Assembly (NCBI RefSeq): GCF_008124625.1
Contig: NZ_VNHM01000016.1
Location: 1 to 63,698 of the forward strand
Source of the DNA: Desulfallas thermosapovorans DSM 6562
GTDB lineage: Bacteria > Bacillota > Desulfotomaculia > Desulfotomaculales > Desulfallaceae
Direction: 5' to 3'
Length of the DNA: 63,698 bases
In this document: one piece after another, positions 1-63,698 of the stretch
How the letters are laid out: each line of letters opens with the position of its first letter
How positions within the stretch are numbered: the stretch's first letter is position 1
Translations under genes and position numbers: made by a program
Notes under the pieces: generated by a model
Database searches by the model: none
Seen by the model: only the letters and a program-made list of their open reading frames with translations
Told to the model about the DNA's origin: nothing

Positions 1-280
1 ATATGGCGATTTCAAGATCCTTTTCGCCCAGGATTTTTTTGAGCTGGTTGTTTTCTTTTTCCAATTGCTTAAACTCTTGAGGTGAGGGTACGTAAACTGC
101 TGTTTTCTTTGCACCGCTGCTTGTATACTCCCACGCTTTGTGTTTTGAATCACTAATCCAGCGGTAAAGGGTTTTGGGGCTTATTTCATGGCGTTTAGCT
201 ACTTGTCCAACATTGCCGGTTTCCGCTGCTTCCTGAATTAATTGTTCTTTAAATTCTTTAGGGTATCTTTTGCGCTGCAT
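1..280 (-). CDS. IS3-family transposase OrfA, partial at left window edge
   Basis: Reading leftward from an ATG at 278-280, the frame is open to the window edge, so the C-terminus is missing. The roughly 93 residues seen start MQRKRYPKEFKEQLIQEA. They contain a helix-turn-helix (VAKRHEISPKTLYRW) and then a heptad-like segment (QLEKENNQLKKILGEKDLE). This is the arrangement of IS3/IS911 OrfA proteins, where the HTH binds the element ends and the leucine zipper multimerises. A ribosome binding site (AGGGGG in minus sense, about 288-293) supports the start. OrfB with the DDE domain would lie to the left, outside the window. No clean terminal inverted repeat was recognised to the right, so the element boundary is unknown. 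Confidence 0.85.
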   Translation of the reverse strand, partial: MQRKRYPKEFKEQLIQEAAETGNVGQVAKRHEISPKTLYRWISDSKHKAWEYTSSGAKKTAVYVPSPQEFKQLEKENNQLKKILGEKDLEIAI

Positions 281-414
281 TCTTATCCCCCTTCTGTTGA
301 TTAAAGTTTATATCATTTAGGGATAAGACTCAAATCCTTTTAAGGGGCTATATAGATAAGATTCCCTTCCCTCGATTAGAGTTATAGTATAAAGATATCA
401 TAATCCCCAAAAAA

Positions 415-442
415 CTTAAGTCACCCGATTGGGTGACTTAAG
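415..442 (-). terminator. Perfect 12-bp hairpin with minus-strand T-run
   Basis: CTTAAGTCACCC at 415-426 pairs perfectly with 431-442 across the 4-nt loop GATT. In minus-strand sense the stem is followed by TTTTTTGGGG, as in an intrinsic terminator reading leftward. No gene to its right on that strand is apparent, so it may be a relic or may insulate the IS element. Confidence 0.5.
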
Positions 443-509
443 TACCAGATTGAAACTGTTCGATATAATCTTCCTTACTTCGCATTGGTGGCCTGATATA
501 TTGATACTA

Positions 510-605
510 ATGATATTTCCGTTAACAGAAGAAGAAATAGCCCTAATGCGCAGCCACAGTGATATAAACCGGAATTTGACATCCATACTGGTTAAAGAAA
601 TTTAA
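510..605 (+). CDS. Possible 31-aa peptide or gene remnant
   Basis: An ATG at 510 opens a 31-codon frame (MIFPLTEEEIALMRSHSD...) ending in TAA at 603-605. A 13-bp hairpin at 611-643 lies directly downstream, as expected at a transcript end. No convincing ribosome binding site precedes the ATG, and the frame stays open upstream to about 480. It could equally be the tail of a gene broken by the IS insertion. Not recognised; weak support. Confidence 0.2.
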   Translation: MIFPLTEEEIALMRSHSDINRNLTSILVKEI

Positions 606-610
606 GAATA

Positions 611-643
611 GCTAAAGAGACCGTTGCGCACGGTCTCTTTAGC
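611..643 (+). terminator. 13-bp hairpin terminator
   Basis: GCTAAAGAGACCG (611-623) pairs with CGGTCTCTTTAGC (631-643) around TTGCGCA. The weakly T-rich sequence TTGGGGGAATTTTTG follows. It separates the preceding fragment from the ehu promoter. Confidence 0.55.
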
Positions 644-728
644 TTGGGGGAATTTTTGATGATCGTTTATTTAAACCAATCAGCTCTTATATTCAATCTT
701 ATGCTTGACAATATAAGATATTGGTCAT

Positions 729-758
729 TTGACAAGCTAAAAGTTTTATTGATATCCT
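729..758 (+). promoter_or_regulatory. Candidate sigma-A promoter of ehuBCDA
   Basis: TTGACA at 729-734 is followed by TATCCT at 753-758 with an 18-base spacer. A second TTGACA lies at 705-710. The inverted repeat 783-805 sits downstream as a possible operator. The -10 is only a 4/6 match. Confidence 0.4.
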
Positions 759-862
759 AAAAAATATTGGCAAATTTTTTTATTCAACCAGACAACTTGG
801 TTGAATCGACAAAGTTGGTCGCCGGGAACATAAGCTTGATATCATGAAAGGAGAGAAATAAC

Positions 863-1762
863 GTGAAGAAAACAGCTATTCTTTGTTCTTTATTATTGGT
901 TTTGGCCCTGGTTTTAGCCGGGTGTAATTCCAATTCCTCCAGCGCCGGAGCAGATGGGAATGCGGAAGCTACTGAAACTACTTTTGAGCGGGCTCAAAGG
1001 GAAGGCTATATCTCTGTGGGTTTTGCGAATGAATCACCTTTCGCTTATGCTACTCCTGACGGTAAACTTACCGGTTTAAATGTGGAGATAGCTCGCCTGG
1101 TGCTGCAAAGGATGGGCATTGAGGAAATGCAAGGTGTTTTAACGGAATTCGGTTCCCTTATACCCGGTCTAAAGGCAGGTCGTTTCGACGTTATTACCGC
1201 CGGTATGTATATTACCCCGGATCGTGCTGAACAAGTCGCGTTTGCCAATCCCGAGTATACCATTGGTGGTGGGTTAGCGGTTAAGGCGGGTAACCCTTAT
1301 GACTTGCACAGCTATAAAGATATAGCCGCCAATCCGGAAGTAAAAATTGCCGTTATGGCCGGCGCCGCTGAATTCGATCACTTAACAGCCGTGGGAGTTT
1401 CCGAGGAACAAATAACCACCGTTCCCGATCAACCATCAGCTCTGGCGGCGTTACAAGCTGGCCGGGTGGATGCTATTACGATGACCAGTGCTGCTCTGCA
1501 ATCTTTGATGGATACCATTGACGACCCCAACATAGAGAGAGTAGAAGATTTCACTATAGCGGTTGTGGATGGGAAAAGTCAACAAGCCTTTGGATCCGCT
1601 GCTTTTCGCCCGGAGGACAATGATTTCCGTGAAGCCTATAACGCTGAACTTGACAAGCTAAAGGAATCAGGTGAATTACTGGAAATTTACCAGTCCTTCG
1701 GATTTACGGAACATGAACTGCCCGGTGAAGTAACGGCTGAAGAAGCCCTGGAAATGTGGTAA
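863..1762 (+). CDS. ehuB: Ectoine/polar amino acid ABC transporter substrate-binding lipoprotein
   Basis: This is an extracellular solute-binding protein of SBP family 3 and the capture subunit of the transporter encoded just downstream. A lipoprotein signal (residues 1-21, lipobox LVLAGC with Cys21) is followed by the mature domain. Segments such as GYISVGFANESPFAYATPDG, EFGSLIPGLKAGRFDV and AGMYITPDRAEQ are characteristic of EhuB-type ectoine/hydroxyectoine binders, as known from Sinorhizobium. Length (299 aa) is normal. The start GTG/ATG region has a good Shine-Dalgarno (AAAGGAGAG, 847-855). Gene order B-C-D-A matches ehuBCDA. The substrate could also be another compatible solute or amino acid; ectoine is inferred from family resemblance only. 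Confidence 0.85.
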   Translation: MKKTAILCSLLLVLALVLAGCNSNSSSAGADGNAEATETTFERAQREGYISVGFANESPFAYATPDGKLTGLNVEIARLVLQRMGIEEMQGVLTEFGSLIPGLKAGRFDVITAGMYITPDRAEQVAFANPEYTIGGGLAVKAGNPYDLHSYKDIAANPEVKIAVMAGAAEFDHLTAVGVSEEQITTVPDQPSALAALQAGRVDAITMTSAALQSLMDTIDDPNIERVEDFTIAVVDGKSQQAFGSAAFRPEDNDFREAYNAELDKLKESGELLEIYQSFGFTEHELPGEVTAEEALEMW

Positions 1763-1771
1763 AAAAATTTC

Positions 1772-1804
1772 AACCCGGAGGTGCTTCTTTATGACCTTCG
1801 GGTT
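1772..1804 (+). promoter_or_regulatory. Stem-loop after ehuB
   Basis: AACCCGGAGGT (1772-1782) pairs with ACCTTCGGGTT (1794-1804) with one mismatch. Such hairpins between a binding-protein gene and its permease genes often stabilise or attenuate the transcript so that the binding protein is made in excess. A 7-codon frame (ATG at 1791) lies inside it but is probably fortuitous. Confidence 0.4.
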
Positions 1805-1809
1805 ATCTT

Positions 1810-1873
1810 GTTAACCGTCGCTCTAAGTCCCGCCACTATAGGCGGGAGTTGGAGGGCGATAAACTAGAAATGT
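1810..1873. repeat. Dispersed palindromic repeat, copy 1
   Basis: The segment starts GTTAACCG and contains GTCCCGCC-ACTA-TAGGCGGGAG. The outer arms pair TCGCTCTA with GAGGGCGA-type sequence, and it ends AAACTAGAAATG. It aligns end to end with 8538-8608 and shares its core with 30465-30506. The pairing differs between copies in a compensatory way. Confidence 0.6.
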
Positions 1874-1891
1874 GGACTTGCATAAAGGAGA

Positions 1892-2548
1892 GTGATTCCC
1901 ATTAGCCCACCTTTGGACCTCCTCCCGGCATTATTGCCCGGGGTTGTTGTAACATTGCAATTAACTGTGTTTTCATCAATTTTGGCATTAATTATAGCAT
2001 TTGTTGTGGGTTTTGGTCGGCTTTCCAAATACGGACCGGTTCGTGTCGTATCTTCTGCTTATGTTGAATTTTTTCGCGGGACATCGCTTCTGGTACAGTT
2101 ATTCTGGGCTTACTTTGTGTTACCCCACTTTGGCCTGGAGTTAGCGGCAATGCACGCTGGAGTTCTTGTTTTGGGTTTGAATTACGGTGCCTATGGTTCT
2201 GAAGTTGTACGCAGTTCTATTCTAGCTGTACCCAAGTCGCAAACCGAGGCGGGAATCGCCTTGAACATGACTCCTACTCAGATAATGCACCGGATAATTT
2301 TACCACAAGCATTTTTGACTATGCTACCTCCTTTTGGGAACCTTCTCATTGAATTGCTTAAAGGAACGGCGTTGGTGTCTCTTATAACACTTGGTGATTT
2401 AATGTTTATGGGGGCACAGTTACGCGTAACCACTCTTCGCACTACAGAGGTATTCAGCCTGGTACTAATCATTTATTTTATCATCGCCTACCCTCTTATA
2501 TTGGGTGTTCGGACGTTGGAGAGTAAATTTTCCAAGGGGAGGGCTTAG
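1892..2548 (+). CDS. ehuC: Ectoine-type ABC transporter permease
   Basis: Membrane permease of the HisM/GlnP type with about five hydrophobic segments. The inner-membrane ATPase-contact (EAA) loop is visible as SQTEAGIALNMTPTQIMHRIILPQA. It pairs with the next gene to form the channel. The frame starts at GTG 1892, but this codon is only one base from the AAAGGAG Shine-Dalgarno (1884-1890). A rare ATT at 1901 has better spacing, so the start is uncertain. The stop lies 3 bases before ehuD, so the two are translationally linked. Family assignment is firm; the ectoine specificity is inferred from ehuB. Confidence 0.85.
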   Translation: MIPISPPLDLLPALLPGVVVTLQLTVFSSILALIIAFVVGFGRLSKYGPVRVVSSAYVEFFRGTSLLVQLFWAYFVLPHFGLELAAMHAGVLVLGLNYGAYGSEVVRSSILAVPKSQTEAGIALNMTPTQIMHRIILPQAFLTMLPPFGNLLIELLKGTALVSLITLGDLMFMGAQLRVTTLRTTEVFSLVLIIYFIIAYPLILGVRTLESKFSKGRA

Positions 2549-2551
2549 CAA

Positions 2552-3202
2552 ATGTGGGATTGGGAATATGCTTTTTCCATTATGCCTCAACTATTAAAAG
2601 CACTTCAGATAACCATTGTGGCCACATTTTTGGGCTTTTTGCTTGCTTGCGTTTTAGGCCTGCTACTGGCCTTCGCCCGGCGTTCAACTTTCAAACCTAT
2701 TTCCCTGATAACGGGGGGGATTGTTGAATTCATAAGAAGTACACCTTTACTTGCACAGCTATATTTTATTTTTTATGTTTTACCCCAATGCGGAATTATG
2801 CTTTCACCCCTGGCCGCCGGGGTGATTGGGCTCGGTCTCCACTATAGTACTTATCTCTCTGAGGTATATCGTGCCGGGATCGATGCCGTTCCTCGTGGGC
2901 AATGGGAAGCGGCTACAGCCTTGAATTTTTCGCTTAGTCGCATTTGGCTGAGTATTATTCTTCCGCAGGCCATTCCTCCGGTGATTCCGGTGATGGGGAA
3001 TTACTTAATCGGCATGTTTAAGGATACCCCTTTGCTTTCTGCCATTACACTGGTTGAGGTGCTGCAAGCTGCGAAAATAATTGGATCTCGTTCATTCCAA
3101 TATATAGAACCTATTACCATGGTGGGAGCGATGTTCCTGGTGTTGAGTTATATTTCATCGGTGGGGATTCGCCGTTTGGAAGCCCGGCTAAACCGGTGGT
3201 AG
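2552..3202 (+). CDS. ehuD: Ectoine-type ABC transporter permease
   Basis: Second permease of the pair, 216 aa, again with five predicted membrane spans. The EAA loop here reads PRGQWEAATALNFSLSRIW followed by ILPQAIPPVIP. It starts at ATG 2552 with GGGAGGG (about 2537-2544) just upstream, inside the end of ehuC. It is homologous to but clearly diverged from ehuC, the normal state for heterodimeric polar amino acid permeases. Confidence 0.85.
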   Translation: MWDWEYAFSIMPQLLKALQITIVATFLGFLLACVLGLLLAFARRSTFKPISLITGGIVEFIRSTPLLAQLYFIFYVLPQCGIMLSPLAAGVIGLGLHYSTYLSEVYRAGIDAVPRGQWEAATALNFSLSRIWLSIILPQAIPPVIPVMGNYLIGMFKDTPLLSAITLVEVLQAAKIIGSRSFQYIEPITMVGAMFLVLSYISSVGIRRLEARLNRW

Positions 3203-3239
3203 GGAATATACAGGCCGGATTAGATTAAATTCCAAAGGA

Positions 3240-4109
3240 ATGTTTTCATACACGAACGGGAAAGGAGTGTTAGTTATCGAAGCTGTACAGTTAAAACATT
3301 ACGGGGAGATTTCAGCCCTGGTAGATAAGCCGGTTATCCGTTATCAAAAGGTTAGTAAATCTTTTGGTGATCTTAAAGTACTCCGCGAAATTGATCTGGA
3401 TATTGCCGCCGGAGAAATTGTTGCGGTAATTGGCTCCAGTGGTTCCGGAAAAACCACCCTGGCGCGCATGCTAATGACCCTTGAACAACCTACTTCTGGA
3501 GTAATAATTGTGGATGGTGAACCCCTTTGGCATAAGGAAGTAAACGGAGAACTTGTTCCCGCTGATGAAAAACATATACGCCGGGTTCGCAGTAAAATAG
3601 GTATGGTTTTTCAACAGTTTAACCTTTTCCCACACATGACTATATTAAGAAATATAACCGAAGCCCCTGTGCATGTGCTGGGAATTCCCCGGGCCGAAGC
3701 CGAAAAGAGGGCTGTTGATATGCTCAATAAAGTTGGACTGGGGGATAAACTCAATGTATACCCTTCACAGTTATCCGGGGGACAGCAGCAGCGTGTGGCC
3801 ATTGCACGGGCACTGGTAATGCGGCCGAAGGTTATGCTGTTTGATGAAGTTACGTCAGCCCTTGACCCTGAACTGGTGGGTGAAGTGCTGGAAGTGCTTA
3901 AGGAAATAGCAGCCGAAGGCGAAACAACCATGCTGTTGATTACCCATGAGATGGATTTTGCCCGGGATGTTGCGGATCGTATTATTTTTATTGATAAAGG
4001 TCGAATTGTGGAACAAGGCCCTCCCAAAGTTATTTTGGGTAACCCGAGGAATCCCAGAACACGTGAATTTTTGAGCCGGTTTCGGCAGCAATGGGGCAGT
4101 AGGAATTAG
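3240..4109 (+). CDS. ehuA: Ectoine-type ABC transporter ATP-binding protein
   Basis: ATPase that powers the EhuBCD importer. It shows Walker A (GSSGSGKTT), Q-loop (VFQQFNLFPHMT), signature LSGGQQQRVAIARAL, Walker B (VMLFDEVTSALDP) and H-loop (LLITHEMDFARDVADRI). The 289 residues include about 35 extra N-terminal residues compared with typical homologues. A good AAAGGAG at about 3261-3267 suggests the real start lies near 3267-3276, at a GTG touching the ribosome binding site or a rare ATC; the printed start is the first ATG. A strong terminator follows the gene. Confidence 0.85.
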   Translation: MFSYTNGKGVLVIEAVQLKHYGEISALVDKPVIRYQKVSKSFGDLKVLREIDLDIAAGEIVAVIGSSGSGKTTLARMLMTLEQPTSGVIIVDGEPLWHKEVNGELVPADEKHIRRVRSKIGMVFQQFNLFPHMTILRNITEAPVHVLGIPRAEAEKRAVDMLNKVGLGDKLNVYPSQLSGGQQQRVAIARALVMRPKVMLFDEVTSALDPELVGEVLEVLKEIAAEGETTMLLITHEMDFARDVADRIIFIDKGRIVEQGPPKVILGNPRNPRTREFLSRFRQQWGSRN

Positions 4110-4122
4110 GGGAAATTAGATT

Positions 4123-4171
4123 AAAAGTCATGGGATTAATAAGATTTTAACTTATTAATCCCATGACTTTT
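4123..4171 (+). terminator. Perfect 21-bp hairpin terminator after ehuA
   Basis: 4123-4143 (AAAAGTCATGGGATTAATAAG) is exactly complementary to 4151-4171 around ATTTTAA. The arms end in A and T runs, so it can terminate in both directions. Confidence 0.85.
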
Positions 4172-4217
4172 ACATTGTATTAATTGTAGATAAATTATTA
4201 ATACTATTAATGATTAA

Positions 4218-4246
4218 TTGACACAATTATTGGTGCGGTTTATAAT
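4218..4246 (+). promoter_or_regulatory. Perfect consensus promoter of the marR gene
   Basis: TTGACA at 4218-4223, exactly 17 bases, then TATAAT at 4241-4246: a 12/12 match to the sigma-A consensus. The AT-rich flanks (ATTAAT/TGATTAATT, 4195-4220) could hold a MarR site. Because the TTG of the -35 is also in frame with marR, automated start calls may begin the protein here by mistake. Confidence 0.85.
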
Positions 4247-4277
4247 TAACATAAGCACAAAAAGGTGGAGAAATGCC

Positions 4278-4700
4278 GTGGCCAAGAGGGAAAAATTAAT
4301 TGAATTCGATACATTGCTGCAGGAGTTATTTAAGAGCAATAACTGCCAGCTTAAAGAACTTTTGCATGATCTTGTCACCCCAACGCAATTTTTTTTGCTT
4401 AAACTTATTGCCACCAAGGAAAGCTGCAAAGCAGCCGATATTGCTCATATCCTGGACATTTCTCCGTCCGCCGCCACCACTATTTTGGACCGGCTGTGTA
4501 AAAACGGTTGGGTTGAACGGGACAGATCCGATAAGGATAGGCGTATCGTGTGGCTTAAAGTAACCGAAAGTGGAAAAACTTTGCTATCCGACATTGAGGC
4601 CAAAAGGTTTAAATTATTAGTAAGCCAGTTTGATAATATAACTGCGGAAGAAATAGAAAGAACCTGTGAAGTATTCAAAAAGATATTAAAAAGGCGTTAA
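4278..4700 (+). CDS. MarR-family transcriptional regulator
   Basis: A winged-helix repressor. The pattern CKAADIAHILDISPSAATTI is the recognition-helix region, followed by LDRLCKNGWVERDRSDKDRR, the wing motif typical of MarR proteins. I take GTG 4278 as start because AAAGGTGGAG lies 7 bases upstream and the longer frame would start inside the promoter. The 140-residue product is the usual MarR length. It lies 30 bases before the TRASH-domain gene and probably shares its transcript. The ligand is unknown; autoregulation is likely by analogy. Confidence 0.85.
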   Translation: MAKREKLIEFDTLLQELFKSNNCQLKELLHDLVTPTQFFLLKLIATKESCKAADIAHILDISPSAATTILDRLCKNGWVERDRSDKDRRIVWLKVTESGKTLLSDIEAKRFKLLVSQFDNITAEEIERTCEVFKKILKRR

Positions 4701-4730
4701 CGAAATATACTTGCGAAATGGGGTGTATAT

Positions 4731-5021
4731 ATGGGTGTTGTAGAAAGTATATTAAACTTCTTATTAATTTTCTTGATAATAAACGGTATATTTAATTATA
4801 TGGCCATTTCCCGGGCCAGGAAGCAAGCCCAAAAAATAGAAGAAGAGAACGCCAAATTAAAGCTTCAAGTAAAAGAACAAATCGAAATGGTAACTGATAA
4901 TATTTGTGGACGTACTTTACCCAAATCAGACGCCTATGTACTGGCTGGAGATGAAACCAGGCATTATTTTTGCAGTTGGGAATGCAGGGAAAAATATATT
5001 AATCTTTTAAAAGAATACTAG
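4731..5021 (+). CDS. Membrane-anchored TRASH-domain (metal-binding) protein
   Basis: A 96-aa protein with three parts: an N-terminal transmembrane helix (about 5-24), a charged coiled-coil (about 28-50, KIEEENAKLKLQVKEQIEM), and a C-terminal treble-clef metal site. The last reads NICGRTLPKSDAYVLAG, then HYFCSWECREKY. The Cys spacing fits TRASH/YHS-type domains that sense or carry heavy metals. It follows marR in the same direction, so it may belong to a small metal-stress unit. Function beyond metal binding is not inferable. Confidence 0.75.
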   Translation: MGVVESILNFLLIFLIINGIFNYMAISRARKQAQKIEEENAKLKLQVKEQIEMVTDNICGRTLPKSDAYVLAGDETRHYFCSWECREKYINLLKEY

Positions 5022-5034
5022 CCCGGTCTTATTA

Positions 5035-5070
5035 AATCCCCACTTTGATCAAAGCGGGGATTTATAATTT
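5035..5070 (+). terminator. Terminator after TRASH gene
   Basis: AAATCCCC(A)CTTT and AAAGCGGGGATTT form a stem around GATC, followed by ATAATTT. Confidence 0.7.
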
Positions 5071-5120
5071 CCGGCCTTAAGACGATAAATGAAATTTTTC
5101 ATTTATCTGATAGTTAACTG

Positions 5121-5151
5121 TTGACAAAATGAGCTCAGGTGGTAGTATATA
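5121..5151 (+). promoter_or_regulatory. Promoter of the first methyltransferase operon
   Basis: TTGACA at 5121-5126 with TAGTAT at 5143-5148 (16-base spacer), or TATATA at 5146-5151. The GTATATAC operator-like palindrome begins immediately downstream, so bound repressor would block initiation. Confidence 0.55.
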
Positions 5152-5158
5152 TGTAAAT

Positions 5159-5180
5159 ACACATGTATATACGTGTACAG
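5159..5180. promoter_or_regulatory. Putative GntR operator 1
   Basis: ACACATGTATATACGTGTAC is centred on the self-complementary GTATATAC. The same core occurs at 6119-6134 and 10066-10073, all in front of genes of this cluster. GT-N-TATAC half sites are typical of HutC-type GntR regulators; the gene at 11510 is the obvious candidate binder. Confidence 0.5.
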
Positions 5181-5220
5181 ACCAAAATTTACAGGTTAGC
5201 TGTAGAAGGGAGTTCTCAAG

Positions 5221-6036
5221 TTGATTGTCATTGGTGAAAAGATCAATGGAACCATCCCCAGTGTAAAAAAGGCCATCGAAAATAAGGATGAACAGTTCAT
5301 TCGGGACCTGGCTGTCAAGCAGGTTGATGCGGGTGCTGATTATATTGACGTTTGCGCCGGCACAGCACCCGAGTTTGAAGTGGAAACTTTAAAATGGTTG
5401 ATGGATATTGTACAGGATGTTGTTGATACACCCCTGTGTATTGACAGTCCCAATCCCAGGGCCATAGAACAGGTTTTCAAGTCCGCTAAAGCGCCTGGCA
5501 TTATTAACTCGGTATCTGAAGAGGGTGATAAATGCGAAGTAATTTTCCCCATGATTCAGGGCACCCGGTGGCAGGTTATTGCGTTGACCTGTGACCAAAA
5601 GGGTATCCCTTCCGATGTGCAAACCAGGGTTGAGATAACTGAAAGAATAGTACAAAAGGCCGGGAGGTACGATATTGCCCCAGATAGAATTCATATTGAC
5701 CCGCTGGTCATGGCGATATCAGCTGATAACAGCTCTCTACTAAATTTTATTGAGACACTGAAAGCGGTAAAAGAACTTTACCCCACCATTAAGGTAACCT
5801 CAGGTTTAAGTAATATATCATTTGGTATGCCCCTTAGAAAAATTATCAACTCGCATTTTTTAACCATTGCTATCTATGCCGGTATGGACTCGGCTATACT
5901 GGACCCTTGCAACAGGGATATATTAACCACCCTTTTAGCCACTGAAGCGTTGCTGGGTCGCGACAGGTACTGCCGTAACTTTTCCAATGCTTACAGGAAA
6001 AATAAAATTGGACCGGACAGGACTAAACAGAACTGA
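5221..6036 (+). CDS. Methyltetrahydrofolate:corrinoid methyltransferase (MT II, pterin-binding)
   Basis: A 271-aa TIM-barrel of the dihydropteroate synthase/MetH pterin-binding family. Diagnostic segments are IGEKINGTIPSVKKAI at the N-terminus, DYIDVCAGT, PLCIDSPNP, GIINSVSEE and HIDPLVMAISAD. In O-demethylase and betaine systems this protein moves the methyl group between the corrinoid protein and tetrahydrofolate (MtvA/MtgA role). It starts at TTG 5221 with AAGGGAG upstream. Position ahead of a corrinoid protein and a UroD-type methyltransferase supports the role. The free C-terminal tail (RKNKIGPDRTKQN) is slightly longer than usual. Substrate side is inferred from context. Confidence 0.8.
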   Translation: MIVIGEKINGTIPSVKKAIENKDEQFIRDLAVKQVDAGADYIDVCAGTAPEFEVETLKWLMDIVQDVVDTPLCIDSPNPRAIEQVFKSAKAPGIINSVSEEGDKCEVIFPMIQGTRWQVIALTCDQKGIPSDVQTRVEITERIVQKAGRYDIAPDRIHIDPLVMAISADNSSLLNFIETLKAVKELYPTIKVTSGLSNISFGMPLRKIINSHFLTIAIYAGMDSAILDPCNRDILTTLLATEALLGRDRYCRNFSNAYRKNKIGPDRTKQN

Positions 6037-6118
6037 TTAACGGAATTGAGTAAGTTCAATCGTTTTGTAATGAAGCGTGAGACCGCAGAAAATTAATAAA
6101 GCGGCCCCTTTTAAATGC

Positions 6119-6134
6119 ACATGTATATACATGT
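6119..6134. promoter_or_regulatory. Putative GntR operator 2 (perfect 16-bp palindrome)
   Basis: ACATGTATATACATGT is perfectly self-complementary and contains the GTATATAC core. It lies between the MT II gene and the first corrinoid gene, suggesting a second regulated start or an internal control point. Confidence 0.55.
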
Positions 6135-6238
6135 AAATATATCATTTGTGGGACCCATATTTTTAAATCTAAATATTTAAAATAATATGCTTAAGGAGAT
6201 AATAAGCAAAAATCATCTCTGGCGGCAAAGAAAATTAA

Positions 6239-6280
6239 GGGACAGTGGATTCTCGGAAATAATCGAACCGTCCCCTGTTT
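6239..6280. repeat. Degenerate GGGGACGG-type hairpin
   Basis: GGGACAGT and ACCGTCCCCTG form an interrupted inverted repeat in the leader of the corrinoid gene. GAACCGTCCCCTG is the reverse complement of the core of the dispersed repeats listed at 30361, 31440, 35571 and 37481. Confidence 0.4.
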
Positions 6281-6356
6281 CAAACGAAAGCGAGCTTTTT
6301 AGAAGCAAAAGAACCGCCCCATTGCTTCAATGATGATAATAAGGAGGAGATTTTTA

Positions 6357-6995
6357 ATGTTGGACTTACAAGCGTTAACCAAAGCGGTGGGAGACCTGGA
6401 CGAGCCCAAGGTATTGGATATGCTCAAGGAATTTGTGGCCACCAATCCCAGCAGCGAAGAAACCGAAGCGGTGGTAAGCGCTTGCCAGAAAGGTATGGGT
6501 ATTGTGGGCGACTTGTTTGACGCCAAGGAGTATTTCGTGGGCGATTTAATTTTCGCCGGGGAATTACTCAACTCGGCACTGGATATTTTAAAACCGGTTA
6601 TGAGCGTTGAAAGTAACGTTAAATCGGGCAAAATCGTTCTGGCAACAGTGGAGGGCGACTTGCATGATATTGGCAAGAACATTTTTAAGAGCATGTCGGA
6701 GGCAGCCGGTTTTGAGGTTCACGACCTGGGTATAGACGTGCCGGCCAGCACCTTTGTGGAAAAGGTTAAAGAAATCAAGCCCGAGATACTGGGCATGAGC
6801 GGTGTGCTCACCCTGGCCCTGGATTCCATGAAAAAAACTGTGGATGCCCTTAAAGAAGCGGGATTGCGCGATGAAGTGAAGGTAATTATCGGCGGCAACC
6901 CGGTTACGGAAGAAGCCTGCCGGATGATTGGCGCGGATGCGTTTACAACCAACGCTGCCGAAGGAGTTAAGATGTGCCAGCAGTGGGTGAGCTGA
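6357..6995 (+). CDS. Corrinoid (cobalamin-binding) methyl carrier protein
   Basis: A 212-aa methyl carrier of the MtaC/MtvC/MtbC type. An N-terminal helical cap is followed by a Rossmann B12 domain with the base-off motif GDLHDIGKNI (DxHxxG), then LGIDVPA, LGMSGVLTLALDSM and VIIGGNPVTEEACRMIGADA. His of DxHxxG is the lower cobalt ligand. I chose ATG 6357 because AAGGAGGAG sits 7 bases upstream; a longer frame from 6330 would run through that site. It accepts the methyl group from the methyltransferase I encoded at 7155. Confidence 0.9.
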   Translation: MLDLQALTKAVGDLDEPKVLDMLKEFVATNPSSEETEAVVSACQKGMGIVGDLFDAKEYFVGDLIFAGELLNSALDILKPVMSVESNVKSGKIVLATVEGDLHDIGKNIFKSMSEAAGFEVHDLGIDVPASTFVEKVKEIKPEILGMSGVLTLALDSMKKTVDALKEAGLRDEVKVIIGGNPVTEEACRMIGADAFTTNAAEGVKMCQQWVS

Positions 6996-7154
6996 CAAGA
7001 CCGGTACAAAGCACTGCCCCGGGAAAGCCCCGGTTATGATAATTCCAACAACCCGGTACTTATAGTAAGCGGCAAAGCTTACATATAAAGAAATAAAAGG
7101 CGGCCTGGCGGGTATACACGGAAAAATTAAAAAAATAAAGGTGGGTGAATTGAT

Positions 7155-8312
7155 ATGACTGATGCCAATGCGTTGGCCCAGGAAAGAACTCAGTTGTTTC
7201 ACGATTTGATAGACGGTAAGATCCCCAAAAGGGTGCCCATAGCAATGGGTTTTCCCATTGAATTTGCCATTAAATATGCGGGCAAAGATTTGACCGAAGC
7301 CCAGTGGGATACCTCTCACCTGGAAGAAACATTTGATAAAGTGTGTCAGGACTTCTACTCGGATTTACTTCCTGTAAACGCCTTCAGATTTCCTTCCTTC
7401 TATAAGCTGTTGGGGGCAAGGAACTTTGTTATGGGCTCCAGTGGTTTTTTGCAACACCCGGAAATTGAAGGTATGGCCCGGGAAGATTACGATGATTTTA
7501 TTGCCAACCCCTATGATTGCATAGTGGAGAAGATACTGCCCCGTATATATACTGAGCTTAATACTGATGCCAACACCCGGGCCATGACCATGGCCAAGGC
7601 TTTTAAGGCTTTCTTTGACGAAATGGGCAATGCCCAGGCGACCTACGGAAGGCTCATTGAAAAGTACGGTTACGGCAGAGTGAACTTTTTTGCCGGGTTT
7701 ACCGAGGCTCCCCTGGATTTTGTGGCTGACCAGCTGAGGGGCTTCAAAGGAATCTCCACTGATATCAGAAGGATGCCGGATAAAGTGGAGGCAGCCGCTG
7801 AGGCCGCCACCCCCATTATGATTAAAAAAGGTATACCGGCGATTCCGCCATCCAAATATAACGCTGTCTTTATACCGCTGCACATGGCACCTTTCATGCG
7901 CACGTCGGATTTTGAAAGGTTCTACTGGCCAACCTTTAAGAGATTGGTTGATGCACTGGCCGAAGCGGGTTACCCGTCAAACCTTTTTGTCGAGCAGGAC
8001 TGGATGCGTTATCTTGATTACTTGTATGAACTACCCGAGAACACCATCATGAGGTTTGAATACGGCGATCCCAAGCTGGTTAAGGAAAAGCTCGGTAAAA
8101 AACATATCATATCGGGTTTCTATCCCCTTTCATTGTTAAAAACCGGGACCAAACAGCAGTGCATTGATAAAGCCAAGGAACTTATTGATATACTGGCACC
8201 GGGCGGTAAATATTTCTTCGATTTTGATAAAGCTCCGGTTACGCTGGACAGTATTAACGTGGAAAACGCCCGGGCGGTGCTGGATTACGTGGCTAACAAT
8301 GCTAATTATTAG
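7155..8312 (+). CDS. UroD-family methyltransferase I (O-demethylase type)
   Basis: A 385-aa protein of the uroporphyrinogen decarboxylase fold shared by MtaA, CmuA and MtvB-type enzymes. Recognisable parts are the N-terminal IDGKIPKRVPIAMGFPIEFA and the C-terminal EKLGKKHIISGFYPLSLLKTG with LIDILAPGGKYFFDFDKAP, the barrel end characteristic of this family. By analogy with the Moorella MtvB and Acetobacterium O-demethylases, it would transfer a methyl group from a methoxylated or N-/S-methylated compound to the corrinoid protein. The actual substrate is not visible in the sequence. Starts at ATG 7155 with GGTG upstream; no truncation. Confidence 0.75.
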   Translation: MTDANALAQERTQLFHDLIDGKIPKRVPIAMGFPIEFAIKYAGKDLTEAQWDTSHLEETFDKVCQDFYSDLLPVNAFRFPSFYKLLGARNFVMGSSGFLQHPEIEGMAREDYDDFIANPYDCIVEKILPRIYTELNTDANTRAMTMAKAFKAFFDEMGNAQATYGRLIEKYGYGRVNFFAGFTEAPLDFVADQLRGFKGISTDIRRMPDKVEAAAEAATPIMIKKGIPAIPPSKYNAVFIPLHMAPFMRTSDFERFYWPTFKRLVDALAEAGYPSNLFVEQDWMRYLDYLYELPENTIMRFEYGDPKLVKEKLGKKHIISGFYPLSLLKTGTKQQCIDKAKELIDILAPGGKYFFDFDKAPVTLDSINVENARAVLDYVANNANY

Positions 8313-8323
8313 GGGGTATTGCA

Positions 8324-8479
8324 ATGAGTGTTAAACTGAATACCAAGTATTATAAAACCTGGGAAGAATACAAAGCCCAGCACCCGGAAATAGACGCCAA
8401 GCAAGCCGAGGCAATGGCGCCCAAAATGCAAAGCTACGAAGATATGATGTTTGAGTTTGTAATTTTTCTACTGCTGTAG
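8324..8479 (+). CDS. 51-aa protein of unknown function behind methyltransferase I
   Basis: An ATG at 8324, 11 bases after the methyltransferase stop and preceded by AGGGGGT, opens 51 codons ending TAG at 8477-8479. The product is charged at first (MSVKLNTKYYKTWEEYKAQ, with PEIDAKQAEAMAPKMQSYEDMM) and ends in a short hydrophobic tail (FEFVIFLLL). The strong ribosome binding site and tight coupling argue that it is translated. I do not recognise a family. It could be a small accessory or anchoring subunit of the methyltransferase. Confidence 0.6.
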   Translation: MSVKLNTKYYKTWEEYKAQHPEIDAKQAEAMAPKMQSYEDMMFEFVIFLLL

Positions 8480-8537
8480 TTCCGTCTGGTGGCACAACTA
8501 CCGGCCACCATACAACTGCGTTTTATAAAATAATCTC

Positions 8538-8608
8538 GTTAACCGCCGCCAAGACTTCCACCTCTACAGGCGGGAGCCTTGGCGGTGACAAACTCGAAAT
8601 AAGTGCGA
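8538..8608. repeat. Dispersed palindromic repeat, copy 2
   Basis: Begins GTTAACCG like copy 1 and ends AAACTCGAAAT. The outer arms here are CCGCCAAG and CTTGGCGG, different bases from copy 1 but still paired. The core is CTACAGGCGGGAG. Confidence 0.6.
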
Positions 8609-8624
8609 CTATGGTTTGGCAGCC

Positions 8625-8677
8625 GGGGGCCATACCTCCTTTTTGGAGTCATGGCTCCGGGTCGGAGGTATGTCCCC
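8625..8677 (+). other. Two-tiered intergenic hairpin upstream of the MFS gene
   Basis: GGGGG-C-CATACCTCC (8625-8639) pairs with GGAGGTATG-T-CCCC (8664-8677). Inside it, GGAG (8645-8648) pairs with CTCC (8655-8658) around TCATGG. There is no T-run after it, so it is not a plain terminator. It may be a processing or regulatory structure in the leader of the transporter gene. Confidence 0.45.
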
Positions 8678-8761
8678 AACGTATGGGTCAAAACCCCACC
8701 TGAACCAAGTTTTCTTTATTATCTATTAAATAAACAATAAATGGATAGGGTTGAATAAATT

Positions 8762-9994
8762 ATGACTGGTCACGCCAAGCAGTTGTTATCGCCATATCGC
8801 TGGGTAATTTTACTGATTATGTGGTCAACCATGTGTATAGCGCTTACTGCACAATTCCAGATTTCAGCGCTGGCCTATCAAATTATACCTGATTTTAATC
8901 TAACCCCCGGGCAGTATGGAATGGTGCTGACGGCTCCCATGCTGGCCGGTTTATTCTTCAGCTTTGCGGCAGGCGCCCTGGCGGACCGGTGGGGCGTCAA
9001 AAGAGTAGTTGCCGTTGGGTTTGTGTTCTCTATAGTGGGGACTTTTTTCCGCTTCTCGGCGGAAAATTTCCTTCAATTATTCATGCTTATGTTTTTAGCC
9101 GGTATTTGTCCTGGTTTTTTAAATGCCAACGCGCCAAAACTGCTGGGGGCATGGTTCTCCAAAGAGCAGATGGGCATGGCCATGGGTGTCTATTTCTCCG
9201 CCACCGGTGTGGGCATGGGGGTAGCCCTGGCCACCTCGGCCCTGTTTCCCAGTACCAAAAGCGCCTTTATTACCGCAGGGGTAGCCATGCTAATTATATG
9301 GTTACTGTGGCTTCTGTTTATTAAGGCCAAACCCGAAGGTGCTCCCGATTTGCCCGTTATGCCGGTGACTAAATACATCGGTGTGGCTGCCGGTAGTAAA
9401 AACGTATGGTTGGTGGGTGTGGCGTTAATGTTCCTTATGGGCTCGTCCATGGCCTTTACCGGATTTTTGCCCAATGCTTTACACAGCGAGCAGGGCATGA
9501 ACCCGGCTACGGCCGGGCTTGTGGCTTCCATCGTCACCTTTGGCACGGTTGTGGGCAGTATTCTGGGGCCGGTTATTTCCCAGCGGACGGGTAAATTAAG
9601 ACCCTTCCTGGCCCTGGTGGCAATTTTAGGGGCAGGTGCAGGAATTTCGGCGTGGCTGGTGCCCCAGGGGGCCGCTATGGCGGTGCTCTTTGCCACGCTC
9701 GGAGTTATGCTGGGCATGTGCGCGCCCATCCTGATGTCTTTCCCTATGCTGTTGCCCGAGATAGGCCCGGTTTATGCCGGGAGTGCCGGGGGGATTATTG
9801 GTACCCTCCAGGTGGTTGGCGGAGTTTGCATACCATCCTTTATCATTTCGCCGCTGGCAGGTCAAAACTACACGTTGTTCTTTGCCCTGGGCAGTTTATG
9901 CTTGTTACTGGTGAGTGTGGTGGTATTGCTGTTACCCGAGTTGGGTTCCGGTTCACGGGTGAAGGTTGGCACCGATTTGGCCAAAGCTATGTAA
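8762..9994 (+). CDS. MFS transporter, probably for the methylated substrate
   Basis: A 410-aa carrier with twelve hydrophobic segments. It has the MFS loop 2-3 motif GALADRWGVKRVVAVGF and a matching half in the C-terminal domain (GPVISQRTGKLRPF). It resembles CynX/NimT and oxalate-type organic anion porters more than drug pumps. The location between the two corrinoid operons suggests import of the methoxylated or methylated substrate, or export of the demethylated product; this is inference from context. The ribosome binding site is weak (AGGGTTGA). Confidence 0.75.
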   Translation: MTGHAKQLLSPYRWVILLIMWSTMCIALTAQFQISALAYQIIPDFNLTPGQYGMVLTAPMLAGLFFSFAAGALADRWGVKRVVAVGFVFSIVGTFFRFSAENFLQLFMLMFLAGICPGFLNANAPKLLGAWFSKEQMGMAMGVYFSATGVGMGVALATSALFPSTKSAFITAGVAMLIIWLLWLLFIKAKPEGAPDLPVMPVTKYIGVAAGSKNVWLVGVALMFLMGSSMAFTGFLPNALHSEQGMNPATAGLVASIVTFGTVVGSILGPVISQRTGKLRPFLALVAILGAGAGISAWLVPQGAAMAVLFATLGVMLGMCAPILMSFPMLLPEIGPVYAGSAGGIIGTLQVVGGVCIPSFIISPLAGQNYTLFFALGSLCLLLVSVVVLLLPELGSGSRVKVGTDLAKAM

Positions 9995-10018
9995 ATAAAG
10001 CCCTATCGAACATTTCAG

Positions 10019-10047
10019 TTGACAAAAGGAACCGCTAAATCTAATAT
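10019..10047 (+). promoter_or_regulatory. Promoter of the second methyltransferase operon
   Basis: TTGACA at 10019-10024, a 17-base spacer, and TAATAT at 10042-10047. The operator-like palindrome at 10054-10075 covers the expected transcription start. Confidence 0.75.
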
Positions 10048-10053
10048 ACACTT

Positions 10054-10075
10054 AAGTATATGCCTGTATATACTT
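10054..10075. promoter_or_regulatory. Putative GntR operator 3
   Basis: AAGTATAT and ATATACTT (10054-10061, 10068-10075) flank GCCTGT, and TGTATATAC (10065-10073) matches sites 1 and 2. It lies just downstream of the -10 of the operon that encodes the GntR regulator, consistent with autorepression. Confidence 0.55.
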
Positions 10076-10100
10076 CCTATCTGCGTGCGAGGATGGTTTT

Positions 10101-10793
10101 ATGAGCGATGTAATTATTGCTTGTCAAACGCTACGCGATGAATTGGATCTGGCCATGCGGCAAACCGGACTTTGGTATCCGGTGATCTGGGTGGAATCTG
10201 ACTATCATAACGATCCCAACCAGCTAAGGGCTAAACTGCAGCAGGAAATAGACGGACAAACCGGGGTACGAAACATATTATTTGCCTATGGCTGCTGCGG
10301 TTCGGGGTTGGTGGGTTTGAAGGCCACAAGTGCCAATTTAATTATTCCCAAGACGGAAGATTGTATCTCCATGGTACTAACCCGGCCCGGTGAAAACTTT
10401 ATACGTCCTAAAGCAACATATTTTCTGACCCGGGGATGGATGGAAGGCTCCAAAAGCATATTTGTGGAATACGAGCACGCTATAAAACGTTATGGCGAAG
10501 CAAGGACCCGCCGGCTATTTAATGTAATGCTCAAACACTACCGTTATTTCATGCTTATAGATACCGGTGCTTACCCTGTGGAGGGATGTTTAGACAAGGT
10601 ACGGGAACTGGCCCAAAACACCGGATTGCAAACGGTGGTGTCCAAAGGCGGTCTCTGGTTTTTGAAAAAGCTGCTCACGGGACCGCACGGGCAGGAGTTT
10701 AGCGTGGTTCCCAGGGGGGGTACGGTGGATATAAGCCACTTCGGTATGGCGCGGCATGTGCCGGCCCGGCAGGCCCTCCAGGGCAGTGTATAG
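10101..10793 (+). CDS. DUF1638-family protein
   Basis: A 230-aa cytosolic protein matching the DUF1638 pattern. It begins IIACQTLRDELDLAM, has a Cys-Gly cluster FAYGCCGSGLVGLKA and IIPKTEDCISMVL, then RGWMEGSKSIF. No function is established. It is the first gene of the operon with the second corrinoid protein, the place where the substrate methyltransferase usually sits. This makes it a candidate catalytic or substrate-handling partner; the conserved cysteines could bind a metal. Start at ATG 10101, with GCGAGGATGG upstream. Confidence 0.75.
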   Translation: MSDVIIACQTLRDELDLAMRQTGLWYPVIWVESDYHNDPNQLRAKLQQEIDGQTGVRNILFAYGCCGSGLVGLKATSANLIIPKTEDCISMVLTRPGENFIRPKATYFLTRGWMEGSKSIFVEYEHAIKRYGEARTRRLFNVMLKHYRYFMLIDTGAYPVEGCLDKVRELAQNTGLQTVVSKGGLWFLKKLLTGPHGQEFSVVPRGGTVDISHFGMARHVPARQALQGSV

Positions 10794-10854
10794 CACTTGG
10801 AGCGGTTATGCAGGGGTTAAATATAACGTTGGGGGTTCGAAAGGGGCGAGATAA

Positions 10855-11517
10855 ATGGAAAGCTCCGGCGGCAAAGAACAATTGTTAATTAAACTGGTGG
10901 AACAGCTGGATGAAGAAAGAGTACTTGCCCTGGCGGAAGAATTGTTGAATGGGGGCATGGATCCGTTATATTTGCTGGACCTGGTCAACGAAGGTATGAA
11001 CCGGGTGGGTAGACTTTACGAAAGCAAAGAATATTTTATTGCCGATTTAATCATGGCGGGACTTATTTTCAAGCAGGTACTGGAACTGGATCAAATGACC
11101 GCGCATTTCCACACCCGCCATCTCAACAAAACGGGTAAGGTTGTTTTGGGCACTGTCAAGGGCGATATCCACGATATAGGTAAGGACATTTTCAGAGGTA
11201 TGCTGGAAGCCAATGGCTTTGAGGTTATTGACCTGGGGGTGGATGTCCCCAAGGAATCCTTTGTCAAGAAAGTCGAAGAATACAAGCCGGATATCCTGGG
11301 GCTCAGCGGTGTGTTAACCGAAACTGTTGAAACAATGAAAGAAGTGGTGGCTAATTTTGAAGAGGCCGGCCTCAGGGACCGGGTCAAGATCATTGTGGGC
11401 GGCAACCATTTAAACCGGGAAACGTGCCTGTACATCGGTGCGGATAGCTTTGCCAGCGATGCCTCGCAGGGGATAAAGATTTGCCAGGCCTGGATGGGGG
11501 AATCAATGGATGGTTAG
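10855..11517 (+). CDS. Second corrinoid methyl carrier protein
   Basis: A 220-aa paralogue of the protein at 6357, with the same cap-plus-Rossmann plan and the motif GDIHDIGKDIFRGM, then LGVDVPKESFV, ILGLSGVLTETVETM and IIVGGNHLNRETCLYIGAD. The DxHxxG histidine is intact. It starts at ATG 10855 after GAAAGGGGCGAG. Its last 8 bases overlap the GntR gene, so both are co-translated. A separate carrier implies a separate methyl donor or partner from the first operon. Confidence 0.9.
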   Translation: MESSGGKEQLLIKLVEQLDEERVLALAEELLNGGMDPLYLLDLVNEGMNRVGRLYESKEYFIADLIMAGLIFKQVLELDQMTAHFHTRHLNKTGKVVLGTVKGDIHDIGKDIFRGMLEANGFEVIDLGVDVPKESFVKKVEEYKPDILGLSGVLTETVETMKEVVANFEEAGLRDRVKIIVGGNHLNRETCLYIGADSFASDASQGIKICQAWMGESMDG

Positions 11518-12208
11518 CCCGGTTTACTTGCGCATAGTGGAGGATATTAGAGAAAAAATCAGTAACGCAGTGTTAAAACCCGGTGATGCCATTCCCTCGG
11601 AAAAGGCTTTGGGTGAAGAGTACGGGGCCAGCCGGATGACAGTAAGAAAGGGTCTGGCTATTTTAGCCAACGAAGGGTATATTTATTCCATTCCAGGTAA
11701 GGGTAACTTTGTCCAAAAGCCGGAGCTTAACAAGTATTGCATTTGCTATGATGAAATGAACAACTCCATTAATAGTGTGGATAAAACCAAACTGCTGGAA
11801 GTAAGCATCATCATGCCCGATGATAAGCTGGCCGGGGAACTGCAGATTACCAGGAACAGAAATGTGATCTTGATTCGCAGGCTTTTTTATACCGACGGCA
11901 CTCCCGTGGCTTATGATATTAAATATTTGCTTTACCAAAAGGGGATGCCCATTGTAGAAAAAGAGATTGCCCACGCCACTTTTCCTGAAATGCTGTCCGG
12001 TAGTGTCCCCTTGTTGGCGCTGCGAAAAGAATTGACCATTTATGCTGCGGTGCCCGGTGAAGAAATTAAAAAATACTTGAATATTTACCATGAGCTGGCT
12101 CTGCTGGTGGTGGAGCAGAAACTTTACAACAGTGAAAACAAGCCCGTTGGCATGGGGATCACCTACTACCGGGGAGACTATATTAAATTGCAAGGAGCAA
12201 GCCAATAA
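11510..12208 (+). CDS. GntR-family regulator with UTRA ligand domain (HutC type)
   Basis: 232 aa. The N-terminal winged helix (about 6-70) reads LKPGDAIPSEKALGEEYGASRMTVRKGLAILANEGYIYS, abbreviated here from the canonical GntR pattern. The C-terminal UTRA domain (about 85-230) has VILIRRLFYTDGTPVAYDIKYL and ends PVGMGITYYRGDYIKL. HutC-type regulators sense a small pathway metabolite. Gene position inside the operon and three GTATATAC-type sites upstream suggest it controls the whole corrinoid cluster, including itself. Confidence 0.85.
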   Translation: MVSPVYLRIVEDIREKISNAVLKPGDAIPSEKALGEEYGASRMTVRKGLAILANEGYIYSIPGKGNFVQKPELNKYCICYDEMNNSINSVDKTKLLEVSIIMPDDKLAGELQITRNRNVILIRRLFYTDGTPVAYDIKYLLYQKGMPIVEKEIAHATFPEMLSGSVPLLALRKELTIYAAVPGEEIKKYLNIYHELALLVVEQKLYNSENKPVGMGITYYRGDYIKLQGASQ

Positions 12209-12283
12209 CTGTTACCAAGCTGCATCAAATACGGTGCAGTTTAGTTTTTAACCAGCAAGTAAGTAAAGAGCGGGTGATCAGAA

Positions 12284-14116
12284 TTGAATAGTTATCAAGT
12301 GATTTTTCTGCCCGGGGACCTGGTCGTGGAGGTACAGGCAGGCAGCACCATCAGGGAAGCAATGGATCTGGCGGGTATTGACTTTGACTTCCCCTGCGGC
12401 GGCCGGGGCAAGTGCGGTAAATGCCGGGTGCATGTGCCGGCGGGGACCGGTGACCCCACCGCCACCGAAAGTGAGCTTTTGCAGCCCCGGGAACTGGAAG
12501 CAGGTATCCGCCTGGCCTGTGAGGCCAGAGTGCACGGCCATATGACTGTGGAATTACCCAGGCAGCTGCAGCACAATATTTTAATGACTTCCGGGGAGAG
12601 GACATACCGGATTGAGCCACACTTGAAAAAAATTTTTGTCGAGATGGCCGAGCCGTCATTGGATGCCCAGCATTCTGATTGGCACCGCCTTAAAGACAGC
12701 CTGGCCGGCCGGGGCTACAACCCTGCCTGTTTGGAGATACCGGTTGCTTTACTGCGTCGTTTGCCGGATACAGCCCGCCGGGCCGGACATCGCCTTACTG
12801 CTGTAATGCACGGTTCCACAGTGGCGGGTCTTGAGGAGCATGATACCGTACCGGTTATGCTGGGCATGGCCTTTGACATCGGTACCACCACCATAGTGGG
12901 TTACCTGCTGGATTTGTATTCCGGTGAGGATCTCTGTGCGGTATCCACCTTAAACCCGCAAACCAGGTTCGGTGCTGATGTAATATCCCGGATCACCTTT
13001 GCCAACCGGGAGAAGGGCGGTCTTAACAGATTGCATACCGCTGTGGTGGAAGCCGTCAATAAACTGGTCGGGGAAGCGGTGAAAAAAGCGGGCGTTACCA
13101 GGGAGCAGGTCTATGGTGTTTCCATTGCGGCCAATACCTGCATGCACCATCTTTTCCTGGGTATCAACCCCGGCAATATTGCGGCGGCGCCCTATGTCGC
13201 AGCGGTCAGTGAACCCGTGGTGGCCGGCGCCGGTGAACTGGGTATTGATATTAACCCGGCGGGTAGAGTCTTCGTGCTGCCCAATATCGCGGGCTTTGTG
13301 GGGGCAGACACCACAGCGGTGCTGCTGGCCGCCGAGGTGGACCGGAGCGCGGATATCAAACTGGTTATAGATATCGGCACCAATGGTGAGATTGCCCTGG
13401 GTTCCGGGGAAAGGATGGTGGCCTGTTCCGCTGCGGCCGGGCCTGCCTTCGAAGGGGCTCAGATAAGCTGTGGTATGCGGGGGGCTGATGGGGCCATTGA
13501 CCACGTTAAATTTCAAGATGGACTGTCTTATTCAGTGATTGGCGGGGGAAAACCGCTGGGTATATGCGGGTCGGCCCTGCTGGATACGGTGGCCGGGCTG
13601 CTGGAGCTGGGTATGATTAATAAACGGGGCAAATTATTGCCCCCGGAGCAATTAACCGGCGAAGCGGCAGGTTTAAAAGATTGTTTTGTGGAGCATGGGG
13701 GCCAGCCCGCCTTTGTGCTGGCGGGCGCCGGTGAAACCGGCCATGGCAGAGCGGTTATGATTACCCAGAGTGACATTCGGGAACTGCAACTGGCCAAAGG
13801 AGCCATAGCGGCCGGTATCAGAGTATTGATGGAAGTACTGGGCGTAGAGCCGGGCGATATTAAGGAGGTGCTGCTGGCCGGGGCCTTCGGGAACTATTTA
13901 AACCCCCACAGTGCTTGTGTAATCGGGCTGATTCCACCTGAGCTGGAAAGCAAGATTACCATGATCGGCAATGCTGCCGGCACCGGGGCCAAGCTGGCGT
14001 TGCTTTCGTCCGGTGAATATCGCAGGGCCGCTGGTATAGCCGAATACGTTGAGTTTGTGGAACTGGGCAGTTACCCGCGATTTAACAGTATTTTCGCCCG
14101 GGGCACTTATTTTTAG
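12284..14116 (+). CDS. Reductive activator of corrinoid enzymes (RACE, 2Fe-2S/ASKHA protein)
   Basis: 610 aa. The N-terminal plant-type [2Fe-2S] ferredoxin domain has Cys38, Cys44, Cys47 and Cys79 (PCGGRGKCGKC, then RLACEA). A linker is followed by the ATPase-like core with AFDIGTTTIVGYLL and VIDIGTNGEIALGS, and GAFGNYLNP near the end. RACE proteins use ATP to push the electron that re-reduces accidentally oxidised Co(II) corrinoid to Co(I). The length is normal for the family. It starts at TTG 12284 with GGGTGAT upstream and presumably serves both corrinoid proteins. Confidence 0.88.
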   Translation: MNSYQVIFLPGDLVVEVQAGSTIREAMDLAGIDFDFPCGGRGKCGKCRVHVPAGTGDPTATESELLQPRELEAGIRLACEARVHGHMTVELPRQLQHNILMTSGERTYRIEPHLKKIFVEMAEPSLDAQHSDWHRLKDSLAGRGYNPACLEIPVALLRRLPDTARRAGHRLTAVMHGSTVAGLEEHDTVPVMLGMAFDIGTTTIVGYLLDLYSGEDLCAVSTLNPQTRFGADVISRITFANREKGGLNRLHTAVVEAVNKLVGEAVKKAGVTREQVYGVSIAANTCMHHLFLGINPGNIAAAPYVAAVSEPVVAGAGELGIDINPAGRVFVLPNIAGFVGADTTAVLLAAEVDRSADIKLVIDIGTNGEIALGSGERMVACSAAAGPAFEGAQISCGMRGADGAIDHVKFQDGLSYSVIGGGKPLGICGSALLDTVAGLLELGMINKRGKLLPPEQLTGEAAGLKDCFVEHGGQPAFVLAGAGETGHGRAVMITQSDIRELQLAKGAIAAGIRVLMEVLGVEPGDIKEVLLAGAFGNYLNPHSACVIGLIPPELESKITMIGNAAGTGAKLALLSSGEYRRAAGIAEYVEFVELGSYPRFNSIFARGTYF

Positions 14117-14147
14117 CAAGAAATTATAACAGCAGTAGTAAAATCAA

Positions 14148-14885
14148 GTGAAGAAAGAAGAGGGTGGCACTAAAGTAGTGACAGAATCAGTTATTTGGGA
14201 GTTAGGCTTGCCTGATGTGACGGTGGAAGACCTTTTTCAGGCCCAAGGGGCCGATTATCGTAAACGTCCTCCCCGTCCCGCCACAGTTTCTCTATATCGC
14301 CGGATGCTGGCGGAAGCAGCCTTGCTGGCACGTCCCGTTATCATCTGGCGGGAGGTGGGTATACTGGGAGCCGGGGAACGGGAACTCTTTTTGGAACAAG
14401 GACAGAAGTTAACCAGCAGCCTTTTGGTGGCCGTTGCGGGAAAGGCTGAGCGGTTAATCATTTTCGCTATGACATTGGGAAGCGCCCTGGACCAACGCGA
14501 GCATTTCTACAGCCAATCTGGAAAGACACTGGAGGCCTATGCCCTGGATGCGGCTGGAACGGCACTTATCGTTAAAAGCAGTTTGACGGCGCTGACAAAA
14601 ATAAAGGAGCACTACCGGGATACGGGTTTGAAAATTAGTTTTCCCATGGGTCCGGGCCATTCTTACTGGTCATCCCTGGCGGATATGCAATCCATATTTC
14701 AACTTCTGCCGGCGGAAAAAATCGGGCTTAGTCTAACTGAATCTAATTTAATGCTGCCTCGCAAATCCATGGCTATGGTGATGGGGGCCGGTAAAAACCT
14801 GCCCCGGTTTCAAGACAAGACCCATTGTGATTTCTGCAGCCTTAATAAGAAATGCCAGTTAAGTCATTTCGAACAAAGATGTTGA
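14148..14885 (+). CDS. Methionine synthase activation-domain-like protein
   Basis: 245 aa resembling the SAM-binding activation domain of cobalamin-dependent methionine synthase (MetH). Features are the IIFAMTLGSALDQREHFY helix and the FPMGPGHSYWSSLADMQ region. A C-terminal Cys cluster, CDFCSLNKKCQ, could hold an FeS cluster. Such free-standing domains occur with corrinoid methyltransferases and short MetH proteins and may help reactivate cobalamin. GTG 14148 lacks a ribosome binding site; GTG 14178 (VTESVIWELG) follows GAGGGTGG and may be the true start. It is the last gene before a terminator. Confidence 0.8.
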   Translation: MKKEEGGTKVVTESVIWELGLPDVTVEDLFQAQGADYRKRPPRPATVSLYRRMLAEAALLARPVIIWREVGILGAGERELFLEQGQKLTSSLLVAVAGKAERLIIFAMTLGSALDQREHFYSQSGKTLEAYALDAAGTALIVKSSLTALTKIKEHYRDTGLKISFPMGPGHSYWSSLADMQSIFQLLPAEKIGLSLTESNLMLPRKSMAMVMGAGKNLPRFQDKTHCDFCSLNKKCQLSHFEQRC

Positions 14886-14895
14886 CATAATGAAT

Positions 14896-14939
14896 CCCTC
14901 GCCTGGTTTTCGGTAAACAAACCGGGTGGGGGTTTTTTA
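14896..14939 (+). terminator. Terminator of the corrinoid cluster
   Basis: CCCTCGCCTGGTTT pairs with AAACCGGGTGGGGG around TCGGTAAAC and is followed by TTTTTTAT. Confidence 0.8.
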
Positions 14940-14940
14940 T

Positions 14941-15194
14941 TATGGAGCTTTTTACTTTGGTCAGACCCGATCCCCTGGTTGCTGATGATGGGCTATACTG
15001 TTAACTTTGCCTTTATGGTCCCCAGTGCCACCGGTACCATGGCCCTGCCCATTGCCCTGGAGGGTAAGGCAACATGGCGCCTGCCCGTTTACGGTCTGGC
15101 CGTGGTGATAGTATGCGCCATTGTGTCCTGGGGATTCTGGGGTTCAGTAATGCATTTCGACTGGCAGTACTGGCAAACGCTGCCGAAATTTTAA
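14941..15194 (+). pseudogene. C-terminal fragment of a membrane transporter
   Basis: A frame open from just after the terminator encodes about 85 residues ending at TAA 15192-15194. It contains LLMMGYTVNFAFMVPSATGT, MALPIALEG and a second hydrophobic helix (YGLAVVIVCAIVSWGFWGS). It looks like the last two membrane segments of an anion or dicarboxylate carrier. No start, no ribosome binding site and no N-terminal part are present, so I read it as a decayed remnant. Family not determined. Confidence 0.5.
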
Positions 15195-15245
15195 CTGAAA
15201 GTAATATCGTAATGTATCCATATAATATAATCATTGGTATCATTG

Positions 15246-15283
15246 CACCCGCCTTGTTTTTCGCAAACAGGCGGGTGTTTTGT
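15246..15283 (+). terminator. Terminator after the transporter fragment
   Basis: CACCCGCCTTGTTT pairs with AAACAGGCGGGTG, followed by TTTTGT. Confidence 0.75.
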
Positions 15284-15398
15284 ATAATATTGCCGTTTTT
15301 TGAACACAAAGTGTCACTATTTTAAACTGAACTCGCCGCTGTTTTGAAGGGCACTGTCCAAGGGACCGTGCTTTTATTATCATAGCGGTCCAATGCAA

Positions 15399-15427
15399 TT
15401 GACTGGTTGATTATTTGAAAATATTAT
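15399..15427 (+). promoter_or_regulatory. Promoter of the YeiH-type gene
   Basis: TTGACT (15399-15404), 17 bases, TATTAT (15422-15427). A hairpin (GCACTGTCC/GGACCGTGC, about 15351-15372) just upstream isolates it. The leader is about 145 bases long with no recognised riboswitch. Confidence 0.65.
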
Positions 15428-15573
15428 ACTAACTATAAGCGGCGCTTTAATTTTGGGAGGGCTTAAGCTCGGTAAATCTATCCCTAGTCATTTAAAAAGT
15501 TTATTAAAAGAGCCTTATTGTTTATCAAGCATTACTTTAGCTGAATCGACAAAAATTTGGGGGTGTCAAAAAA

Positions 15574-16641
15574 TTGGCTCAAACAGCAACAGTAAGAGAA
15601 CCAAGTTTGGGTAATAAAATAACCGAGGCAATACCCGGTTTAATCCTGGTTGTATTACTGACCTATGTGTCCATTACCTTTGATGGGTGGCTGAAAGACA
15701 ATTACAGCAGTGCGCGGGAAGCGCTCAGTTTGAATTATGTATTTATCGCTATCATATTTGGTATGTTAATACGAAATACCATCGGTGTACCAACTCTCCT
15801 TGAACCCGGCCTTAAATACTCAACGGTATTCACCAAGGCAGGTATTGTGGTGATGGGTATGAAGTATACCTGGGCCAGTCTAATTGAGGTTGGCGCTGTC
15901 AGTATGGCTTTTATCACTGTTTTCCTGTTTGGTACGGTATGGCTGATGTTCTCACTGAAAAGCAGGTTTAAGCTCTCTGACAGTTTAGGTGGTTGCCTGG
16001 CCTCTGGTTTTTCCATCTGCGGCGTATCCGCCACCGTGGCCACCGGTCCGGCTATCCGGGCCAAAGGGCAAGAAATGGCTTATGCCATTGCCTCCATCTT
16101 AATTTTTGGTTTAGCCATGTTATTTATCCTGCCGCCCATCGGTAAAGCCATTGGTTTAACCGAGGCGCAATTTGGTGCCTGGGCCGGTGTATCCATAGTC
16201 AACTCGGCACAGGTGCTGGCCGCGGGCTTTGCCTTTGGTGAAGAGGCCGGTCTGGTGGCCGGTATTTACAATATGGGTAGAGTGGTGCTGCTTCCCTTTG
16301 TGGTACTTTACATTGTTATGAAAGTCCTGGGTAACAAGTCAAAGGAAGCCGGCGAAATTAACAAGACCCAATTTGTTCTGGATAAATTTCCGGTGTTTGT
16401 GCTGGCCTTTATAGCTGTGATGGCCCTGAATACCGCCGGTGTATTTACCAAGGAAGAGCTCAAGACCGGTGCACTATTCATGGATTACGCCTTTACCCTT
16501 GGTTTTGCCAGCATTGGCTTGACCACCAAGTTCTCTGATATGAAGGCAGCCGGTAAAGATGGTATCATTTTAGGTGTTATTGTGGCACTGATCAAAGCAC
16601 TGCTGGCCCTGGCCGTTGTTATGCTGATATTGCCGATCTAA
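15574..16641 (+). CDS. YeiH-family putative sulfate/anion exporter
   Basis: 355 aa with ten or so hydrophobic segments and the UPF0324/YeiH signatures: FGMLIRNTIG, KYSTVFTKAGIVVMGM, FSICGVSATVATGPAI, SIVNSAQVLAAGFAFGEEAG. Members export sulfate or sulfonate degradation products in some bacteria, but the substrate of this one is unknown. It starts at TTG 15574 after GGGGGTG. It is followed 24 bases later by a tiny membrane protein, probably co-transcribed. Confidence 0.8.
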   Translation: MAQTATVREPSLGNKITEAIPGLILVVLLTYVSITFDGWLKDNYSSAREALSLNYVFIAIIFGMLIRNTIGVPTLLEPGLKYSTVFTKAGIVVMGMKYTWASLIEVGAVSMAFITVFLFGTVWLMFSLKSRFKLSDSLGGCLASGFSICGVSATVATGPAIRAKGQEMAYAIASILIFGLAMLFILPPIGKAIGLTEAQFGAWAGVSIVNSAQVLAAGFAFGEEAGLVAGIYNMGRVVLLPFVVLYIVMKVLGNKSKEAGEINKTQFVLDKFPVFVLAFIAVMALNTAGVFTKEELKTGALFMDYAFTLGFASIGLTTKFSDMKAAGKDGIILGVIVALIKALLALAVVMLILPI

Positions 16642-16665
16642 TAGGGATGAGGAGGGTTATCATAA

Positions 16666-16791
16666 ATGGCTGAAGATAAAAGAGTTTCCATGGAAGAAGC
16701 CAGAAAGGACGATATGAAACACCGCAGGCAAGATTATGCCGTAATTGTCCTTGGTTTGATTCTGGTAGGTATTGCGAAGGTTGTAGCCTGA
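16666..16791 (+). CDS. 41-aa single-span membrane protein
   Basis: ATG 16666, preceded by GAGGAGG, encodes a charged N-terminus (MAEDKRVSMEEARKDD, then MKHRRQ) and one hydrophobic helix (YAVIVLGLILVGIAKVVA). It ends at TGA 16789-16791, with a terminator directly behind it. The strong ribosome binding site, operon position and coherent topology argue for a real small protein, perhaps a subunit of the YeiH carrier. No family recognised. Confidence 0.7.
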   Translation: MAEDKRVSMEEARKDDMKHRRQDYAVIVLGLILVGIAKVVA

Positions 16792-16799
16792 AATTATAA

Positions 16800-16838
16800 C
16801 GGGCAGGTGAGGCGAAAGTCCACCTGCCCGTTTTGGCA
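16800..16838 (+). terminator. Terminator after the YeiH operon
   Basis: CGGGCAGGTG (16800-16809) pairs perfectly with CACCTGCCCG (16821-16830), followed by TTTT. Confidence 0.85.
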
Positions 16839-16858
16839 ACCTTATTGGAGGGGTAAAA

Positions 16859-17308
16859 TTGTATCAAAACATACTGGTGGCACTGCACGGTGAAGAAGTG
16901 AATCTGGCCGGTGTGATTAACCAAACCCTTCTGCTGGCTGAAAAGGCAAAAGCACGGGTTACTTTACTTAAAGTCAAGGAAACCGGATTAATTCATTACG
17001 GGGAAGTGGATACTTTATTAACCTTTACAGCAAAGTATGGTTTTATTGATTATGTTAATGAAATTGCCCGGGAGCAGGTGGAAAAGATTACCGGCGTGAT
17101 TAGCAAGGAAGCCGGTTTTGGTAATGTAAAGTTTAAATTAAAATTGAGAGAAGGAAAACCGGCTGATGAGATAATGGCCGAAATAAAGGAAGGCGATTAT
17201 GATTTAGTTGTGTTGGGTACCAAAGAACCCGGGCCGGGCAATACCTCCAGCCGGGTAAAGGAACGGTTGGCCAGGGAACATCCTTGTACTGTAATGATGA
17301 TTAGATGA
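16859..17308 (+). CDS. Universal stress protein (UspA family)
   Basis: 149 aa with the Usp alpha/beta fold. It begins YQNILVALHG, has KLREGKPADEIMAEIKEGDYDLVVLGT and ends in the ATP-site pattern GTKEPGPGNTSSRVKERLAREHPCTVMMI (G-2x-G-9x-G(S/N) style, split here by substitutions). It starts at TTG 16859 after GGAGGGG. The next gene begins 20 bases later. Role in a specific stress is not inferable. Confidence 0.8.
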   Translation: MYQNILVALHGEEVNLAGVINQTLLLAEKAKARVTLLKVKETGLIHYGEVDTLLTFTAKYGFIDYVNEIAREQVEKITGVISKEAGFGNVKFKLKLREGKPADEIMAEIKEGDYDLVVLGTKEPGPGNTSSRVKERLAREHPCTVMMIR

Positions 17309-17327
17309 AGTAAGAGGTGCACAGGGC

Positions 17328-17810
17328 GTGGAAAATAAAATGCAGTTTAAAATCCCAACCCCCCGGGAAGAAAAGGAAAAGTTAATTCAGTGGTACGGCT
17401 GGATTACCATCATGATATTGTGTTTGACCCCCATTGTCTTTATTTTCTTACCATTATTGATGATGAATACCAGCAAAATAAACAATATGCTCAAAGAATC
17501 CCGCATTCCCGAAGAGGACAGCCTCACCGGCGTGGTGAAAAAAGCGGTCTGGGAAGTGGAAAACCAGTCAGGGGTTTTTGCCGTTGCAGGTGAATTGGAA
17601 GTGGAAAATGAGCAGGGGCAGCCGGTCTTGTGCAGCTTTAAAAAGTATGTGGGCAATAAAACCAAAGCGGTGCCTTATGTTGCTCCGGGGGATAAAATAG
17701 CAATTACCGGTAGATTCTCGGCTGGTGACAACAAATTTTTAATTAGAAACCTGCTTAAACAAGATAATGATTATATATATACCTCCGAACCGGTACTGTC
17801 GGTTTATTAA
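17328..17810 (+). CDS. Membrane-anchored protein of unknown function
   Basis: 160 aa. A cytosolic N-terminus (MQFKIPTPREEKEKLIQWY) precedes one membrane helix (ITIMILCLTPIVFIFLPLLMM). The rest is an extracytosolic beta-rich region (GVFAVAGELEVEN, VAPGDKIAITGRFSAGDNKF). The latter resembles an OB-like or NfeD-like barrel, but I cannot assign a family. It starts at GTG 17328 and is likely co-transcribed with the Usp gene. Confidence 0.65.
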   Translation: MENKMQFKIPTPREEKEKLIQWYGWITIMILCLTPIVFIFLPLLMMNTSKINNMLKESRIPEEDSLTGVVKKAVWEVENQSGVFAVAGELEVENEQGQPVLCSFKKYVGNKTKAVPYVAPGDKIAITGRFSAGDNKFLIRNLLKQDNDYIYTSEPVLSVY

Positions 17811-17898
17811 GGAAGCATGGATACGGTTCTCTTGCTTCTGATCATTTAGTTGTTTCACTTTAACGCTCTCCCCTTATACAACCATATGCGGGGGTGTT

Positions 17899-18183
17899 TT
17901 ACGTTTTTTTCGGTTGCAAATAGTATATCCGTGCACTTTTATGGTGACTGCCGTTGACCTTTGTCGAATTGCCTACCGGATTTCCCGGCCGGGTATTAAG
18001 GGCTTTCCCGTGTCCGTGGGAAATGGTATTCGGCTCTGGACAAACTTCCAAGTTATTATTAATCCTTCCGGCAGGTTGCGGTTTTACAGCGCTCAGGTCA
18101 GCTCCGCAGTACGGGCATATCCAGTGACCATGATAAGAAGAGTAAGATTCCCCGCGGCAGAAAGTGCAAACCTTTTTATACAA
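17899..18183 (-). CDS. Small zinc-ribbon protein
   Basis: 94 codons from TTG 18183. The first 35 residues are convincing: VCTFCRGESYSSYHGHWICPYCGADL gives two CxxC knuckles of a zinc ribbon (quoted as CTFC and CPYC). The remaining 60 residues are of low complexity and could be untranslated if the frame is broken. No clear Shine-Dalgarno, only a G-run upstream. Opposite strand frames are worse. Moderate support only. Confidence 0.45.
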   Translation of the reverse strand: MYKKVCTFCRGESYSSYHGHWICPYCGADLSAVKPQPAGRINNNLEVCPEPNTISHGHGKALNTRPGNPVGNSTKVNGSHHKSARIYYLQPKKT

Positions 18184-18400
18184 AGGAACACCCCCCCAAA
18201 AAAAATCACCTGTATATTACATTTAAAAAATACCGCTTCCGTCTTTTTCCGTTGTCCCGGCCATACCAAAACAAAAACAATGCTTACTTTTAAAAAGCTT
18301 GTTACATTAAAGTATAAAGGTAATTATGCCGCCATACATCGTATACGGGTATGAATTTTGGTTTAAAAAGTTCACTGTAAAACTGCCTTTAATAAAAGGA
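18184..18400. other. AT-rich intergenic region
   Basis: No coding frame with a start signal is visible. Poly-C/poly-A runs at 18191-18205 and AT-rich sequence up to the carB terminator. Confidence 0.4.
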
Positions 18401-18424
18401 GCACGTTGATTAACCTCAACGTGC
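18401..18424 (-). terminator. carB terminator
   Basis: GCACGTTGA (18401-18409) pairs with TCAACGTGC (18416-18424). In minus sense it is followed by TCCTTTTATT. Confidence 0.75.
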
Positions 18425-18460
18425 TTCTCTTATTCTTATTATGCCCGGTGGTGGCCATAG

Positions 18461-21400
18461 CTACAGGATCTCGCTAATATCCCGGTGATACTCTTGCAAA
18501 GATTTCAAATTAACCCGGGCATTGTTTTCTTTGTATGCCTCGATACCCCTGGCACTGGCCAGGGCCGCAGCCATGGTGGTGATATAGGGTACTTTATATT
18601 TAATGGCCGTCTTACGGATGTATGAGTCGTCATGCTGGCTGCGTTTTCCGGACGGGGTGTTGATAACCAGGTGGATCTCTTTATTTTTAATGCCGTCCAC
18701 TATATTGGGACGCCCCTGGAACAATTTCTTAATCTCTTCGGATGGAATTCCATTTTCCCTGAGGAAATTATGGGTTCCTTCCGTGGCCTTAATACGAAAG
18801 CCCATCCGGGTGAACACCCTGGCTGTTTCCAGGGCGGCCGGTTTATCCTGATCGGTGACGCTGATGAGCACCGTGCCGGATACGGGCAGGGGAGACTGGG
18901 TGGCCTCCTGGGCTTTATAGTAGGCCAGTTCGAAGGAGTCCGCAATGCCCAGCACTTCTCCGGTAGAGCGCATTTCCGGTCCCAGCAGCGGGTCAACTTC
19001 CTGGAACATGTTAAAGGGGAAGACCGCTTCCTTGACACCGAAGTGGGGAATTTTTTTGGCTTTCAGTGCCTTTACCGGGGATTCTTTACCCGTTTGTTCA
19101 GCCAGCATAATTTCCGTGGCTATACGGGCCATCCGGATGTTGCAAACCTTGGATACCAGGGGCACGGTTCGTGAGGCCCTGGGGTTGGCTTCCAAAACAT
19201 AAACCTTATCACCGGCAATGGCGTACTGCATATTCATCAGGCCCACCACCTGCAGTTCCCGGGCAATCCTTTGGGTATATTCCACAATGGTGGCCACATG
19301 TTTGGCCGGGATACTGACCGGGGGGATTACGCAGGCCGAGTCTCCGGAGTGGATGCCGGCCAGCTCTATATGCTGCATTACCGTTGGTACAAAGGCTTGG
19401 GTACCGTCGGCAATGGCGTCCGCCTCTGCTTCAATGGCATCATTTAAAAACCTGTCAATGAGTATCGGTCTTTCCGGGGTAACCCCCACAGCCGCGGCCA
19501 GGTACTGGCGGAGCATATTTTCATCGTAAACAACTTCCATTCCGCGGCCGCCCAAAACATATGACGGGCGTACCATCAAAGGATAGCCGATCCGGTCCGC
19601 GATGGCCAGCGCTTCTTCCAGGTTTACCGCCATGCCGGACTCGGGCATGGGTATATCGAGTTTCTCCATGATCTGGCGGAACCGGTCGCGGTCCTCGGCC
19701 AGGTCTATGGTATCGGGGGAGGTGCCGAAGATCCTGACCCCGGCTTCAGCCAGTTCATTGGCAATATTTAAGGGGGTTTGACCTCCGAATTGTACGATTA
19801 CCCCCAGGGGCTGTTCCTTTTCATATATACTCAACACATCTTCCACGGTCAGCGGTTCAAAATACAGCTTGTCCGATGTGTCATAGTCGGTGGATACTGT
19901 TTCGGGGTTGCAATTGACAATCACCGTTTCAAAGCCCATATCCCGCAGGGCAAAGGCAGCGTGTACACAGCAGTAGTCAAATTCAATACCCTGGCCAATG
20001 CGGTTGGGGCCTCCCCCCAGGATCATCACCTTGGGCCGGTCACTGGCGGTGGTTTGATCCGGGGCATTGTAGGTGGAGAAGTAATAAGCCGCGTTTTCCA
20101 CGCCGCTGACCGGAATGGCTTCCCAGCCCTCCACCACTCCCAGTGCTGTTCTCCTCCGGCGGATTTCCTTTTCCGGCAGGTCCAGCAACATGGCTAAATA
20201 ACGATCGGCAAACCCGTCTTTTTTGGCCCGGATCAGTAGTTCATCCGGCAGTTGTCCCTGTTTGTACTTTAGGATTTCTTCCTCCAGCAGCACAAGTTCC
20301 TGCATTTGCCGGATAAACCAGGGCTTGATATGTGTTAAACGGTGCAGTTGGTCAATGCTCGCGCCTTTGCGCAATGCCTCATACATGATAAACTGGCGCT
20401 CGCTGGTTGGTTCAGCCAGCATTTGCAACAGTTCTTCCAGGGGGCGCTGGTGGAAGTCCCTGGCAAAGCCCAATCCATAACGGCCTATTTCCAGGGAGCG
20501 GATGGCTTTTTGCAGAGCTTCTTTATAATTTTTGCCGATGCTCATCACTTCACCCACTGCGCGCATCTGAGTACCCAGTTTATCCTGGGAGCCGGGAAAT
20601 TTTTCAAAGGCCCAGCGGGCAAACTTGACCACCACGTAATCGCCGGAAGGAGTGTATTTATCCAGGGTACCTTCCCGCCAGTAGGGAATTTCGTCCAGGG
20701 TGAGGCCGGCGGCCAGCATGGCCGAAATCAGGGCAATGGGGAAACCGGTGGCCTTGGAGGCCAGGGCAGATGAACGGGAGGTGCGGGGATTGATTTCGAT
20801 AATTACCACCCGGCCGGTTTTAGGGTCATGGGCAAACTGTACATTGGTACCGCCGATGACCTCTATGGCTTCAACAATGGCATAGGCGTATTTTTGCAAT
20901 CGCTGCTGGAGTTCGGGGCTAATGGTGAGCATGGGGGCAGTGCAGAAGGAATCACCGGTATGCACCCCCATGGGGTCAATATTTTCAATGAAACAAACGG
21001 TGAGCATTTGATTTTTGGCATCCCGGACAACTTCCAGCTCCAGCTCTTCCCAGCCAAGTACCGATTCCTCCACCAGTACCTGGCCGACCATACTGGCGGA
21101 AATTCCCCGGTTGGCCACGGTTCTTAGCTCTTCCACATTATAGACCAGCCCGCCACCGGTGCCCCCCATGGTGTAAGCAGGTCGAATAACCACCGGATAG
21201 CCAAGTTCCTGGGCAATTTTTTCGGCTTCCTCAACACTATAAGCCGGTTTGCTGCGGGGCATTTCGATACCCAGCCGGTTCATAGTTTCTTTAAAGGCAA
21301 TGCGGTCCTCGCCGCGTTCAATGGCATCGATTTGTACACCGATTACTTTAACGTTGTATTGTTCCAAAACACCGGCTTTGTCCAGTTCGGAGCAAAGGTT

Positions 21401-21688
21401 TAAGGCCGATTGGCCGCCCAAATTGGGCAGCAGTGCATCGGGACGTTCCTTGGCTATTATGTTGGACAGGCTTTTCACATTTAGCGGTTCAATATAAATT
21501 ACATCCGCGATTTCCGGGTCAGTCATGATGGTGGCCGGATTTGAATTGACCAAAACTATCTCGTAACCCAGTTTTCGCAGAGCTTTACAGGCTTGGGTGC
21601 CGGAATAATCAAATTCACAGGCTTGTCCAATTACGATGGGCCCGGAACCAATAATTAATATTTTGTTGATGTCGGTTCTTTTTGGCAT
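18461..21688 (-). CDS. carB: Carbamoyl-phosphate synthase large subunit
   Basis: 1075 aa, full length. Two tandem ATP-grasp synthetase halves start IGSGPIVIGQACEFDYSGTQA and ILGGGPNRIGQGIEFDYCCVHA, each with the expected glycine-rich ATP loop (PAYTMGGTGGG, PSYVLGGRGMEV). The C-terminal MGS-like allosteric domain (about 940-1075) reads LISVTDQDKPAALE and ends DGIKNKEIHLVINTPSGKRSQHDD. The enzyme makes carbamoyl phosphate for pyrimidines and arginine. A clear AGGAGG precedes ATG 21688. The partner carA is not next to it, which is unusual; it must be elsewhere in the genome. Confidence 0.97.
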   Translation of the reverse strand: MPKRTDINKILIIGSGPIVIGQACEFDYSGTQACKALRKLGYEIVLVNSNPATIMTDPEIADVIYIEPLNVKSLSNIIAKERPDALLPNLGGQSALNLCSELDKAGVLEQYNVKVIGVQIDAIERGEDRIAFKETMNRLGIEMPRSKPAYSVEEAEKIAQELGYPVVIRPAYTMGGTGGGLVYNVEELRTVANRGISASMVGQVLVEESVLGWEELELEVVRDAKNQMLTVCFIENIDPMGVHTGDSFCTAPMLTISPELQQRLQKYAYAIVEAIEVIGGTNVQFAHDPKTGRVVIIEINPRTSRSSALASKATGFPIALISAMLAAGLTLDEIPYWREGTLDKYTPSGDYVVVKFARWAFEKFPGSQDKLGTQMRAVGEVMSIGKNYKEALQKAIRSLEIGRYGLGFARDFHQRPLEELLQMLAEPTSERQFIMYEALRKGASIDQLHRLTHIKPWFIRQMQELVLLEEEILKYKQGQLPDELLIRAKKDGFADRYLAMLLDLPEKEIRRRRTALGVVEGWEAIPVSGVENAAYYFSTYNAPDQTTASDRPKVMILGGGPNRIGQGIEFDYCCVHAAFALRDMGFETVIVNCNPETVSTDYDTSDKLYFEPLTVEDVLSIYEKEQPLGVIVQFGGQTPLNIANELAEAGVRIFGTSPDTIDLAEDRDRFRQIMEKLDIPMPESGMAVNLEEALAIADRIGYPLMVRPSYVLGGRGMEVVYDENMLRQYLAAAVGVTPERPILIDRFLNDAIEAEADAIADGTQAFVPTVMQHIELAGIHSGDSACVIPPVSIPAKHVATIVEYTQRIARELQVVGLMNMQYAIAGDKVYVLEANPRASRTVPLVSKVCNIRMARIATEIMLAEQTGKESPVKALKAKKIPHFGVKEAVFPFNMFQEVDPLLGPEMRSTGEVLGIADSFELAYYKAQEATQSPLPVSGTVLISVTDQDKPAALETARVFTRMGFRIKATEGTHNFLRENGIPSEEIKKLFQGRPNIVDGIKNKEIHLVINTPSGKRSQHDDSYIRKTAIKYKVPYITTMAAALASARGIEAYKENNARVNLKSLQEYHRDISEIL

Positions 21689-22120
21689 ATTTGTCCTCCT
21701 GCTGTAGAATATCTAATTGATTCTTGTTCCTGTTGGCAAGATGGTATATTAACGTTGGTCAATGTATTATTATATCAAAAAAATAAAATTTTGAGTTGTT
21801 GTTTCGTTGGAAGAGTAAAATTACTTTCTGCCAAAGTGCAAAGCCATTTAAAGTATTTGTTTGAAAAACAGGCCTTGGTGCCGGGTGTTGAAAGATTGAA
21901 ACCTTTCAACACCTGCACCCACGCGAGCATCCCAAAAGCCGGCCAACCCGGTATCATTAAGAAAGTGGTTTCTGCGCGTGTTTTTTGCGTAGTTTATTAA
22001 AATTTGAAAAAGCAAAACTAATTTGAAAAAAGTAAATAATTTTCCAAAATTACCTGTACAAACGAGTGTTTGTGTGTTATGCTGCTAATAGAATTTAATA
22101 AGAGTTGGGATGTGTAGCAT
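21689..22120. other. Intergenic region with stem-loop
   Basis: Divergent gap between carB and the small helical genes. It holds the 10-bp hairpin GTGTTGAAAG/CTTTCAACAC (21885-21894 with 21903-21912) within GCCGGGTGTTGAAAG, a string that also begins the element at 48895. Nothing else is evident. Confidence 0.4.
21880..21912. repeat. GCCGGGTGTTGAAAG stem-loop, copy 1
   Basis: The left arm GTGTTGAAAG pairs exactly with CTTTCAACAC around ATTGAAAC. The first 15 bases are identical to 48895-48909. Confidence 0.5.
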
Positions 22121-22450
22121 GTGTACAACATATTAATAAACATCTATAATTCAATTCATAATGTGGAGTCCAGATTAAACCATTTAGAATGCAAGTACCC
22201 CGATATTGTTAAAGAAGATGATGTAAATAAAGTGTATAAACTGCTGGCGGAACTCGGCGAGGAAACCAACGCCCTGGGCAATCTGATAAATGCCTTATTA
22301 CAGCTCAGCCCGCCTACTTTGGAAATAATCAGCAACTTGTTAAATAATGAATTGGATAATAACAGTGAGGAAGTGACCAGGGATTTGTTGATGGTTAAGA
22401 AGATTGTGGACAAGCTATTAGTATTAAGAACAGAGAATAGGGAGATTTAA
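22121..22450 (+). CDS. Small all-helical protein, unknown function
   Basis: 109 aa from GTG 22121, very rich in Leu, Asn, Glu and Ile (YKLLAELGEETNALGNLINALL). It is predicted wholly helical, with no signal peptide. The gene is AT-rich compared with its neighbours, suggesting later arrival. The stop codon TAA (22448-22450) directly abuts the ATG of the next gene, so the two form a translationally coupled pair. I do not recognise a family. The ribosome binding site is weak (TTGGGA). Confidence 0.6.
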   Translation: MYNILINIYNSIHNVESRLNHLECKYPDIVKEDDVNKVYKLLAELGEETNALGNLINALLQLSPPTLEIISNLLNNELDNNSEEVTRDLLMVKKIVDKLLVLRTENREI

Positions 22451-22765
22451 ATGTATCGAACATCAAAAGAACATATACAATTAATCGTCCAGCGTATCAA
22501 AGAAGCTTTACGGGAGATGGATAAAAAGTACGGCTTTACGGATGGTTACTTTGATTTGATGCAGATTGAAATAGATGCGATAGCCGCTAATTTAGATACT
22601 CTAAGTATATTTTCTAAAATGAACATAGAGTCATTGACAAAATTGATAGACATTCTAAAGGAACATGTGAAAACAGAGAACAACCAGGTTATTAAAGAAG
22701 ACTTGAATAATTTAATCAATGCTTTGGAAAAAGAGCTGGCCAAAAAAATAAAAGAATTGAACTGA
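22451..22765 (+). CDS. Small all-helical protein, unknown function (partner of previous gene)
   Basis: 104 aa from ATG 22451, preceded by GGGAG in the end of the upstream gene. Composition and helical pattern are similar to its neighbour (IEIDAIAANLDTLSIF, LTKLIDILKEHVKTEN, LNNLINALEKELAKKI). The two may be distant paralogues that form a heteromeric coil. A terminator follows at 22797. No family recognised. Confidence 0.65.
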   Translation: MYRTSKEHIQLIVQRIKEALREMDKKYGFTDGYFDLMQIEIDAIAANLDTLSIFSKMNIESLTKLIDILKEHVKTENNQVIKEDLNNLINALEKELAKKIKELN

Positions 22766-22796
22766 TGTTTTTTAAGTTTCATTAATGATATAAGAA

Positions 22797-22845
22797 AGCC
22801 TGCAACTACTATCGCATTGCAGTTGCAGGCTCTTTATGCTTTTCG
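22797..22845 (+). terminator. Terminator after helical pair
   Basis: AGCCTGCAACT (22797-22807) pairs perfectly with AGTTGCAGGCT (22821-22831), then CTTTATGCTTTT. It may also serve the converging dehydratase gene. Confidence 0.75.
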
Positions 22846-22873
22846 TAGATAAAGGGTAGTTGTTCCCGGTGCT

Positions 22874-24355
22874 TTATTTTTTCCGCGGGCTCATACCGGC
22901 CAGGGCTCTGATGATGTCCTTTTTGGACTCTATGTCGTACTGGCTGGTGATGGCAATTTGCTCCATGATGGGGGAACCGCCGCCGTGGTATGCCCCGTAA
23001 GTTGATGTGCCCGCAGAGCTGGACAGATTATAATCAATGAAAGTGAGCCAAAACTTGATCTGGTCCTCAATGGGCATTTTGGGATTCCGGTTGAGGTATT
23101 TCTCCAGCAGTGGCCTGGTTTCAGGATTAATCAAATCCTTTTCAAAGGGGAAGGTTGCAGGCATACCACCGGCAATGGTGCAAAGAATTTCTTGCTCATG
23201 GAAAACTGCCTCACCGGTCAAACACCTGCCCACGTTGGCATAGATGGAGTGGGGTATGCAGTTACCCGGCCCGTAGGGCACATTACCCACGCCGGGCATG
23301 TACACCTCGGGTTTACCCAGGGCGGAGGCCGTGTATCCGGCCGCGTAACCCAGCTCACCGGTCATGATTAGTTCGGACAACATTCTGCGCACGTTCGGAG
23401 TTTTTTCAATGCCGTTTATTTCCGCAGCCAGGGCGGCCAGACCAATTACACAGTCCAGCATGGCGGGCTTGCACCCGGAATAGGAATGGCGGTGGAACAG
23501 GGCAAACAGTAGTGCCGCTATGCCGCCATGGAGAGTTTCCCCGCATAAAAATACCCGCTTCCAGGGGATAAAACAGTCGTCAAATATTACATAGGAGTCT
23601 GTGTAGCCTGTTTCAATCCCCCTCTGGTAATAGTCTCGTTTACGGTAATTGTGGAAGTGGACTACCTGCTTTACTCCTTCGTAGTCCGAAGGGACGGCAA
23701 AGCAAACGGCATAGGCTTCTTCACCTTTCTTTAAGGCCCGGTTGGGGACCACCAGTATTTCGTCGGAAATAGAGGCTTCCGAAATGTGAACTTTGGAGCC
23801 GCGCACAACGATGCCATCGCTGCGCTCTTCCACCACGTGCACATACATGTCGGGGTCGGTCTGCTCGGATGGCCGCTTCAGACGTTCGCCTTTAACATCG
23901 GTCTGGGCGCAGCTGGCCACCAGATCCTCCCTTTGGAAACGTTCCAACCACTTGAGCCAGTTGTCGTGGTAGGCGGTTTTAGCCCGGGGGGATTTTTGGG
24001 CTTCATAGGAAACCGCGTGAATGGCGTTGGCGGCATCGACGCCCATGCAACGCTGAATGCAATGCCCCACTTTGTTGCAAAGGTAACGGGTCATATCTTG
24101 TTTTTTGTGCAAATCCTCGGGGGTCTGGTGAATATGATTAAAACGGTTGATGGTCTCTCCGGTGAGGTGCGAGGTGGCCGTGCAAAGGTCTTTGCTTTCA
24201 GGATCCCAGGCTGCGTCAAAGGTGAAGCCCATGACGTTTATAGCGCCTTGTTGACGCTCATCCAACCGGTCAATTTTTTCCCCGTTGCAGTATAAATTGC
24301 GGTTCATTTTGCCCAACCTTTCAATGTACTGGGCTCTTGTTCTCATTTTATTCAT
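22874..24355 (-). CDS. 4-Hydroxybutyryl-CoA dehydratase-like flavin/[4Fe-4S] radical enzyme
   Basis: 493 aa of the HpaB/AbfD family. The iron-sulfur ligands known in clostridial 4-hydroxybutyryl-CoA dehydratase (Cys99, Cys103, His292, Cys299) have counterparts here. They are Cys99 and Cys103 in HCIQRCMG, and His288 with Cys295 in FHRHSYSGC at the same 7-residue spacing. This separates it from the flavin monooxygenases of the same fold, which lack them. Substrate may be 4-hydroxybutyryl-CoA or a related acyl-CoA. It is co-transcribed behind a TetR gene (17-base gap). M4 (24346) is an alternative start with better spacing to GGGAGA. Confidence 0.82.
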   Translation of the reverse strand: MNKMRTRAQYIERLGKMNRNLYCNGEKIDRLDERQQGAINVMGFTFDAAWDPESKDLCTATSHLTGETINRFNHIHQTPEDLHKKQDMTRYLCNKVGHCIQRCMGVDAANAIHAVSYEAQKSPRAKTAYHDNWLKWLERFQREDLVASCAQTDVKGERLKRPSEQTDPDMYVHVVEERSDGIVVRGSKVHISEASISDEILVVPNRALKKGEEAYAVCFAVPSDYEGVKQVVHFHNYRKRDYYQRGIETGYTDSYVIFDDCFIPWKRVFLCGETLHGGIAALLFALFHRHSYSGCKPAMLDCVIGLAALAAEINGIEKTPNVRRMLSELIMTGELGYAAGYTASALGKPEVYMPGVGNVPYGPGNCIPHSIYANVGRCLTGEAVFHEQEILCTIAGGMPATFPFEKDLINPETRPLLEKYLNRNPKMPIEDQIKFWLTFIDYNLSSSAGTSTYGAYHGGGSPIMEQIAITSQYDIESKKDIIRALAGMSPRKK

Positions 24356-24372
24356 TCTCCCTTCGTTTTTGT

Positions 24373-24981
24373 TTACGTGAGATTATGGTTTGTGCAATTT
24401 TGTGGACCGGCAGCCAGGCCTCCAATAAATAACTGCCAAATACTATCGGATATTTGTTGGGGGGTCAAGGGGCCTTTGGGATCCAGCCAGATATACGTCC
24501 AGTTGCATACCCCAAAAAATAACTTGGCCATTATGGAAAGTTCAATATCCTGCCTGAACTCCCCGCTTGTCACCCCCTGCCGGATAACTTCCTGAACGAC
24601 ACTCTCACACTGGTCGCGTTTGGCCTTGGTAATAAGGAAATAATGATCGTCGTTTTGCAAATTTTTATATTCCCGGAACAGGACTGCTATGTAAGGTTTA
24701 TATTCAACCACCAGCTCAACCGATATATTAACCAGTTGCTTTAATTTCAAGGTTGGGCTGCTTTCAAAGTGATCCAAAACATTGTTATATTTATCCAGTA
24801 AGATGTCTATTATCACCTCATGGATTTCAAACAACAGTTCAATTTTATTGCTAAAATAATGAAATATCGCCCCTTTACTCACTCCCGCAAGCCGGCAGAT
24901 GTCTTGTATGGAAGTAGCGTGGTAACCCTTTGTTCCAAATAGCTGTACTGCGGAATTCAATATTTGATTGCGAGTGTTCAT
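24373..24981 (-). CDS. TetR-family regulator of the dehydratase operon
   Basis: About 202 aa. The N-terminal HTH reads AVQLFGTKGYHATSIQDICRLAGVSKGAIFHYFSNKIEL in outline, the classical TetR pattern, followed by a variable helical ligand domain. I prefer ATG 24981 (MNTRNQILNSA); the frame extends to TTG 25008, but the AAGGAG site lies inside that extension. It is the first gene of the operon with the dehydratase, and a perfect palindrome at 25011-25026 next to the promoter points to autorepression. The inducer could be an acyl-CoA. Confidence 0.82.
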   Translation of the reverse strand: MNTRNQILNSAVQLFGTKGYHATSIQDICRLAGVSKGAIFHYFSNKIELLFEIHEVIIDILLDKYNNVLDHFESSPTLKLKQLVNISVELVVEYKPYIAVLFREYKNLQNDDHYFLITKAKRDQCESVVQEVIRQGVTSGEFRQDIELSIMAKLFFGVCNWTYIWLDPKGPLTPQQISDSIWQLFIGGLAAGPQNCTNHNLT

Positions 24982-25010
24982 AATATTCAATATTCTCCTT
25001 GCAAGCAAGT

Positions 25011-25026
25011 TACCGACCGGTCGGTA
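25011..25026. promoter_or_regulatory. TetR operator palindrome
   Basis: TACCGACCGGTCGGTA is a perfect 16-bp palindrome, the style of site bound by FadR/QacR-type TetR regulators. It lies just downstream of the -10 of the minus-strand promoter. Confidence 0.75.
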
Positions 25027-25035
25027 TGTTAATTA

Positions 25036-25064
25036 ATTATAGATTTTTCTATTCCTGGTGTCAA
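25036..25064 (-). promoter_or_regulatory. Perfect consensus promoter of the TetR-dehydratase operon
   Basis: In minus sense TTGACA (25064-25059), 17 bases, TATAAT (25041-25036). Full match to the sigma-A consensus with the operator overlapping the start point: a strong promoter held by repression. Confidence 0.85.
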
Positions 25065-25233
25065 ACTCAATTTTCGCATTTCACTAAATAATTAAATAAA
25101 TCTAACCTAAAGTATATAAAACTATCTTCCCCGGCACCAAAGTTTGCATTTTGAACAGCCTCTTATCTCTTATATAGTCCAGCCGGGCAATGCGCCGGGA
25201 AGCGGCTGTTGGGATATGGAAACAATTTGGGAA

Positions 25234-25272
25234 AAAAAGCGCGCGGGCTTCATTTATCCTGCGCGCTTTCTT
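25234..25272 (-). terminator. Terminator of the stalk-domain gene
   Basis: AAAGCGCGC and GCGCGCTTT (25236-25244, 25260-25268 approx.) form the stem; the minus-strand side ends in a T7 run. Confidence 0.75.
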
Positions 25273-25281
25273 TGATTTGAT

Positions 25282-27453
25282 TTAATCAGCGGGGTTGGCC
25301 CAGAATTCCTCCGGTATCAGGGCAATCACCAGCGGTGTATCGGAACCGCTGGGAGGGGTGTATAAAAACTCCGCTTTTTGGCCTGCTTGCAGTACACCCA
25401 GTACCGCAGCCTTTTTCAGCCCGGTGAAATGATTGGTTGCCGGGGCTTTATAAACATTGCCGTCGAAACCCTGAAAGGCTCCCTTGAATACACTGCCCCG
25501 CGGGTTTAGCAGAACGCCGGTTTTACCCGGGGAAGATATTGCAACCCGGTAAACCACACCGTAATTGCCGAAACTCTTAACCGTCTCCCCGGTCAGGGGA
25601 TCTAATCCTTCCACCCAACTGTCAAAGCCCGGGTCCTCCTTGCCCAGGGTGATTTTTTCCATGTTTCCCTTATTCGCCCGGATGTTAACCAGGCAGTCCG
25701 CATCGGGGAAAACCCCCCTGATTTGCTGCGGGTGCCTGGGCAGGGCGGGCAGGGATAACAGGTAATCAATTTTTTCCCTGAGTATTTGCTCCGGAGTTTT
25801 AACCGGGACAGGCTTTTCGGCGGGCTCATCCGTGTCACCCGCATCCGGTGCCGGGTCTGGTTCACTGCCGGTGCCGGGCCCGGTTTCCAAGGCGGAATTG
25901 CCACCAGGTTTTGCAACGGCATCCGGAGCGGGCTCTGCGGAGGTCTCAGTGCTATTATTTGAATTGTTGACCTGGATGGTTACAACGGCATTATCCTCTT
26001 TTACCGCCGGTGTTTTCTTTTGATTGTCGCCAGTTGTGGTTGTTGAATCATCCTGTGTTCCGGTATGGGCAGGCGGTTGTTCCGTTTCATGTTCCTGGGC
26101 CGGCTCGGGCTCAGGTTCCGGCGCTTTTTCCGGTCCCATGACAACGCTGATGATAATGGTACCGTCGGCTTTGTAATCCTGCATCCCCGTGACTGCTTCA
26201 CCTTTATTCAGGTGACGCAGGCCCTGGTTGAGGATGATCTTTTCTCCCGGCTTTATCGTGACACTGGAGGATGAACTAGACGACATATACCGCATGGCCA
26301 CTGTTTGACCCAGGTTCATATAATCAGTGGTGGGGCCGCCCACCCCGGATTTCAGTGTTTTCAAGGTCACCGGCTCGGTACCGTTGTTCTCTGCTATAAC
26401 ATACAGGTATTGCCTTTCGGTGGAGCCGTTCAGGTGGTGGTAAAAAAACCTGAAGTCACCGGAGGCTTCACTTTGATACAGGATCCCGGGCCTGGTTACC
26501 ACCTCCGGGCTGTTGCTCATATGCAAAACCGGCCCGGTGCGTTCAAATGTTGTATCATTATTGGCTCTTAGATGATTGAAATTAATATCCTCTATATTTT
26601 CGTATAATTCACCATAAACGGGGTGTGAAAATTTAAATTCCATTTCGCTGACCAGGATTTCATCCGATACAGTAAACCTTGTGGTGGAGGTTTCGCTCCA
26701 CTTTCCCGCAGCATCTTGTATTCTTAAAGATAAAATGTACTGGCCGGGCTGAAAGAAAGCCCTCGGTTTGCCCGTCATGGTGCGGCCGTCGCCTGTAAAT
26801 TGACAGCTCCATTCTTCGGCGACAATGTTCTCTCCCGGTTCATTTTCATAGGTGTACTGGTAGCTGGGAATTTCCCCGATTTTGAGCACGCCTTTCTGAA
26901 GCCCAAGGGAGGTTATCACCGGCGGTAGATTAACGGGTTCCGGCATTTCCTCGGTTTTAATAATGGTAATGGTTTTTTCCTCGGAGTTGTAGTGGATTTG
27001 CATATCCAGGTTTTCCGCTAAAAAGCGCAGAGGCACCAGGGTACGCCCCTCCTTGACAAAGGGGGGGCTGGTCAATTCCACCTCTTGATCATTAACCAAA
27101 GCCTGTCCCGTTTCCAGGGCCAGTTTAACCTTTACGTCGTCCCTGGCCAGTTCAATCTCTTTAGTGGTGGAATCCCATTGTACCGCTACACCAAGGACTT
27201 TTTCGGCAACGAAGCGGACAGGTAAAAATGTCGTTCCATCCACCACTTCGGGCGGAACCTCCAGCTGGTATGGCAAGTCATTCAGCAGTGCTTCATTGCT
27301 GCCCAAAGTCAATACCACCCTTTGGGTGATGGCCTTTTCCCCGGGGGGGGTTAATGTTTCCCCGTCACCCGCTGTGGTATTGGCCAGGCCCAGGGAGGGG
27401 GTCGCCAGTAAAGCTGCCAGGGATAAAGCGGTACAAAGTTTTTTCAGTCTCAT
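25282..27453 (-). CDS. Secreted protein with copper-amine-oxidase-N (stalk) domain
   Basis: 723 aa. A signal peptide (about 1-24, LAALLATPSLGLA) is followed by a stalk/CuAO-N region (about 45-165). This has the repeated pattern GTTFLPVRFVAEKVLGVAVQWD and GRTLVPLRFLAENLDMQIHY. Then comes a long beta-rich region (about 175-450), an acidic Pro/Glu/Thr linker (about 455-560) and a C-terminal domain of unknown type. Stalk domains are common in surface proteins of Peptococcaceae and bind cell wall or fold as spacers; no amine oxidase chemistry is implied. It is oriented divergently from the two-component system at 27728. Confidence 0.75.
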   Translation of the reverse strand: MRLKKLCTALSLAALLATPSLGLANTTAGDGETLTPPGEKAITQRVVLTLGSNEALLNDLPYQLEVPPEVVDGTTFLPVRFVAEKVLGVAVQWDSTTKEIELARDDVKVKLALETGQALVNDQEVELTSPPFVKEGRTLVPLRFLAENLDMQIHYNSEEKTITIIKTEEMPEPVNLPPVITSLGLQKGVLKIGEIPSYQYTYENEPGENIVAEEWSCQFTGDGRTMTGKPRAFFQPGQYILSLRIQDAAGKWSETSTTRFTVSDEILVSEMEFKFSHPVYGELYENIEDINFNHLRANNDTTFERTGPVLHMSNSPEVVTRPGILYQSEASGDFRFFYHHLNGSTERQYLYVIAENNGTEPVTLKTLKSGVGGPTTDYMNLGQTVAMRYMSSSSSSSVTIKPGEKIILNQGLRHLNKGEAVTGMQDYKADGTIIISVVMGPEKAPEPEPEPAQEHETEQPPAHTGTQDDSTTTTGDNQKKTPAVKEDNAVVTIQVNNSNNSTETSAEPAPDAVAKPGGNSALETGPGTGSEPDPAPDAGDTDEPAEKPVPVKTPEQILREKIDYLLSLPALPRHPQQIRGVFPDADCLVNIRANKGNMEKITLGKEDPGFDSWVEGLDPLTGETVKSFGNYGVVYRVAISSPGKTGVLLNPRGSVFKGAFQGFDGNVYKAPATNHFTGLKKAAVLGVLQAGQKAEFLYTPPSGSDTPLVIALIPEEFWANPAD

Positions 27454-27530
27454 GTTTGCCTCCGTTTTACGTATCTTCCATGATTTTTATTATTTATCTT
27501 TTATTAGACGTTTTTCCACAGCAAAAAGTT

Positions 27531-27650
27531 TCATGGGGGTGAGAGCCCGGGGGGTTCTCCGGCTACCAAAGGGAAGCAGGGTAACTATCCCCGTACCCGT
27601 GCTGATGCAAATCTTAAGAAAGTCTTAATATTTTTATCCGGTGTTTTGTA
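27531..27650. other. GC-rich structured stretch upstream of the two-component system
   Basis: This area between divergent genes contains GAGAGCCC/GGTTCTC, GGGAAGC, GGGTAACTATCCCC and CCCGTGCTGATGCAAAT, followed by TCTTAAGAAAGTCTTAATATTTTTA. It can fold in several ways on either strand. I tried to match it to known riboswitches (cobalamin, c-di-GMP, c-di-AMP) and could not. It may be an unassigned leader RNA. Confidence 0.3.
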
Positions 27651-27727
27651 AAGTTAGCCTGCCAGAATTATCTTAAAGGCAGGTGATTTTGTGTAAGAGA
27701 ATAAATCAATATAACGGGGTGATAGAT

Positions 27728-28423
27728 GTGGAGAAATTAACAGTATTAGTGTGTGATGACGATACCGCCATAGTTGATGCCCTGGAAATATACCTGAGGC
27801 AAGAAAACTACGAGGTGGTAAAAGCGTATACCGGAACCCAGGCTTTAAAGGTTTTGTCGGAACAGAAAATACACCTGGTGCTGCTGGATATTATGATGCC
27901 GGAATTGGATGGCCTTTTAACAACCATAAAAATACGCGAGGAGTTAAACGTTCCCATTATCATATTATCCGCCAAATCAGAAGACACGGATAAGATTACC
28001 GGGCTGAATTTCGGTGCCGATGATTACGTGACTAAACCCTTTAACCCGCTGGAGCTGATGGCTAGGGTCAAGTCACAGATGCGCCGCTATACTATGCTGG
28101 GCAGCCTGGCCACCGATAGCGGTGTTTTAAAAACCGGCGGTTTGGAACTTGACCCTGAGGCCAGGGAATTGCGGGTAGATGGCGAGGAAATCAAGCTTAC
28201 TGCCACCGAATTCGGTATAATGTTGTTTCTGATGCGGAACATGGGCCGGGTATTTTCCACGGAGCAAATATACGAGCATGTTTGGAATGAGCCTGCATAT
28301 TCGGCGGAAAACACCGTTCCGGTACATATCAGGCGTATCAGGGAAAAGATTGAAATTAATCCCAGGGAACCGAAATATTTAAAGGTGGTATGGGGAATTG
28401 GATACAAAATTGAAAAGTATTAA
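27728..28423 (+). CDS. OmpR/PhoB-family response regulator
   Basis: 231 aa. The receiver domain starts TVLVCDDDTAIVDALEIYL and carries the acidic pair DD, the phospho-acceptor in LVLLDIMMPELDG, and the Lys of DDYVTKPFNP. The C-terminal winged helix (about 135-230) ends VHIRRIREKIEINPREPKYLKVVWGIGYK, typical of OmpR proteins. I chose GTG 27728 (GGGGTGAT upstream) over a longer frame from 27683. It overlaps the histidine kinase gene by about 25 bases, so the pair is a two-component system. Confidence 0.9.
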   Translation: MEKLTVLVCDDDTAIVDALEIYLRQENYEVVKAYTGTQALKVLSEQKIHLVLLDIMMPELDGLLTTIKIREELNVPIIILSAKSEDTDKITGLNFGADDYVTKPFNPLELMARVKSQMRRYTMLGSLATDSGVLKTGGLELDPEARELRVDGEEIKLTATEFGIMLFLMRNMGRVFSTEQIYEHVWNEPAYSAENTVPVHIRRIREKIEINPREPKYLKVVWGIGYKIEKY

Positions 28424-30353
28424 ATATTCCACAGGGGCCAAAGTGGCCGCCTTTGTTGTGGTGTGGCTTTGTGTAATGAGCGCTGTGGGCAGCGCTGTAT
28501 TTTTACTGTATCACCAAGACATTGTGGAAAATAAAAGTTATTATGACACCTATGAATTTAAAAGCGAGTTCGGTAAACAAATTTATGATGTGGTTGAGTT
28601 TTATGTTAAATTAAAAAGCGAGGCCAATATTAGGTCCTCCGGAGAAGCCGAGGATATAATCAGGAACAATTTGAGCCGCTATTACGGCATTAAAAAGACA
28701 CTGCCTGAAAAGATTAATTTTGTTTATTATTTACACAACAACCAGACCGGGGAAACGTTTACCAATGTAGAGTCGGAGGACCCGGTGGTCTTTATCAAAA
28801 AACAGTCCGCCGTGGCATATTATAACCAGTGGTCCTCCGACCATGATAACCCCGTGTATGGCGATATAAAGGAACTGCTCACCGGTACGGCCTATGAGGT
28901 TTACGCGGCGGTGGATACACCGCTGAAACCTGGTGACGTGTTTTATGATGGTTTTAATGAATTCATTAAAATAAAAACACGAACCAGTTATGTAATGGCA
29001 TTGCTGGCAGCGTCGGTAATACTGGCGGTGGCAGCCTTAGCTTACCTGCTTGTCGTTACCGGGCGACGGGAAGGGACAGGGGAAATAGTCCTTTCTTCGA
29101 TAGACAAGATTTACACCGATGTTCATTCCATGCTGGTGTTTATTGCCGCGGTAATCTCGGTGGCCATAGCGGGTACGTTGTCCCTCTCCATTAACAACCC
29201 GGTGGCAATATTTATCATCGCCCTGGTTTTTGGTATAGATGTCATAATCGGCCTATCCTATGTGTTATCTATGGTGAGGCAGTTGAAGAAGGGGCAGCTG
29301 CTGACCAATACGCTGGTTTATAAAATATATGAACAGTGCTTTAACGGCAAGCCCTTTAAAACATCGGCATTGCTTTTGCTCCTGGGGTACGGAGTGGTAA
29401 ACGGTGTTTTATTTGCCATGACAGCCGGTTCCGCGGGAGGATTTTTTATCTTTGTCTTTTTTGTCATTCCCTTTAACATTGCCGCTGTTTATTTTGCAGC
29501 CAGAAGCCTTTCATCCCTGTCACAGATCATGGATGCCGCCAAAGAAATATCGGCGGGCAATTTGGAATATACATTGGATAACTCTAAAATTTCGGCTATC
29601 TTCTCCAGCTTTGCCCGGGATATTCAGAGCATCCAGGGAGGGTTGAAAAAAGCCGTTGCCGAGGCTGTTAAAGGGGAACGGATGAAAACCGACCTGATTG
29701 CCAACGTATCCCATGATTTAAAAACGCCTCTTACCTCGATTATTAATTATGTAGATTTACTAAAACAGGAGGATTTGAACAACGAAAAGGCCAATCAGTA
29801 TATTAGTGTTTTGGAAGAAAAGTCCGCCCGGTTAAAACAGTTGATTGAAGATTTAATTGAGGCCAGCAAGGCCTCCAGCGGTAATATTGCCGTATGCACG
29901 GAAAAGGTCGATTTGCATGAACTGGTTATGCAGGGGTGTGGTGAATATGAGGAAAAGTTAAATAAGGCGGAACTGGATGTGCATATCAGCGCAGATGACA
30001 AGGTATTAATAGCGGCGGACGGAAAACATATGTGGCGAATAGTTGAAAACCTGTTGTCCAATGTAGTAAAGTATTCATTGCCCCGCACCAGAGTCTACAT
30101 TAATGTTGCAAAAAATGATGGCTGTGGCGTATTGATAATAAAAAACATATCTGCCGCTCCCCTGGATATCCCGCCTGAGCAACTAACCGAACGTTTTGTG
30201 CGGGGGGATGAATCCAGAACAACGGAAGGTTCAGGTCTGGGTCTTTCCATTGCCCAAGGCTTGACCAGTATACAGGGGGGCAGGTTTAATATAGAAATTG
30301 ACGGTGATTTGTTTAAGGTAATTGTGGAAATGCCCCTGTGGCAGGGGCAATAG
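28398..30353 (+). CDS. Membrane sensor histidine kinase
   Basis: 651 aa. It has an N-terminal membrane helix (about 14-38), an extracytosolic region (about 40-195), then several more membrane spans (about 200-385). A HAMP-like linker precedes the kinase core: H-box NVSHDLKTPLTSI (phospho-accepting His), N-box ENLLSNVVKYS, G-box GSGLGLSIAQGL. The multi-span sensor module is larger than in simple PhoR-type kinases, so the signal may be membrane-derived. It starts at TTG 28398 inside the regulator gene. Neighbouring uppP and the secreted stalk protein suggest a cell-envelope role, by inference. Confidence 0.88.
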   Translation: MDTKLKSIKYSTGAKVAAFVVVWLCVMSAVGSAVFLLYHQDIVENKSYYDTYEFKSEFGKQIYDVVEFYVKLKSEANIRSSGEAEDIIRNNLSRYYGIKKTLPEKINFVYYLHNNQTGETFTNVESEDPVVFIKKQSAVAYYNQWSSDHDNPVYGDIKELLTGTAYEVYAAVDTPLKPGDVFYDGFNEFIKIKTRTSYVMALLAASVILAVAALAYLLVVTGRREGTGEIVLSSIDKIYTDVHSMLVFIAAVISVAIAGTLSLSINNPVAIFIIALVFGIDVIIGLSYVLSMVRQLKKGQLLTNTLVYKIYEQCFNGKPFKTSALLLLLGYGVVNGVLFAMTAGSAGGFFIFVFFVIPFNIAAVYFAARSLSSLSQIMDAAKEISAGNLEYTLDNSKISAIFSSFARDIQSIQGGLKKAVAEAVKGERMKTDLIANVSHDLKTPLTSIINYVDLLKQEDLNNEKANQYISVLEEKSARLKQLIEDLIEASKASSGNIAVCTEKVDLHELVMQGCGEYEEKLNKAELDVHISADDKVLIAADGKHMWRIVENLLSNVVKYSLPRTRVYINVAKNDGCGVLIIKNISAAPLDIPPEQLTERFVRGDESRTTEGSGLGLSIAQGLTSIQGGRFNIEIDGDLFKVIVEMPLWQGQ

Positions 30354-30360
30354 GGTATTG

Positions 30361-30396
30361 GGCGGCAAGGGGCGGTTCCCTTGCTTCCCTGTTGCA
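30361..30396. repeat. GGGAAGCAAGGGGACGG-type hairpin, copy A
   Basis: GGCGGCAAGGGGCGGTTCCC then TTGCTTCCCT, directly after the kinase stop codon. Arms GGCAAGGG/CCCTTGCTTCCC pair around CGGTT. Probably acts as a terminator. Confidence 0.55.
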
Positions 30397-30464
30397 CCTG
30401 ACTAACTTGGCGCCCTAAAGGACTGGTATTTCTAACATTACAAAAGACGTAATCTAAGAACTAC

Positions 30465-30506
30465 TGGCGTAATTCTCCCGCCTTTATAGGCGGGAGAATT
30501 ACGCCA
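30465..30506. repeat. Dispersed palindromic repeat, copy 3 (perfect 19-bp stem)
   Basis: 30465-30483 (TGGCGTAATTCTCCCGCCT) is perfectly complementary to 30488-30506 around TTAT. The inner part CCGCCT..TATAGGCGGGAG equals copy 1 at 1810-1873. Confidence 0.7.
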
Positions 30507-30600
30507 ACCAAGTCATGCATTTGCAGTTCTAAAATTCAGATGGAGTAAAATAATTTCCATCTGAATTAAGAACTTGCTTTAATGGGAGGTAAAGGATTAA

Positions 30601-31431
30601 ATGGATTTATGGGCTTTATTTGTGGCACTAATTCTAGGAATGGTTGAAGGCTTGACCGAGTTTGCGCCGATTTCGTCAACCGGTCACATGATTATCGTAG
30701 ATGATGTATTGCTCCACTCAAAGGAACTATTTTCAGCCCCAACCGCCAATAGCTTTAAAGTGGTTATCCAGCTGGGTTCCATTTTGGCGGTGGTTGTTGT
30801 ATTTAAAGCCCGGTTTTTGGATTTGTTGGGTATTAGGAAAAACCTCCCTGTAAATAGAGGATACACTAAAAGACTGAGTTTGACGCATATTATTATCGGT
30901 CTGATTCCCGCTGCCGTGCTGGGGTTCTTGTTTGAGGATTATATTGATGAACACTTGTTTACTGTGCAAACGGTTATTATCGGACTGGTATTAGGGGCAT
31001 TTCTCATGATGATGGCGGACTGGTATCGCGCCAGAGGACCGAGGATCGAATCCGTGGACCAGATGAGCTATGCGCAAGCCCTGGGCATGGGATTATTTCA
31101 ATGCATAGGATTATGGCCGGGTTTTTCCCGCTCCGGTTCCACCATATCGGGGGGGGTCCTTTTGGGTTTGAGTCACCGTGCCGCAGCTGATTTTACCTTT
31201 ATCATGGCTGTGCCGGTAATGCTGGGGGCAAGCGGATTATCCCTCATTAAAAACTGGCAATATTTTACCATGGACGCCCTGCCCTTTTTTATTGTTGGCT
31301 TTGTAAGCGCCTTCGTATTTGCCCTGCTCTGCATCCGGTTCTTTTTAAAATTAATTAACCGCATTAAATTAGTCCCCTTTGCGGTTTACCGCATATTTCT
31401 GGCCGCTCTAATCTGGGTCGTTTACTTGTAG
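30601..31431 (+). CDS. uppP: Undecaprenyl-diphosphatase
   Basis: 276-aa integral membrane protein of the BacA/UppP family. It removes phosphate from undecaprenyl pyrophosphate so the lipid carrier can be reused in wall synthesis; overproduction gives bacitracin resistance. The two catalytic motifs are present: EGLTEFAPISSTGHMI (usual LPISSTGH with Ala for Leu) and GFSRSGSTISGGVLLGL. About eight membrane spans. Starts at ATG 30601 with GGGAGGTAAAGG upstream. Next to a two-component system, it may be part of an envelope stress response. Confidence 0.92.
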   Translation: MDLWALFVALILGMVEGLTEFAPISSTGHMIIVDDVLLHSKELFSAPTANSFKVVIQLGSILAVVVVFKARFLDLLGIRKNLPVNRGYTKRLSLTHIIIGLIPAAVLGFLFEDYIDEHLFTVQTVIIGLVLGAFLMMMADWYRARGPRIESVDQMSYAQALGMGLFQCIGLWPGFSRSGSTISGGVLLGLSHRAAADFTFIMAVPVMLGASGLSLIKNWQYFTMDALPFFIVGFVSAFVFALLCIRFFLKLINRIKLVPFAVYRIFLAALIWVVYL

Positions 31432-31439
31432 AAAACAAA

Positions 31440-31535
31440 GGGAAGCCAGGGGACGGTTCCCTTGCTTCCCTTTGGACCTTGAGAGCGCGGGGACGGTTCT
31501 TTTAATTACTTCCCTTGCTTCTCCCTTGGACGGTT
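31440..31535. repeat. GGGAAGCAAGGGGACGG-type hairpin, double copy
   Basis: GGAAGCCAGGGGACGGTTCC then CTTGCTTCCC, followed by a second diverged unit (GCGGGGACGGTTCT ... ACTTCCCTTGCTTCTCCC). It lies between the converging uppP and DUF169 genes. Confidence 0.6.
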
Positions 31536-32321
31536 TTATTTGGGCCTGTTCCGTTGTAAAACCTTCTGCCACACGTCCCTGTCCAGGAAGCTGCCCTCCA
31601 CATTGGATTCCATTTCCAGGAACATTTTGTAAGGTACGGTAAATGACAGTATGTCTTTCTCAAATTGTTTGCGCACAGATATATCGGTTAATCCGATGAC
31701 GGCCCGGGGGTTGTCCGACTCGCCCTCGTGGTAGGGAATGAGGCATGTCTGGTGGCAGCCCGCCCCAAACTGTACGGTTACATTGTCGTTGGTTTCCCGG
31801 GCATAATTGGCCAGCACAACCAGTGCCGAAAGCTGGTCCGGGTTAACCAAAAAAATAATGTTTTTGGGCTCTTCCTCTTCGGTTACCTGGTCCAGTGGTT
31901 TAAAAACAACATATTTCTCCGGAATGTCCCGCATGGGCAGGGAATCAATGAATTTGCGGGCCAGTTCCGGTGACTTGATATATCCTTCACCATGTTCAAG
32001 GGCGGGTATATTTCTGACGATATTCTTGCCCATTTCGGTATTGCAGAACTCCTTGTTGCCGGTGGAAAGAAAACTTTCAATACCTCCGGGGAAGTGTTCG
32101 TACTGGTTGCCAAATCCCAGTCCGACTCCGCCTCCCAAGCAGCCGAAGGTTTTCCGGTCAAACACCACTGTTTTGCCCTTCGCTGCGCCGTTAAGCATGG
32201 CTGCAACGCAACCCCATCCCTTTTCCTTGAACTGAAGCGCCCCTTCCGGTTTTTCGTTGGTATGCAGTACGGCTATCGGGTAGTACTTCAATTCTATTGC
32301 TTTGGCGATTTTGCTCTGCAT
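31536..32321 (-). CDS. DUF169-family protein
   Basis: 261 aa matching the DUF169 pattern: YPIAVLHTNEKPEGALQF, GWGCVAAMLNGAAKGKTVVF, TFGCLGGGVGLGFG with its conserved Cys, and a C-terminal GAGCHQTCLIPYHEGESDNP region. The several conserved cysteines suggest metal or FeS binding. These proteins are frequent in anaerobes and have no proven biochemical role. It is a single-gene unit here, facing uppP. Ribosome binding site GGAGGG in minus sense before ATG 32321. Confidence 0.8.
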   Translation of the reverse strand: MQSKIAKAIELKYYPIAVLHTNEKPEGALQFKEKGWGCVAAMLNGAAKGKTVVFDRKTFGCLGGGVGLGFGNQYEHFPGGIESFLSTGNKEFCNTEMGKNIVRNIPALEHGEGYIKSPELARKFIDSLPMRDIPEKYVVFKPLDQVTEEEEPKNIIFLVNPDQLSALVVLANYARETNDNVTVQFGAGCHQTCLIPYHEGESDNPRAVIGLTDISVRKQFEKDILSFTVPYKMFLEMESNVEGSFLDRDVWQKVLQRNRPK

Positions 32322-32515
32322 AATTACCCTCCTTACTTATTTATAGCTTAATCATACTATTAAAAAAAATCTTTTTAAAGAAGATGGAGTAGTTAATTTT
32401 ATGCCATTAATTGACGCGGTTATAGCTTTAAATTTACGCAAAACTAACAAGGCGGGTTTTTAATATGTTTTGCCCTTTAATAGACTCAATAAATTTTATG
32501 CGAGGTGAATAAAAG

Positions 32516-32752
32516 ATGGTTTATGCAAAGCCCGGCAAACAAAAACAATTTGATACCATCAGCTACCACCTTTCGCCCCGTGAATTGGAGGAACTACAAA
32601 GAAAATATGGTCGCCCGGGGGAGATAGCACCGGGCCGGCCGGCGCCCAAAAAGCGCAAGGGTTTGGATGCCCGTTTGTCGGAAATGGATCGCAAGGAAAA
32701 AAACCTTATCGATATTATGGATGATGATTACGGGGAGCCAATAGTGCATTAG
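32516..32752 (+). CDS. 78-aa protein of unknown function
   Basis: ATG 32516 with GAGGTGAATAAAAG upstream. The product is basic in the middle (GRPGEIAPGRPAPKKRKGLD) with helical ends (YHLSPRELEELQRKYG; LSEMDRKEKNLIDIM) and no membrane segment. It is divergent from the DUF169 gene and ends in a clear terminator, so it is a separate unit. No family recognised. Confidence 0.6.
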   Translation: MVYAKPGKQKQFDTISYHLSPRELEELQRKYGRPGEIAPGRPAPKKRKGLDARLSEMDRKEKNLIDIMDDDYGEPIVH

Positions 32753-32793
32753 AGTTAAAGTTTTAAATTCACAAAGGAAACCAAGATCGATTA

Positions 32794-32831
32794 AGCCAGC
32801 ACTTCGGCAGCCGGAAGTGCTGGCTTTTTTG
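32794..32831 (+). terminator. Terminator
   Basis: AGCCAGCACTT pairs perfectly with AAGTGCTGGCT, followed by TTTTTTG. Confidence 0.85.
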
Positions 32832-32928
32832 CTTGCGGCCGGTGTTGACCGGGCTCCGTCTTGACTAAATATAGACAATAATATAATATGTTTGTATAAT
32901 AGCAATCTCATTGAGGATGTGTTTATAA

Positions 32929-34077
32929 GTGAATGTTTCAGATTTGTGCTGGAGTGCTTCTATTGAAGAGTTGAAAAAAGGATACATTGAATTAAGGGAT
33001 GACTATGCATGCCTGCTTTGTGGTCAAAAAATTGAAAAGGGGGTCATCTATCCCTGGGAAGGTGTTCTTTATGAAGCCGAACGGTTTATGTATGTGCACA
33101 TTGAAAATGAACACCGGTCGGTATTTGAGTATTTGGTTCAGCTGGATAAACGGTTTACAGGTCTTACGGAACATCAGAAAAATCTTCTGCAGCTTTTCTA
33201 CCGGGGCAAAAGTGATGGGGAGGTACAAAGGGAACTGGGCATTGGCAGTGCTTCCACCATCCGGAATCACCGTTTCGCGTTAAAGGAGAAGGAACGCCAG
33301 GCAAAAATATTTCTGGTGCTGATGGAACTCCTGAAGGAAAAAACCAAGCGCGCGCCTGGTTTTTTACCGCCACATAGCACGGGTTCAAAAATGGCTGGCC
33401 GTTATAATATCCCCCTGGATGACAGGGAGCAAATACTTAATAAGTATTTCCCTGCGGGTGTGGACGGCCCGTTAAAAACTTTAAAAATGAAAGAGAAAAG
33501 TAGACTTGTGGTATTGAGGGAAATTGCCAAAAGGTTTGAAGCTGGAAAAATATATACGGAAAAGGATGTTAATGAAATACTGGAAACTGTCCATGATGAT
33601 TTTGTTACTTTGCGAAGGTACTTAATTGAGTATGGATTCATGGATCGAGAGCCCGACGGCAGCCGGTACTGGCTGAAAGGGGAGGCTAGTGAAATGGGGG
33701 AAAAAGATATGGACCGCAAAAAAGAATTGAAACTGCAATATAAGGAAATGAAAACCGAGGGCGGGGTTTACCAGATTAGAAACACCAGGAATCAAAAAGT
33801 GTTTGTGACTGCGACCCCCAATTTAAAAACCATTAACGGAAGGCGTTTTATGTTGAGGGAGGGCAGCCATAATAACCGGCAGTTGCAAGAGGAATGGAAC
33901 CGGTATGGTGAAGATGCCTTTGTATTTGAGGTGCTGGAGGTATTGGAGGAAAAAGAGGACGGTTATTTCGACAAAGCGGAGGAGTTGGAAAAGCTGGAAG
34001 AAAAATGGATAGAAAAGCTGCAGCCCTTTGGCGAGCGCGGTTATAACCAACCGCAAAAAGCCAGGGCTAAACAATAA
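32929..34077 (+). CDS. Fusion protein: Cys motif, HTH, DUF2087 and GIY-YIG-like domain
   Basis: 382 aa. The N-terminal part (about 20-65) has a CLLCGQKIEKG knuckle and His residues near VHIENEH, a possible metal site. Residues about 75-125 form a sigma-4/LuxR-like helix-turn-helix (LTEHQKNLLQLFYRGKSDGE, with ELGIGSASTIRNHRFAL). Residues about 190-245 match DUF2087 (FEAGKIYTEKDVNEILE, DDFVTLRRYLIEYGFMDRE). The tail (about 275-378) resembles a GIY-YIG nuclease-like domain starting GGVYQIRNTRNQKVFV. The catalytic YIG is replaced by FVT, so cleavage activity is doubtful. Probably a transcription regulator. Starts at GTG 32929. Confidence 0.65.
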   Translation: MNVSDLCWSASIEELKKGYIELRDDYACLLCGQKIEKGVIYPWEGVLYEAERFMYVHIENEHRSVFEYLVQLDKRFTGLTEHQKNLLQLFYRGKSDGEVQRELGIGSASTIRNHRFALKEKERQAKIFLVLMELLKEKTKRAPGFLPPHSTGSKMAGRYNIPLDDREQILNKYFPAGVDGPLKTLKMKEKSRLVVLREIAKRFEAGKIYTEKDVNEILETVHDDFVTLRRYLIEYGFMDREPDGSRYWLKGEASEMGEKDMDRKKELKLQYKEMKTEGGVYQIRNTRNQKVFVTATPNLKTINGRRFMLREGSHNNRQLQEEWNRYGEDAFVFEVLEVLEEKEDGYFDKAEELEKLEEKWIEKLQPFGERGYNQPQKARAKQ

Positions 34078-34332
34078 ATGAAGCTGCTGTTTTGGAGCCG
34101 GTGAAAAAACCGGGCGGCTGGTGGTGCGGCACGGGGCTACCCGAACCGGCGGCTTTAGCGGTGAAATCCGCCGCCCTGGTGGCGGAAAGGGCTTTCGATG
34201 CACTGAAAGCGCTGGTAAAGCGGGAGAACCGCCACAGTGCTTCCCTGTGCTTCTGGGATAAAAGCGTTACATTCTCTTGCCGGTGTAATATAATTAAAGT
34301 TTAATAGGATAGTTATACGGGGGGCGGGCAAG
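34078..34332 (+). other. Intergenic region with repeat scrap
   Basis: 255 bases without a supported gene. CAGTGCTTCCCTGTGCTTC at 34234-34252 is identical to part of the repeat at 44265-44305. Confidence 0.4.
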
Positions 34333-35571
34333 ATGATCTGTGAAATTATTTTTACCGGTACGGAATTGCTGCTGGGTCAGATCCTTAACACAAACGCGCA
34401 GGTGATTGAACAGGAATTGTCCGCGCTGGGTATAGATTTGTATTACCAGGTTACCGTGGGTGATAACCTGCAGCGCTGTGCCGCGGCCATTAAGCAGGCG
34501 GCCGGGCGGGCGGATTTAATAATCGTAGGCGGTGGGCTGGGTCCCACTGAAGATGATATCAGCCGCGAGGCCCTGGCCGAGGCGCTGCAGCTTGAACTTG
34601 TGCAGGACGAGCGGGCTTTGGAGGTGGTCAGGCGTTTCTTTGACCGGCGTGGCCTGCCTATTGGTTCAAATAATCTTAAACAGGCACTGGTGCCCGCAGG
34701 GGCGCGGCCCGTTGATAACCCCATCGGCACTGCTCCGGGCGTCATATTGGAACACGCCGGTAAGACTTATATACTGGTTCCGGGTCCTCCCCCGGAATTT
34801 AACATGATGGTCAGGGAACAAGTTATGCCTTATCTGAAAACCCGGCTTGCGGGCCAGGTGGGGGTGATTAAATCAAGGGTGCTTAAGTTTTGCGGCATAG
34901 GAGAGTCATTGCTGGATGAAAAGTTGGGCGATTTATTAAAGAGTAGCAACCCCACTGTAGCGCCCACTGCCAAATTTTCCGAAATACATTTGCGTATCAC
35001 TGCCAAGGCGCGGCAAGCAGCTCTGGCGGAGCAAATGATTGATGCCATGGAATACAGGGTCAGGGAACGGTTAGGTTCCTATATATTCGGTATTGATGAT
35101 GATACCTTGCCCGGAGCGGTCACCCGGTTATTGCACGAGCAGGGCAAAACCATTGCGGTGGCGGAAAACTTTACCGGCGGGCAGTTAGCTTATCAATTAT
35201 CCTCCGCCAGCGGTGCTGAGCATACCTTCGCTGCCGGGCTGGTGGCCAGGGAATACCGCTTGCTACAGGAAATATCCTGCCTGCGACCGGGGGATATACC
35301 TGCCGCTGCCAAGGAAAGGGCCGGGTACATGGCCCAAGCTGTAAGAAAACAGTTCGGTACTGATATTGGGGCTGCCGTAGCGGTGCATAGACCCGTGGGG
35401 GAAGATTGTGCAGCCCGTGAATACAGTTTATATCTAGCCGCAGATTGTAATGGCCGGCTGATGCAAAGAAAAGTAATATGGAGCGGCGGGCGTGATGAAG
35501 TGGCCAGGCGGGCCGCCACTCTGGTTCTGGTACTGCTGTGGCGGTATCTGAAGCACGGTATACCCTTTTAG
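34333..35571 (+). CDS. cinA: CinA-family protein with degenerate amidase domain
   Basis: 412 aa. The N-terminal MoaB/MogA-like COG1058 domain (1-about 170) is well preserved: IIFTGTELLLGQILNTNAQ, DLIIVGGGLGPTEDD, NPIGTAPGVILEHAGK, VPGPPPEFNMM. This domain of CinA proteins hydrolyses ADP-ribose. The C-terminal PncC domain (about 260-412) normally carries AESCTGG; here it reads AENFTGG, and the following GSS.YF.GG region is SASGAEHTFAAGLVARE. It has probably lost nicotinamide-nucleotide amidase activity. Start ATG 34333 after GGGGGGCGGG. Confidence 0.87.
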   Translation: MICEIIFTGTELLLGQILNTNAQVIEQELSALGIDLYYQVTVGDNLQRCAAAIKQAAGRADLIIVGGGLGPTEDDISREALAEALQLELVQDERALEVVRRFFDRRGLPIGSNNLKQALVPAGARPVDNPIGTAPGVILEHAGKTYILVPGPPPEFNMMVREQVMPYLKTRLAGQVGVIKSRVLKFCGIGESLLDEKLGDLLKSSNPTVAPTAKFSEIHLRITAKARQAALAEQMIDAMEYRVRERLGSYIFGIDDDTLPGAVTRLLHEQGKTIAVAENFTGGQLAYQLSSASGAEHTFAAGLVAREYRLLQEISCLRPGDIPAAAKERAGYMAQAVRKQFGTDIGAAVAVHRPVGEDCAAREYSLYLAADCNGRLMQRKVIWSGGRDEVARRAATLVLVLLWRYLKHGIPF

Positions 35572-35605
35572 GGAAGCAAGGGGATGGTTTCCTTGCTTCT
35601 CTTTT
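35571..35605. repeat. GGGAAGCAAGGGGACGG-type hairpin, copy C
   Basis: GGGAAGCAAGGGGATGGTTT then CCTTGCTTCTC begins at the last base of the cinA stop and ends in CTTTTCTTT; the stem plus T-run looks like a working terminator. Confidence 0.6.
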
Positions 35606-35830
35606 CTTTATAAAGGATTTGGGGGATTTCCTCCGGAGACTGTACTCGTGCTTTTCGTTTGCTTTGTAGTGTCAGATATGCGTTTATAACTGAAACGTTG
35701 CTTGTTTATATATGAAACAAATTAAAACAATATCATAGATAATGACAGTATTTATCAATGGCACTAAATTTGCAAAATTTTAAAAAGTATCAATGTATTT
35801 AAATTTAAAAATATTAGAGGGGGCGTTAGG
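35606..35830. other. Leader region of the acyl-CoA ligase gene
   Basis: AT-rich region; TTGCTTG and TATGAAAC stretches around 35698-35715 could hold a promoter, but no clear consensus is seen. No gene. Confidence 0.3.
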
Positions 35831-37468
35831 ATGAATTTCCCGGAACCATACTTAAATGTTTATAAGAACGGAGGAGTGCCCTGGGAGATAAGTATAGAAC
35901 CCAGAACGCTGCACAGCTTGCTTTTTGATTCGGCTAAAAAATACCCTGATAATGTTGCTGTAATTTTTTACGGGCGCAAGATTACCTATAGACAATTAGC
36001 CGGTTGTGTAAAAAGGGCAGCTTCTTTTTTATATGAAACCGGTTTGCGTAAAGGAGACAGAGTGGCGCTGATGCTGCCCAACTGTCCGGATTTTGTTATT
36101 GCTTATTACGCTATCCTGAGCCTGGGCGGCATAGTGGTGAACACCAACCCCATGTACGTGGAAAGGGAAATTGAGCACCAGGTAAACGATTCGGGTTCAA
36201 CTATGATTATTACTCTGGCTGACCTGTATCTGCGGGTCAAGAGTGTCAAAGAAAACACCGGCTTGGATAAAATTTTCTTAACCGGCTTTACTGGTAAGCC
36301 GGAAACATTGCCGGGTGATGCAATTTGGTTCCCGGATCTTTATGCCCAGGATCGCCCGGCCCCTCCCGAAGTGGAAATAGATCCGGTTGAAGATGTGGCT
36401 GTACTCCAATATACAGGCGGGACCACCGGTGTGCCCAAAGCAGCCATGTTAACCCATTTTAACCTTTATGCAAACCCCCGTCAGGTAGATCAATTTTTTG
36501 TCGGTGAAGGTGTAAAAGACCGCATTTTAAGCGTATTGCCGTTTTTCCATGTTTTTGGTATGACCTCCTGTATGAACCTTGCTATTGAGGCGGGTACCAC
36601 TATGATTCTACTGCCCAGGTTTGTGCCCACCGAGGTAGCCCAAGCCATCAGCGAGTATGAACCGTCATTCTTCCCGGCGGTGCCCACCATGATAGTTGCT
36701 TTGCTAAACAGTCCCGACCTCAAGGATTTTAAAGACTACGACAAGGTTTGGATTTACAAAACCGGGGCAGGCCCGCTTCCTTTGGAAATATTAAAACGCA
36801 TGAAGAACATATTAAAAGGGACAAAGTCAATTATAAATGAGGGATACGGGCTTTCCGAAGCTTCACCGGTTGCAGTAAGTAGTCCCATTTTTGGCGAGGA
36901 TAAACCGGGCAGCATCGGTATTCCTTACCCCGGCACCCAGGCGGTGATAGTGGACATTGAAACAGGTACCAAACCAATGCCCATAGGCGAGGTGGGTGAA
37001 CTGATCATCAAAGGCCCGCAGGTAATGAAGGGATACTGGAACCGGCCTGAAGAAACTGAAAAGACACTGAGGAACGGATGGCTGTATACCGGTGACATGG
37101 CCAGGATGGATGAGGACGGGTACATTTATATTGTGGACAGGAAAAAGGATTTGATTATTGCCGGTGGCTATAACATTTACCCGCGGGAAGTGGAAGAGGT
37201 ACTCTTCCAGCATCCGAAAGTCCTGGAAGCGATCGTGGCCGGTGTTCCCCATGAATACCGGGGTGAAACGGTGAAAGCTTTTATCGTCCTAAAAGAAGGA
37301 CAAACTGCCACCGAAGAAGAGATGATTGCCTTTTGTAAGGAAAGACTGGCCCCTTATAAAGTGCCCAAGATGGTTGAGTTCAAGCAAGAATTGCCCAAGT
37401 CCGCCGTGGGTAAACTCTTGAGGCGTATACTTGTCGATGAGGAAAAGAAAAAACTGGAGACTAAGTAA
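35831..37468 (+). CDS. Long-chain fatty acid/aryl-CoA ligase (AMP-forming)
   Basis: 545 aa of the ANL superfamily. It activates a carboxylic acid via an acyl-adenylate and transfers it to CoA. It shows the P-loop-like motif A (YTGGTTGVPKAAMLTH, about 194-209), INEGYGLSEASPV, the hinge YTGDMARMDEDGYIYIVDRKKDLI and the C-terminal Lys region LPKSAVGKLLRR. The layout is that of FadD-type long-chain ligases, but aromatic acids are possible substrates given the surroundings. Start ATG 35831 after AGAGGGGGCG. A dispersed hairpin follows the stop. Confidence 0.88.
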   Translation: MNFPEPYLNVYKNGGVPWEISIEPRTLHSLLFDSAKKYPDNVAVIFYGRKITYRQLAGCVKRAASFLYETGLRKGDRVALMLPNCPDFVIAYYAILSLGGIVVNTNPMYVEREIEHQVNDSGSTMIITLADLYLRVKSVKENTGLDKIFLTGFTGKPETLPGDAIWFPDLYAQDRPAPPEVEIDPVEDVAVLQYTGGTTGVPKAAMLTHFNLYANPRQVDQFFVGEGVKDRILSVLPFFHVFGMTSCMNLAIEAGTTMILLPRFVPTEVAQAISEYEPSFFPAVPTMIVALLNSPDLKDFKDYDKVWIYKTGAGPLPLEILKRMKNILKGTKSIINEGYGLSEASPVAVSSPIFGEDKPGSIGIPYPGTQAVIVDIETGTKPMPIGEVGELIIKGPQVMKGYWNRPEETEKTLRNGWLYTGDMARMDEDGYIYIVDRKKDLIIAGGYNIYPREVEEVLFQHPKVLEAIVAGVPHEYRGETVKAFIVLKEGQTATEEEMIAFCKERLAPYKVPKMVEFKQELPKSAVGKLLRRILVDEEKKKLETK

Positions 37469-37480
37469 TAACATTGCAAA

Positions 37481-37510
37481 GGGAGCAAGGGGACGGATCT
37501 CTTGCTTCCC
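37481..37510. repeat. GGGAAGCAAGGGGACGG-type hairpin, copy D
   Basis: GGGAGCAAGGGGACGGATCT then CTTGCTTCCC, 12 bases after the ligase stop and followed by ATATTTTATT. Likely terminator. Confidence 0.6.
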
Positions 37511-37588
37511 ATATTTTATTTGCTATCTAATTGCCAGTGCGGCACCAGTAGAGAATGAAATTTCAATTTAATGATTTGAAAAAAACTG

Positions 37589-37616
37589 TTGACATTGTGC
37601 AGGGATGTGGTAAAAT
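37589..37616 (+). promoter_or_regulatory. Promoter of the T-box leader
   Basis: TTGACA (37589-37594), 16 bases, TAAAAT (37611-37616). The T-box leader begins shortly after. Confidence 0.75.
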
Positions 37617-37621
37617 CATTA

Positions 37622-37920
37622 CAAATTACTGATGTTAAAGGTAATGAAGGGGAAAAGTAGGCGGAACACAGCTTTTCAGGGAGGAAGCGTCATGGACTGC
37701 GAGCGCTTCTAAAGTATGATTCGTTGAAGTTCTCCCCCGAACTGCCGGGCTGAAACCACTTGCAAGTAGGTCCGGACGGAAACTTCCACCGTTAAAAGGA
37801 AGGGGGTATAAGGAATATTTCCCGTACCCTGCAAACGAGTGGGTCTTTATGGACCAACAAGGGTGGTACCGCGAAACTACTTTTCGTCCCTTATGAGGAT
37901 GAAAAGTTTTTTTATTTTAT
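37622..37920 (+). ncRNA. T-box leader with first antiterminator/terminator
   Basis: A tRNA-sensing leader. Stem I covers about 37645-37770 and has the AAAGTA box near its base and an apical AGGGAGG...TGGACTGCGAG region. A stem III hairpin follows. The T-box AAGGGTGGTACCGCG is at 37859-37873. The terminator stem ACTTTTCGTCC/GGATGAAAAGT (37879-37889, 37897-37907) ends in T7. Uncharged tRNA pairing with GGTACC-side bases would favour readthrough. The specifier probably lies in GAAGTTCTCC (37726-37735). GTT (Val), TTC (Phe) or CTC (Leu) are all possible and I could not settle which. Controls the livJHMGF-paaK operon. Confidence 0.85.
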
Positions 37921-38046
37921 ACACCCCCGCAGCAGGCAGGGAGGGTTATTCCCGTACTCTTGGAGCGGGTTATTTTTAATAACCAATCGGGGTGGTACCG
38001 CGGAAGGCCACAGCTTTCGTCCCTACGGAAGCTGTGGCCTTTTTAT
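37921..38046 (+). ncRNA. Second, partial T-box module (antiterminator/terminator only)
   Basis: Directly downstream lies a second T-box sequence, CGGGGTGGTACCGCGG (37988-38003). A stem III-like hairpin precedes it (CCCGTACTCTTGGAGCGGG) and a full terminator follows it (AGGCCACAGCTTT/GGAAGCTGTGGCCT, then TTTTTAT). Only about 70 bases separate it from the first terminator, so it has no Stem I of its own and cannot read a codon independently. Confidence 0.8.
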
Positions 38047-38173
38047 ATTCGAATCATATAAAAACAATTAAACCCGGGGGTGATATCCTTGAGCCCTGAA
38101 TGAGGTGCAAAGGATTGGAGACTTTTAGCGGGGGGAATACCCGCCCGTTTAAACTTTCAAGGAGGGAACCAGA

Positions 38174-39367
38174 TTGAAAAACTTATTAAAATTCAAAAGC
38201 TCAAACATTATGTTGGTTGCTGTTTTAGCTTTGATTATATTGGTCAGTGGGTGTGCAGCCGGTGGTGAAAAAGATAAGCAAAATGTCAGTGGTGAAGAGT
38301 CATACAAAATAGGGGCAGTTATAGACATTAGCGGCAATTCTTCGTCCCTGGGAGTACCCGAACGGGATACTTTACAAATGCTGGTTGAAAATTTAAACGC
38401 CGGCGGTGGTATTAACGGTCACCCTGTGGAGTTGACCATTTTGGATAATAAAAGTGATGAAACCGAGGCTGTTCTGGCCGCAAAAACTTTAATTGAGCAG
38501 GACGTTTTAGCCGTGCTGGGCTGTGCTTCCAGCGGGCCGTCCATGGCCATGATCAACACCCTCCAAAAGGAAAAGGTGCCTATGATATCAATGGCGGCGG
38601 CCAGCAGTATAGTGGAACCGGTGGAAGAGAGGCACTGGGTGTTTAAAACCGCCCAGAGCGATATAGTAACGGTCAGTAATATAATTAGTTACTTGAAGGA
38701 AAACGGTTTAACCAAAGTAGCCTTTCTGTATATGAATAACGCTTATGGCGATGGTGGTAAAAAAGCGTTCCTGACCGCAGCCCGGGAAAATAACGTCGAA
38801 GTAGTGGTTGAGGAAAAATTTGAGGCCAGTGATAAAGATATGACCGCGCAGTTAACCAGGGTGAAATCGAGCCCGGCACAGGCTACGGTGGTTTGGGCCA
38901 TCCCGCCCTCAGCTTCTATATTAACTAAAAACTACCGGGATTTGGGCATTGCAGCCCTGCTTATCCACAGCCACGGTGTGGGCAACCAAAAGTTTATTGA
39001 CCTGGCCCAGGGTGCTGCGGACGGCGTAATTTTACCCATCGGCAAGTTGACGGTGGTGGAACAAATCCCGGACGACGATCCCCAGAAAAAGGTGCTGCAA
39101 AGTTATATCGATGACTATACCAAAAAGTACAATATGCTGCCGGATTCCTTCGGGGGATACGCCTGGGACGCCTTTCACCTGGTGGTAAAGGCCATTGAAA
39201 AGGCCGGACCCGATCGCGGCGCCATCCGGGATGAGCTTGAAAACACCCGGGAATTTGTGGGAGTATCCGGTGTATTTAACATGTCGCCCCGGGACCACAA
39301 CGGCCTGGATAAAGAATCAATGGTCATGGTGCGCATTGAGAATGGCAAGTGGAAGCTCCTGGATTAA
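38174..39367 (+). CDS. livJ: Branched-chain-type amino acid ABC transporter substrate-binding lipoprotein
   Basis: 397 aa. Lipoprotein signal with Cys27 (LIILVSGC), then a periplasmic-binding type I fold (about 45-395): YKIGAVIDISGNSSSLG, LNAGGGINGHPVEL, AVLGCASSGPSMAM, FLYMNNAYGDGGKKA, GYAWDAFHLVVKAIEKAG. It feeds the LivHMGF channel encoded next. Family members bind branched-chain amino acids, but many in anaerobes bind aromatic acids; the paaK gene in the same operon leaves both open. It starts at TTG 38174 after AAGGAGGG, preceded by the tandem T-box leader. Confidence 0.9.
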   Translation: MKNLLKFKSSNIMLVAVLALIILVSGCAAGGEKDKQNVSGEESYKIGAVIDISGNSSSLGVPERDTLQMLVENLNAGGGINGHPVELTILDNKSDETEAVLAAKTLIEQDVLAVLGCASSGPSMAMINTLQKEKVPMISMAAASSIVEPVEERHWVFKTAQSDIVTVSNIISYLKENGLTKVAFLYMNNAYGDGGKKAFLTAARENNVEVVVEEKFEASDKDMTAQLTRVKSSPAQATVVWAIPPSASILTKNYRDLGIAALLIHSHGVGNQKFIDLAQGAADGVILPIGKLTVVEQIPDDDPQKKVLQSYIDDYTKKYNMLPDSFGGYAWDAFHLVVKAIEKAGPDRGAIRDELENTREFVGVSGVFNMSPRDHNGLDKESMVMVRIENGKWKLLD

Positions 39368-39392
39368 CCAACTAATTTAACGAGGTGTTAAC

Positions 39393-40274
39393 ATGCACAT
39401 GTCAGATCAACTCCTGCAGCTTTTGTTTGCCGGGCTCACGCTGGGTAGTATCTATGCTCTAATTGCTCTGGCACTGGTAACCACCTTTAACCTTACCGGC
39501 GTTTTAAACCTGGCCCAGGGTGAATTTGTGGCCATCGGGGCCTTACTGGCCATCAGTATATATGCAGCCGGGTTGCCTATGGCAGCGGCCTTTATCCTAG
39601 CGGTTTTTTTGGTGGCAATGCTGGGAGGGTTGCTGGAAAGAACGGCCATTCACACTGCCCGCCAGGCCTCGGGGCTTACCCTGATCATTATCACCATTGG
39701 CCTGGCAATATCCCTGCGGGGTCTGGCGTTGCTGGTTTGGGGCACTGAAACATATTCACTGCCCGCCTTTTCCGGGGGCGGCCCCCTGTTTATCAGGGGG
39801 GCCGCCGTAACTCCCCAGAGTTTATGGGTTTTTGGGCTGGTTGCGGTGACTCTGGCGGTTTTGTACTTCTTTTTCGAGCATACTTATTGGGGGAAAGCAG
39901 TAAAAGCATCCATGGTCAACCGGACAGCGGCCAGGTTGGTGGGTATAAACCCCAACACCGTATCTCTTCTGGCCTTCATCACCAGCGGGGCGCTGGGGGC
40001 GGCAGCGGGGATTTTCATTGCCCCCATCACCATGACCACCTATGATATGGGTTTTATGCTCGGGGTGAAAGGCTTTGTGGCCGCGGTTATCGGCGGTTTG
40101 GGCAATGTCGGTGGCGCTGTGTTGGGGGGGCTGCTGCTGGGTATTTTAGAGTCCTATAGCGCCGGGTTGATTTCCTCGGGGTCCAAGGATGCCATTGCCA
40201 TAATTATTTTGCTGGCCGTCCTTTTGATGAGACCCGGGGGGCTCATTGGTGCTATCGGGCAGCGCAAGGTATAA
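39393..40274 (+). CDS. livH: Branched-chain-type ABC transporter permease LivH
   Basis: 293-aa membrane protein with about eight spans and the LivH landmarks: GLTLGSIYALIALALVTTFN near the N-terminus, LNLAQGEFVAIGAL, and VKGFVAAVIGGLGNVGGAVLGGLLLGI in the loop that contacts the ATPases. It starts at ATG 39393 (ATG 39399 is an alternative) after GAGGTG. Second gene of the T-box-controlled operon. Confidence 0.9.
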   Translation: MHMSDQLLQLLFAGLTLGSIYALIALALVTTFNLTGVLNLAQGEFVAIGALLAISIYAAGLPMAAAFILAVFLVAMLGGLLERTAIHTARQASGLTLIIITIGLAISLRGLALLVWGTETYSLPAFSGGGPLFIRGAAVTPQSLWVFGLVAVTLAVLYFFFEHTYWGKAVKASMVNRTAARLVGINPNTVSLLAFITSGALGAAAGIFIAPITMTTYDMGFMLGVKGFVAAVIGGLGNVGGAVLGGLLLGILESYSAGLISSGSKDAIAIIILLAVLLMRPGGLIGAIGQRKV

Positions 40275-40374
40275 AGTTAAAAATTTATGCGTAAAATGTA
40301 GAGTTTTATATCAAAGAATAGCACTGGCGGGTTTGATAGCCACTGGCTGCTAAGGCCAAAGAGGTGAATTGATT

Positions 40375-41391
40375 ATGTGGGGAAAAAATAAAAAATATTT
40401 CTGGTTGGCCGCGGCACTGGGTTTTTTAGCCATACCCCTTATTGTCAAGAGTAATTATATCATTAGCACCCTTATCGTTATTGGTCTTTACGCTATTTTA
40501 GTGCAGGGGTTGGGTATTTTAATGGGTTATGCCGGTCAGGTATCCTTCGGCCACGCCGCTTTTTTCGGACTGGGGGCTTATGCGGTGGCCATACTGACGA
40601 CACATTATAGCTGGCCCACAATTCCGGCGCTGGGAGCTGCGGTGCTGCTGCCCGGCATGGTTGCCGCCGTAATTGGCAGGCCCACGCTAAAGTTACAGGA
40701 GCTTTACCTTGCCCTGGCCACCCTGGGCTTTGGCATACTGGTGCACATTGCCTTTACCGAAGGCGGGGAAATGACCGGGGGCCCTTCAGGGCTTTCCGGG
40801 ATTCCCTACCTGTCCGTCGGCGGTTTAGTCTTTGACAGTGATGTCAAGTTCTTCTATCTGGTCTGGATCTTGTTGTTTCTGCTTTTGGCGGGCATGAATA
40901 ATTTGGTTCGCTCCCGGGTGGGCAGGGCGCTGCGGGCCATCAGTGAAAGTGAATATGCCGCGGAAAACGCCGGTATAGATACGGTGGGGCTCAAATTGCA
41001 ATCCTTTGTTTTCAGTGCCCTGCTGGCCGGCCTGGCCGGTGGATTATACGCATTTTATATCACTTTTATCAGCCCGTCCCCCTTTAGCTTCCATGCTTCG
41101 GTGCAGTTTGTGCTGATGGCTGTGGTGGGTGGCCTGGGCACCCTCACGGGGCCTCTGCTGGGAGCCGCCCTGGTGGTCGCACTGGGTGAGGTACTGCGCT
41201 GGGCGGTGCCGCTGGTGATACCCGGGGCGGGTGGTGAATACCAGATTATATTTTTCGGGTTGATACTGGTTATATTGATGGTTCTTCAGCCCGGCGGGCT
41301 TGGTGCCCTGGGTAAACTGCTTGGGACACCCGCAAAAAGACTACCCGGTAAGGGTGCAGATACAAGGTTATTAGAAAGCCAGGGGGGGTAA
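40375..41391 (+). CDS. livM: Branched-chain-type ABC transporter permease LivM
   Basis: 338-aa membrane protein pairing with LivH. Diagnostic segments are LGILMGYAGQVSFGHAAFFGLGAY, SEYAAENAGIDTVGLKLQSFV, and VGGLGTLTGPLLGAALVVAL followed by IIFFGLILVILMVLQPGGL. I chose ATG 40375 because GAGGTGA lies 7 bases upstream; an in-frame TTG at 40369 is closer to it. A short non-coding gap separates livH and livM. Confidence 0.9.
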   Translation: MWGKNKKYFWLAAALGFLAIPLIVKSNYIISTLIVIGLYAILVQGLGILMGYAGQVSFGHAAFFGLGAYAVAILTTHYSWPTIPALGAAVLLPGMVAAVIGRPTLKLQELYLALATLGFGILVHIAFTEGGEMTGGPSGLSGIPYLSVGGLVFDSDVKFFYLVWILLFLLLAGMNNLVRSRVGRALRAISESEYAAENAGIDTVGLKLQSFVFSALLAGLAGGLYAFYITFISPSPFSFHASVQFVLMAVVGGLGTLTGPLLGAALVVALGEVLRWAVPLVIPGAGGEYQIIFFGLILVILMVLQPGGLGALGKLLGTPAKRLPGKGADTRLLESQGG

Positions 41392-41396
41392 GTACG

Positions 41397-42164
41397 GTGT
41401 TTTTAGAGGTAAGCGGGCTGACCAAATCATTTGGCGGCATTACCGCGGCCAGGAATGTGGGGTTTAGTATAAGCAGCGGGAGTATCTTTGCCTTGATTGG
41501 CCCCAACGGTGCAGGTAAAACCACCATCTTCAATTTGATCACCGGTACGCTGCAACCTGATCAGGGTGTCATCAGCCTGGAGGGCAAACAACTGGTTGGA
41601 CTAAAACCTCACCAAATAGCGGCCGCGGGCATTACACGTACATTTCAAAATTTACAGTTGTTCGGTGCCATGACCGTGCTGGAAAATGTGGTTACCGGTG
41701 CTTATTTAAAGGGCAGAACGGGCTTTGCCAAGTCTATTTTTTGCCGGCCCGGCAAAAGCAGCGAAGAGCGCAGAATAAAAAATGAAGCCATGGAACTGCT
41801 GGATGAAGTGGGGCTGGCGGATGCTGCCGATTTGCCGGCGGCAGCGCTGCCCTTCGGACAGCAAAGGCTTTTGGAGATAGCCAGGGCGCTGGCCTCCGGT
41901 CCCCGCCTGGTACTGCTGGATGAACCCGCAGCCGGGCTGAACAGCGCGGAAACCAAAGTGCTGGCCGGTTATTTAAAGAAGCTGAGAAACAAAGGTTTAA
42001 CCATGATGCTTATCGAGCACGACATGGATACTGTTATGGATGTGGCCGATGGTGTTTTAGTACTGAATTTCGGCGAGGTAATTGCGGAAGGGACGCCCCG
42101 GGAAATCCAAACCAACCCGGAAGTGATCAAAGCTTATCTCGGGGAGGTTGAGCGAATTGCTTGA
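41397..42164 (+). CDS. livG: Branched-chain-type ABC transporter ATPase LivG
   Basis: 255 aa. Walker A GPNGAGKTT, Q-loop TFQNLQLFGAMTVLEN, signature region reading LPFGQQRLLEIARAL (FGQQR for the usual YGQQR), Walker B LVLLDEPAAGLNS and LIEHDMDTVMDVADGVLVLN. The long insert between Q-loop and signature is normal for LivG. Starts at GTG 41397, 5 bases after livM, and overlaps livF. Confidence 0.92.
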   Translation: MFLEVSGLTKSFGGITAARNVGFSISSGSIFALIGPNGAGKTTIFNLITGTLQPDQGVISLEGKQLVGLKPHQIAAAGITRTFQNLQLFGAMTVLENVVTGAYLKGRTGFAKSIFCRPGKSSEERRIKNEAMELLDEVGLADAADLPAAALPFGQQRLLEIARALASGPRLVLLDEPAAGLNSAETKVLAGYLKKLRNKGLTMMLIEHDMDTVMDVADGVLVLNFGEVIAEGTPREIQTNPEVIKAYLGEVERIA

Positions 42165-42891
42165 AATTAACAGGCTGGATGTATATTATGGTTACGTGCA
42201 AGCACTTCGGGGCCTGTCCCTGAAGGTGCAAAAAGGGGTGCTGCTGGCCATTGTAGGTGCCAACGGAGCCGGCAAGAGCACCCTGCTGGAAACGCTGGCG
42301 GGTTTGCACAGGCCTGCCGGGGGAGATATAATACTCAAAGGAAAATCCATTGCTGGAAAACCACCTGAATATATTGTCAAGCAGGGTATCAGCCTGGTGC
42401 CCGAACGGAGGGAAATTTTCCATTCCCTCAGTGTGCAGGATAATTTGCTGCTGGGCGCATACCACCGTTACCGCAGTGACAGGAAAGAAATTATTGCCGA
42501 CATGGAAGATGTTCTGGAGCTTTTCCCCGCCCTCAAGGGCAGGGAGCGGGATTTGGCCGGGGGATTGAGCGGGGGATTACAACAAATGCTGGCCATCGGC
42601 AGAGGGCTGATGGCCCGCCCCAAGCTGCTGCTGTTGGATGAACCCTCCACCGGCCTGGCACCCCTGGTGGTGCGTGAAATAATGTCGTCCCTGAAAAAGC
42701 TTAAAAATGCCGGCGTTACCATTGTTCTGGTGGAACAGAATACGCAGCACGCATTGAGAATAGCTGATCACGTGCTGGTTATGGAGCGGGGGCGGGTTAC
42801 CTTAAGCGGTAGTTCCCGGGAAATAATGTCCGACTTCCGGGTACAGCAAGCTTACCTTGGCCGGAACAGGGTGGAACCCGCCATGGCTTAG
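42148..42891 (+). CDS. livF: Branched-chain-type ABC transporter ATPase LivF
   Basis: 247 aa. It carries LDVYYGYVQALRGLSLKV, Walker A GANGAGKST, LVPERREIFHSLSVQDNL, signature LSGGLQQMLAIGRGL, Walker B LLLLDEPSTGLAP and VLVEQNTQHALRIADHVLVME, all LivF traits. TTG 42148 overlaps livG by 17 bases; a second TTG at 42157 is better spaced from GGGGAGG and may be the real start. Forms the ATPase pair with LivG. Confidence 0.92.
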   Translation: MSELLEINRLDVYYGYVQALRGLSLKVQKGVLLAIVGANGAGKSTLLETLAGLHRPAGGDIILKGKSIAGKPPEYIVKQGISLVPERREIFHSLSVQDNLLLGAYHRYRSDRKEIIADMEDVLELFPALKGRERDLAGGLSGGLQQMLAIGRGLMARPKLLLLDEPSTGLAPLVVREIMSSLKKLKNAGVTIVLVEQNTQHALRIADHVLVMERGRVTLSGSSREIMSDFRVQQAYLGRNRVEPAMA

Positions 42892-42960
42892 GCAAGTTGG
42901 GGAGTTAAAAATATTTGGTTGACTGGCAAAAACAAATCTTAAAAGAGGAGATAGGTGAAC

Positions 42961-44259
42961 ATGTACTGGAATCCCGAATACGAAACCATGTCCCGTGATG
43001 AATTGGCCCGGTTGCAACTGAAAAGGCTGCAGGCTTCGGTGGAGAGAACCTATCATAGCGTTCCGTTCTACCGCCAGACCTTTAAAAAAAATAACGTGAC
43101 TCCCGGTGATTTGCGTACCCTGGATGACTTGCGCAGGCTGCCTTTCACCGTGAAGACCGATTTGCGGGACAACTACCCCTTTGGCTTGTTTGCCGTACCG
43201 CAGGATAAAGTGGTGCGGTTGCACGCATCATCCGGCACAACGGGCAAACCAATCGTAGTGGGTTACACCCAAAACGACATCGATACCTGGGCCAATCTAA
43301 TGGCCAGGGCGCTGGCTATGGCCGGGGGCGGCAAAAATGACGTTGTACAGGTCGGCTACGGGTACGGCCTTTTCACCGGGGGGTTGGGCGCCCATTATGG
43401 TGCCGAACGATTGGGGGCCACGGTGGTGCCTGCTTCGGGCGGGAACACCAGCAGGCAGCTCATGTTGATGCAGGATTTCGGCACCACCATTTTGGCCTGT
43501 ACCCCTTCCTATGCCTTATACCTTGCTGAAGAAGGCGCAAACCAGGGGATTGATTTCACCAAACTGCCTTTAAGGGCGGGGGTTTTTGGGGCCGAGCCCT
43601 GGTCGGAGCGCATGAGACAGCAGCTGGAAGAGAAGTTGGATATTGTAGCGCTGGATATTTACGGGCTGAGTGAGGTGATGGGCCCCGGGGTGGCCATGGA
43701 ATGCCAGGCCAAACAGGGCATGCACATCTTTGAGGATCACTTCATCGCTGAAGTGATTGACCCCGATACGGGGGAACCGGTTCCTTACGGTGAACCGGGT
43801 GAGCTGGTGATCACATCTTTGACCAAGGAAGCCTTCCCGGTGATACGTTACAGAACCAGGGATATAACTGTCCTGAACCCGGAACCTTGCTCTTGCGGGC
43901 GTACCCACGTGCGGATGCAACGGGTCACCGGTCGCAGCGATGACATGTTGATCGTCAGGGGGGTTAATGTATTCCCATCCCAAATTGAGAGTATACTGCT
44001 GGAGTTCGGGGAAACCCAGCCCCATTACCTGCTGGTGGTGGATCGCAAAGGCACCATGGATGACCTGGAGATTTGGGTGGAGTTGTCCTCCGAGATGTTC
44101 AATGATAAGGTGCGTTTGCTGGAGGATCTAGAACGCAGACTGCGTTCCCGCATTAACAGCGTGCTGGGTATTTCATCGCGCATCAAACTGGTGGAGCCCC
44201 GGACCATCCCCCGCAGTGAGGGTAAGGCCAAGCGGGTCGTTGATAAGCGGGAGATTTAA
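42961..44259 (+). CDS. paaK: Phenylacetate-CoA ligase
   Basis: 432 aa of the PaaK group of adenylate-forming ligases. Motifs: [19 protein letters not shown] at the N-terminus, [17 protein letters not shown] (ATP loop), [37 protein letters not shown] and ITGRSDDM-type [23 protein letters not shown]. It makes aryl-CoA from phenylacetate or a similar aromatic acid, ATP and CoA. ATG 42961 fits the family start; GTG 42955 is the longer option. Lying in the T-box operon, it suggests the transporter brings in an aromatic acid or an amino acid degraded to one (for example Phe to phenylacetate). Confidence 0.9.
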
Positions 44260-44264
44260 CATTA

Positions 44265-44305
44265 AGGGAAGCACGGGAACTGTCCCAGTGCTTCCCTGTG
44301 CTTCC
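44265..44305. repeat. GGGAAGCAAGGGGACGG-type hairpin, copy E
   Basis: GGGAAGCACGGGAACTGTCC then CAGTGCTTCCCTGTGCTTCC, between the converging paaK and methyltransferase genes. Stem GGGAAGCAC../..GTGCTTCCC. Confidence 0.6.
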
Positions 44306-44312
44306 ATGCTTT

Positions 44313-45260
44313 CTATTGTTTGGTTGCCTTGATAAGCTGCCTTCCCCCGACTTCTTCCCAGGGGGCGGTGGTGCAACCGGCATCCGCCAGCCAGGTTTTA
44401 TACTGTTCATAGGTCCACGTGCCGCCGTTAACCGTATTAATCAGCATATTTACCCCAAATACCGCCGGCATAACCCCCGTGCCCCGGATCATGTCATTAA
44501 TGATGATATGCCCCGCCGTTTTTAATTCACGCGCCGCATCCAAAAATAATTTCCGGTTTTCCTGTTCACCGTAAATATGGCATACATTGCCCAGGTAAAC
44601 AAGATCATAGGGACCGGGTGGCAAGCCCCGGGTAAAATCGCCTTCCACCATATCTATGGGCAGGTTTTTATCCAGTTCCGGTCGCATCATTTCGATAACG
44701 TCGGGCAGATCCAGGACAGTTACCCGGGCTCCTTTGGCGGCAAAAGCTTTGGCATAAGTTAGCGGTCCCCCGCCAACATCCAGAATTTTGGGCTTTTCGG
44801 GTAGCCCTTTTAAGCAATAATCAACAATTGGCCCGGACGATTTTTGGGCCACATGGCTCATGGCTTTAATAAAGTGCTTGGTGTGTTCGGGGTTGTCACC
44901 CCTGGCAGCGGGCTTACCGGTTTTGATAACTGCGGGTAGCTGTATCCAGGATTTGATTAAATTATAGGCGTGCATAAATGAAAAACCGGTATACTGCTCA
45001 TGGTCAGGATTATAAAAAATGTTATCCGCTTCCTGGGAGAGCTTGACCCGTTCACCCTCGTATTCCAAATACTTTAGAGCTATTAAAGCTTCCACAACAA
45101 CCCACAAAGCCCTTTGGTCAGTTTGAGTTTTGGTGGCTAATTCCTCCAGGGTACAGGGGGTGTTTTTTAACTCTTCAAATAGTCCTGTTTGAACAGCCGC
45201 GCCGACAATTAAAAATTCCTGGGGTAACTGGAAAGAGCCGGTATTGGGCATATAAATCAT
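44313..45260 (-). CDS. SAM-dependent O-methyltransferase (Methyltransf_2 type)
   Basis: 315 aa. The N-terminal dimerisation/winged-helix part (about 1-95: TGLFEELKNTPCTLEELATK) is followed by a Rossmann SAM domain with motif I ILDVGGGPLTYAKAFAAKG and motif II VTVLDLPDVIEM, and YLGNVCHIYGEQENRKLF. This is the plan of hydroxyindole/caffeate-type O-methyltransferases, so it may methylate a phenolic or a corrin/quinone-like compound. M4 (45251) fits the AAGG site better than M1. Transcribed toward paaK; no obvious operon partner. Confidence 0.82.
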   Translation of the reverse strand: MIYMPNTGSFQLPQEFLIVGAAVQTGLFEELKNTPCTLEELATKTQTDQRALWVVVEALIALKYLEYEGERVKLSQEADNIFYNPDHEQYTGFSFMHAYNLIKSWIQLPAVIKTGKPAARGDNPEHTKHFIKAMSHVAQKSSGPIVDYCLKGLPEKPKILDVGGGPLTYAKAFAAKGARVTVLDLPDVIEMMRPELDKNLPIDMVEGDFTRGLPPGPYDLVYLGNVCHIYGEQENRKLFLDAARELKTAGHIIINDMIRGTGVMPAVFGVNMLINTVNGGTWTYEQYKTWLADAGCTTAPWEEVGGRQLIKATKQ

Positions 45261-45517
45261 CCTTCCATAGTTTGTTATGCCAATTATAAACAGGGCTCTT
45301 TTTCATGTCCAGTGTCCTTGAGAAGCCCGTATATTTCATAATTGCCCTTTGCATACTGGTTATTTTAATGCCTCGTCCGGCGCTACCGGCGGTTTTTAAA
45401 AAAATTTTTATTTTTTGCTAACAATAATTTAATAATTATAGTTTACAATGATTGGCAGAGGGGCCTGCCGTTTTTTAGGCAAGGCATAATTAATTTTGGG
45501 GAAAGGGTAGTTGTGAT

Positions 45518-45598
45518 ATGAGAGGTTTTTATTTTTTGATAATTATTCTGGCTATCATTACAATATTATTGCCTAAGGCACCAAATGGGATTATTTAA
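45518..45598 (+). CDS. 26-aa hydrophobic peptide
   Basis: ATG 45518, preceded by GAAAGGG 10 bases upstream, encodes MRGFYFLIIILAIITILLPKAPNG and ends at TAA 45596-45598 with a terminator shortly after. One membrane helix with a positive N-terminal residue. It could be a small membrane regulator or toxin-like peptide, or a chance frame. Not recognised. Confidence 0.4.
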   Translation: MRGFYFLIIILAIITILLPKAPNGII

Positions 45599-45630
45599 GC
45601 TTTTGCGCTTCTTTCCGCTTCCTCTATTCG

Positions 45631-45675
45631 AAAGCCCACCCTTTTCTTGTTTAAGAGGCCGGGCTTTTTTGCTCT
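45631..45675 (+). terminator. Terminator after small peptide gene
   Basis: AAAGCCC (45631-45637) and GGGCTTT (45661-45667) close an imperfect stem, followed by TTTT. Confidence 0.65.
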
Positions 45676-45759
45676 AATGCTTTGCACTTTTGGTAAAAGG
45701 GTATACTATTAAGCTAATGCTATTGGCAATAAAATTTCTGGAAAGACAGGTGTTCCTTT

Positions 45760-47067
45760 TTGAGTAAATTGAAATTAAAATATGGTTTGGACGAAGTTCC
45801 TCCCTGGGCTGAGCTGATTCTTTTCAGCTTGCAGTGGCTGGCTATTTCCGTTCCCACCATTATTATTATCGGCCCGGTGGTGGCGGTGCTGCACTTTGAT
45901 CATCCCGGGGACCAGGTAATATATGTACAAAAACTATTCTTCATTACCGGTCTGGTTATGTTTTGCCAGTTGCTATGGGGGCACCGCCTGCCGCTGGTAA
46001 CCGGTCCGGCGGCGGTACTGCTCATTGGTGTGCTGGCCGGCCAGGGCAGCAGTATGCATGCGATATATTCCTCCATCTTGATTGGGGGTATAATACTTAC
46101 ATTATTAAGCATCACCGGTCTTTTTTCCAAAGTGACAAAATTTTTTACCACCCGGGTGGTAGCCACAATTCTTTTGTTAATTGCCTTCACCCTTACGCCA
46201 ACGATTATGAATTTAATAGTATCTCCCTCCGGTGAACAATCATCTGCTTTATTTAACATATTATTTGCCTTCGGCCTGATTCTTTTGATGTTTGCCGCGA
46301 ATAAATTATTAACCGGTATTTGGAAATCAACTTTGATCATCTGGGCCATGTTATTGGGAACACTGGCCTACCTGGTTATGAGCCCCACGCCTGCTCTTGA
46401 CCACCCGGGCAACTATAAACCCCTGGCCACCTTTTTTGAAGGCATGGCCTTTAAATTTTCACTGGAACCCGGTTTATTATTTTCTTTCCTGGTTTGTTTT
46501 CTAGCCTTATCCATTAATGATTTGGGTTCCATACAATCGGTGGGTGAGATGTTAAAGCCCGGTAATATGTCCAAGCGCATCACCAGGGGGATTACCTTCA
46601 CCGGTCTGGCCAATGTGCTTTCGGGGGCACTGGGCGTTATCGGTCCGGTTAACTTTTCTTTAAGCCCCGGGGTGATTGCCTCTACGGGATGTGCTTCCAG
46701 GTTTACTTTAATACCCGCCGCGCTGGGATTATTATTGCTGTCCTTTATGCCCCTGGTCATTGGGTTTATGGAGAGCATACCTACCGTAATCATTGGCACG
46801 GCACTAATGTATGTCATGTGCTCGCAAATATCGGCCGGCTTGCTGATGGCCTTTGGTGCAGGTCATTTTGATTTTGAAAGCGGGCTTATTATCGGATTGC
46901 CGGTGCTGCTGGGGGTTGTGGTGGCCTTTTTCCCGGCGGAGGTGCTCAAGACAATGCCCGGTTCCCTCAGGCCGGTTATCGGTAATGGCTTTGCGATGGG
47001 CGTTTTGGCAGTTATGTTTTTGGAACATGTTGTATACCGGGGCAAAGGTATTATAGCCGAAGGTTAA
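45760..47067 (+). CDS. NCS2-family nucleobase permease (uracil/xanthine type)
   Basis: 435-aa membrane protein with about twelve spans. NCS2 markers include QWLAISVPTIIIIGPVVAV, a LPLVTGPAAVLLIGVLAGQG region, and ALSINDLGSIQSVGEMLKPG in place of the canonical QNXGXXXXT loop. These deviations make the exact substrate uncertain; purines, uracil or another small acid are possible. Starts at TTG 45760 after GACAGGTG. It is followed by a small gene with which it could be co-transcribed. Confidence 0.8.
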   Translation: MSKLKLKYGLDEVPPWAELILFSLQWLAISVPTIIIIGPVVAVLHFDHPGDQVIYVQKLFFITGLVMFCQLLWGHRLPLVTGPAAVLLIGVLAGQGSSMHAIYSSILIGGIILTLLSITGLFSKVTKFFTTRVVATILLLIAFTLTPTIMNLIVSPSGEQSSALFNILFAFGLILLMFAANKLLTGIWKSTLIIWAMLLGTLAYLVMSPTPALDHPGNYKPLATFFEGMAFKFSLEPGLLFSFLVCFLALSINDLGSIQSVGEMLKPGNMSKRITRGITFTGLANVLSGALGVIGPVNFSLSPGVIASTGCASRFTLIPAALGLLLLSFMPLVIGFMESIPTVIIGTALMYVMCSQISAGLLMAFGAGHFDFESGLIIGLPVLLGVVVAFFPAEVLKTMPGSLRPVIGNGFAMGVLAVMFLEHVVYRGKGIIAEG

Positions 47068-47153
47068 AATGTAATTTATCGCCCATTATGTCAACACTCG
47101 CCTGGGGTAAATTATTCTGTTTTACGGCATTGCTATTATGGGAGGTGAGCTCT

Positions 47154-47309
47154 TTGAAAAGAATCAAAAACAAGGATAAGGGCTTGAACAATTTGACCGT
47201 ACCCATACGCAGAGATAATGCCGATCCCGGGTTTATTTCCTTTTACGAGTTTGCCGAAGGATTAACGGATATGGGTAACCGGCAAAAAACGGGCCGGGAC
47301 AACCATTAA
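47154..47309 (+). CDS. 51-aa soluble protein of unknown function
   Basis: TTG 47154 lies 5 bases after a strong GGGAGGTGA and encodes KRIKNKDKGLNNLTVPIRRD then NADPGFISFYEFAEGLTDMG. A longer frame from 47088 runs through that ribosome binding site, so the shorter start is preferred. Charged, no membrane part, followed by a terminator. No family recognised. Confidence 0.55.
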   Translation: MKRIKNKDKGLNNLTVPIRRDNADPGFISFYEFAEGLTDMGNRQKTGRDNH

Positions 47310-47330
47310 AGGCAGGGTGGCATAACCCCG

Positions 47331-47369
47331 AACCGTTCATGTAATGTTGTATGAACGGTTTCTTTTTTG
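47331..47369 (+). terminator. Terminator
   Basis: AACCGTTCAT pairs with ATGAACGGTT around GTAATGTTGT, followed by TCTTTTTTG. Confidence 0.8.
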
Positions 47370-47476
47370 TTGAAGTTTAATGTATTAATATTGTAGTAAC
47401 TTAGTGACAGGGGAATAATAAAATTGCATAACTATGTCAGCATATATAATAAACCAATTGCTGGGAGGGTTAATAA

Positions 47477-48868
47477 ATGCAAACAGTTTCGATAAAGGAC
47501 CTTTACCAAAGGACTGATAAATATTTGACCAAACGGGTAAGGGTAAACGGCTGGGTCAGGACGGTACGGGTCTCCAAGGCCTTCGGCTTTATTGAACTTA
47601 ATGACGGTAGTTTTTTTGCCAATCTCCAGGTGGTGTTTGAGGAAAGCCTGGGCAATTTCAAGGAAGTGGCCAAACTGGTCACGGGCTCGGCCATCACTGT
47701 GGAAGGCGAGTTGGTGGAATCCCCCGGGGCCAAGCAACCCTTTGAGTTAAAGGCAGAGAATATAGAAATAGTGGGTGCTTGTGCACCGGACTACCCGCTG
47801 CAGAAGAAAAGGCACAGCTTCGAGTTCCTGCGCACCATAGCCCACCTGCGGCCCCGAACCAACACATTTTCCGCTGTATTCAGGGTCAGGTCGCTGGCTG
47901 CCTACGCTATACATAAATTCTTTCAGGAGCGGGGTTTCGTTTATGTACATACCCCTATCATTACAGGCAGTGATGCCGAAGGGGCCGGGGAAATGTTCAG
48001 AGTTACCACACTGGATTTTAACCAACCCCCCCGGAATGAAGCCGGCCGGGTGGATTTTACCAGCGATTTCTTTGGCCGGGAAACCAACTTGACGGTAAGC
48101 GGTCAACTGGAAGTGGAAACATATTGCCTGGCCTTCAGCAAAGTATACACCTTCGGGCCCACTTTTCGGGCGGAAAACTCCAACACCCCCAGGCATGCCG
48201 CGGAATTTTGGATGATTGAGCCTGAAATCGCCTTTGCGGATTTAAAGGATAATATGAACCTGGCCGAGGCCATGATGAAATATGTGATAGATTATGTGTT
48301 GCAAAACGCCCTCGAAGAAATGAACTTTTTTAATAAATTCATAGATAAATCGCTGTTGGCCCGTTTGGAAAACGTTTTGAAATCTGATTTTGGGCATGTT
48401 ACCTATACCGAGGCCATTGATATTTTAAAAAACGCCCAGGAAAAATTTGAATACCCCGTGGAGTGGGGCTATGACCTGCAAACCGAGCATGAGCGCTACT
48501 TGGCGGAAAAACATTTTCAAAAGCCGGTTTTTGTTACGGATTATCCCAAACAAATCAAGGCCTTTTACATGCGCATGAATAATGATCAAAAGACAGTGGC
48601 GGCGATGGATTTGCTGGTGCCCGGGGTGGGGGAAATCATTGGCGGCAGCCAGCGTGAGGAAAGACTTGACTATTTGGAACGAAGGATGGCGGAATTGGGG
48701 CTTAACACCAGGGATTACTGGTGGTACCTGGATATTAGAAAATATGGCGGTACCAAGCACGCCGGTTACGGGCTGGGCTTTGAGAGGCTGATTATGTATT
48801 TGACGGGGATGAGTAATATTCGGGATGTAATATCCTTTCCCAGAACGCCGAAAAATGCTGAGTTTTAG
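47477..48868 (+). CDS. asnS: Asparaginyl-tRNA synthetase
   Basis: 463 aa, class II synthetase of the AspRS/AsnRS group. The N-terminal OB-fold anticodon-binding domain (about 15-105: [22 protein letters not shown]) is followed by the catalytic domain. This has motif 2 ([25 protein letters not shown]) and motif 3 ([16 protein letters not shown]). The residues around [12 protein letters not shown] and the AEFWMIEPE stretch favour AsnRS over AspRS. Start ATG 47477 after GGGAGGG. Single-gene unit; no T-box was found ahead of it. Confidence 0.95.
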
Positions 48869-48894
48869 AGTTTATTTGAAAAGTATGCTATGGA

Positions 48895-49000
48895 GCCGGG
48901 TGTTGAAAGTCTGAAGTAATTCTTGCCTGGCCTTTGTGTCCTGGAAAGGCATGCATAAAAGGTTAAATGTTTTAATCTTCCGGACTTGGGAGCACCCGGC
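48895..49000. repeat. Long inverted-repeat element beginning GCCGGGTGTTGAAAG, copy 2
   Basis: The left arm 48895-48916 (GCCGGGTGTTGAAAGTCTGAAG) is nearly complementary to 48977-49000, which ends GAGCACCCGGC. The intervening 60 bases contain a second small hairpin. The first 15 bases match 21880-21894. It looks like a short mobile or MITE-like palindromic element; no coding capacity. Confidence 0.5.
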
Positions 49001-49288
49001 ACCTGTGTGAACACCGCAAGCCAGCTAATGTAAAGATTATAAGTACATCTAGATATCTAGCGCGGATTATTCCAGCAGCTATGTTAGTAAATTTGCTGGT
49101 TACAAAGGAATTAAATAGACCAGTGTCGTATTTTAAAAACTAAGCTGTCCGGTGAAGGGTGGGCAGCTTATTTTGTTTGCATGTTTCCCTGGACAATTTA
49201 AGACAAATTGTTATTTTCTTTTCACAATTGCCGTTGTTTAGTAGTGTTTTATATTTGAGATAAACGACGTTGCCGGAGGATATATCTA
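49001..49288 (+). other. Leader region of the GGDEF/HD-GYP gene
   Basis: Contains the 12-bp palindrome CTAGATATCTAG (about 49049-49060) and the terminator AAGCTGTCC/GGGCAGCTT (49142-49150, 49161-49169) followed by ATTTTGTTT. No coding frame is supported. Confidence 0.45.
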
Positions 49289-51757
49289 ATGAAAGTCCGT
49301 ACAAAAGTTACACTAATTATTGGCCTGGTCATTTTATGTATGTTATTACTGCTTTATCTTGTTAATAAAGAAATATTGCTGGGCGGTTTTGCCCAGTTGG
49401 AAGAGTTGCTTATGCGACAGAATGTTGAGCGCGCTTTGAAGGCGCTGCATGTTGAGATAGACAATCTGGAGCGGATGAACCATGATTGGGCCAGTTACGA
49501 GTACACGTCTACTTTAACAGGAAATTCGGGAGAAAAATATTTTGAACCGGGTTTAATTGATGAAACTTTGCAAACCCTGGGAATCGACTTTATGGCCTTT
49601 GTGGACGATTCCGGGCAGATTATCATGGGACGGGGTTATAATCGCACAAATAGTAAGGCCACTCCTCTTTCCGGGGAGATGCGCCGTCATATTCTAGCCG
49701 GGGGTATTCTGGAGCGACAAACAGATAAGGAATGCAAGTCGGGAATTCTTGTGTTGTCCGAAGGCCCTGTGTTGATTGCTTCATGCCCTGTATTTCACGT
49801 TGACAATCAAGGGGATGCCCGCGGGTATATAATTATGGGGCGTTTCCTTGAGCAGAGGGTTATTGGGCAGCTATCCAGGGTAACTAACCTGCCTATTGAC
49901 ATTTATAGCTTTAACAGCAAACGAATCCAGGATGATGTAGCCGACAAATTGCAATATGCATCCTCTGAAGAGACCTGTTATGTTAAGCCGTTAAACGACC
50001 ATACCATAACGGGCTATGTGATGATTAGGGATATATATGGTGAACCCGGGGTTATTTTGCAAGCGGAAGCGGCCAGGATGGTTTACATGCAGGGGCAAAC
50101 CGCCATGGTATATATACTGTCAATCTTTTTGATTGCCGGCTTCACCTTTGGCGTTGCGGTATTGATTATACTGGAAAAGATGTTATTAAGCAGGTTGGCG
50201 TACCTCAGTGGCAGCGTATCCGCCATCGGTGCCAGCGGGGACTTTTCATCCCGCATAGTCATGGGGGGCAATGATGAATGTAAAACCCTGGCTGATGATA
50301 TTAATGGTATGCTGGCAGCACTGGAACAATCCCAAAAAGACCTGCAGGATAGCGAGGAACGCTTCAGGCTGCTGGCCGAAAACGCCAGGGATATCGTGTT
50401 CAGGCTGCGGTTAGTACCTGAATTTGCCTTTGATTATATCAGCCCGGCGCTTTATTCTTTAGCCGGCTATGCTCCCGAGGAGTTTTATGCCCATCCCGGT
50501 GAAATATATAAACTGATACACCCACAGGAACATTATATTTTAGATAACCTGGTTTCGGGTAAACCCCTTGAATTTGACTTAAAAAAACCATTGACCATGC
50601 GATGGTTACACAGGGATGGCCGGTTAATCTGGGTTGAACAAAGCACCGTGCCTATTTATGATGAGCATAACAATCTTGTGGCCATAGAGGGAATTGCCCG
50701 GGATGTTACCGTTCGTAAGGAGCTGGAGGAACAATTAAAATACTGCAGCTGGCACGACTCCCTGACCGGTCTGTATAACAGGGCTTATTTTGATATGGAA
50801 ATGCGCCGGTTGGAAAGCGGTCGGGAATCGCTGGGGTTAATAATCTGCGATGTGGACGGGCTCAAATTGATTAACGATACCCTGGGGCACGATACCGGCG
50901 ATAGATTGCTGCAGCTGACCGCCAAAATACTTAAGGGTTCGTTGCGCCAGGGTGATATTGTTGCCAGGGTGGGAGGCGATGAGTTTGCAGTTCTGCTGAC
51001 CAACAGTGATAAAAGGGTTGTGAAAGATATCTGCCGTAGAATTCACAAGGCTATAAACAATCATAATGCGGTTGACCCCGATTTGCCCTTGAGTTTGTCC
51101 GTTGGCTTTGCGGTAAATGATAAGAATACCGGTTTGCGGGACATATACAAAGAAGCGGATGATAACATGTACAGGGAAAAACTGAATAACAAACAAAGTG
51201 CTCGCAATGCCATTGTGCGCACAATGATGAAAGCGCTGGAGGCTAGAGATCATATAAATGAGGGGCATATTGATCGATTGCGGGATTTGGTGGTGGATAT
51301 GGCTGAGCACATTGGTCTGCCGGAAGATGACGTTGAGAAATTATGCTTGCTGGCCAGGTTTCATGACATAGGTAAAGTAGGGGTTCCGGATGGTATATTA
51401 TTTAAGCCCGGCCCTTTAACCGGCGAGGAGGTTGCCCAAATGCAGCGGCATTGTGAAATCGGCCATCGCATTGCTTTATCGGTACCGGATTTGGAGCCCA
51501 TTGCCGAATTGATTTTAAAGCACCATGAGTGGTGGAATGGCGGGGGCTATCCCCGGGGGCTCAAAGGTGAAGAAATCCCGCTGGCCTGTCGTATTCTGGC
51601 CATAGCGGATGCTTATGATGCCATGACCAGCGACCGACCTTATCGCCGGACCTTTAGCAGAGAAGAGGCACTGGCGGAACTGAACAGCTGTGCCGGTATA
51701 CAATTTGACCCCAATCTGGTAACAGCTTTTATTGAATTAATTTCCAAGGTTAACTAA
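49289..51757 (+). CDS. CHASE4-HAMP-PAS-GGDEF-HD-GYP cyclic-di-GMP enzyme
   Basis: 822 aa. The N-terminal membrane helix (about 8-25) is followed by a CHASE4 sensor (about 30-255; NHDWASYEYT is a hallmark), a second membrane helix (about 270-295), HAMP, and PAS (about 355-480). GGDEF follows with an intact RVGGDEFAVLL motif (near 562). The C-terminal HD-GYP domain has FHDIGKVGVPDGI, HHEWWNGGGYPRGLKGEEIP and ADAYDAMTSDRPYR. Both cyclase and phosphodiesterase motifs look intact, so the protein can probably make and break c-di-GMP depending on the extracellular signal. It starts at ATG 49289 after GGAGG. Two small genes follow closely. Confidence 0.92.
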   Translation: MKVRTKVTLIIGLVILCMLLLLYLVNKEILLGGFAQLEELLMRQNVERALKALHVEIDNLERMNHDWASYEYTSTLTGNSGEKYFEPGLIDETLQTLGIDFMAFVDDSGQIIMGRGYNRTNSKATPLSGEMRRHILAGGILERQTDKECKSGILVLSEGPVLIASCPVFHVDNQGDARGYIIMGRFLEQRVIGQLSRVTNLPIDIYSFNSKRIQDDVADKLQYASSEETCYVKPLNDHTITGYVMIRDIYGEPGVILQAEAARMVYMQGQTAMVYILSIFLIAGFTFGVAVLIILEKMLLSRLAYLSGSVSAIGASGDFSSRIVMGGNDECKTLADDINGMLAALEQSQKDLQDSEERFRLLAENARDIVFRLRLVPEFAFDYISPALYSLAGYAPEEFYAHPGEIYKLIHPQEHYILDNLVSGKPLEFDLKKPLTMRWLHRDGRLIWVEQSTVPIYDEHNNLVAIEGIARDVTVRKELEEQLKYCSWHDSLTGLYNRAYFDMEMRRLESGRESLGLIICDVDGLKLINDTLGHDTGDRLLQLTAKILKGSLRQGDIVARVGGDEFAVLLTNSDKRVVKDICRRIHKAINNHNAVDPDLPLSLSVGFAVNDKNTGLRDIYKEADDNMYREKLNNKQSARNAIVRTMMKALEARDHINEGHIDRLRDLVVDMAEHIGLPEDDVEKLCLLARFHDIGKVGVPDGILFKPGPLTGEEVAQMQRHCEIGHRIALSVPDLEPIAELILKHHEWWNGGGYPRGLKGEEIPLACRILAIADAYDAMTSDRPYRRTFSREEALAELNSCAGIQFDPNLVTAFIELISKVN

Positions 51758-51779
51758 CTAAAATTAAGCAAAGGGAGAG

Positions 51780-52229
51780 TTGAATGTGTTTTGTCAATTA
51801 GACCAGGTTAAGCAAGTATTGGATATTACCTCTGCAGTTAATGATGCGCTGCGAAAAAAATGGGACCACCCTTTTGATATGGCGGCTTACAGCCTGCGGG
51901 CCGCTACGGTTATTTGGGGGTTGTTGGTGCTTGATGATTATGATGTTTTTATGAAGCAGGGTGCAGGGCAGTATTGGGTTGAGTTGTATATTGACGGTGC
52001 CATATTTATTATTATGGCTATCCAACCGGAAAAACCCGGTCAAGGGTTGCCAGATATCGTTTTTATACCCGGTGAGGATGCGTTGGTTGAATGCGGTTTA
52101 TCCGGGGGGGCCGACTATGAATGGCGGCGGGATGATTGTGAGGAATATTTCTGGCAGGCTGTCCTGGATATATTGAATAGGGATAAAAATGTATGTGATA
52201 TACTGGACGAGATAGAAAACAGCTGGTAA
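51780..52229 (+). CDS. Protein of unknown function downstream of the c-di-GMP enzyme
   Basis: 149 aa from TTG 51780, 22 bases after the previous stop and preceded by AAAGGGAGAG. Acidic and soluble: DQVKQVLDITSAVNDALRKK, YSLRAATVIWGLLVLDDYDV, a C-terminal ADYEWRRDDCEEYFWQAVLD and DILDEIENSW. No family recognised. Tight spacing suggests one transcript with the c-di-GMP enzyme. Confidence 0.65.
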   Translation: MNVFCQLDQVKQVLDITSAVNDALRKKWDHPFDMAAYSLRAATVIWGLLVLDDYDVFMKQGAGQYWVELYIDGAIFIIMAIQPEKPGQGLPDIVFIPGEDALVECGLSGGADYEWRRDDCEEYFWQAVLDILNRDKNVCDILDEIENSW

Positions 52230-52306
52230 TCATACCTGAGCCTTAAGTTGAACACATTCTCACAAGCAGGTAATTTTTAATGCTTGCTTGCGGTGTGATA
52301 ACTTAA

Positions 52307-53002
52307 ATGCCGGTGGTGATGTCAAAAGTGTCGGTTTTTAACGCTAAATATTTAAGTGATGAGGATATCTGGAAGCTGCTCGGGCAAGTTGAGGAAGAGT
52401 ATGAAAACTTGGCGGTTCTGCTGGCCCAGCCCGAAGTCAGCACCGACCCTGAAAAACTGCCCGGGTTGGCCAAGAGGCTGCATGAGCTGAATAGCATATG
52501 CCTTACGGCAAGTGAATTAAAAAAAATTGTACGGGATGTTGCTGATCTTGAGGTTATGCTGGGTCTCGGGAAGGATCAAACAGGTCAAACATGGTCCGGT
52601 AAAAACTTGTCCGCAGAGGAGCAAGAGCTGTGGTTGTTATATGATGAGTACAATAGTATGCTTAACGATAAAGCAGGACAGCTTTACCGCTGGTTGATGG
52701 ATAATGGTTATTTGGAGGTTGAACAGGAAGACGAGACTGACCTGGCCATACTGAAGTTTATTGATTATGCAGGGGCGGAGTATGCTTGGAGATTGGGCAT
52801 AAATATAGGACTGGATGTTGCAGAGTCCCGCCGCCGTTTGGAAAAGCTGCTGGAAAAGGGCCTGTTGGAAAGGGTTGAAGGGAAGATGTTGGAAAACTAT
52901 CACCGTGAAAAGAGTTGGACGAAGCATATGAACCACACCTATTACCGGATATCCCGGGAGGGCAGGCTGTATGTCAGGCGGCTGCGCAACGCGCGGGAAT
53001 AA
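52307..53002 (+). CDS. Release-factor-like N-domain fused to a winged-helix domain
   Basis: 231 aa. Residues about 14-90 resemble domain 1 of peptide chain release factors RF1/RF2 (the PCRF region). The pattern VEEEYENLAVLLAQPEVSTD then PEKLPGLAKRLHELNSICL follows the RF order yeeLe-LlsdPev-sDpek--LskelaeLe. The stop-codon-reading and GGQ domains are absent. The C-terminal part (about 145-231) looks like a winged helix: SRRRLEKLLEKGLLERVEGK, YYRISREGRLYVRRL. No such architecture is known to me. Start ATG 52307 or 52319; both lack a strong ribosome binding site. Function unknown. Confidence 0.55.
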   Translation: MPVVMSKVSVFNAKYLSDEDIWKLLGQVEEEYENLAVLLAQPEVSTDPEKLPGLAKRLHELNSICLTASELKKIVRDVADLEVMLGLGKDQTGQTWSGKNLSAEEQELWLLYDEYNSMLNDKAGQLYRWLMDNGYLEVEQEDETDLAILKFIDYAGAEYAWRLGINIGLDVAESRRRLEKLLEKGLLERVEGKMLENYHREKSWTKHMNHTYYRISREGRLYVRRLRNARE

Positions 53003-53058
53003 TCCCGTTGCTGCTACTGTGCTGCCCTCCGGAGAACAGGCATGAATAGTTTAAAGAG

Positions 53059-53090
53059 TAAAGCAGCGCTCTTTTGACGCTGCTTTAAGA
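53059..53090. terminator. Bidirectional terminator
   Basis: TAAAGCAGCG (53059-53068) pairs with CGCTGCTTTA (53078-53087), between converging genes. Confidence 0.7.
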
Positions 53091-53104
53091 AGGAGGCTTG
53101 TTAA

Positions 53105-53377
53105 TTACTTTTGTTTGAATTTTGAAGCTGCTTTGTTGGCAGCATTGGCTAATTCGCTCCAAGCGTCCATTACGCCGTTTTTAATATCGCTCCAGGCATC
53201 CCCCGAAGCTTCTTTAAATTCGGAGATGTTTTCCCGGGCCTGTTCAATTCCATCATCATACTGTAACTGTGCTTCGGCTTGCGCCTGCTGGATATTGGCC
53301 TTTAATTCATCGATTTCAGCCCGGCGTTCCTTTATTTCGCCCTCTAATTTGTTGACATATGCTTTATCCGGATCCAT
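53105..53377 (-). CDS. Coiled-coil protein of unknown function
   Basis: 90 aa from ATG 53377 (MDPDKAYVNKLEGE). AAAGGAG lies 11 bases upstream; a GTG at 53389 in frame touches that site and is less likely. The sequence is one long amphipathic helix pair (KERRAEIDELKANIQQAQAE) and ends in a helix with Trp and Ala (DAWSELANAANKAASKFKQK). It resembles stress-related or sll1863-like small coiled-coil proteins. Faces the wHTH gene across a shared terminator. Confidence 0.7.
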   Translation of the reverse strand: MDPDKAYVNKLEGEIKERRAEIDELKANIQQAQAEAQLQYDDGIEQARENISEFKEASGDAWSDIKNGVMDAWSELANAANKAASKFKQK

Positions 53378-53579
53378 AAATTTTACCACTCCTTTTGTTG
53401 ATGGTGGGCTATCTCATTCATTTCATTTCCCTGTAGTATTTCCTGTGCTGCACAATTATAGTCAATAATTGCAATTTAGCAACCCTTATTTATAATATTC
53501 AAAAATATAATAAATTTCTAACATGTATAAAGGAATTGATCACCGGGTGTCCAATATTAATAAACCAAGAGGAGATAAA

Positions 53580-53642
53580 ATGTATATGTGCGGCAACTGC
53601 TTACCAGAACCAATCTTATCTGTCTTTACCTACAGCATGTGA
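53580..53642 (+). CDS. 20-aa leader peptide with CxxC upstream of acyl-CoA dehydrogenase
   Basis: AAGAGGAGATAAA then ATG 53580: a textbook ribosome binding site in front of a 20-codon frame, MYMCGNCLPEPILSVFTYSM. It ends at TGA 53640-53642, 26 bases before the dehydrogenase start. It may be a regulatory upstream ORF or a tiny protein. Coding is supported only by the ribosome binding site. Confidence 0.35.
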   Translation: MYMCGNCLPEPILSVFTYSM

Positions 53643-53668
53643 AATTATGTAAAAAGAGGAGGTTTAGT

Positions 53669-54832
53669 ATGTCGTATCAACTGACGGAAGAACAGGAAAT
53701 GCTACGCCAAATAGTGAAACGGTTGGCTGAAGACAAGGTGGCCCCCCGGGCGGCGGAAATTGATGAAAAGGACGAATACCCGTGGGATTTAAAGGAGCTG
53801 ATCGCAGAACAGGGGTTGCTGGGGGCCGGGATACCCGAGGAATATGGCGGCACCGGGGCCGGACTGCCTTCGGTATGCTTGATTGTGGAGGAGATCGCCA
53901 AAGCGTCGGCCGCTGTGTCACTGATAGTGGCAGCCCAGGAATTGGGCATGATGCCCATACTGGTGGGTGGTTCCGAGGCTCAAAAGGAAAAATACCTGCC
54001 GGGCATTGCCGACGGTGACCAAATCTGTGCCTTTGCCCTTACCGAACCTAACGCGGGCTCTGACGCGGGCGCTGTGAAGACAAGGGCTGTGCGGGAAGGG
54101 GATAAGTATTTGCTTTCGGGGCAAAAGTGCTTTATCACCAACGGTAGTATTGCCGATGTATTCACTGTTTTCGCCACCGTAGATCCCAAGGCTGGATTAA
54201 AAGGTTTAAGCGCGTTTATTGTGGAGAAAAATTACCCTGGTATAATTATTGGCAAAAAGGAACATAAAATGGGCATTAGGGGCTCTGAAACCACGGAGGT
54301 TATTTTTGATAATTGTCCTGTTCCGGTGGAAAATTTGATGGGTAAAGAGGGTGACGGGTTTAAAATTGCCATGATGACCCTTGACCGTACCCGTCCCGTT
54401 ATCGGTGCCCAGGCTGTTGGTATTGCCCAGGGAGCTCTGGATTATGCCGTTAATTACGCCAAAGAGCGGGTTCAATTCGGCAAGCCCATAGCTACTTTCC
54501 AGGGGCTGCAATTTATGCTGGCGGATATGGCCACCCGGGTGGAAGCGGCCCGGCAGCTGGTTTATAAAGCTGCTTTCTTAATTGAACATGCTGCGGAGAA
54601 TAATACTTCGACCACCGATATCAGCCTGTTTTCCTCCATGTGCAAGCTGTTTGCCTCGGATACAGCCATGCAGGTTACGGTTGACGCGCTGCAGGTGCTG
54701 GGCGGTTATGGCTATATGAAGGAGTACCCCTTGGAGCGGATGATGCGCGACGCCAAAATCACCCAAATTTATGAAGGTACCAACCAGATTCAGCGGGTGG
54801 TTATTGCCAAAAATATGTTAAGCGGTAAGTAA
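53669..54832 (+). CDS. Acyl-CoA dehydrogenase
   Basis: 387 aa of the ACAD family. It introduces a C2-C3 double bond into an acyl-CoA, with electrons passing to an electron-transfer flavoprotein. Features: N-terminal helices LTEEQEMLRQIVKRLAED, CAFALTEPNAGSDAG, KCFITNGSIADVF, MGIRGSETTEVIFDN, and the C-terminal QVLGGYGYMKEYPLERMMRD with YEGTNQIQR, whose Glu is the usual catalytic base. I chose ATG 53669 (AGAGGAGG upstream); the frame extends further upstream without support. Substrate chain length is not evident. Neighbouring CoA ligases fit a beta-oxidation role. Confidence 0.93.
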   Translation: MSYQLTEEQEMLRQIVKRLAEDKVAPRAAEIDEKDEYPWDLKELIAEQGLLGAGIPEEYGGTGAGLPSVCLIVEEIAKASAAVSLIVAAQELGMMPILVGGSEAQKEKYLPGIADGDQICAFALTEPNAGSDAGAVKTRAVREGDKYLLSGQKCFITNGSIADVFTVFATVDPKAGLKGLSAFIVEKNYPGIIIGKKEHKMGIRGSETTEVIFDNCPVPVENLMGKEGDGFKIAMMTLDRTRPVIGAQAVGIAQGALDYAVNYAKERVQFGKPIATFQGLQFMLADMATRVEAARQLVYKAAFLIEHAAENNTSTTDISLFSSMCKLFASDTAMQVTVDALQVLGGYGYMKEYPLERMMRDAKITQIYEGTNQIQRVVIAKNMLSGK

Positions 54833-54879
54833 CGGCTTTTTTATTAAGTGTTGCTATGACGAGATAAAATTGAAAAATG

Positions 54880-54920
54880 AAAAGGTGCAGTCAGCTGAAT
54901 TGACTGGCTTGCACCTTTTT
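54880..54920. terminator. Bidirectional terminator between acyl-CoA dehydrogenase and tupA
   Basis: AAAAGGTGCA and TGCACCTTTT (54880-54889, 54910-54919) with inner CAGTCA/TGACTG arms. Confidence 0.85.
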
Positions 54921-54969
54921 GGTCAGGCGATAGAGGGTCTGTTGTTTATCCTTGAGCGGTACAATTTTT

Positions 54970-55845
54970 TTAACCGTCCAGCCTGTCAGGGAAGAACAGC
55001 GGACTGCCGTATTTATCCACACCGAATTCCTTGATTGTTTCCTGGGTATCTTTATCGATCATAAACTCCACAAAGGCTTTGGCCCCTTCGGCATTAATCC
55101 GGTCGAATTTTTCCGGGTTCACCTGCATGACGTGGTAAATGTTTTTCAACGCTTCGTCACCTTCGGAAACAATCTCCAGATCGATGTTTTTTGATTGGGC
55201 CAGGAAGGTACCGCGGTCACTGAGTATGTAGGCCTGTTTTTCGTTGGCTACGGTTATGCTGGCACCCATGCCCTGACCGGTTTCCTGATACCATGCTTGT
55301 CCTGCAGGGTCAATTCCGGCGTCTTTCCACAGGCTTTTTTCCATTTTATCAGTACCCGAGTCATCGCCCCGGGAAATAAACAATGCGCCATTATCCGCTA
55401 TCTTTCTGAATGCCTCCAGAATATCGGTGGTACCTTTCACCTGGGCCGGGTCCCCGGGGGGGCCCAGCAGCACGAAATCATTATGCATAACCAGCTGGTA
55501 GTTAATGACCGTCTGGTCTTCCACCAGCGGCTTTTCGGCGTCAGGAGCATGTACCAACAGCACATCGGCGTTGCCCATTTTGCCCATTTCCAATGCCTGC
55601 CCGGTCCCTACGGGCACTGTTTTAACAGTGTAGCCGGTTTGTTCCTGGAATTGGGGTACCAACACATCCAGCAAACCGCTATCCTGGGTGCTGGTGGTGG
55701 TGGCCAGGATAATATTTTTATTATCCGGTTGGGCCGATTGTTGCTCCTGCTGCTGGTTGTCATTTGCATTCTGAGCGCAGCCCACCAGCGCCGTCAACAG
55801 CGCCAGCACTAAGATCATCACAATAAGCGGGCTTTTTCTTTGCAT
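54970..55845 (-). CDS. tupA: Tungstate ABC transporter substrate-binding lipoprotein
   Basis: 291 aa. Lipoprotein signal with Cys23 (LLTALVGC), an acidic-Gln linker, then a type II periplasmic-binding fold. The TupA hallmark ATTTSTQDSGLL and VPVGTGQALEMGKMGNADVLLVH is followed by FVLLGPPGDPA and FISRGDDSGTDKMEKSLW. Family members bind tungstate with very high affinity for aldehyde oxidoreductases and formate dehydrogenases. The permease tupB and ATPase tupC are not next to it. A riboswitch-like leader precedes it at 55947-56085. Confidence 0.88.
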   Translation of the reverse strand: MQRKSPLIVMILVLALLTALVGCAQNANDNQQQEQQSAQPDNKNIILATTTSTQDSGLLDVLVPQFQEQTGYTVKTVPVGTGQALEMGKMGNADVLLVHAPDAEKPLVEDQTVINYQLVMHNDFVLLGPPGDPAQVKGTTDILEAFRKIADNGALFISRGDDSGTDKMEKSLWKDAGIDPAGQAWYQETGQGMGASITVANEKQAYILSDRGTFLAQSKNIDLEIVSEGDEALKNIYHVMQVNPEKFDRINAEGAKAFVEFMIDKDTQETIKEFGVDKYGSPLFFPDRLDG

Positions 55846-55946
55846 TAATTATTCCTCCCTTTTCCTTGTTTATTTTTTTCAATATAACTACTGGGAATAA
55901 AACCGCTAAGCTTTATTTTCCCCCCTTCCTTGTCTTATGATCCTGG

Positions 55947-56085
55947 AAAAAATAAAAAGCCCTGCATTGCCAAGAAGGAGCATGCAGGGTTATAACCTAG
56001 CGGTTCTCTTCTTTCCGCAATGGGAGGCGGTCCGGTTTCCCGGTCCACCCTACCGGTCAGGCATCCATAACATAAAGTCTGCAGG
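55947..56085 (-). ncRNA. Moco/Tuco-type riboswitch-like leader with terminator
   Basis: Read in minus sense, 56075-55995 contains CCTGACCGGTAGGGTGGA, a CCGG-GAAA-CCGG tetraloop hairpin, ACCGCCTCCC and a GCGGAAAGAAGAGAACCGC hairpin. These parts are reminiscent of molybdenum/tungsten cofactor riboswitches. A terminator follows, CCCTGCAT/ATGCAGGG (55982-55989 with 55960-55967) ending in a T-rich run, and then tupA. A Tuco switch upstream of a tungstate importer is the expected biology. I matched it from memory of the motif, not by a covariance search. Confidence 0.6.
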
Positions 56086-56125
56086 ATATCCCGACTCGAA
56101 GAGTTATATTTTACTCATTTATATA

Positions 56126-56154
56126 ATAATAACGTTGTAAAAATTTATTTGCAA
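56126..56154 (-). promoter_or_regulatory. Promoter of the tupA leader
   Basis: In minus sense TTGCAA (56154-56149), 17 bases, TATTAT (56131-56126), placing the start just ahead of the riboswitch-like leader. Confidence 0.55.
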
Positions 56155-56310
56155 TAGGTACATAACCATAGTTTTGTCTGCATGCTGCCATAAAATTCGG
56201 ACGGGCCGGTCAATATTTTGTTAGAAGGATTTGACTGGATTTAGTTTAATAAATTATGGTAAGCTGCGGGTACTGTTTGACAAAAGGTGATAGGGGTCTT
56301 AATTTATGAA

Positions 56311-56719
56311 GGTTAATAATGGCGGGAAAAAATCAAAGTGGAGATACTGTTTACTGATTACGGTATTTCCGGTCCTCCCATACTTGCCCTCAGCGCTGTA
56401 CCGCTGTTAAAGAGGCCGGGATTGCAGATATTCACAAACCGGCGGGACAGGTTACCACGGCGGAGAGAAATGCTATAATAGATATATTAAAGGATTGGCG
56501 CTTTGTAGTTACCGGCACCAATACCTGGCAGCAGGCACAGGTAACCACCGAAGGAGTAGCTGTCCGGGACGTGGACCAGAAAATATGGCTTCAAAGCTGG
56601 TGCCCGGGCTTTTTTTCGCCGGGGAGGTGCTCGATATCGATGGGGACTACGGTGGTTACAACCTGCAGTGGGCCTGGCCCTCAGGTTATGTAGCCGGTGA
56701 GAGTGCGGTCACACTATAA
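56311..56719 (+). pseudogene. Decayed BaiN/HI0933-type flavoprotein
   Basis: Pieces of one NAD(P)/FAD oxidoreductase appear in three frames: VEILFTDYGISGPPILALS (about 56337-56395), then [19 protein letters not shown] with GVAVRDVDQ (about 56440-56580). The last is the C-terminal [19 protein letters not shown] with [21 protein letters not shown] to TAA 56719. The FAD-binding N-terminal half is missing and there are at least two frameshifts plus internal loss. Related intact proteins are about 400 residues. No longer functional. Confidence 0.75.
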
Positions 56720-56743
56720 AAAAATATCGGGGGGAGAGAATGT

Positions 56744-56941
56744 ATGTCAGGTTGCGGAAGTTGTTCGTCTTGCAGTTTGGATGATAAAGCCCGGGAATAT
56801 AGAAACAGTGACGGGAAACCGGCAGTAAAATGTACCTTTTGCGGTAAAGAAGTGACCTTTGATAAATTACCGAAACATTGCCGGGTTACCTGTCCGGAGT
56901 GTAAAACCGATATAAAAGTTATACCGCTTTTATTGAATTAG
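56744..56941 (+). CDS. Small zinc-ribbon protein
   Basis: 65 aa from ATG 56744 with GGGGGGAGAG upstream. N-terminal CGSCSSCSLDD is followed by a two-knuckle zinc ribbon: CTFCGKEVTF, and CRVTCPECKTDI. Such proteins are often redox or RNA/DNA adaptor factors; none can be named. It is followed by a terminator (AAACTACCC/GGGGTAGTTT, 56955-56978). It lies just before the [FeFe]-hydrogenase-like gene, with other small Cys proteins after it. Confidence 0.7.
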   Translation: MSGCGSCSSCSLDDKAREYRNSDGKPAVKCTFCGKEVTFDKLPKHCRVTCPECKTDIKVIPLLLN

Positions 56942-56954
56942 CGAAGTCAGGCCA

Positions 56955-56990
56955 AAACTACCCGTGCTGGGGTAGTTTATTTTTTTGCCG
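56955..56990 (+). terminator. Terminator
   Basis: AAACTACCC and GGGGTAGTTT stem around GTGCT, then ATTTTTTTG. Confidence 0.8.
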
Positions 56991-57170
56991 CCGGTGGTAA
57001 ATATTTTAACTTTGTCTCTTTTATATTTATAAGCCATCTATTGTCTTGCAATGCCGGTATAACTCGTTATTAGATGGAAAAACTGCATTATTTTTACAGG
57101 TTTCGACTCATAATTAATCAGAAAACGGCAATATTACATATATTGACCAATATTATAAAAGGTGAGCCGA

Positions 57171-58460
57171 ATGCCTGAATCAAAGTACGAGGAAATTTTT
57201 AAAAAACTGGTTAAATCAGCCTACCGCGGTGATATGGATAACGAAATGGCCAAAATTCGAGACGGCGACAGTATTACAGACCAGTATCTGCTTTATGCTG
57301 CGGGGGGTGGCGACCCCAATACAGTGGTGTTTAAAATTCGGGATTGCAGTGGTCATTGTGATGCGGGCGATGATAACTGTGAAGCAGCATGTCTTTTTGG
57401 TGCCATTGTGCGCGATATGGAGGGAAATGTGGTTATCACCCCCAACAACTGCACTGGGTGCGGCAGGTGTGTGGAGGTATGCAAACATTACTCGCTGGTG
57501 GATAAGAAGGAATTTGTGCCGCTGATAAAACTTTTGAAAGACCGCAAGGTGCCGGTTTTTGCCATTATAGCGCCTGCTTTCATCGGCCAGTTTGGCCCTG
57601 CGGTAACCCCCGGCAAAATGCGGGCAGCCCTGAAAAGACTGGGTTTTTATGGTATGGTGGAAGTAGCCCTTTTTGCCGATATGCTTACTCTAAAAGAAGC
57701 ATTGGAATTTGACCGGCATGTCACCCGGGAAGAAGATTTCATGCTTACCAGTATGTGCTGTCCCATCTGGGTATCCATGGTTAAAAGGGTCTATAAGGAC
57801 CTGGTGCCGCATATATCCCCTTCCGTATCACCCATGGTAGCCTGTGGCAGGGGTATCAAACACCTGCATCCCGGTGCCAAGGTGGTATTTATCGGCCCCT
57901 GTATCGCAAAAAAAGCGGAAGCCAAGGAGCCCGATATTAGAGATGCCGTGGATGCTGTACTGACTTTTCGGGAATTGGAGCAAATATTTGAGGCGGTGGG
58001 CATAAACCCGTCTGAAATGGATGATGACGAAAGCGAGCATTCCTCGTCCGCGGGTAGGATATATGCCAGAACCGGCGGGGTTAGCCGGGCTATTTCAGAA
58101 ACGTTAAATAAATTAAGACCCGAAAGAAAAATTAAGATCCAGGCCATCCATGCCGATGGGGTGCAGGATTGCCGGAGAATGCTCAAAGATGTTTTGGCAG
58201 GCTATATTAAAGGGAACTTTTTGGAAGGTATGGGCTGTAACGGGGGTTGTGTGGGTGGGCCCAAGGTTATCATAGACCCGGTGGAAGGCCGTCAATACGT
58301 GGAAAATTACAGTAAAGAGGCCGGTTCCCTTACACCGGTGGATAATAAATATGTCTTGGAGTTGTTACAGCGCCTGGGTATTCATGATATGCATGATTTT
58401 CTGGACAGCTCAAAGGCCGCCATGTTCATTAGAGATTTTGGCGAGGATAGCTCCCGGTAA
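57171..58460 (+). CDS. [FeFe]-hydrogenase-like protein with two FeS modules
   Basis: 429 aa from ATG 57171 (GGTGAG upstream; the frame also opens at GTG 57162). N-terminal Cys59, 63, 70 and 74 (CSGHCDAGDDNCEAAC) form an unusual cluster. A classical ferredoxin site CTGCGRCVEVC (94-104) follows. The H-cluster domain has L1 as TSMCCPIW (Cys196-197), L2 as IGPCIAKKAE (Cys244) and L3 as EGMGCNGGCVGG (Cys356, Cys360). All four ligands and the proton-shuttle Cys are present, but L1 carries an extra Met. The short form without further subunits suggests a sensory or bifurcating-type relative (group C/D) more than a bulk hydrogenase. Confidence 0.82.
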   Translation: MPESKYEEIFKKLVKSAYRGDMDNEMAKIRDGDSITDQYLLYAAGGGDPNTVVFKIRDCSGHCDAGDDNCEAACLFGAIVRDMEGNVVITPNNCTGCGRCVEVCKHYSLVDKKEFVPLIKLLKDRKVPVFAIIAPAFIGQFGPAVTPGKMRAALKRLGFYGMVEVALFADMLTLKEALEFDRHVTREEDFMLTSMCCPIWVSMVKRVYKDLVPHISPSVSPMVACGRGIKHLHPGAKVVFIGPCIAKKAEAKEPDIRDAVDAVLTFRELEQIFEAVGINPSEMDDDESEHSSSAGRIYARTGGVSRAISETLNKLRPERKIKIQAIHADGVQDCRRMLKDVLAGYIKGNFLEGMGCNGGCVGGPKVIIDPVEGRQYVENYSKEAGSLTPVDNKYVLELLQRLGIHDMHDFLDSSKAAMFIRDFGEDSSR

Positions 58461-58544
58461 GTTTATATGCAGGACATTTAAACTTTGTTATATAATTTAA
58501 TGTAATCATTATTATGCATAACAAAGACGGGGGAGGATTCGGCG

Positions 58545-58670
58545 GTGGAAAATAAAATAACTGCATATAAGTGTAAGGACTGCGGTATGATATTCTGGGC
58601 AAAAAAAGAAGATGAACCTAGATTTTGTCCATTTTGTGAGAGTGCTTTGATAATTGAACATGTTGAATAA
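58545..58670 (+). CDS. 41-aa zinc-ribbon protein
   Basis: GTG 58545, preceded by GGGGGAGG, encodes YKCKDCGMIFW and PRFCPFCESALIIEH: two CxxC knuckles in a minimal zinc ribbon. A terminator follows at 58685. It begins 85 bases after the [FeFe]-hydrogenase-like gene and could be co-transcribed. Confidence 0.65.
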   Translation: MENKITAYKCKDCGMIFWAKKEDEPRFCPFCESALIIEHVE

Positions 58671-58684
58671 TTGCAACCGTGACA

Positions 58685-58717
58685 AACACCCGCCCCTTGT
58701 CTGGCGGGTGTTTTATT
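58685..58717 (+). terminator. Terminator
   Basis: AACACCCGCC (58685-58694) pairs with GGCGGGTGTT (58703-58712), then TTATT. Confidence 0.8.
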
Positions 58718-58898
58718 ATGAACAACTATAATCATAGCTTATATGTACTATAGCAAATTATTTCTTGCCATAACCGCAATGCAGTGCTAATCTAGAAATA
58801 AAGATGCAACACATACTGTAACAAATATTCAAATTCCATTTCATCTATTGCATTTGATTATAGTTAAAGATGATAATAAATATAAGGGGGAATTATTA

Positions 58899-59063
58899 AT
58901 GACACTGCCCAATAAAGTATGCCCGATTTGCGAAACCGAACTGAACAAAGATAACGTATCCAAAAAAGAATGGCTGCCGGAAAAACCGGTCAAACTGGAC
59001 TACGCCGGCCGGGCCGTTTGCCAAAAGTGTGCCGATTGGATCGAAAATACTGAATGGGATTAA
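58899..59063 (+). CDS. 54-aa zinc-ribbon protein
   Basis: ATG 58899 after AAGGGGGAA encodes KVCPICETELN, a linker and RAVCQKCADWIEN. The frame is open back to 58848, but the ribosome binding site marks 58899. Its stop overlaps the end of the converging CPBP gene by 4 bases. Unknown function. Confidence 0.65.
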   Translation: MTLPNKVCPICETELNKDNVSKKEWLPEKPVKLDYAGRAVCQKCADWIENTEWD

Positions 59064-59647
59064 AAGATAAATACCCCGGCATTGCCGGCGGCATGGACTA
59101 ATATAGAAGCAAATAAGCCGTATTTCAGATAGGTGAGGCTGTAAATGATGCCGGAAATAAAATAAAGCGCGAATGCGGCCGGTTCGGGGCCGTGTAATAA
59201 AGCAAAAATTGCGGAAATCGCCATCATCCAGACCCCGGTAAACAAAACCGCCCGGCCTGGCTTAACCGCCCGGCGCACCAATCCCAGGCCGATAAAACGA
59301 AACAGTATTTCCTCCAGTAGAGGGCCGAGTAATATAATTGATACAATCATAATTGCAGTGTCCCAGTTAATCACCGCCAGGTCCGGCACTTTGACCTGGC
59401 TTGCGCCCGGGGCAACAGCTATGCCGTATTGCCGGGCTAATTCCCGGTACCACTGAAAAGCCCGGCTTAGTAACAAACCCGCCATTATAAACAAAGGCGC
59501 GGTTTTATTTATTTTTTGGGCTTCCTCCAGCAATTCACCGGTCCGATCCAAGCTGACCAGCAGCAGTACGCCCAGCAACCCGGCCTGGCCCATCACCAGT
59601 TCAAAGGTTTCCCTTTTAACCTGCATACCTGACAGCAGCAACCCCAA
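59060..59647 (-). CDS. CPBP-family intramembrane protease, start lost to a frameshift
   Basis: 195 residues in frame with multiple membrane spans and the CPBP/CAAX motifs EEILFR (Glu112-Glu113, Arg117), FALLHGP and HAAGN. These hold the catalytic glutamates and metal-ligand histidines. In minus sense, ATG 59718 with a CGGAG site opens another frame (MKIIAEGDFKYVKF) that joins this one if one T is added to the run complementary to A5 at 59666-59670. The natural gene is then 59060-59718, about 219 aa. The present frame has no good start signal. Either the gene is freshly broken or the run was miscounted in sequencing. Confidence 0.75.
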   Translation of the reverse strand: MGLLLSGMQVKRETFELVMGQAGLLGVLLLVSLDRTGELLEEAQKINKTAPLFIMAGLLLSRAFQWYRELARQYGIAVAPGASQVKVPDLAVINWDTAIMIVSIILLGPLLEEILFRFIGLGLVRRAVKPGRAVLFTGVWMMAISAIFALLHGPEPAAFALYFISGIIYSLTYLKYGLFASILVHAAGNAGVFIF

Positions 59648-59819
59648 AGCCCCAAGCGCACAAAGAAAAAGGCCATGAATTTTACATATTTGAAATCCCC
59701 TTCGGCGATTATTTTCATGTGCGATACTCCGTGAATTTCATCCTTATATGCAAGCCTTTTCAGGAACAAAACACCGTGAAAAAATTTCTTTCAGGCTTAG
59801 TGTCAGCGACCAGCTAGCG

Positions 59820-59849
59820 CGGCAAAGTTACCCGAAAGGGTACTTGCCG
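59820..59849. other. GAAA-tetraloop hairpin
   Basis: CGGCAA..GTTACCC-GAAA-GGGTA..TTGCCG forms a strong bulged stem-loop with a GNRA loop, followed by AT-rich sequence. It may be a terminator of the minus-strand GH18 gene region or a stand-alone element. Confidence 0.35.
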
Positions 59850-59971
59850 GTTGCTCTATAATTTTTACAAGCCTAAAAAATTTTTCTATTTTATGAAAAA
59901 TGCAAAGGGAAAAAATAAACTTTCAAGAAAATACATATTATGGTTTGCTTTTGCCCATATTTTCCAACATC

Positions 59972-61231
59972 TTAACCCCTTTCCTGAATTGTGGTACCTA
60001 TTGCTTTCCACATTTCATCCGAGACAACCCCCAACCGCCACAGTGCAATACCGTCCAGGTTATACCGCTTGGCAATACCAATTTTGGTTAAAATGCTTTC
60101 GGGATTTTCCGAAGGGACAGAGATACCCAGGACCAGTTTTTCTGCCGGAACCACGGCCCTGGCTGCCTCCACCGCTTGAACAACCATATCCACCGGTTCC
60201 GGCTTGGCACCGTAATCGTAAGCCATGATGATAATTCTATCGGCAATTTGCCCCAGTGCCTGGTAGTCATAACCCTTGTAGGCGCTGTTGGGGGCGTGTA
60301 AAGTTAAGGTCAGGGTTTTGTCCTTTGCTTGCAGTTGACCGGACAATAAGTCAACAAAGCTGGTAAAGCTGTTTTGTACGGCTTGCAATTGCGCGCCTGT
60401 ATCCCGGTAGCCCAAACCTTCAAGATTAAGGTTAACGCCGCTGTAGAAATCGGCTTCCGCAGATATGTCTGCAACCGCCTGTTGCATGGCTGTCCGGTTA
60501 GTTAACAAGCTGGTAATGGTGCCGTCTTCATCGGTGACGTGAACCACCATCTCGGTGCGCAGGTTGTATGACCCGGCTGCGGCAAGCACATCCTCATAGC
60601 CGCCGGGGCGCTGCCAGCCCGTTCTGCTTTGGGTGAGCAGGTTGCCCTGCCCGTCGAGGCTGTACCAACCCAGGGCCAGCTCGGATACCAGTCCGGTGTT
60701 TCCGGTTGCCGTATGGGGGTACGGTACACCGAACAGGTTGGTCCAGCTACTGGTTTGTGTGTCGCCCAGGGCATAAAATCCCGTTACGCTCATCGGCTGC
60801 GGGGCGGAGGTGATTTTCACAGTATAAGTGGCATTATCCCAAGCCACCTGGCAGTCAAAGGCCTCACTGAAAAACCGCAGCGGGATCAGCGTTCTACCCT
60901 CCAGGTTCAGCGGCGGCACATCCAGGGGGATGGCGGTCTGGTTGCGGTAACCGGTATTGCTGTTCATTTGTAACCGGACGGTGTTTTTCCCGTCGGTGGC
61001 GTTAACTGTTTGTGCCGCGCCGTCCCAGGTGACCTGTACATCCAGCGCTTCTGCAATGGCCCTGAAGGGCACCAGGGTGCGCCCGTTTTGCATTACCGGC
61101 TGCACGTCGAAACTAACCGGTAAACCGTCAATGGATACGAAAATTTGTCTTTGTTCCTGGGCCGCAGCCGCGGGGGCGAAACCGCAGGCAGTAAATAATA
61201 ACAACAGTATCATTAGGCATAGTCGTTTCAT
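59972..61231 (-). CDS. Secreted GH18-like protein with stalk (CuAO-N) domain
   Basis: 419 aa. The signal peptide (about 1-24) is followed by a CuAO-N/stalk domain (about 28-140: GRTLVPFRAIAEALDVQVTWD; GRTLIPLRFFSEAFDCQV). The C-terminal glycoside hydrolase 18 barrel (about 147-419) contains MVVHVTDEDGTI and DRIIIMAYDYGAKPEP, and ends with a conserved Trp (IALWRLGV). The DxxDxDxE active-site motif reads SGVNLNLEGLG: the catalytic Glu271 remains, but the two aspartates before it are Asn. Related YaaH/SleL proteins act on spore peptidoglycan. Catalysis may be weakened. Confidence 0.8.
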   Translation of the reverse strand: MKRLCLMILLLLFTACGFAPAAAAQEQRQIFVSIDGLPVSFDVQPVMQNGRTLVPFRAIAEALDVQVTWDGAAQTVNATDGKNTVRLQMNSNTGYRNQTAIPLDVPPLNLEGRTLIPLRFFSEAFDCQVAWDNATYTVKITSAPQPMSVTGFYALGDTQTSSWTNLFGVPYPHTATGNTGLVSELALGWYSLDGQGNLLTQSRTGWQRPGGYEDVLAAAGSYNLRTEMVVHVTDEDGTITSLLTNRTAMQQAVADISAEADFYSGVNLNLEGLGYRDTGAQLQAVQNSFTSFVDLLSGQLQAKDKTLTLTLHAPNSAYKGYDYQALGQIADRIIIMAYDYGAKPEPVDMVVQAVEAARAVVPAEKLVLGISVPSENPESILTKIGIAKRYNLDGIALWRLGVVSDEMWKAIGTTIQERG

Positions 61232-61399
61232 GATAAAATGTTTCCCTCCCTAATTAAGTTATTCAAGCGCCGCCGCCTTTTTGCCGGGTTGTGCTATGCC
61301 GGTATTGTACCATGCCGGAAATTAATGGTACGAGGCTGCCGGCTACTTTGTTTTGTTAATTGCTTAACTAAGTTTTAGACGCAGGTGTAGAGGCAAAAG
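61232..61399. other. Intergenic region
   Basis: No gene or clear signal seen apart from the minus-strand ribosome binding site of the GH18 gene (GGGAGGG, about 61240-61248). Confidence 0.4.
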
Positions 61400-61534
61400 T
61401 TTCTTTTTGGTTCATCAAAAAGGAGAAAGAATAAAAACGATAAATATTACATCCATATCACCATTGAAGAAGAAACCCCGGTTTTCTATCAAACCTGTGG
61501 AATAAGATTTCCAGGCCTATATTGCCAGGTGGTA
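61400..61534 (+). pseudogene. Possible TnpB (IS200/IS605) fragment
   Basis: A frame with KFLFGSSKRRKNKNDKYYIH and ITIEEETPVFYQTCGI resembles the strand just before the first RuvC motif of TnpB proteins, where GIDLG normally follows. Here the sequence runs into RFPGLYCQVVKI and a stop. Only about 45 residues, no start. Tentative. Confidence 0.3.
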
Positions 61535-61559
61535 AAAATTTGAGAGGGTTGATGGAGTT

Positions 61560-61760
61560 GAGCTTTTTACCATTTTGTTGTATGATGTCAACAAGAAAAA
61601 AGTGACTAAAGTCCTGAATGCCGCCAATACCAGAACAGGGTACAAAACTCGGTTTTTGAGGGTGAAATTTTCGAAGCGAATTTGAAAAAATTAAAGATGG
61701 AATTGGACAGAGTAATTGGTTCTTCCGCACTTTTGGTGTCAATAGACAATACCTATTGAT
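61560..61760 (+). pseudogene. cas2: Frameshifted cas2 relic
   Basis: One frame reads ELFTILLYDVNKKKVTKVLN, the Cas2 N-terminal strand and helix (ferredoxin fold, YDV with the conserved Asp). After a degenerate middle, another frame reads EGEIFEANLKKLKMELDRVI then GSSALLVSIDNTY and a stop, which matches the Cas2 C-terminal half (VFEGEL...LKKLK.L). At least one frameshift and a damaged centre make it non-functional. No cas1 is nearby. A repeat-like sequence follows directly. Confidence 0.7.
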
Positions 61761-61761
61761 A

Positions 61762-61789
61762 GTCCTCGTCGATATTTTTAAGTTGAAAC
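61762..61789 (+). CRISPR. Single relic CRISPR repeat
   Basis: GTCCTCGTCGATATTTTTAA then GTTGAAAC (28 bases) ends in the GTTGAAAC typical of type I-B/III repeats and lies immediately after the cas2 relic, where an array would start. No second copy is present before the ISL3 element, so the array has been lost. Confidence 0.5.
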
Positions 61790-61883
61790 AGTCAACTTGA
61801 CAAAAAGCAAAGACAATTATCATTCATGACTTGACCAAGAAGAAAAACCAAGGTCAAACGAAAAAAAATAAAGAGAATTGGTT

Positions 61884-63455
61884 TTATAGCGCATGGATCA
61901 CCCGTTTGCGAAGCAAATCAAACTTTGCCCTGCCATACATCATGCGTTTGATTAATTTTAGCCTATTATTAATTCCTTCCACTGGGCCCTGGCTCCACGG
62001 TTCGGTTAAACCAGCATAAACAGCACTGTAATCCTTATTTATGGAATCAGCAAACCGTTTGAGTTCCAAAATCCCGCTATCATGTACGGCTTTCAGCCAT
62101 GCCGGGAGAGCACGTCCGGCTCGATGACGCACCATTGTGTGAAATTGATGGACCAGGGTATACCCTCGCTGCAACTCGGGAATACCCCCAAGGACTTGAG
62201 TCAACAGATTAGTTGCGCTTCGGGGCAAATCTTGTAGAGGTTTCAAAAACCAGTATTGCAGCCGGCGTGGTGCAATTGTTTTGGGGTATGTGCTACGTTG
62301 CCCGGTATCCCGGTGGATAGCATTCCGCTGCATTCTTATCCAGCGCGCCACAGTAGAGCGGGAGCCCTTGTAGCCCATGGCTTGAAGCTCTTCAAACAAT
62401 ATGCGGCTGTTGCGGCAGCCGGCAGCCAGGCGATTTTGGAGGTAGCTCAAGTAATTATCCAACAGCGTTTTGGAATGTTTACGCGAGGTCATCTGCGGGC
62501 ATTGCTCTGCCGAAACATATTTGCGCACAGTATTGCGGCTTAAGTTCAGGGTTCGAGCAATATGCCGCAGGGACAGGCCTTGCTTCTTAAGATTGTGGAT
62601 TTCCTCAAAACGTGCCTGCCGGTTTTGCTGTCCCCGGGTTAATACGGGTGCCGGAACAACCTCCTCGGTAACATGATCACGTACGTTAATTTTTGATATA
62701 AATTGTGATAATTGGGGTCGGAGCCGGTGAAACCAACGTTCCAGAGCTTCGCCAAGGTTCTTTAGCAAATGCCAACGATCAGCTACTTGTAATGCATTTG
62801 GCGCACCTTTTTTAGCTGCTTTAGCATAGGTCTGGGCACGATCACGGCTAATTATCTCCACACCCGGGTGGGCTTCCAACCAATGTTGGAACGTATATCC
62901 CTGCCGGTCAGGTAACAGGTCAACCACTTTATGTGTTTCCATGTCAATGAGAACAGTCCCGTAGGTATGTCCTTTCCGCCAAGCCCAATCATCGACACCT
63001 AGCACGCGCGGGGTAGATAGCTCAGGGTCCGGAGTGGCGCGGAGAATGCGTAAAACAGTATCTGCACTGATAGATAACCCTAAATCGCGGGCCAGACGGG
63101 CAGCGGCCTCTGCACTGGTGGTATAGCCCAAAGCAGTTACTGTTTCAGTAAACCGTGTGGTGCGCCGTCCGTAAGCCGGTACCAGTTCCGGTACTCGCTC
63201 GCAGAAAATCTTTTGCGGACAATCTGCATTAACACAGGCGAAGCGGCGGGCAGTAAAACGGATTACCACCGGGATACCGCACCAGGACATATCGTTAATA
63301 GTTCTTTCGTAATGGCTTCTGGCCTTATTTGAAACTTTACCGCAAAAAGGACATGTTGCCGTGGGTCTGGTCATCTCCATCACCAAATGAATGGCCTCGG
63401 TTTCCTGCTTTATTACGACCAACTTGAGACCTGGACTGAAGGTATAATCTGCCAT
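61884..63455 (-). CDS. ISL3-family transposase
   Basis: 523 aa, full length. N-terminal zinc finger (CPFCGKVSNKARSHYERT, then FACVNADCPQKIFCERV), a DDE catalytic core with GVDDWAWRKGHTYGTVLIDM and IISRDRAQTYAKAAKKG, and a central HTH (LSLRHIARTLNLSRNTVRKY). The C-terminal Glu region is PWSQGPVEGINNRLKLIKRM followed by YGRAKFDLLRKRV. All expected motifs look intact, so it may still be active. It starts 7 bases after the stop of the DUF4338 gene. Terminal inverted repeats were not found. Confidence 0.93.
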   Translation of the reverse strand: MADYTFSPGLKLVVIKQETEAIHLVMEMTRPTATCPFCGKVSNKARSHYERTINDMSWCGIPVVIRFTARRFACVNADCPQKIFCERVPELVPAYGRRTTRFTETVTALGYTTSAEAAARLARDLGLSISADTVLRILRATPDPELSTPRVLGVDDWAWRKGHTYGTVLIDMETHKVVDLLPDRQGYTFQHWLEAHPGVEIISRDRAQTYAKAAKKGAPNALQVADRWHLLKNLGEALERWFHRLRPQLSQFISKINVRDHVTEEVVPAPVLTRGQQNRQARFEEIHNLKKQGLSLRHIARTLNLSRNTVRKYVSAEQCPQMTSRKHSKTLLDNYLSYLQNRLAAGCRNSRILFEELQAMGYKGSRSTVARWIRMQRNAIHRDTGQRSTYPKTIAPRRLQYWFLKPLQDLPRSATNLLTQVLGGIPELQRGYTLVHQFHTMVRHRAGRALPAWLKAVHDSGILELKRFADSINKDYSAVYAGLTEPWSQGPVEGINNRLKLIKRMMYGRAKFDLLRKRVIHAL

Positions 63456-63462
63456 GATTTAC

Positions 63463-63698
63463 TCAACTTTTTATGAGCACCTTCCTAAAATTTTTCGCCA
63501 GTGGGTAAACGTAAATGTCCTTAATAGGCACCCGGGAGGAGCTATGGCGGCGATCGTTGCGGCCTCGCCCCTGGGTTTTACCTACATAAACCCAGTTGGC
63601 AGCCTGATAACTGATACCCTGAAAGCGGCGTGCTTCAACAAATGTTTCCAGTAAGTAGACAGGGTGACCGTATTTAGCCAACCAGTCACCGCTTATCC
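63463..63698 (-). CDS. DUF4338 (DruA-like) protein, C-terminal part, cut by right edge
   Basis: The frame is open to the window edge and encodes about 77 residues: LAKYGHPVYLLETFVEARRF then QGISYQAANWVYVGKTQGRG, and PIKDIYVYPLAKNFRKV. This is the conserved end of DUF4338, a family that includes the Druantia defence protein DruA and partners of transposases. The stop TGA (63463-63465) is 7 bases from the ISL3 transposase start, so the two are one transcript and probably one mobile element. Confidence 0.8.
   Translation of the reverse strand, partial: ISGDWLAKYGHPVYLLETFVEARRFQGISYQAANWVYVGKTQGRGRNDRRHSSSRVPIKDIYVYPLAKNFRKVLIKS

Follow-up and report, generated by a model that had tools for sequence, protein, structure and literature searches.

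How does a riboswitch decide a second time when it has a single sensor? In Desulfallas thermosapovorans DSM 6562, a T-box leader carries one codon-reading Stem I followed by two antiterminator-terminator pairs. It lies within the window analyzed here, the whole 63,698-nt stretch of contig NZ_VNHM01000016.1. For the second pair, the first-pass annotation offered two readings: recognition of the tRNA end without a codon check, or a general second gate. The arrangement of one Stem I with two discriminator/terminator units stood up in our analysis. These two are not the sole readings of it, and comparison with related leaders points to a third, to which we give roughly even odds (about 0.5): in this Phe T-box leader, one tRNA-reading part would serve two discriminator-terminator units by way of a linker helix that can be exchanged between them, placing a second decision behind the same Stem I.

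Architecture of the leader

In a profile search, unit 1 matched positions 1-219 of RF00230, the whole model, at 125.8 bits (gathering score 93), a whole-model match above the curated score that places it among T-box riboswitches (Table 1). Unit 2 extends over 37895-38046 and consists of Stem III, a T-box antiterminator and a terminator, with no Stem I and no Stem II. A short search matched 37895-38027 to model positions 124-219 only, at 38.2 bits (below gathering; E 2.9e-7). Taken alone, unit 2 in the window thus has the Stem III, UGGN antiterminator and competing terminator of a T-box riboswitch and lacks the Stem I with its specifier loop. A full match followed by a partial one bears out the observation of one Stem I with two T-box/terminator units. 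The leader is therefore a partially tandem T-box (one Stem I, then two antiterminator-terminator units) rather than a fully tandem one, in which each unit has its own Stem I.

The first-pass annotation had flagged the possibility of a hidden Stem I within 37921-37987, which we looked for by fold and by profile and did not find. From the end of the terminator 1 T run (37913) to the start of the second Stem III (37967) there are 53 nt, which is too short for a Stem I, and the MFE fold places no long arm between these elements, just a short local hairpin; we therefore reject a hidden Stem I, and the profile match is likewise confined to positions 124-219. In the same fold, CACCCC of the unit-2 interlude, the stretch that bears Y2, pairs with GGGGUG of the second T-box. 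The 166-nt stretch holding unit 2 folds better than 200 of 200 dinucleotide shuffles (z -5.2).

Terminator 1 was called by the scan at 37879-37907, and only part of the second hairpin was called (38023-38037); four sites were called overall against 0.8 expected. The promoter-like site in Table 1 is one of two found by the consensus scan against 1.5 expected by chance, a number not above chance.

Table 1. Features of the tandem leader and the downstream genes in window coordinates
Feature	Position	Strand	Basis
Promoter-like site, TTGACA-16-TAAAAT	37589-37616	+	Predicted; consensus scan, 11/12
Unit 1, complete T-box leader (Stem I, II, IIA/B, III, antiterminator)	37635-37894	+	RF00230
Specifier UUC (Phe), 3' side of Stem I specifier loop, in GAAG-UUC-U (37726-37733)	37730-37732	+	Rfam register, calibrated
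F-box end, CACCGUUA (Stem IIA/B)	37787-37794	+	Sequence; region so aligned by the Rfam model
X, 5' arm and loop of linker hairpin	37802-37817	+	Fold; class-level complementarity peak to unit 2 in related leaders
Y1, 3' arm and tail of linker hairpin, 5' of first Stem III	37818-37832	+	Fold
Stem III of unit 1	37839-37855	+	Rfam alignment
Antiterminator 1 with T-box bulge UGGU	37860-37891	+	Rfam alignment
Terminator 1 hairpin and T run	37875-37913	+	Sequence and terminator scan
5' part of unit-2 strand, GCAGG(G), putatively complementary to Y1 tail CCCUGC	37929-37945	+	Sequence
Y2, strand 5' of second Stem III, proposed alternative partner of X	37946-37960	+	Class-level support; weak in the window alone
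Stem III of unit 2	37967-37984	+	Rfam alignment, fold
Antiterminator 2 with T-box bulge UGGU	37989-38024	+	Rfam alignment
Terminator 2 hairpin and T run (whole hairpin 38006-38039)	38006-38044	+	Fold, coordinates
Gene 1, Liv-type periplasmic binding protein	38174-39367	+	Pfam Peripla_BP_6, 192.7 bits
Liv-type permeases	39393-40274, 40369-41391	+	NCBIfam best matches LivH, LivM, below curated cut-offs
Liv-type ATPases	41397-42164, 42148-42891	+	NCBIfam best matches LivG, LivF, below curated cut-offs
Phenylacetate-CoA ligase-like gene	42955-44259	+	TIGR02155 PaaK, 618 bits, under cut-off 646

Specifier and regulated genes

We calibrated the specifier register by eye on T-boxes of the same genome, with gene names assigned likewise: ileS-like AUC, thrS-like ACC, metS-like AUG, glyQ-like GGC, valS-like GUC, ilvE-like AUC and pheS-like UUC. 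The specifier sits in GAA-N-NNN-R, or at the same spot without GAA, ahead of the base of the specifier loop. In this register the window's leader reads UUC. A branched-chain specifier, for which the liv-like genes might speak, was rejected, as CUC needs a shift of two positions.

The UUC specifier fits the regulated genes, which include a PaaK-like gene here and aromatic genes behind sister leaders. By its position, the PaaK-like gene probably belongs to the same operon as the transporter, and its product is 84% identical to the one behind another Phe partial tandem (L060). Judged from sequence, aromatic compounds would fit the transporter and the PaaK-like gene better than branched-chain amino acids would. 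Phenylacetate activation can lead towards phenylalanine. PaaK-like genes lie behind Phe T-boxes both in the window and at 17 sister leaders, which suggests that phenylacetate may be activated towards phenylalanine synthesis.

The genome holds 14 T-box leaders, and a second-unit match follows in two of them alone: the window's leader and one, also with UUC, in front of a prephenate dehydratase gene (the pheA-type leader, L009/L142). In the latter, unit 2 lies 218 nt behind the first T-box core, and a long hairpin, seen by eye, is inserted between terminator 1 and Y2.

Two further RNA elements were noted in this genome. A Moco/tungsten riboswitch (RF01055, 61.3 bits; 55992-56113, minus strand) precedes a binding-protein-like ORF (54970-55845, minus strand) that by eye is of the tungstate/molybdate kind. 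In another T-box leader (L002/L312; G000:C12:28454-28745, minus strand, 140.6 bits), the place of Stem III is taken by a complete tRNA-Ala gene with anticodon GGC. ARAGORN calls this gene in the window's own genome and in all nine further relatives scanned (L313-L321), where the leader aligns at 81-92%. By eye, its specifier looks like CUC (Leu) by register and the next ORF is AMP-binding-like. Among the titles listed by a literature search, none names a tRNA gene inside a T-box leader.

The layout recurs in Phe and His leaders

A search of other genomes for the same layout, as the first-pass annotation had proposed, was productive. Pairs of T-box cores separated by 86-146 nt, with an intervening T run, occurred in 70 of 113 genomes of the order Desulfotomaculales (96 matches), and the reversed pattern occurred in 0 of 113; a class-level search covers the same 113 genomes. 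Because the layout recurs in the order while the reversed pattern gives no match, chance is ruled out. Named members with the layout, among the matches listed, include Sporotomaculum, Pelotomaculum and Desulfoscipio.

The order set used below comprises 97 leaders: the 95 matches outside the window, the window's leader and the pheA-type leader, whose units are further apart. Register scoring ranked UUC first in 93 of them, second in two (L069, L136) and outside the top three in two (L074, L119), and 96 have GAAGUUC in the region of Stem I, the exception being L119, which is cut by a contig end. Clusters of first genes, built from the longest nearby ORF, numbered 51, 17, 14, 10, 2 and 2, with one leader lacking an ORF. 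Their representatives are, respectively, DAHP synthase, a PaaK-like AMP-binding enzyme, a Liv-type binding protein, a sodium:solute symporter, an ABC_sub_bind protein and prephenate dehydratase (L116 entered the last cluster via a doubtful ORF).

Of 398 genomes sampled across the phylum, 55 had the layout, namely 10 of 15 members of the order and 45 of 383 others. Fifty leaders from this sample, minus four seen before and one without an F-box (L304), make up a held-out set of 45, in which 33 carry GAAGUUC; by eye, some of the remainder lie ahead of trpE- or serC-like ORFs. Scanning named species returned at least 80 loci (81 places), from which no frequency can be derived. These were split into 39 from Lactobacillales, 12 from order members already in the set, a mixed set of 24, and six that were dropped (L149, cut; L201, not T-box-like by look; L166, not found again; L178, L192 and L218, no F-box). 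The many Lactobacillales leaders with this layout among the matches listed precede, by eye, an amino acid permease-like ORF, a 45-aa piece of which had no Pfam match. They carry GAA-N-CACA (His) in 30 of 39 cases, against 3 of the 97 order leaders, and none of the 39 contains GAAGUUC.

Leader-specific complementarity between the linker hairpin and unit 2

Unit 1 has an extra hairpin between the F-box and Stem III, composed of a 5' arm X (GGGUAU..GGAA), a loop, and a 3' arm Y1 (UUCC.GUACCC). By eye, the Y1 arm is repeated in unit 2 as Y2, 5' of the second Stem III, mostly without an X of its own. We paired leader segments of 20-24 nt in silico with the unit-2 interlude of their own leader and with those of other leaders, after removal of leaders at least 75% alike (97 to 33 in the order set).

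In the order set (n=33), the excess in duplex energy for own interludes peaked at the linker hairpin, with z of -7.0, -8.2, -9.4 and -3.8 at +4, +10, +16 and +22 after the F-box. The remaining segments gave -3.8 at -2 (overlapping), -3.9 at -86, -2.7 at -80 and otherwise -1.9 to 1.6. The Lactobacillales set (22 of 39 leaders after dereplication), examined second and after its sequences had been inspected, gave z of -9.1, -13.2, -13.2 and -4.6 for segments from -5 to +10 and a weaker peak elsewhere (-4.4 at -130). The held-out phylum set (n=29 after dereplication) was scanned without looking at its sequences first and gave z -9.6 at +6, -5.1 at 0 and -5.7 at +12, with other segments reaching up to -3.5 (for example -3.4 at +30 and -3.3 at +54). 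The mixed set (n=24) gave z -6.8 at +10. Control stretches 3' of terminator 2 had no excess (z -0.9, n=22; z -0.2, n=32).

Split by gene class, without dereplication, the same comparison gave z -6.0 for DAHP (51 leaders), -3.0 for PaaK (17), -2.0 for liv (14) and -7.5 for the symporter class (10). X and Y are nearly constant among liv leaders, which makes the swap test insensitive there. Against dinucleotide-shuffled interludes, five groups, the window's liv class among them, had their minimum at the linker hairpin (the DAHP group here being 17 dereplicated leaders), and in the liv class (14) the mean z went to -1.75. A motif-based run-length test of the Y2 flank, which parsed 74 of 97 leaders (59 dereplicated) and was superseded by the segment scans, gave 1.98 against 0.96, with 0 of 5000 shuffles as high.

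The match is visible in single leaders, as where X GGAGUUUAGUGAUAA faces Y2 UUAUCACUAAACUCC (L175 and L205), GAGUUGCUUGCAAC faces GUUGCAAGCAACUC (L196), GUGGUUGAAUA faces UAUUCAACCAC (L213), and CUACUUGCA faces UGCAAGUAG (L223). In Lactobacillales, the longest uninterrupted helix averaged 11.0 bp with the own interlude and 7.9 with swapped ones, and helices of at least 12 bp formed in 10 of 22 own pairs versus 2.6% of swapped pairs. The order set gave no such support (8.7 own, 8.5 swapped; helices of at least 12 bp in 0 of 33 own versus 3.4% of swapped pairs). The own interlude was the best partner in just 5 of 33 order leaders, and in 13 of 22 Lactobacillales leaders.

A second, weak own-versus-swapped signal lies close to the 3' half of Stem I, some 80-90 nt upstream of the F-box end; to the order value at -86 given above can be added -3.2 at -84 in the phylum set and, against shuffles, -3.2 at -92 in the window's leader. 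A contact between the interlude and the T-box bulge of unit 1, for which ACCACC in some liv leaders would be a candidate, was noticed by eye and is too scattered to claim.

Competing folds and the purpose of the proposed X-Y2 pairing

Partition-function folds, which span the F-box to Y2 and leave out Stem I/II, the tRNA and transcription speed, predict unit 2 rather than the Y1 side as the favored partner of X in 22 of 22 Lactobacillales leaders, 22 of 33 order leaders, 15 of 29 held-out leaders and 8 of 14 leaders of the liv class. For the pheA-type leader in the window's genome, the predicted pairing of X is 0.54 with unit 2 against 0.20 with the Y1 side.

Such pairing could be real and serve another end: X-Y2 might dismantle unit 1 or close the leader, for example by masking terminator 1 or uncoupling Stem I, with no tRNA presented to unit 2. 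We regard this as unlikely, if the foremost of the alternatives. The swap test is blind to purpose, and in several classes the interlude also matches the Y1 tail (GCAGG with CCCUGC; UUUACCGGU with ACCGGUAAA, by eye), which could break discriminator 1; by eye, a GCAGG-like stretch is present in many liv and PaaK leaders as well. Against it stands the spacing, since Y2 precedes the second T-box core by about the distance at which Y1 precedes the first, with medians of 33 and 35 nt (69 of 97 order leaders). To Stem III the distances are 10 nt in unit 2 and 12 nt in unit 1, with a correlation of just 0.30 (62 of 97 leaders), and in Lactobacillales a TGAGG-like motif lies 34 and 33 nt before the core in units 1 and 2 (30 of 39).

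The features of unit 2 are likewise mostly kept, which a strand for mere dismantling would not need. UGGU is present in unit 1 of all 97 order leaders and in unit 2 of 95, and terminator hairpins (-8 kcal/mol or better before a T run) are present at terminator 1 in 97 of 97 and at terminator 2 in 88 of 97; in Lactobacillales each terminator is present in 39 of 39. Stem III was recovered for both units in 97 of 97 by a permissive helix search without a shuffled control, a count to which we give no weight. A-A follows the unit-2 Stem III in 66 of 97 order leaders and 33 of 39 from Lactobacillales. In Lactobacillales, the two units agree in the final base of UGGN in just 22 of 39 leaders, which counts against the exchangeable-linker reading.

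The window's own leader and a possible independent second gate

When the interlude of the window's leader was shuffled 2000 times, 129 of the shuffles did as well as the real sequence in pairing with X. Its interlude has its strongest complementarity in Stem I (at -92, z -3.2), the linker segments reaching just -0.9 to -1.7, and X is predicted to pair at 0.03 with Y2 against 0.51 with the Y1 side. The putative X-Y2 helix would thus be weak here, is not predicted to win, and is assigned to this leader on the strength of its relatives. Because the window's own sequence backs X-Y2 weakly, the two first-pass readings keep some likelihood for this particular leader.

Both amount to an independent second gate without a codon check, whether antiterminator 2 is stabilized by any uncharged A73 tRNA or the second terminator is a constant partial one. 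Besides the window's folds, this explanation has in its favor that unit 2 lacks Stem I and yet retains UGGU nearly throughout the order; UGGU suffices for weak acceptor-end binding. It does not predict the leader-specific complementarity between linker hairpin and unit 2, loop included, and we rank it next, again as unlikely.

That unit 2 is a recent duplication relic, with Y2 matching X just as a copy of Y1, is very improbable: by eye, Y1 and Y2 do share a UUCCCGUACC-like motif in most leaders, but the layout recurs across the order and at several gene classes, UGGU and the terminator are mostly kept in unit 2, and the hairpin loop, which lies outside the X-Y1 pairing and would stay unpaired if Y2 were a mere copy, is matched too. 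The fraction of loop nucleotides paired with unit 2 was 0.69 with the own interlude against 0.40 with swapped ones (sd 0.06) in Lactobacillales, and 0.63 against 0.40 (sd 0.05) in the order; the loop was taken from the MFE fold and in a few leaders, such as L200, L083 and L049, is not that of the X-Y1 hairpin.

Discussion

In the exchangeable-linker reading, hairpin X-Y1 would join Stem I/II, with its tRNA, to discriminator 1 for a decision at terminator 1. With RNA polymerase beyond this terminator, the emerging Y2 strand and its 5' flank would invade the hairpin loop and X and displace Y1. This strand exchange would loop unit 1 out, so that the second Stem III and antiterminator 2 take the place of their unit-1 counterparts. 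The outcome would be a second decision behind the same codon reader, which would check for termination once more and probably lower the basal level. The computations show the layout, its recurrence, the Phe specifier, the class-level complementarity and the similar spacing of both discriminators; we infer the exchange during transcription, its occurrence in the window's leader, the re-use of the tRNA or of the Stem I complex and the way the response changes. Against a relay, the complex of T-box and tRNA may hold too firmly for the tRNA to be handed over. A steeper response is possible under all of the readings considered here.

A 2008 survey by Vitreschak and others is said to describe in its abstract "duplicated terminator-antiterminator elements." Partially tandem T-boxes are already in print, with their modes of action called unknown in the accessible text of PMC7583486; by their name, and reportedly in that survey, they have the layout of the window's leader, one Stem I and a repeated antiterminator-terminator part. 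The first-pass annotation took repetition of the whole structure to be usual in known tandem T-boxes, a premise that is therefore incomplete. The same portion of PMC7583486 gives no mechanism and no exchangeable linker helix, unlike the proposal made here. Contiguous, fully tandem T-boxes, such as those of trp, ilv and thrS, resemble the window's leader in placing two serial T-box terminators before amino acid genes and differ from it in that, according to the accessible part of PMC12452182, each has complete sensor and regulatory domains and acts independently on one tRNA. Tandem riboswitches and aptamers are likewise compound RNA switches that sharpen or combine responses; those in the accessible part of PMC9481103 have two aptamers on one platform or are independent full switches, and one sensor with two platforms is not among them. 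A few tandem His T-boxes are recorded for Enterococcus in the portion of PMC9413887 at hand. The corresponding portions of PMC2494555 and PMC7778990 hold nothing on the partial tandem layout beyond a plan to model tandem T-boxes. The layout is thus already known. An exchangeable linker helix between T-box units was not found in the literature searched, and within that literature the mechanism, which has an even chance of being right, is new.

Beyond this one leader, a general principle may apply, which we put forward tentatively, at slightly less than even odds: toehold-like strand exchange in a linker helix would pass a tRNA-loaded Stem I from one expression platform to the next, an arrangement that would have arisen or been retained in the Phe leaders of this order, in those of other clostridial bacteria, and in the His leaders found in Lactobacillales.

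For the organism, the specifier points to a phenylalanine or aromatic role for an operon that homology alone would label as branched-chain amino acid uptake. For T-boxes more widely, the linker helix, seen in at least two lineages and for two amino acids, offers a concrete mechanism that mutants can test. If the proposal is true, these leaders would be a kind of riboswitch that consults its only sensor two times in succession along one transcript, and the relay would offer a natural case of an RNA sensor working for two switches one after the other.
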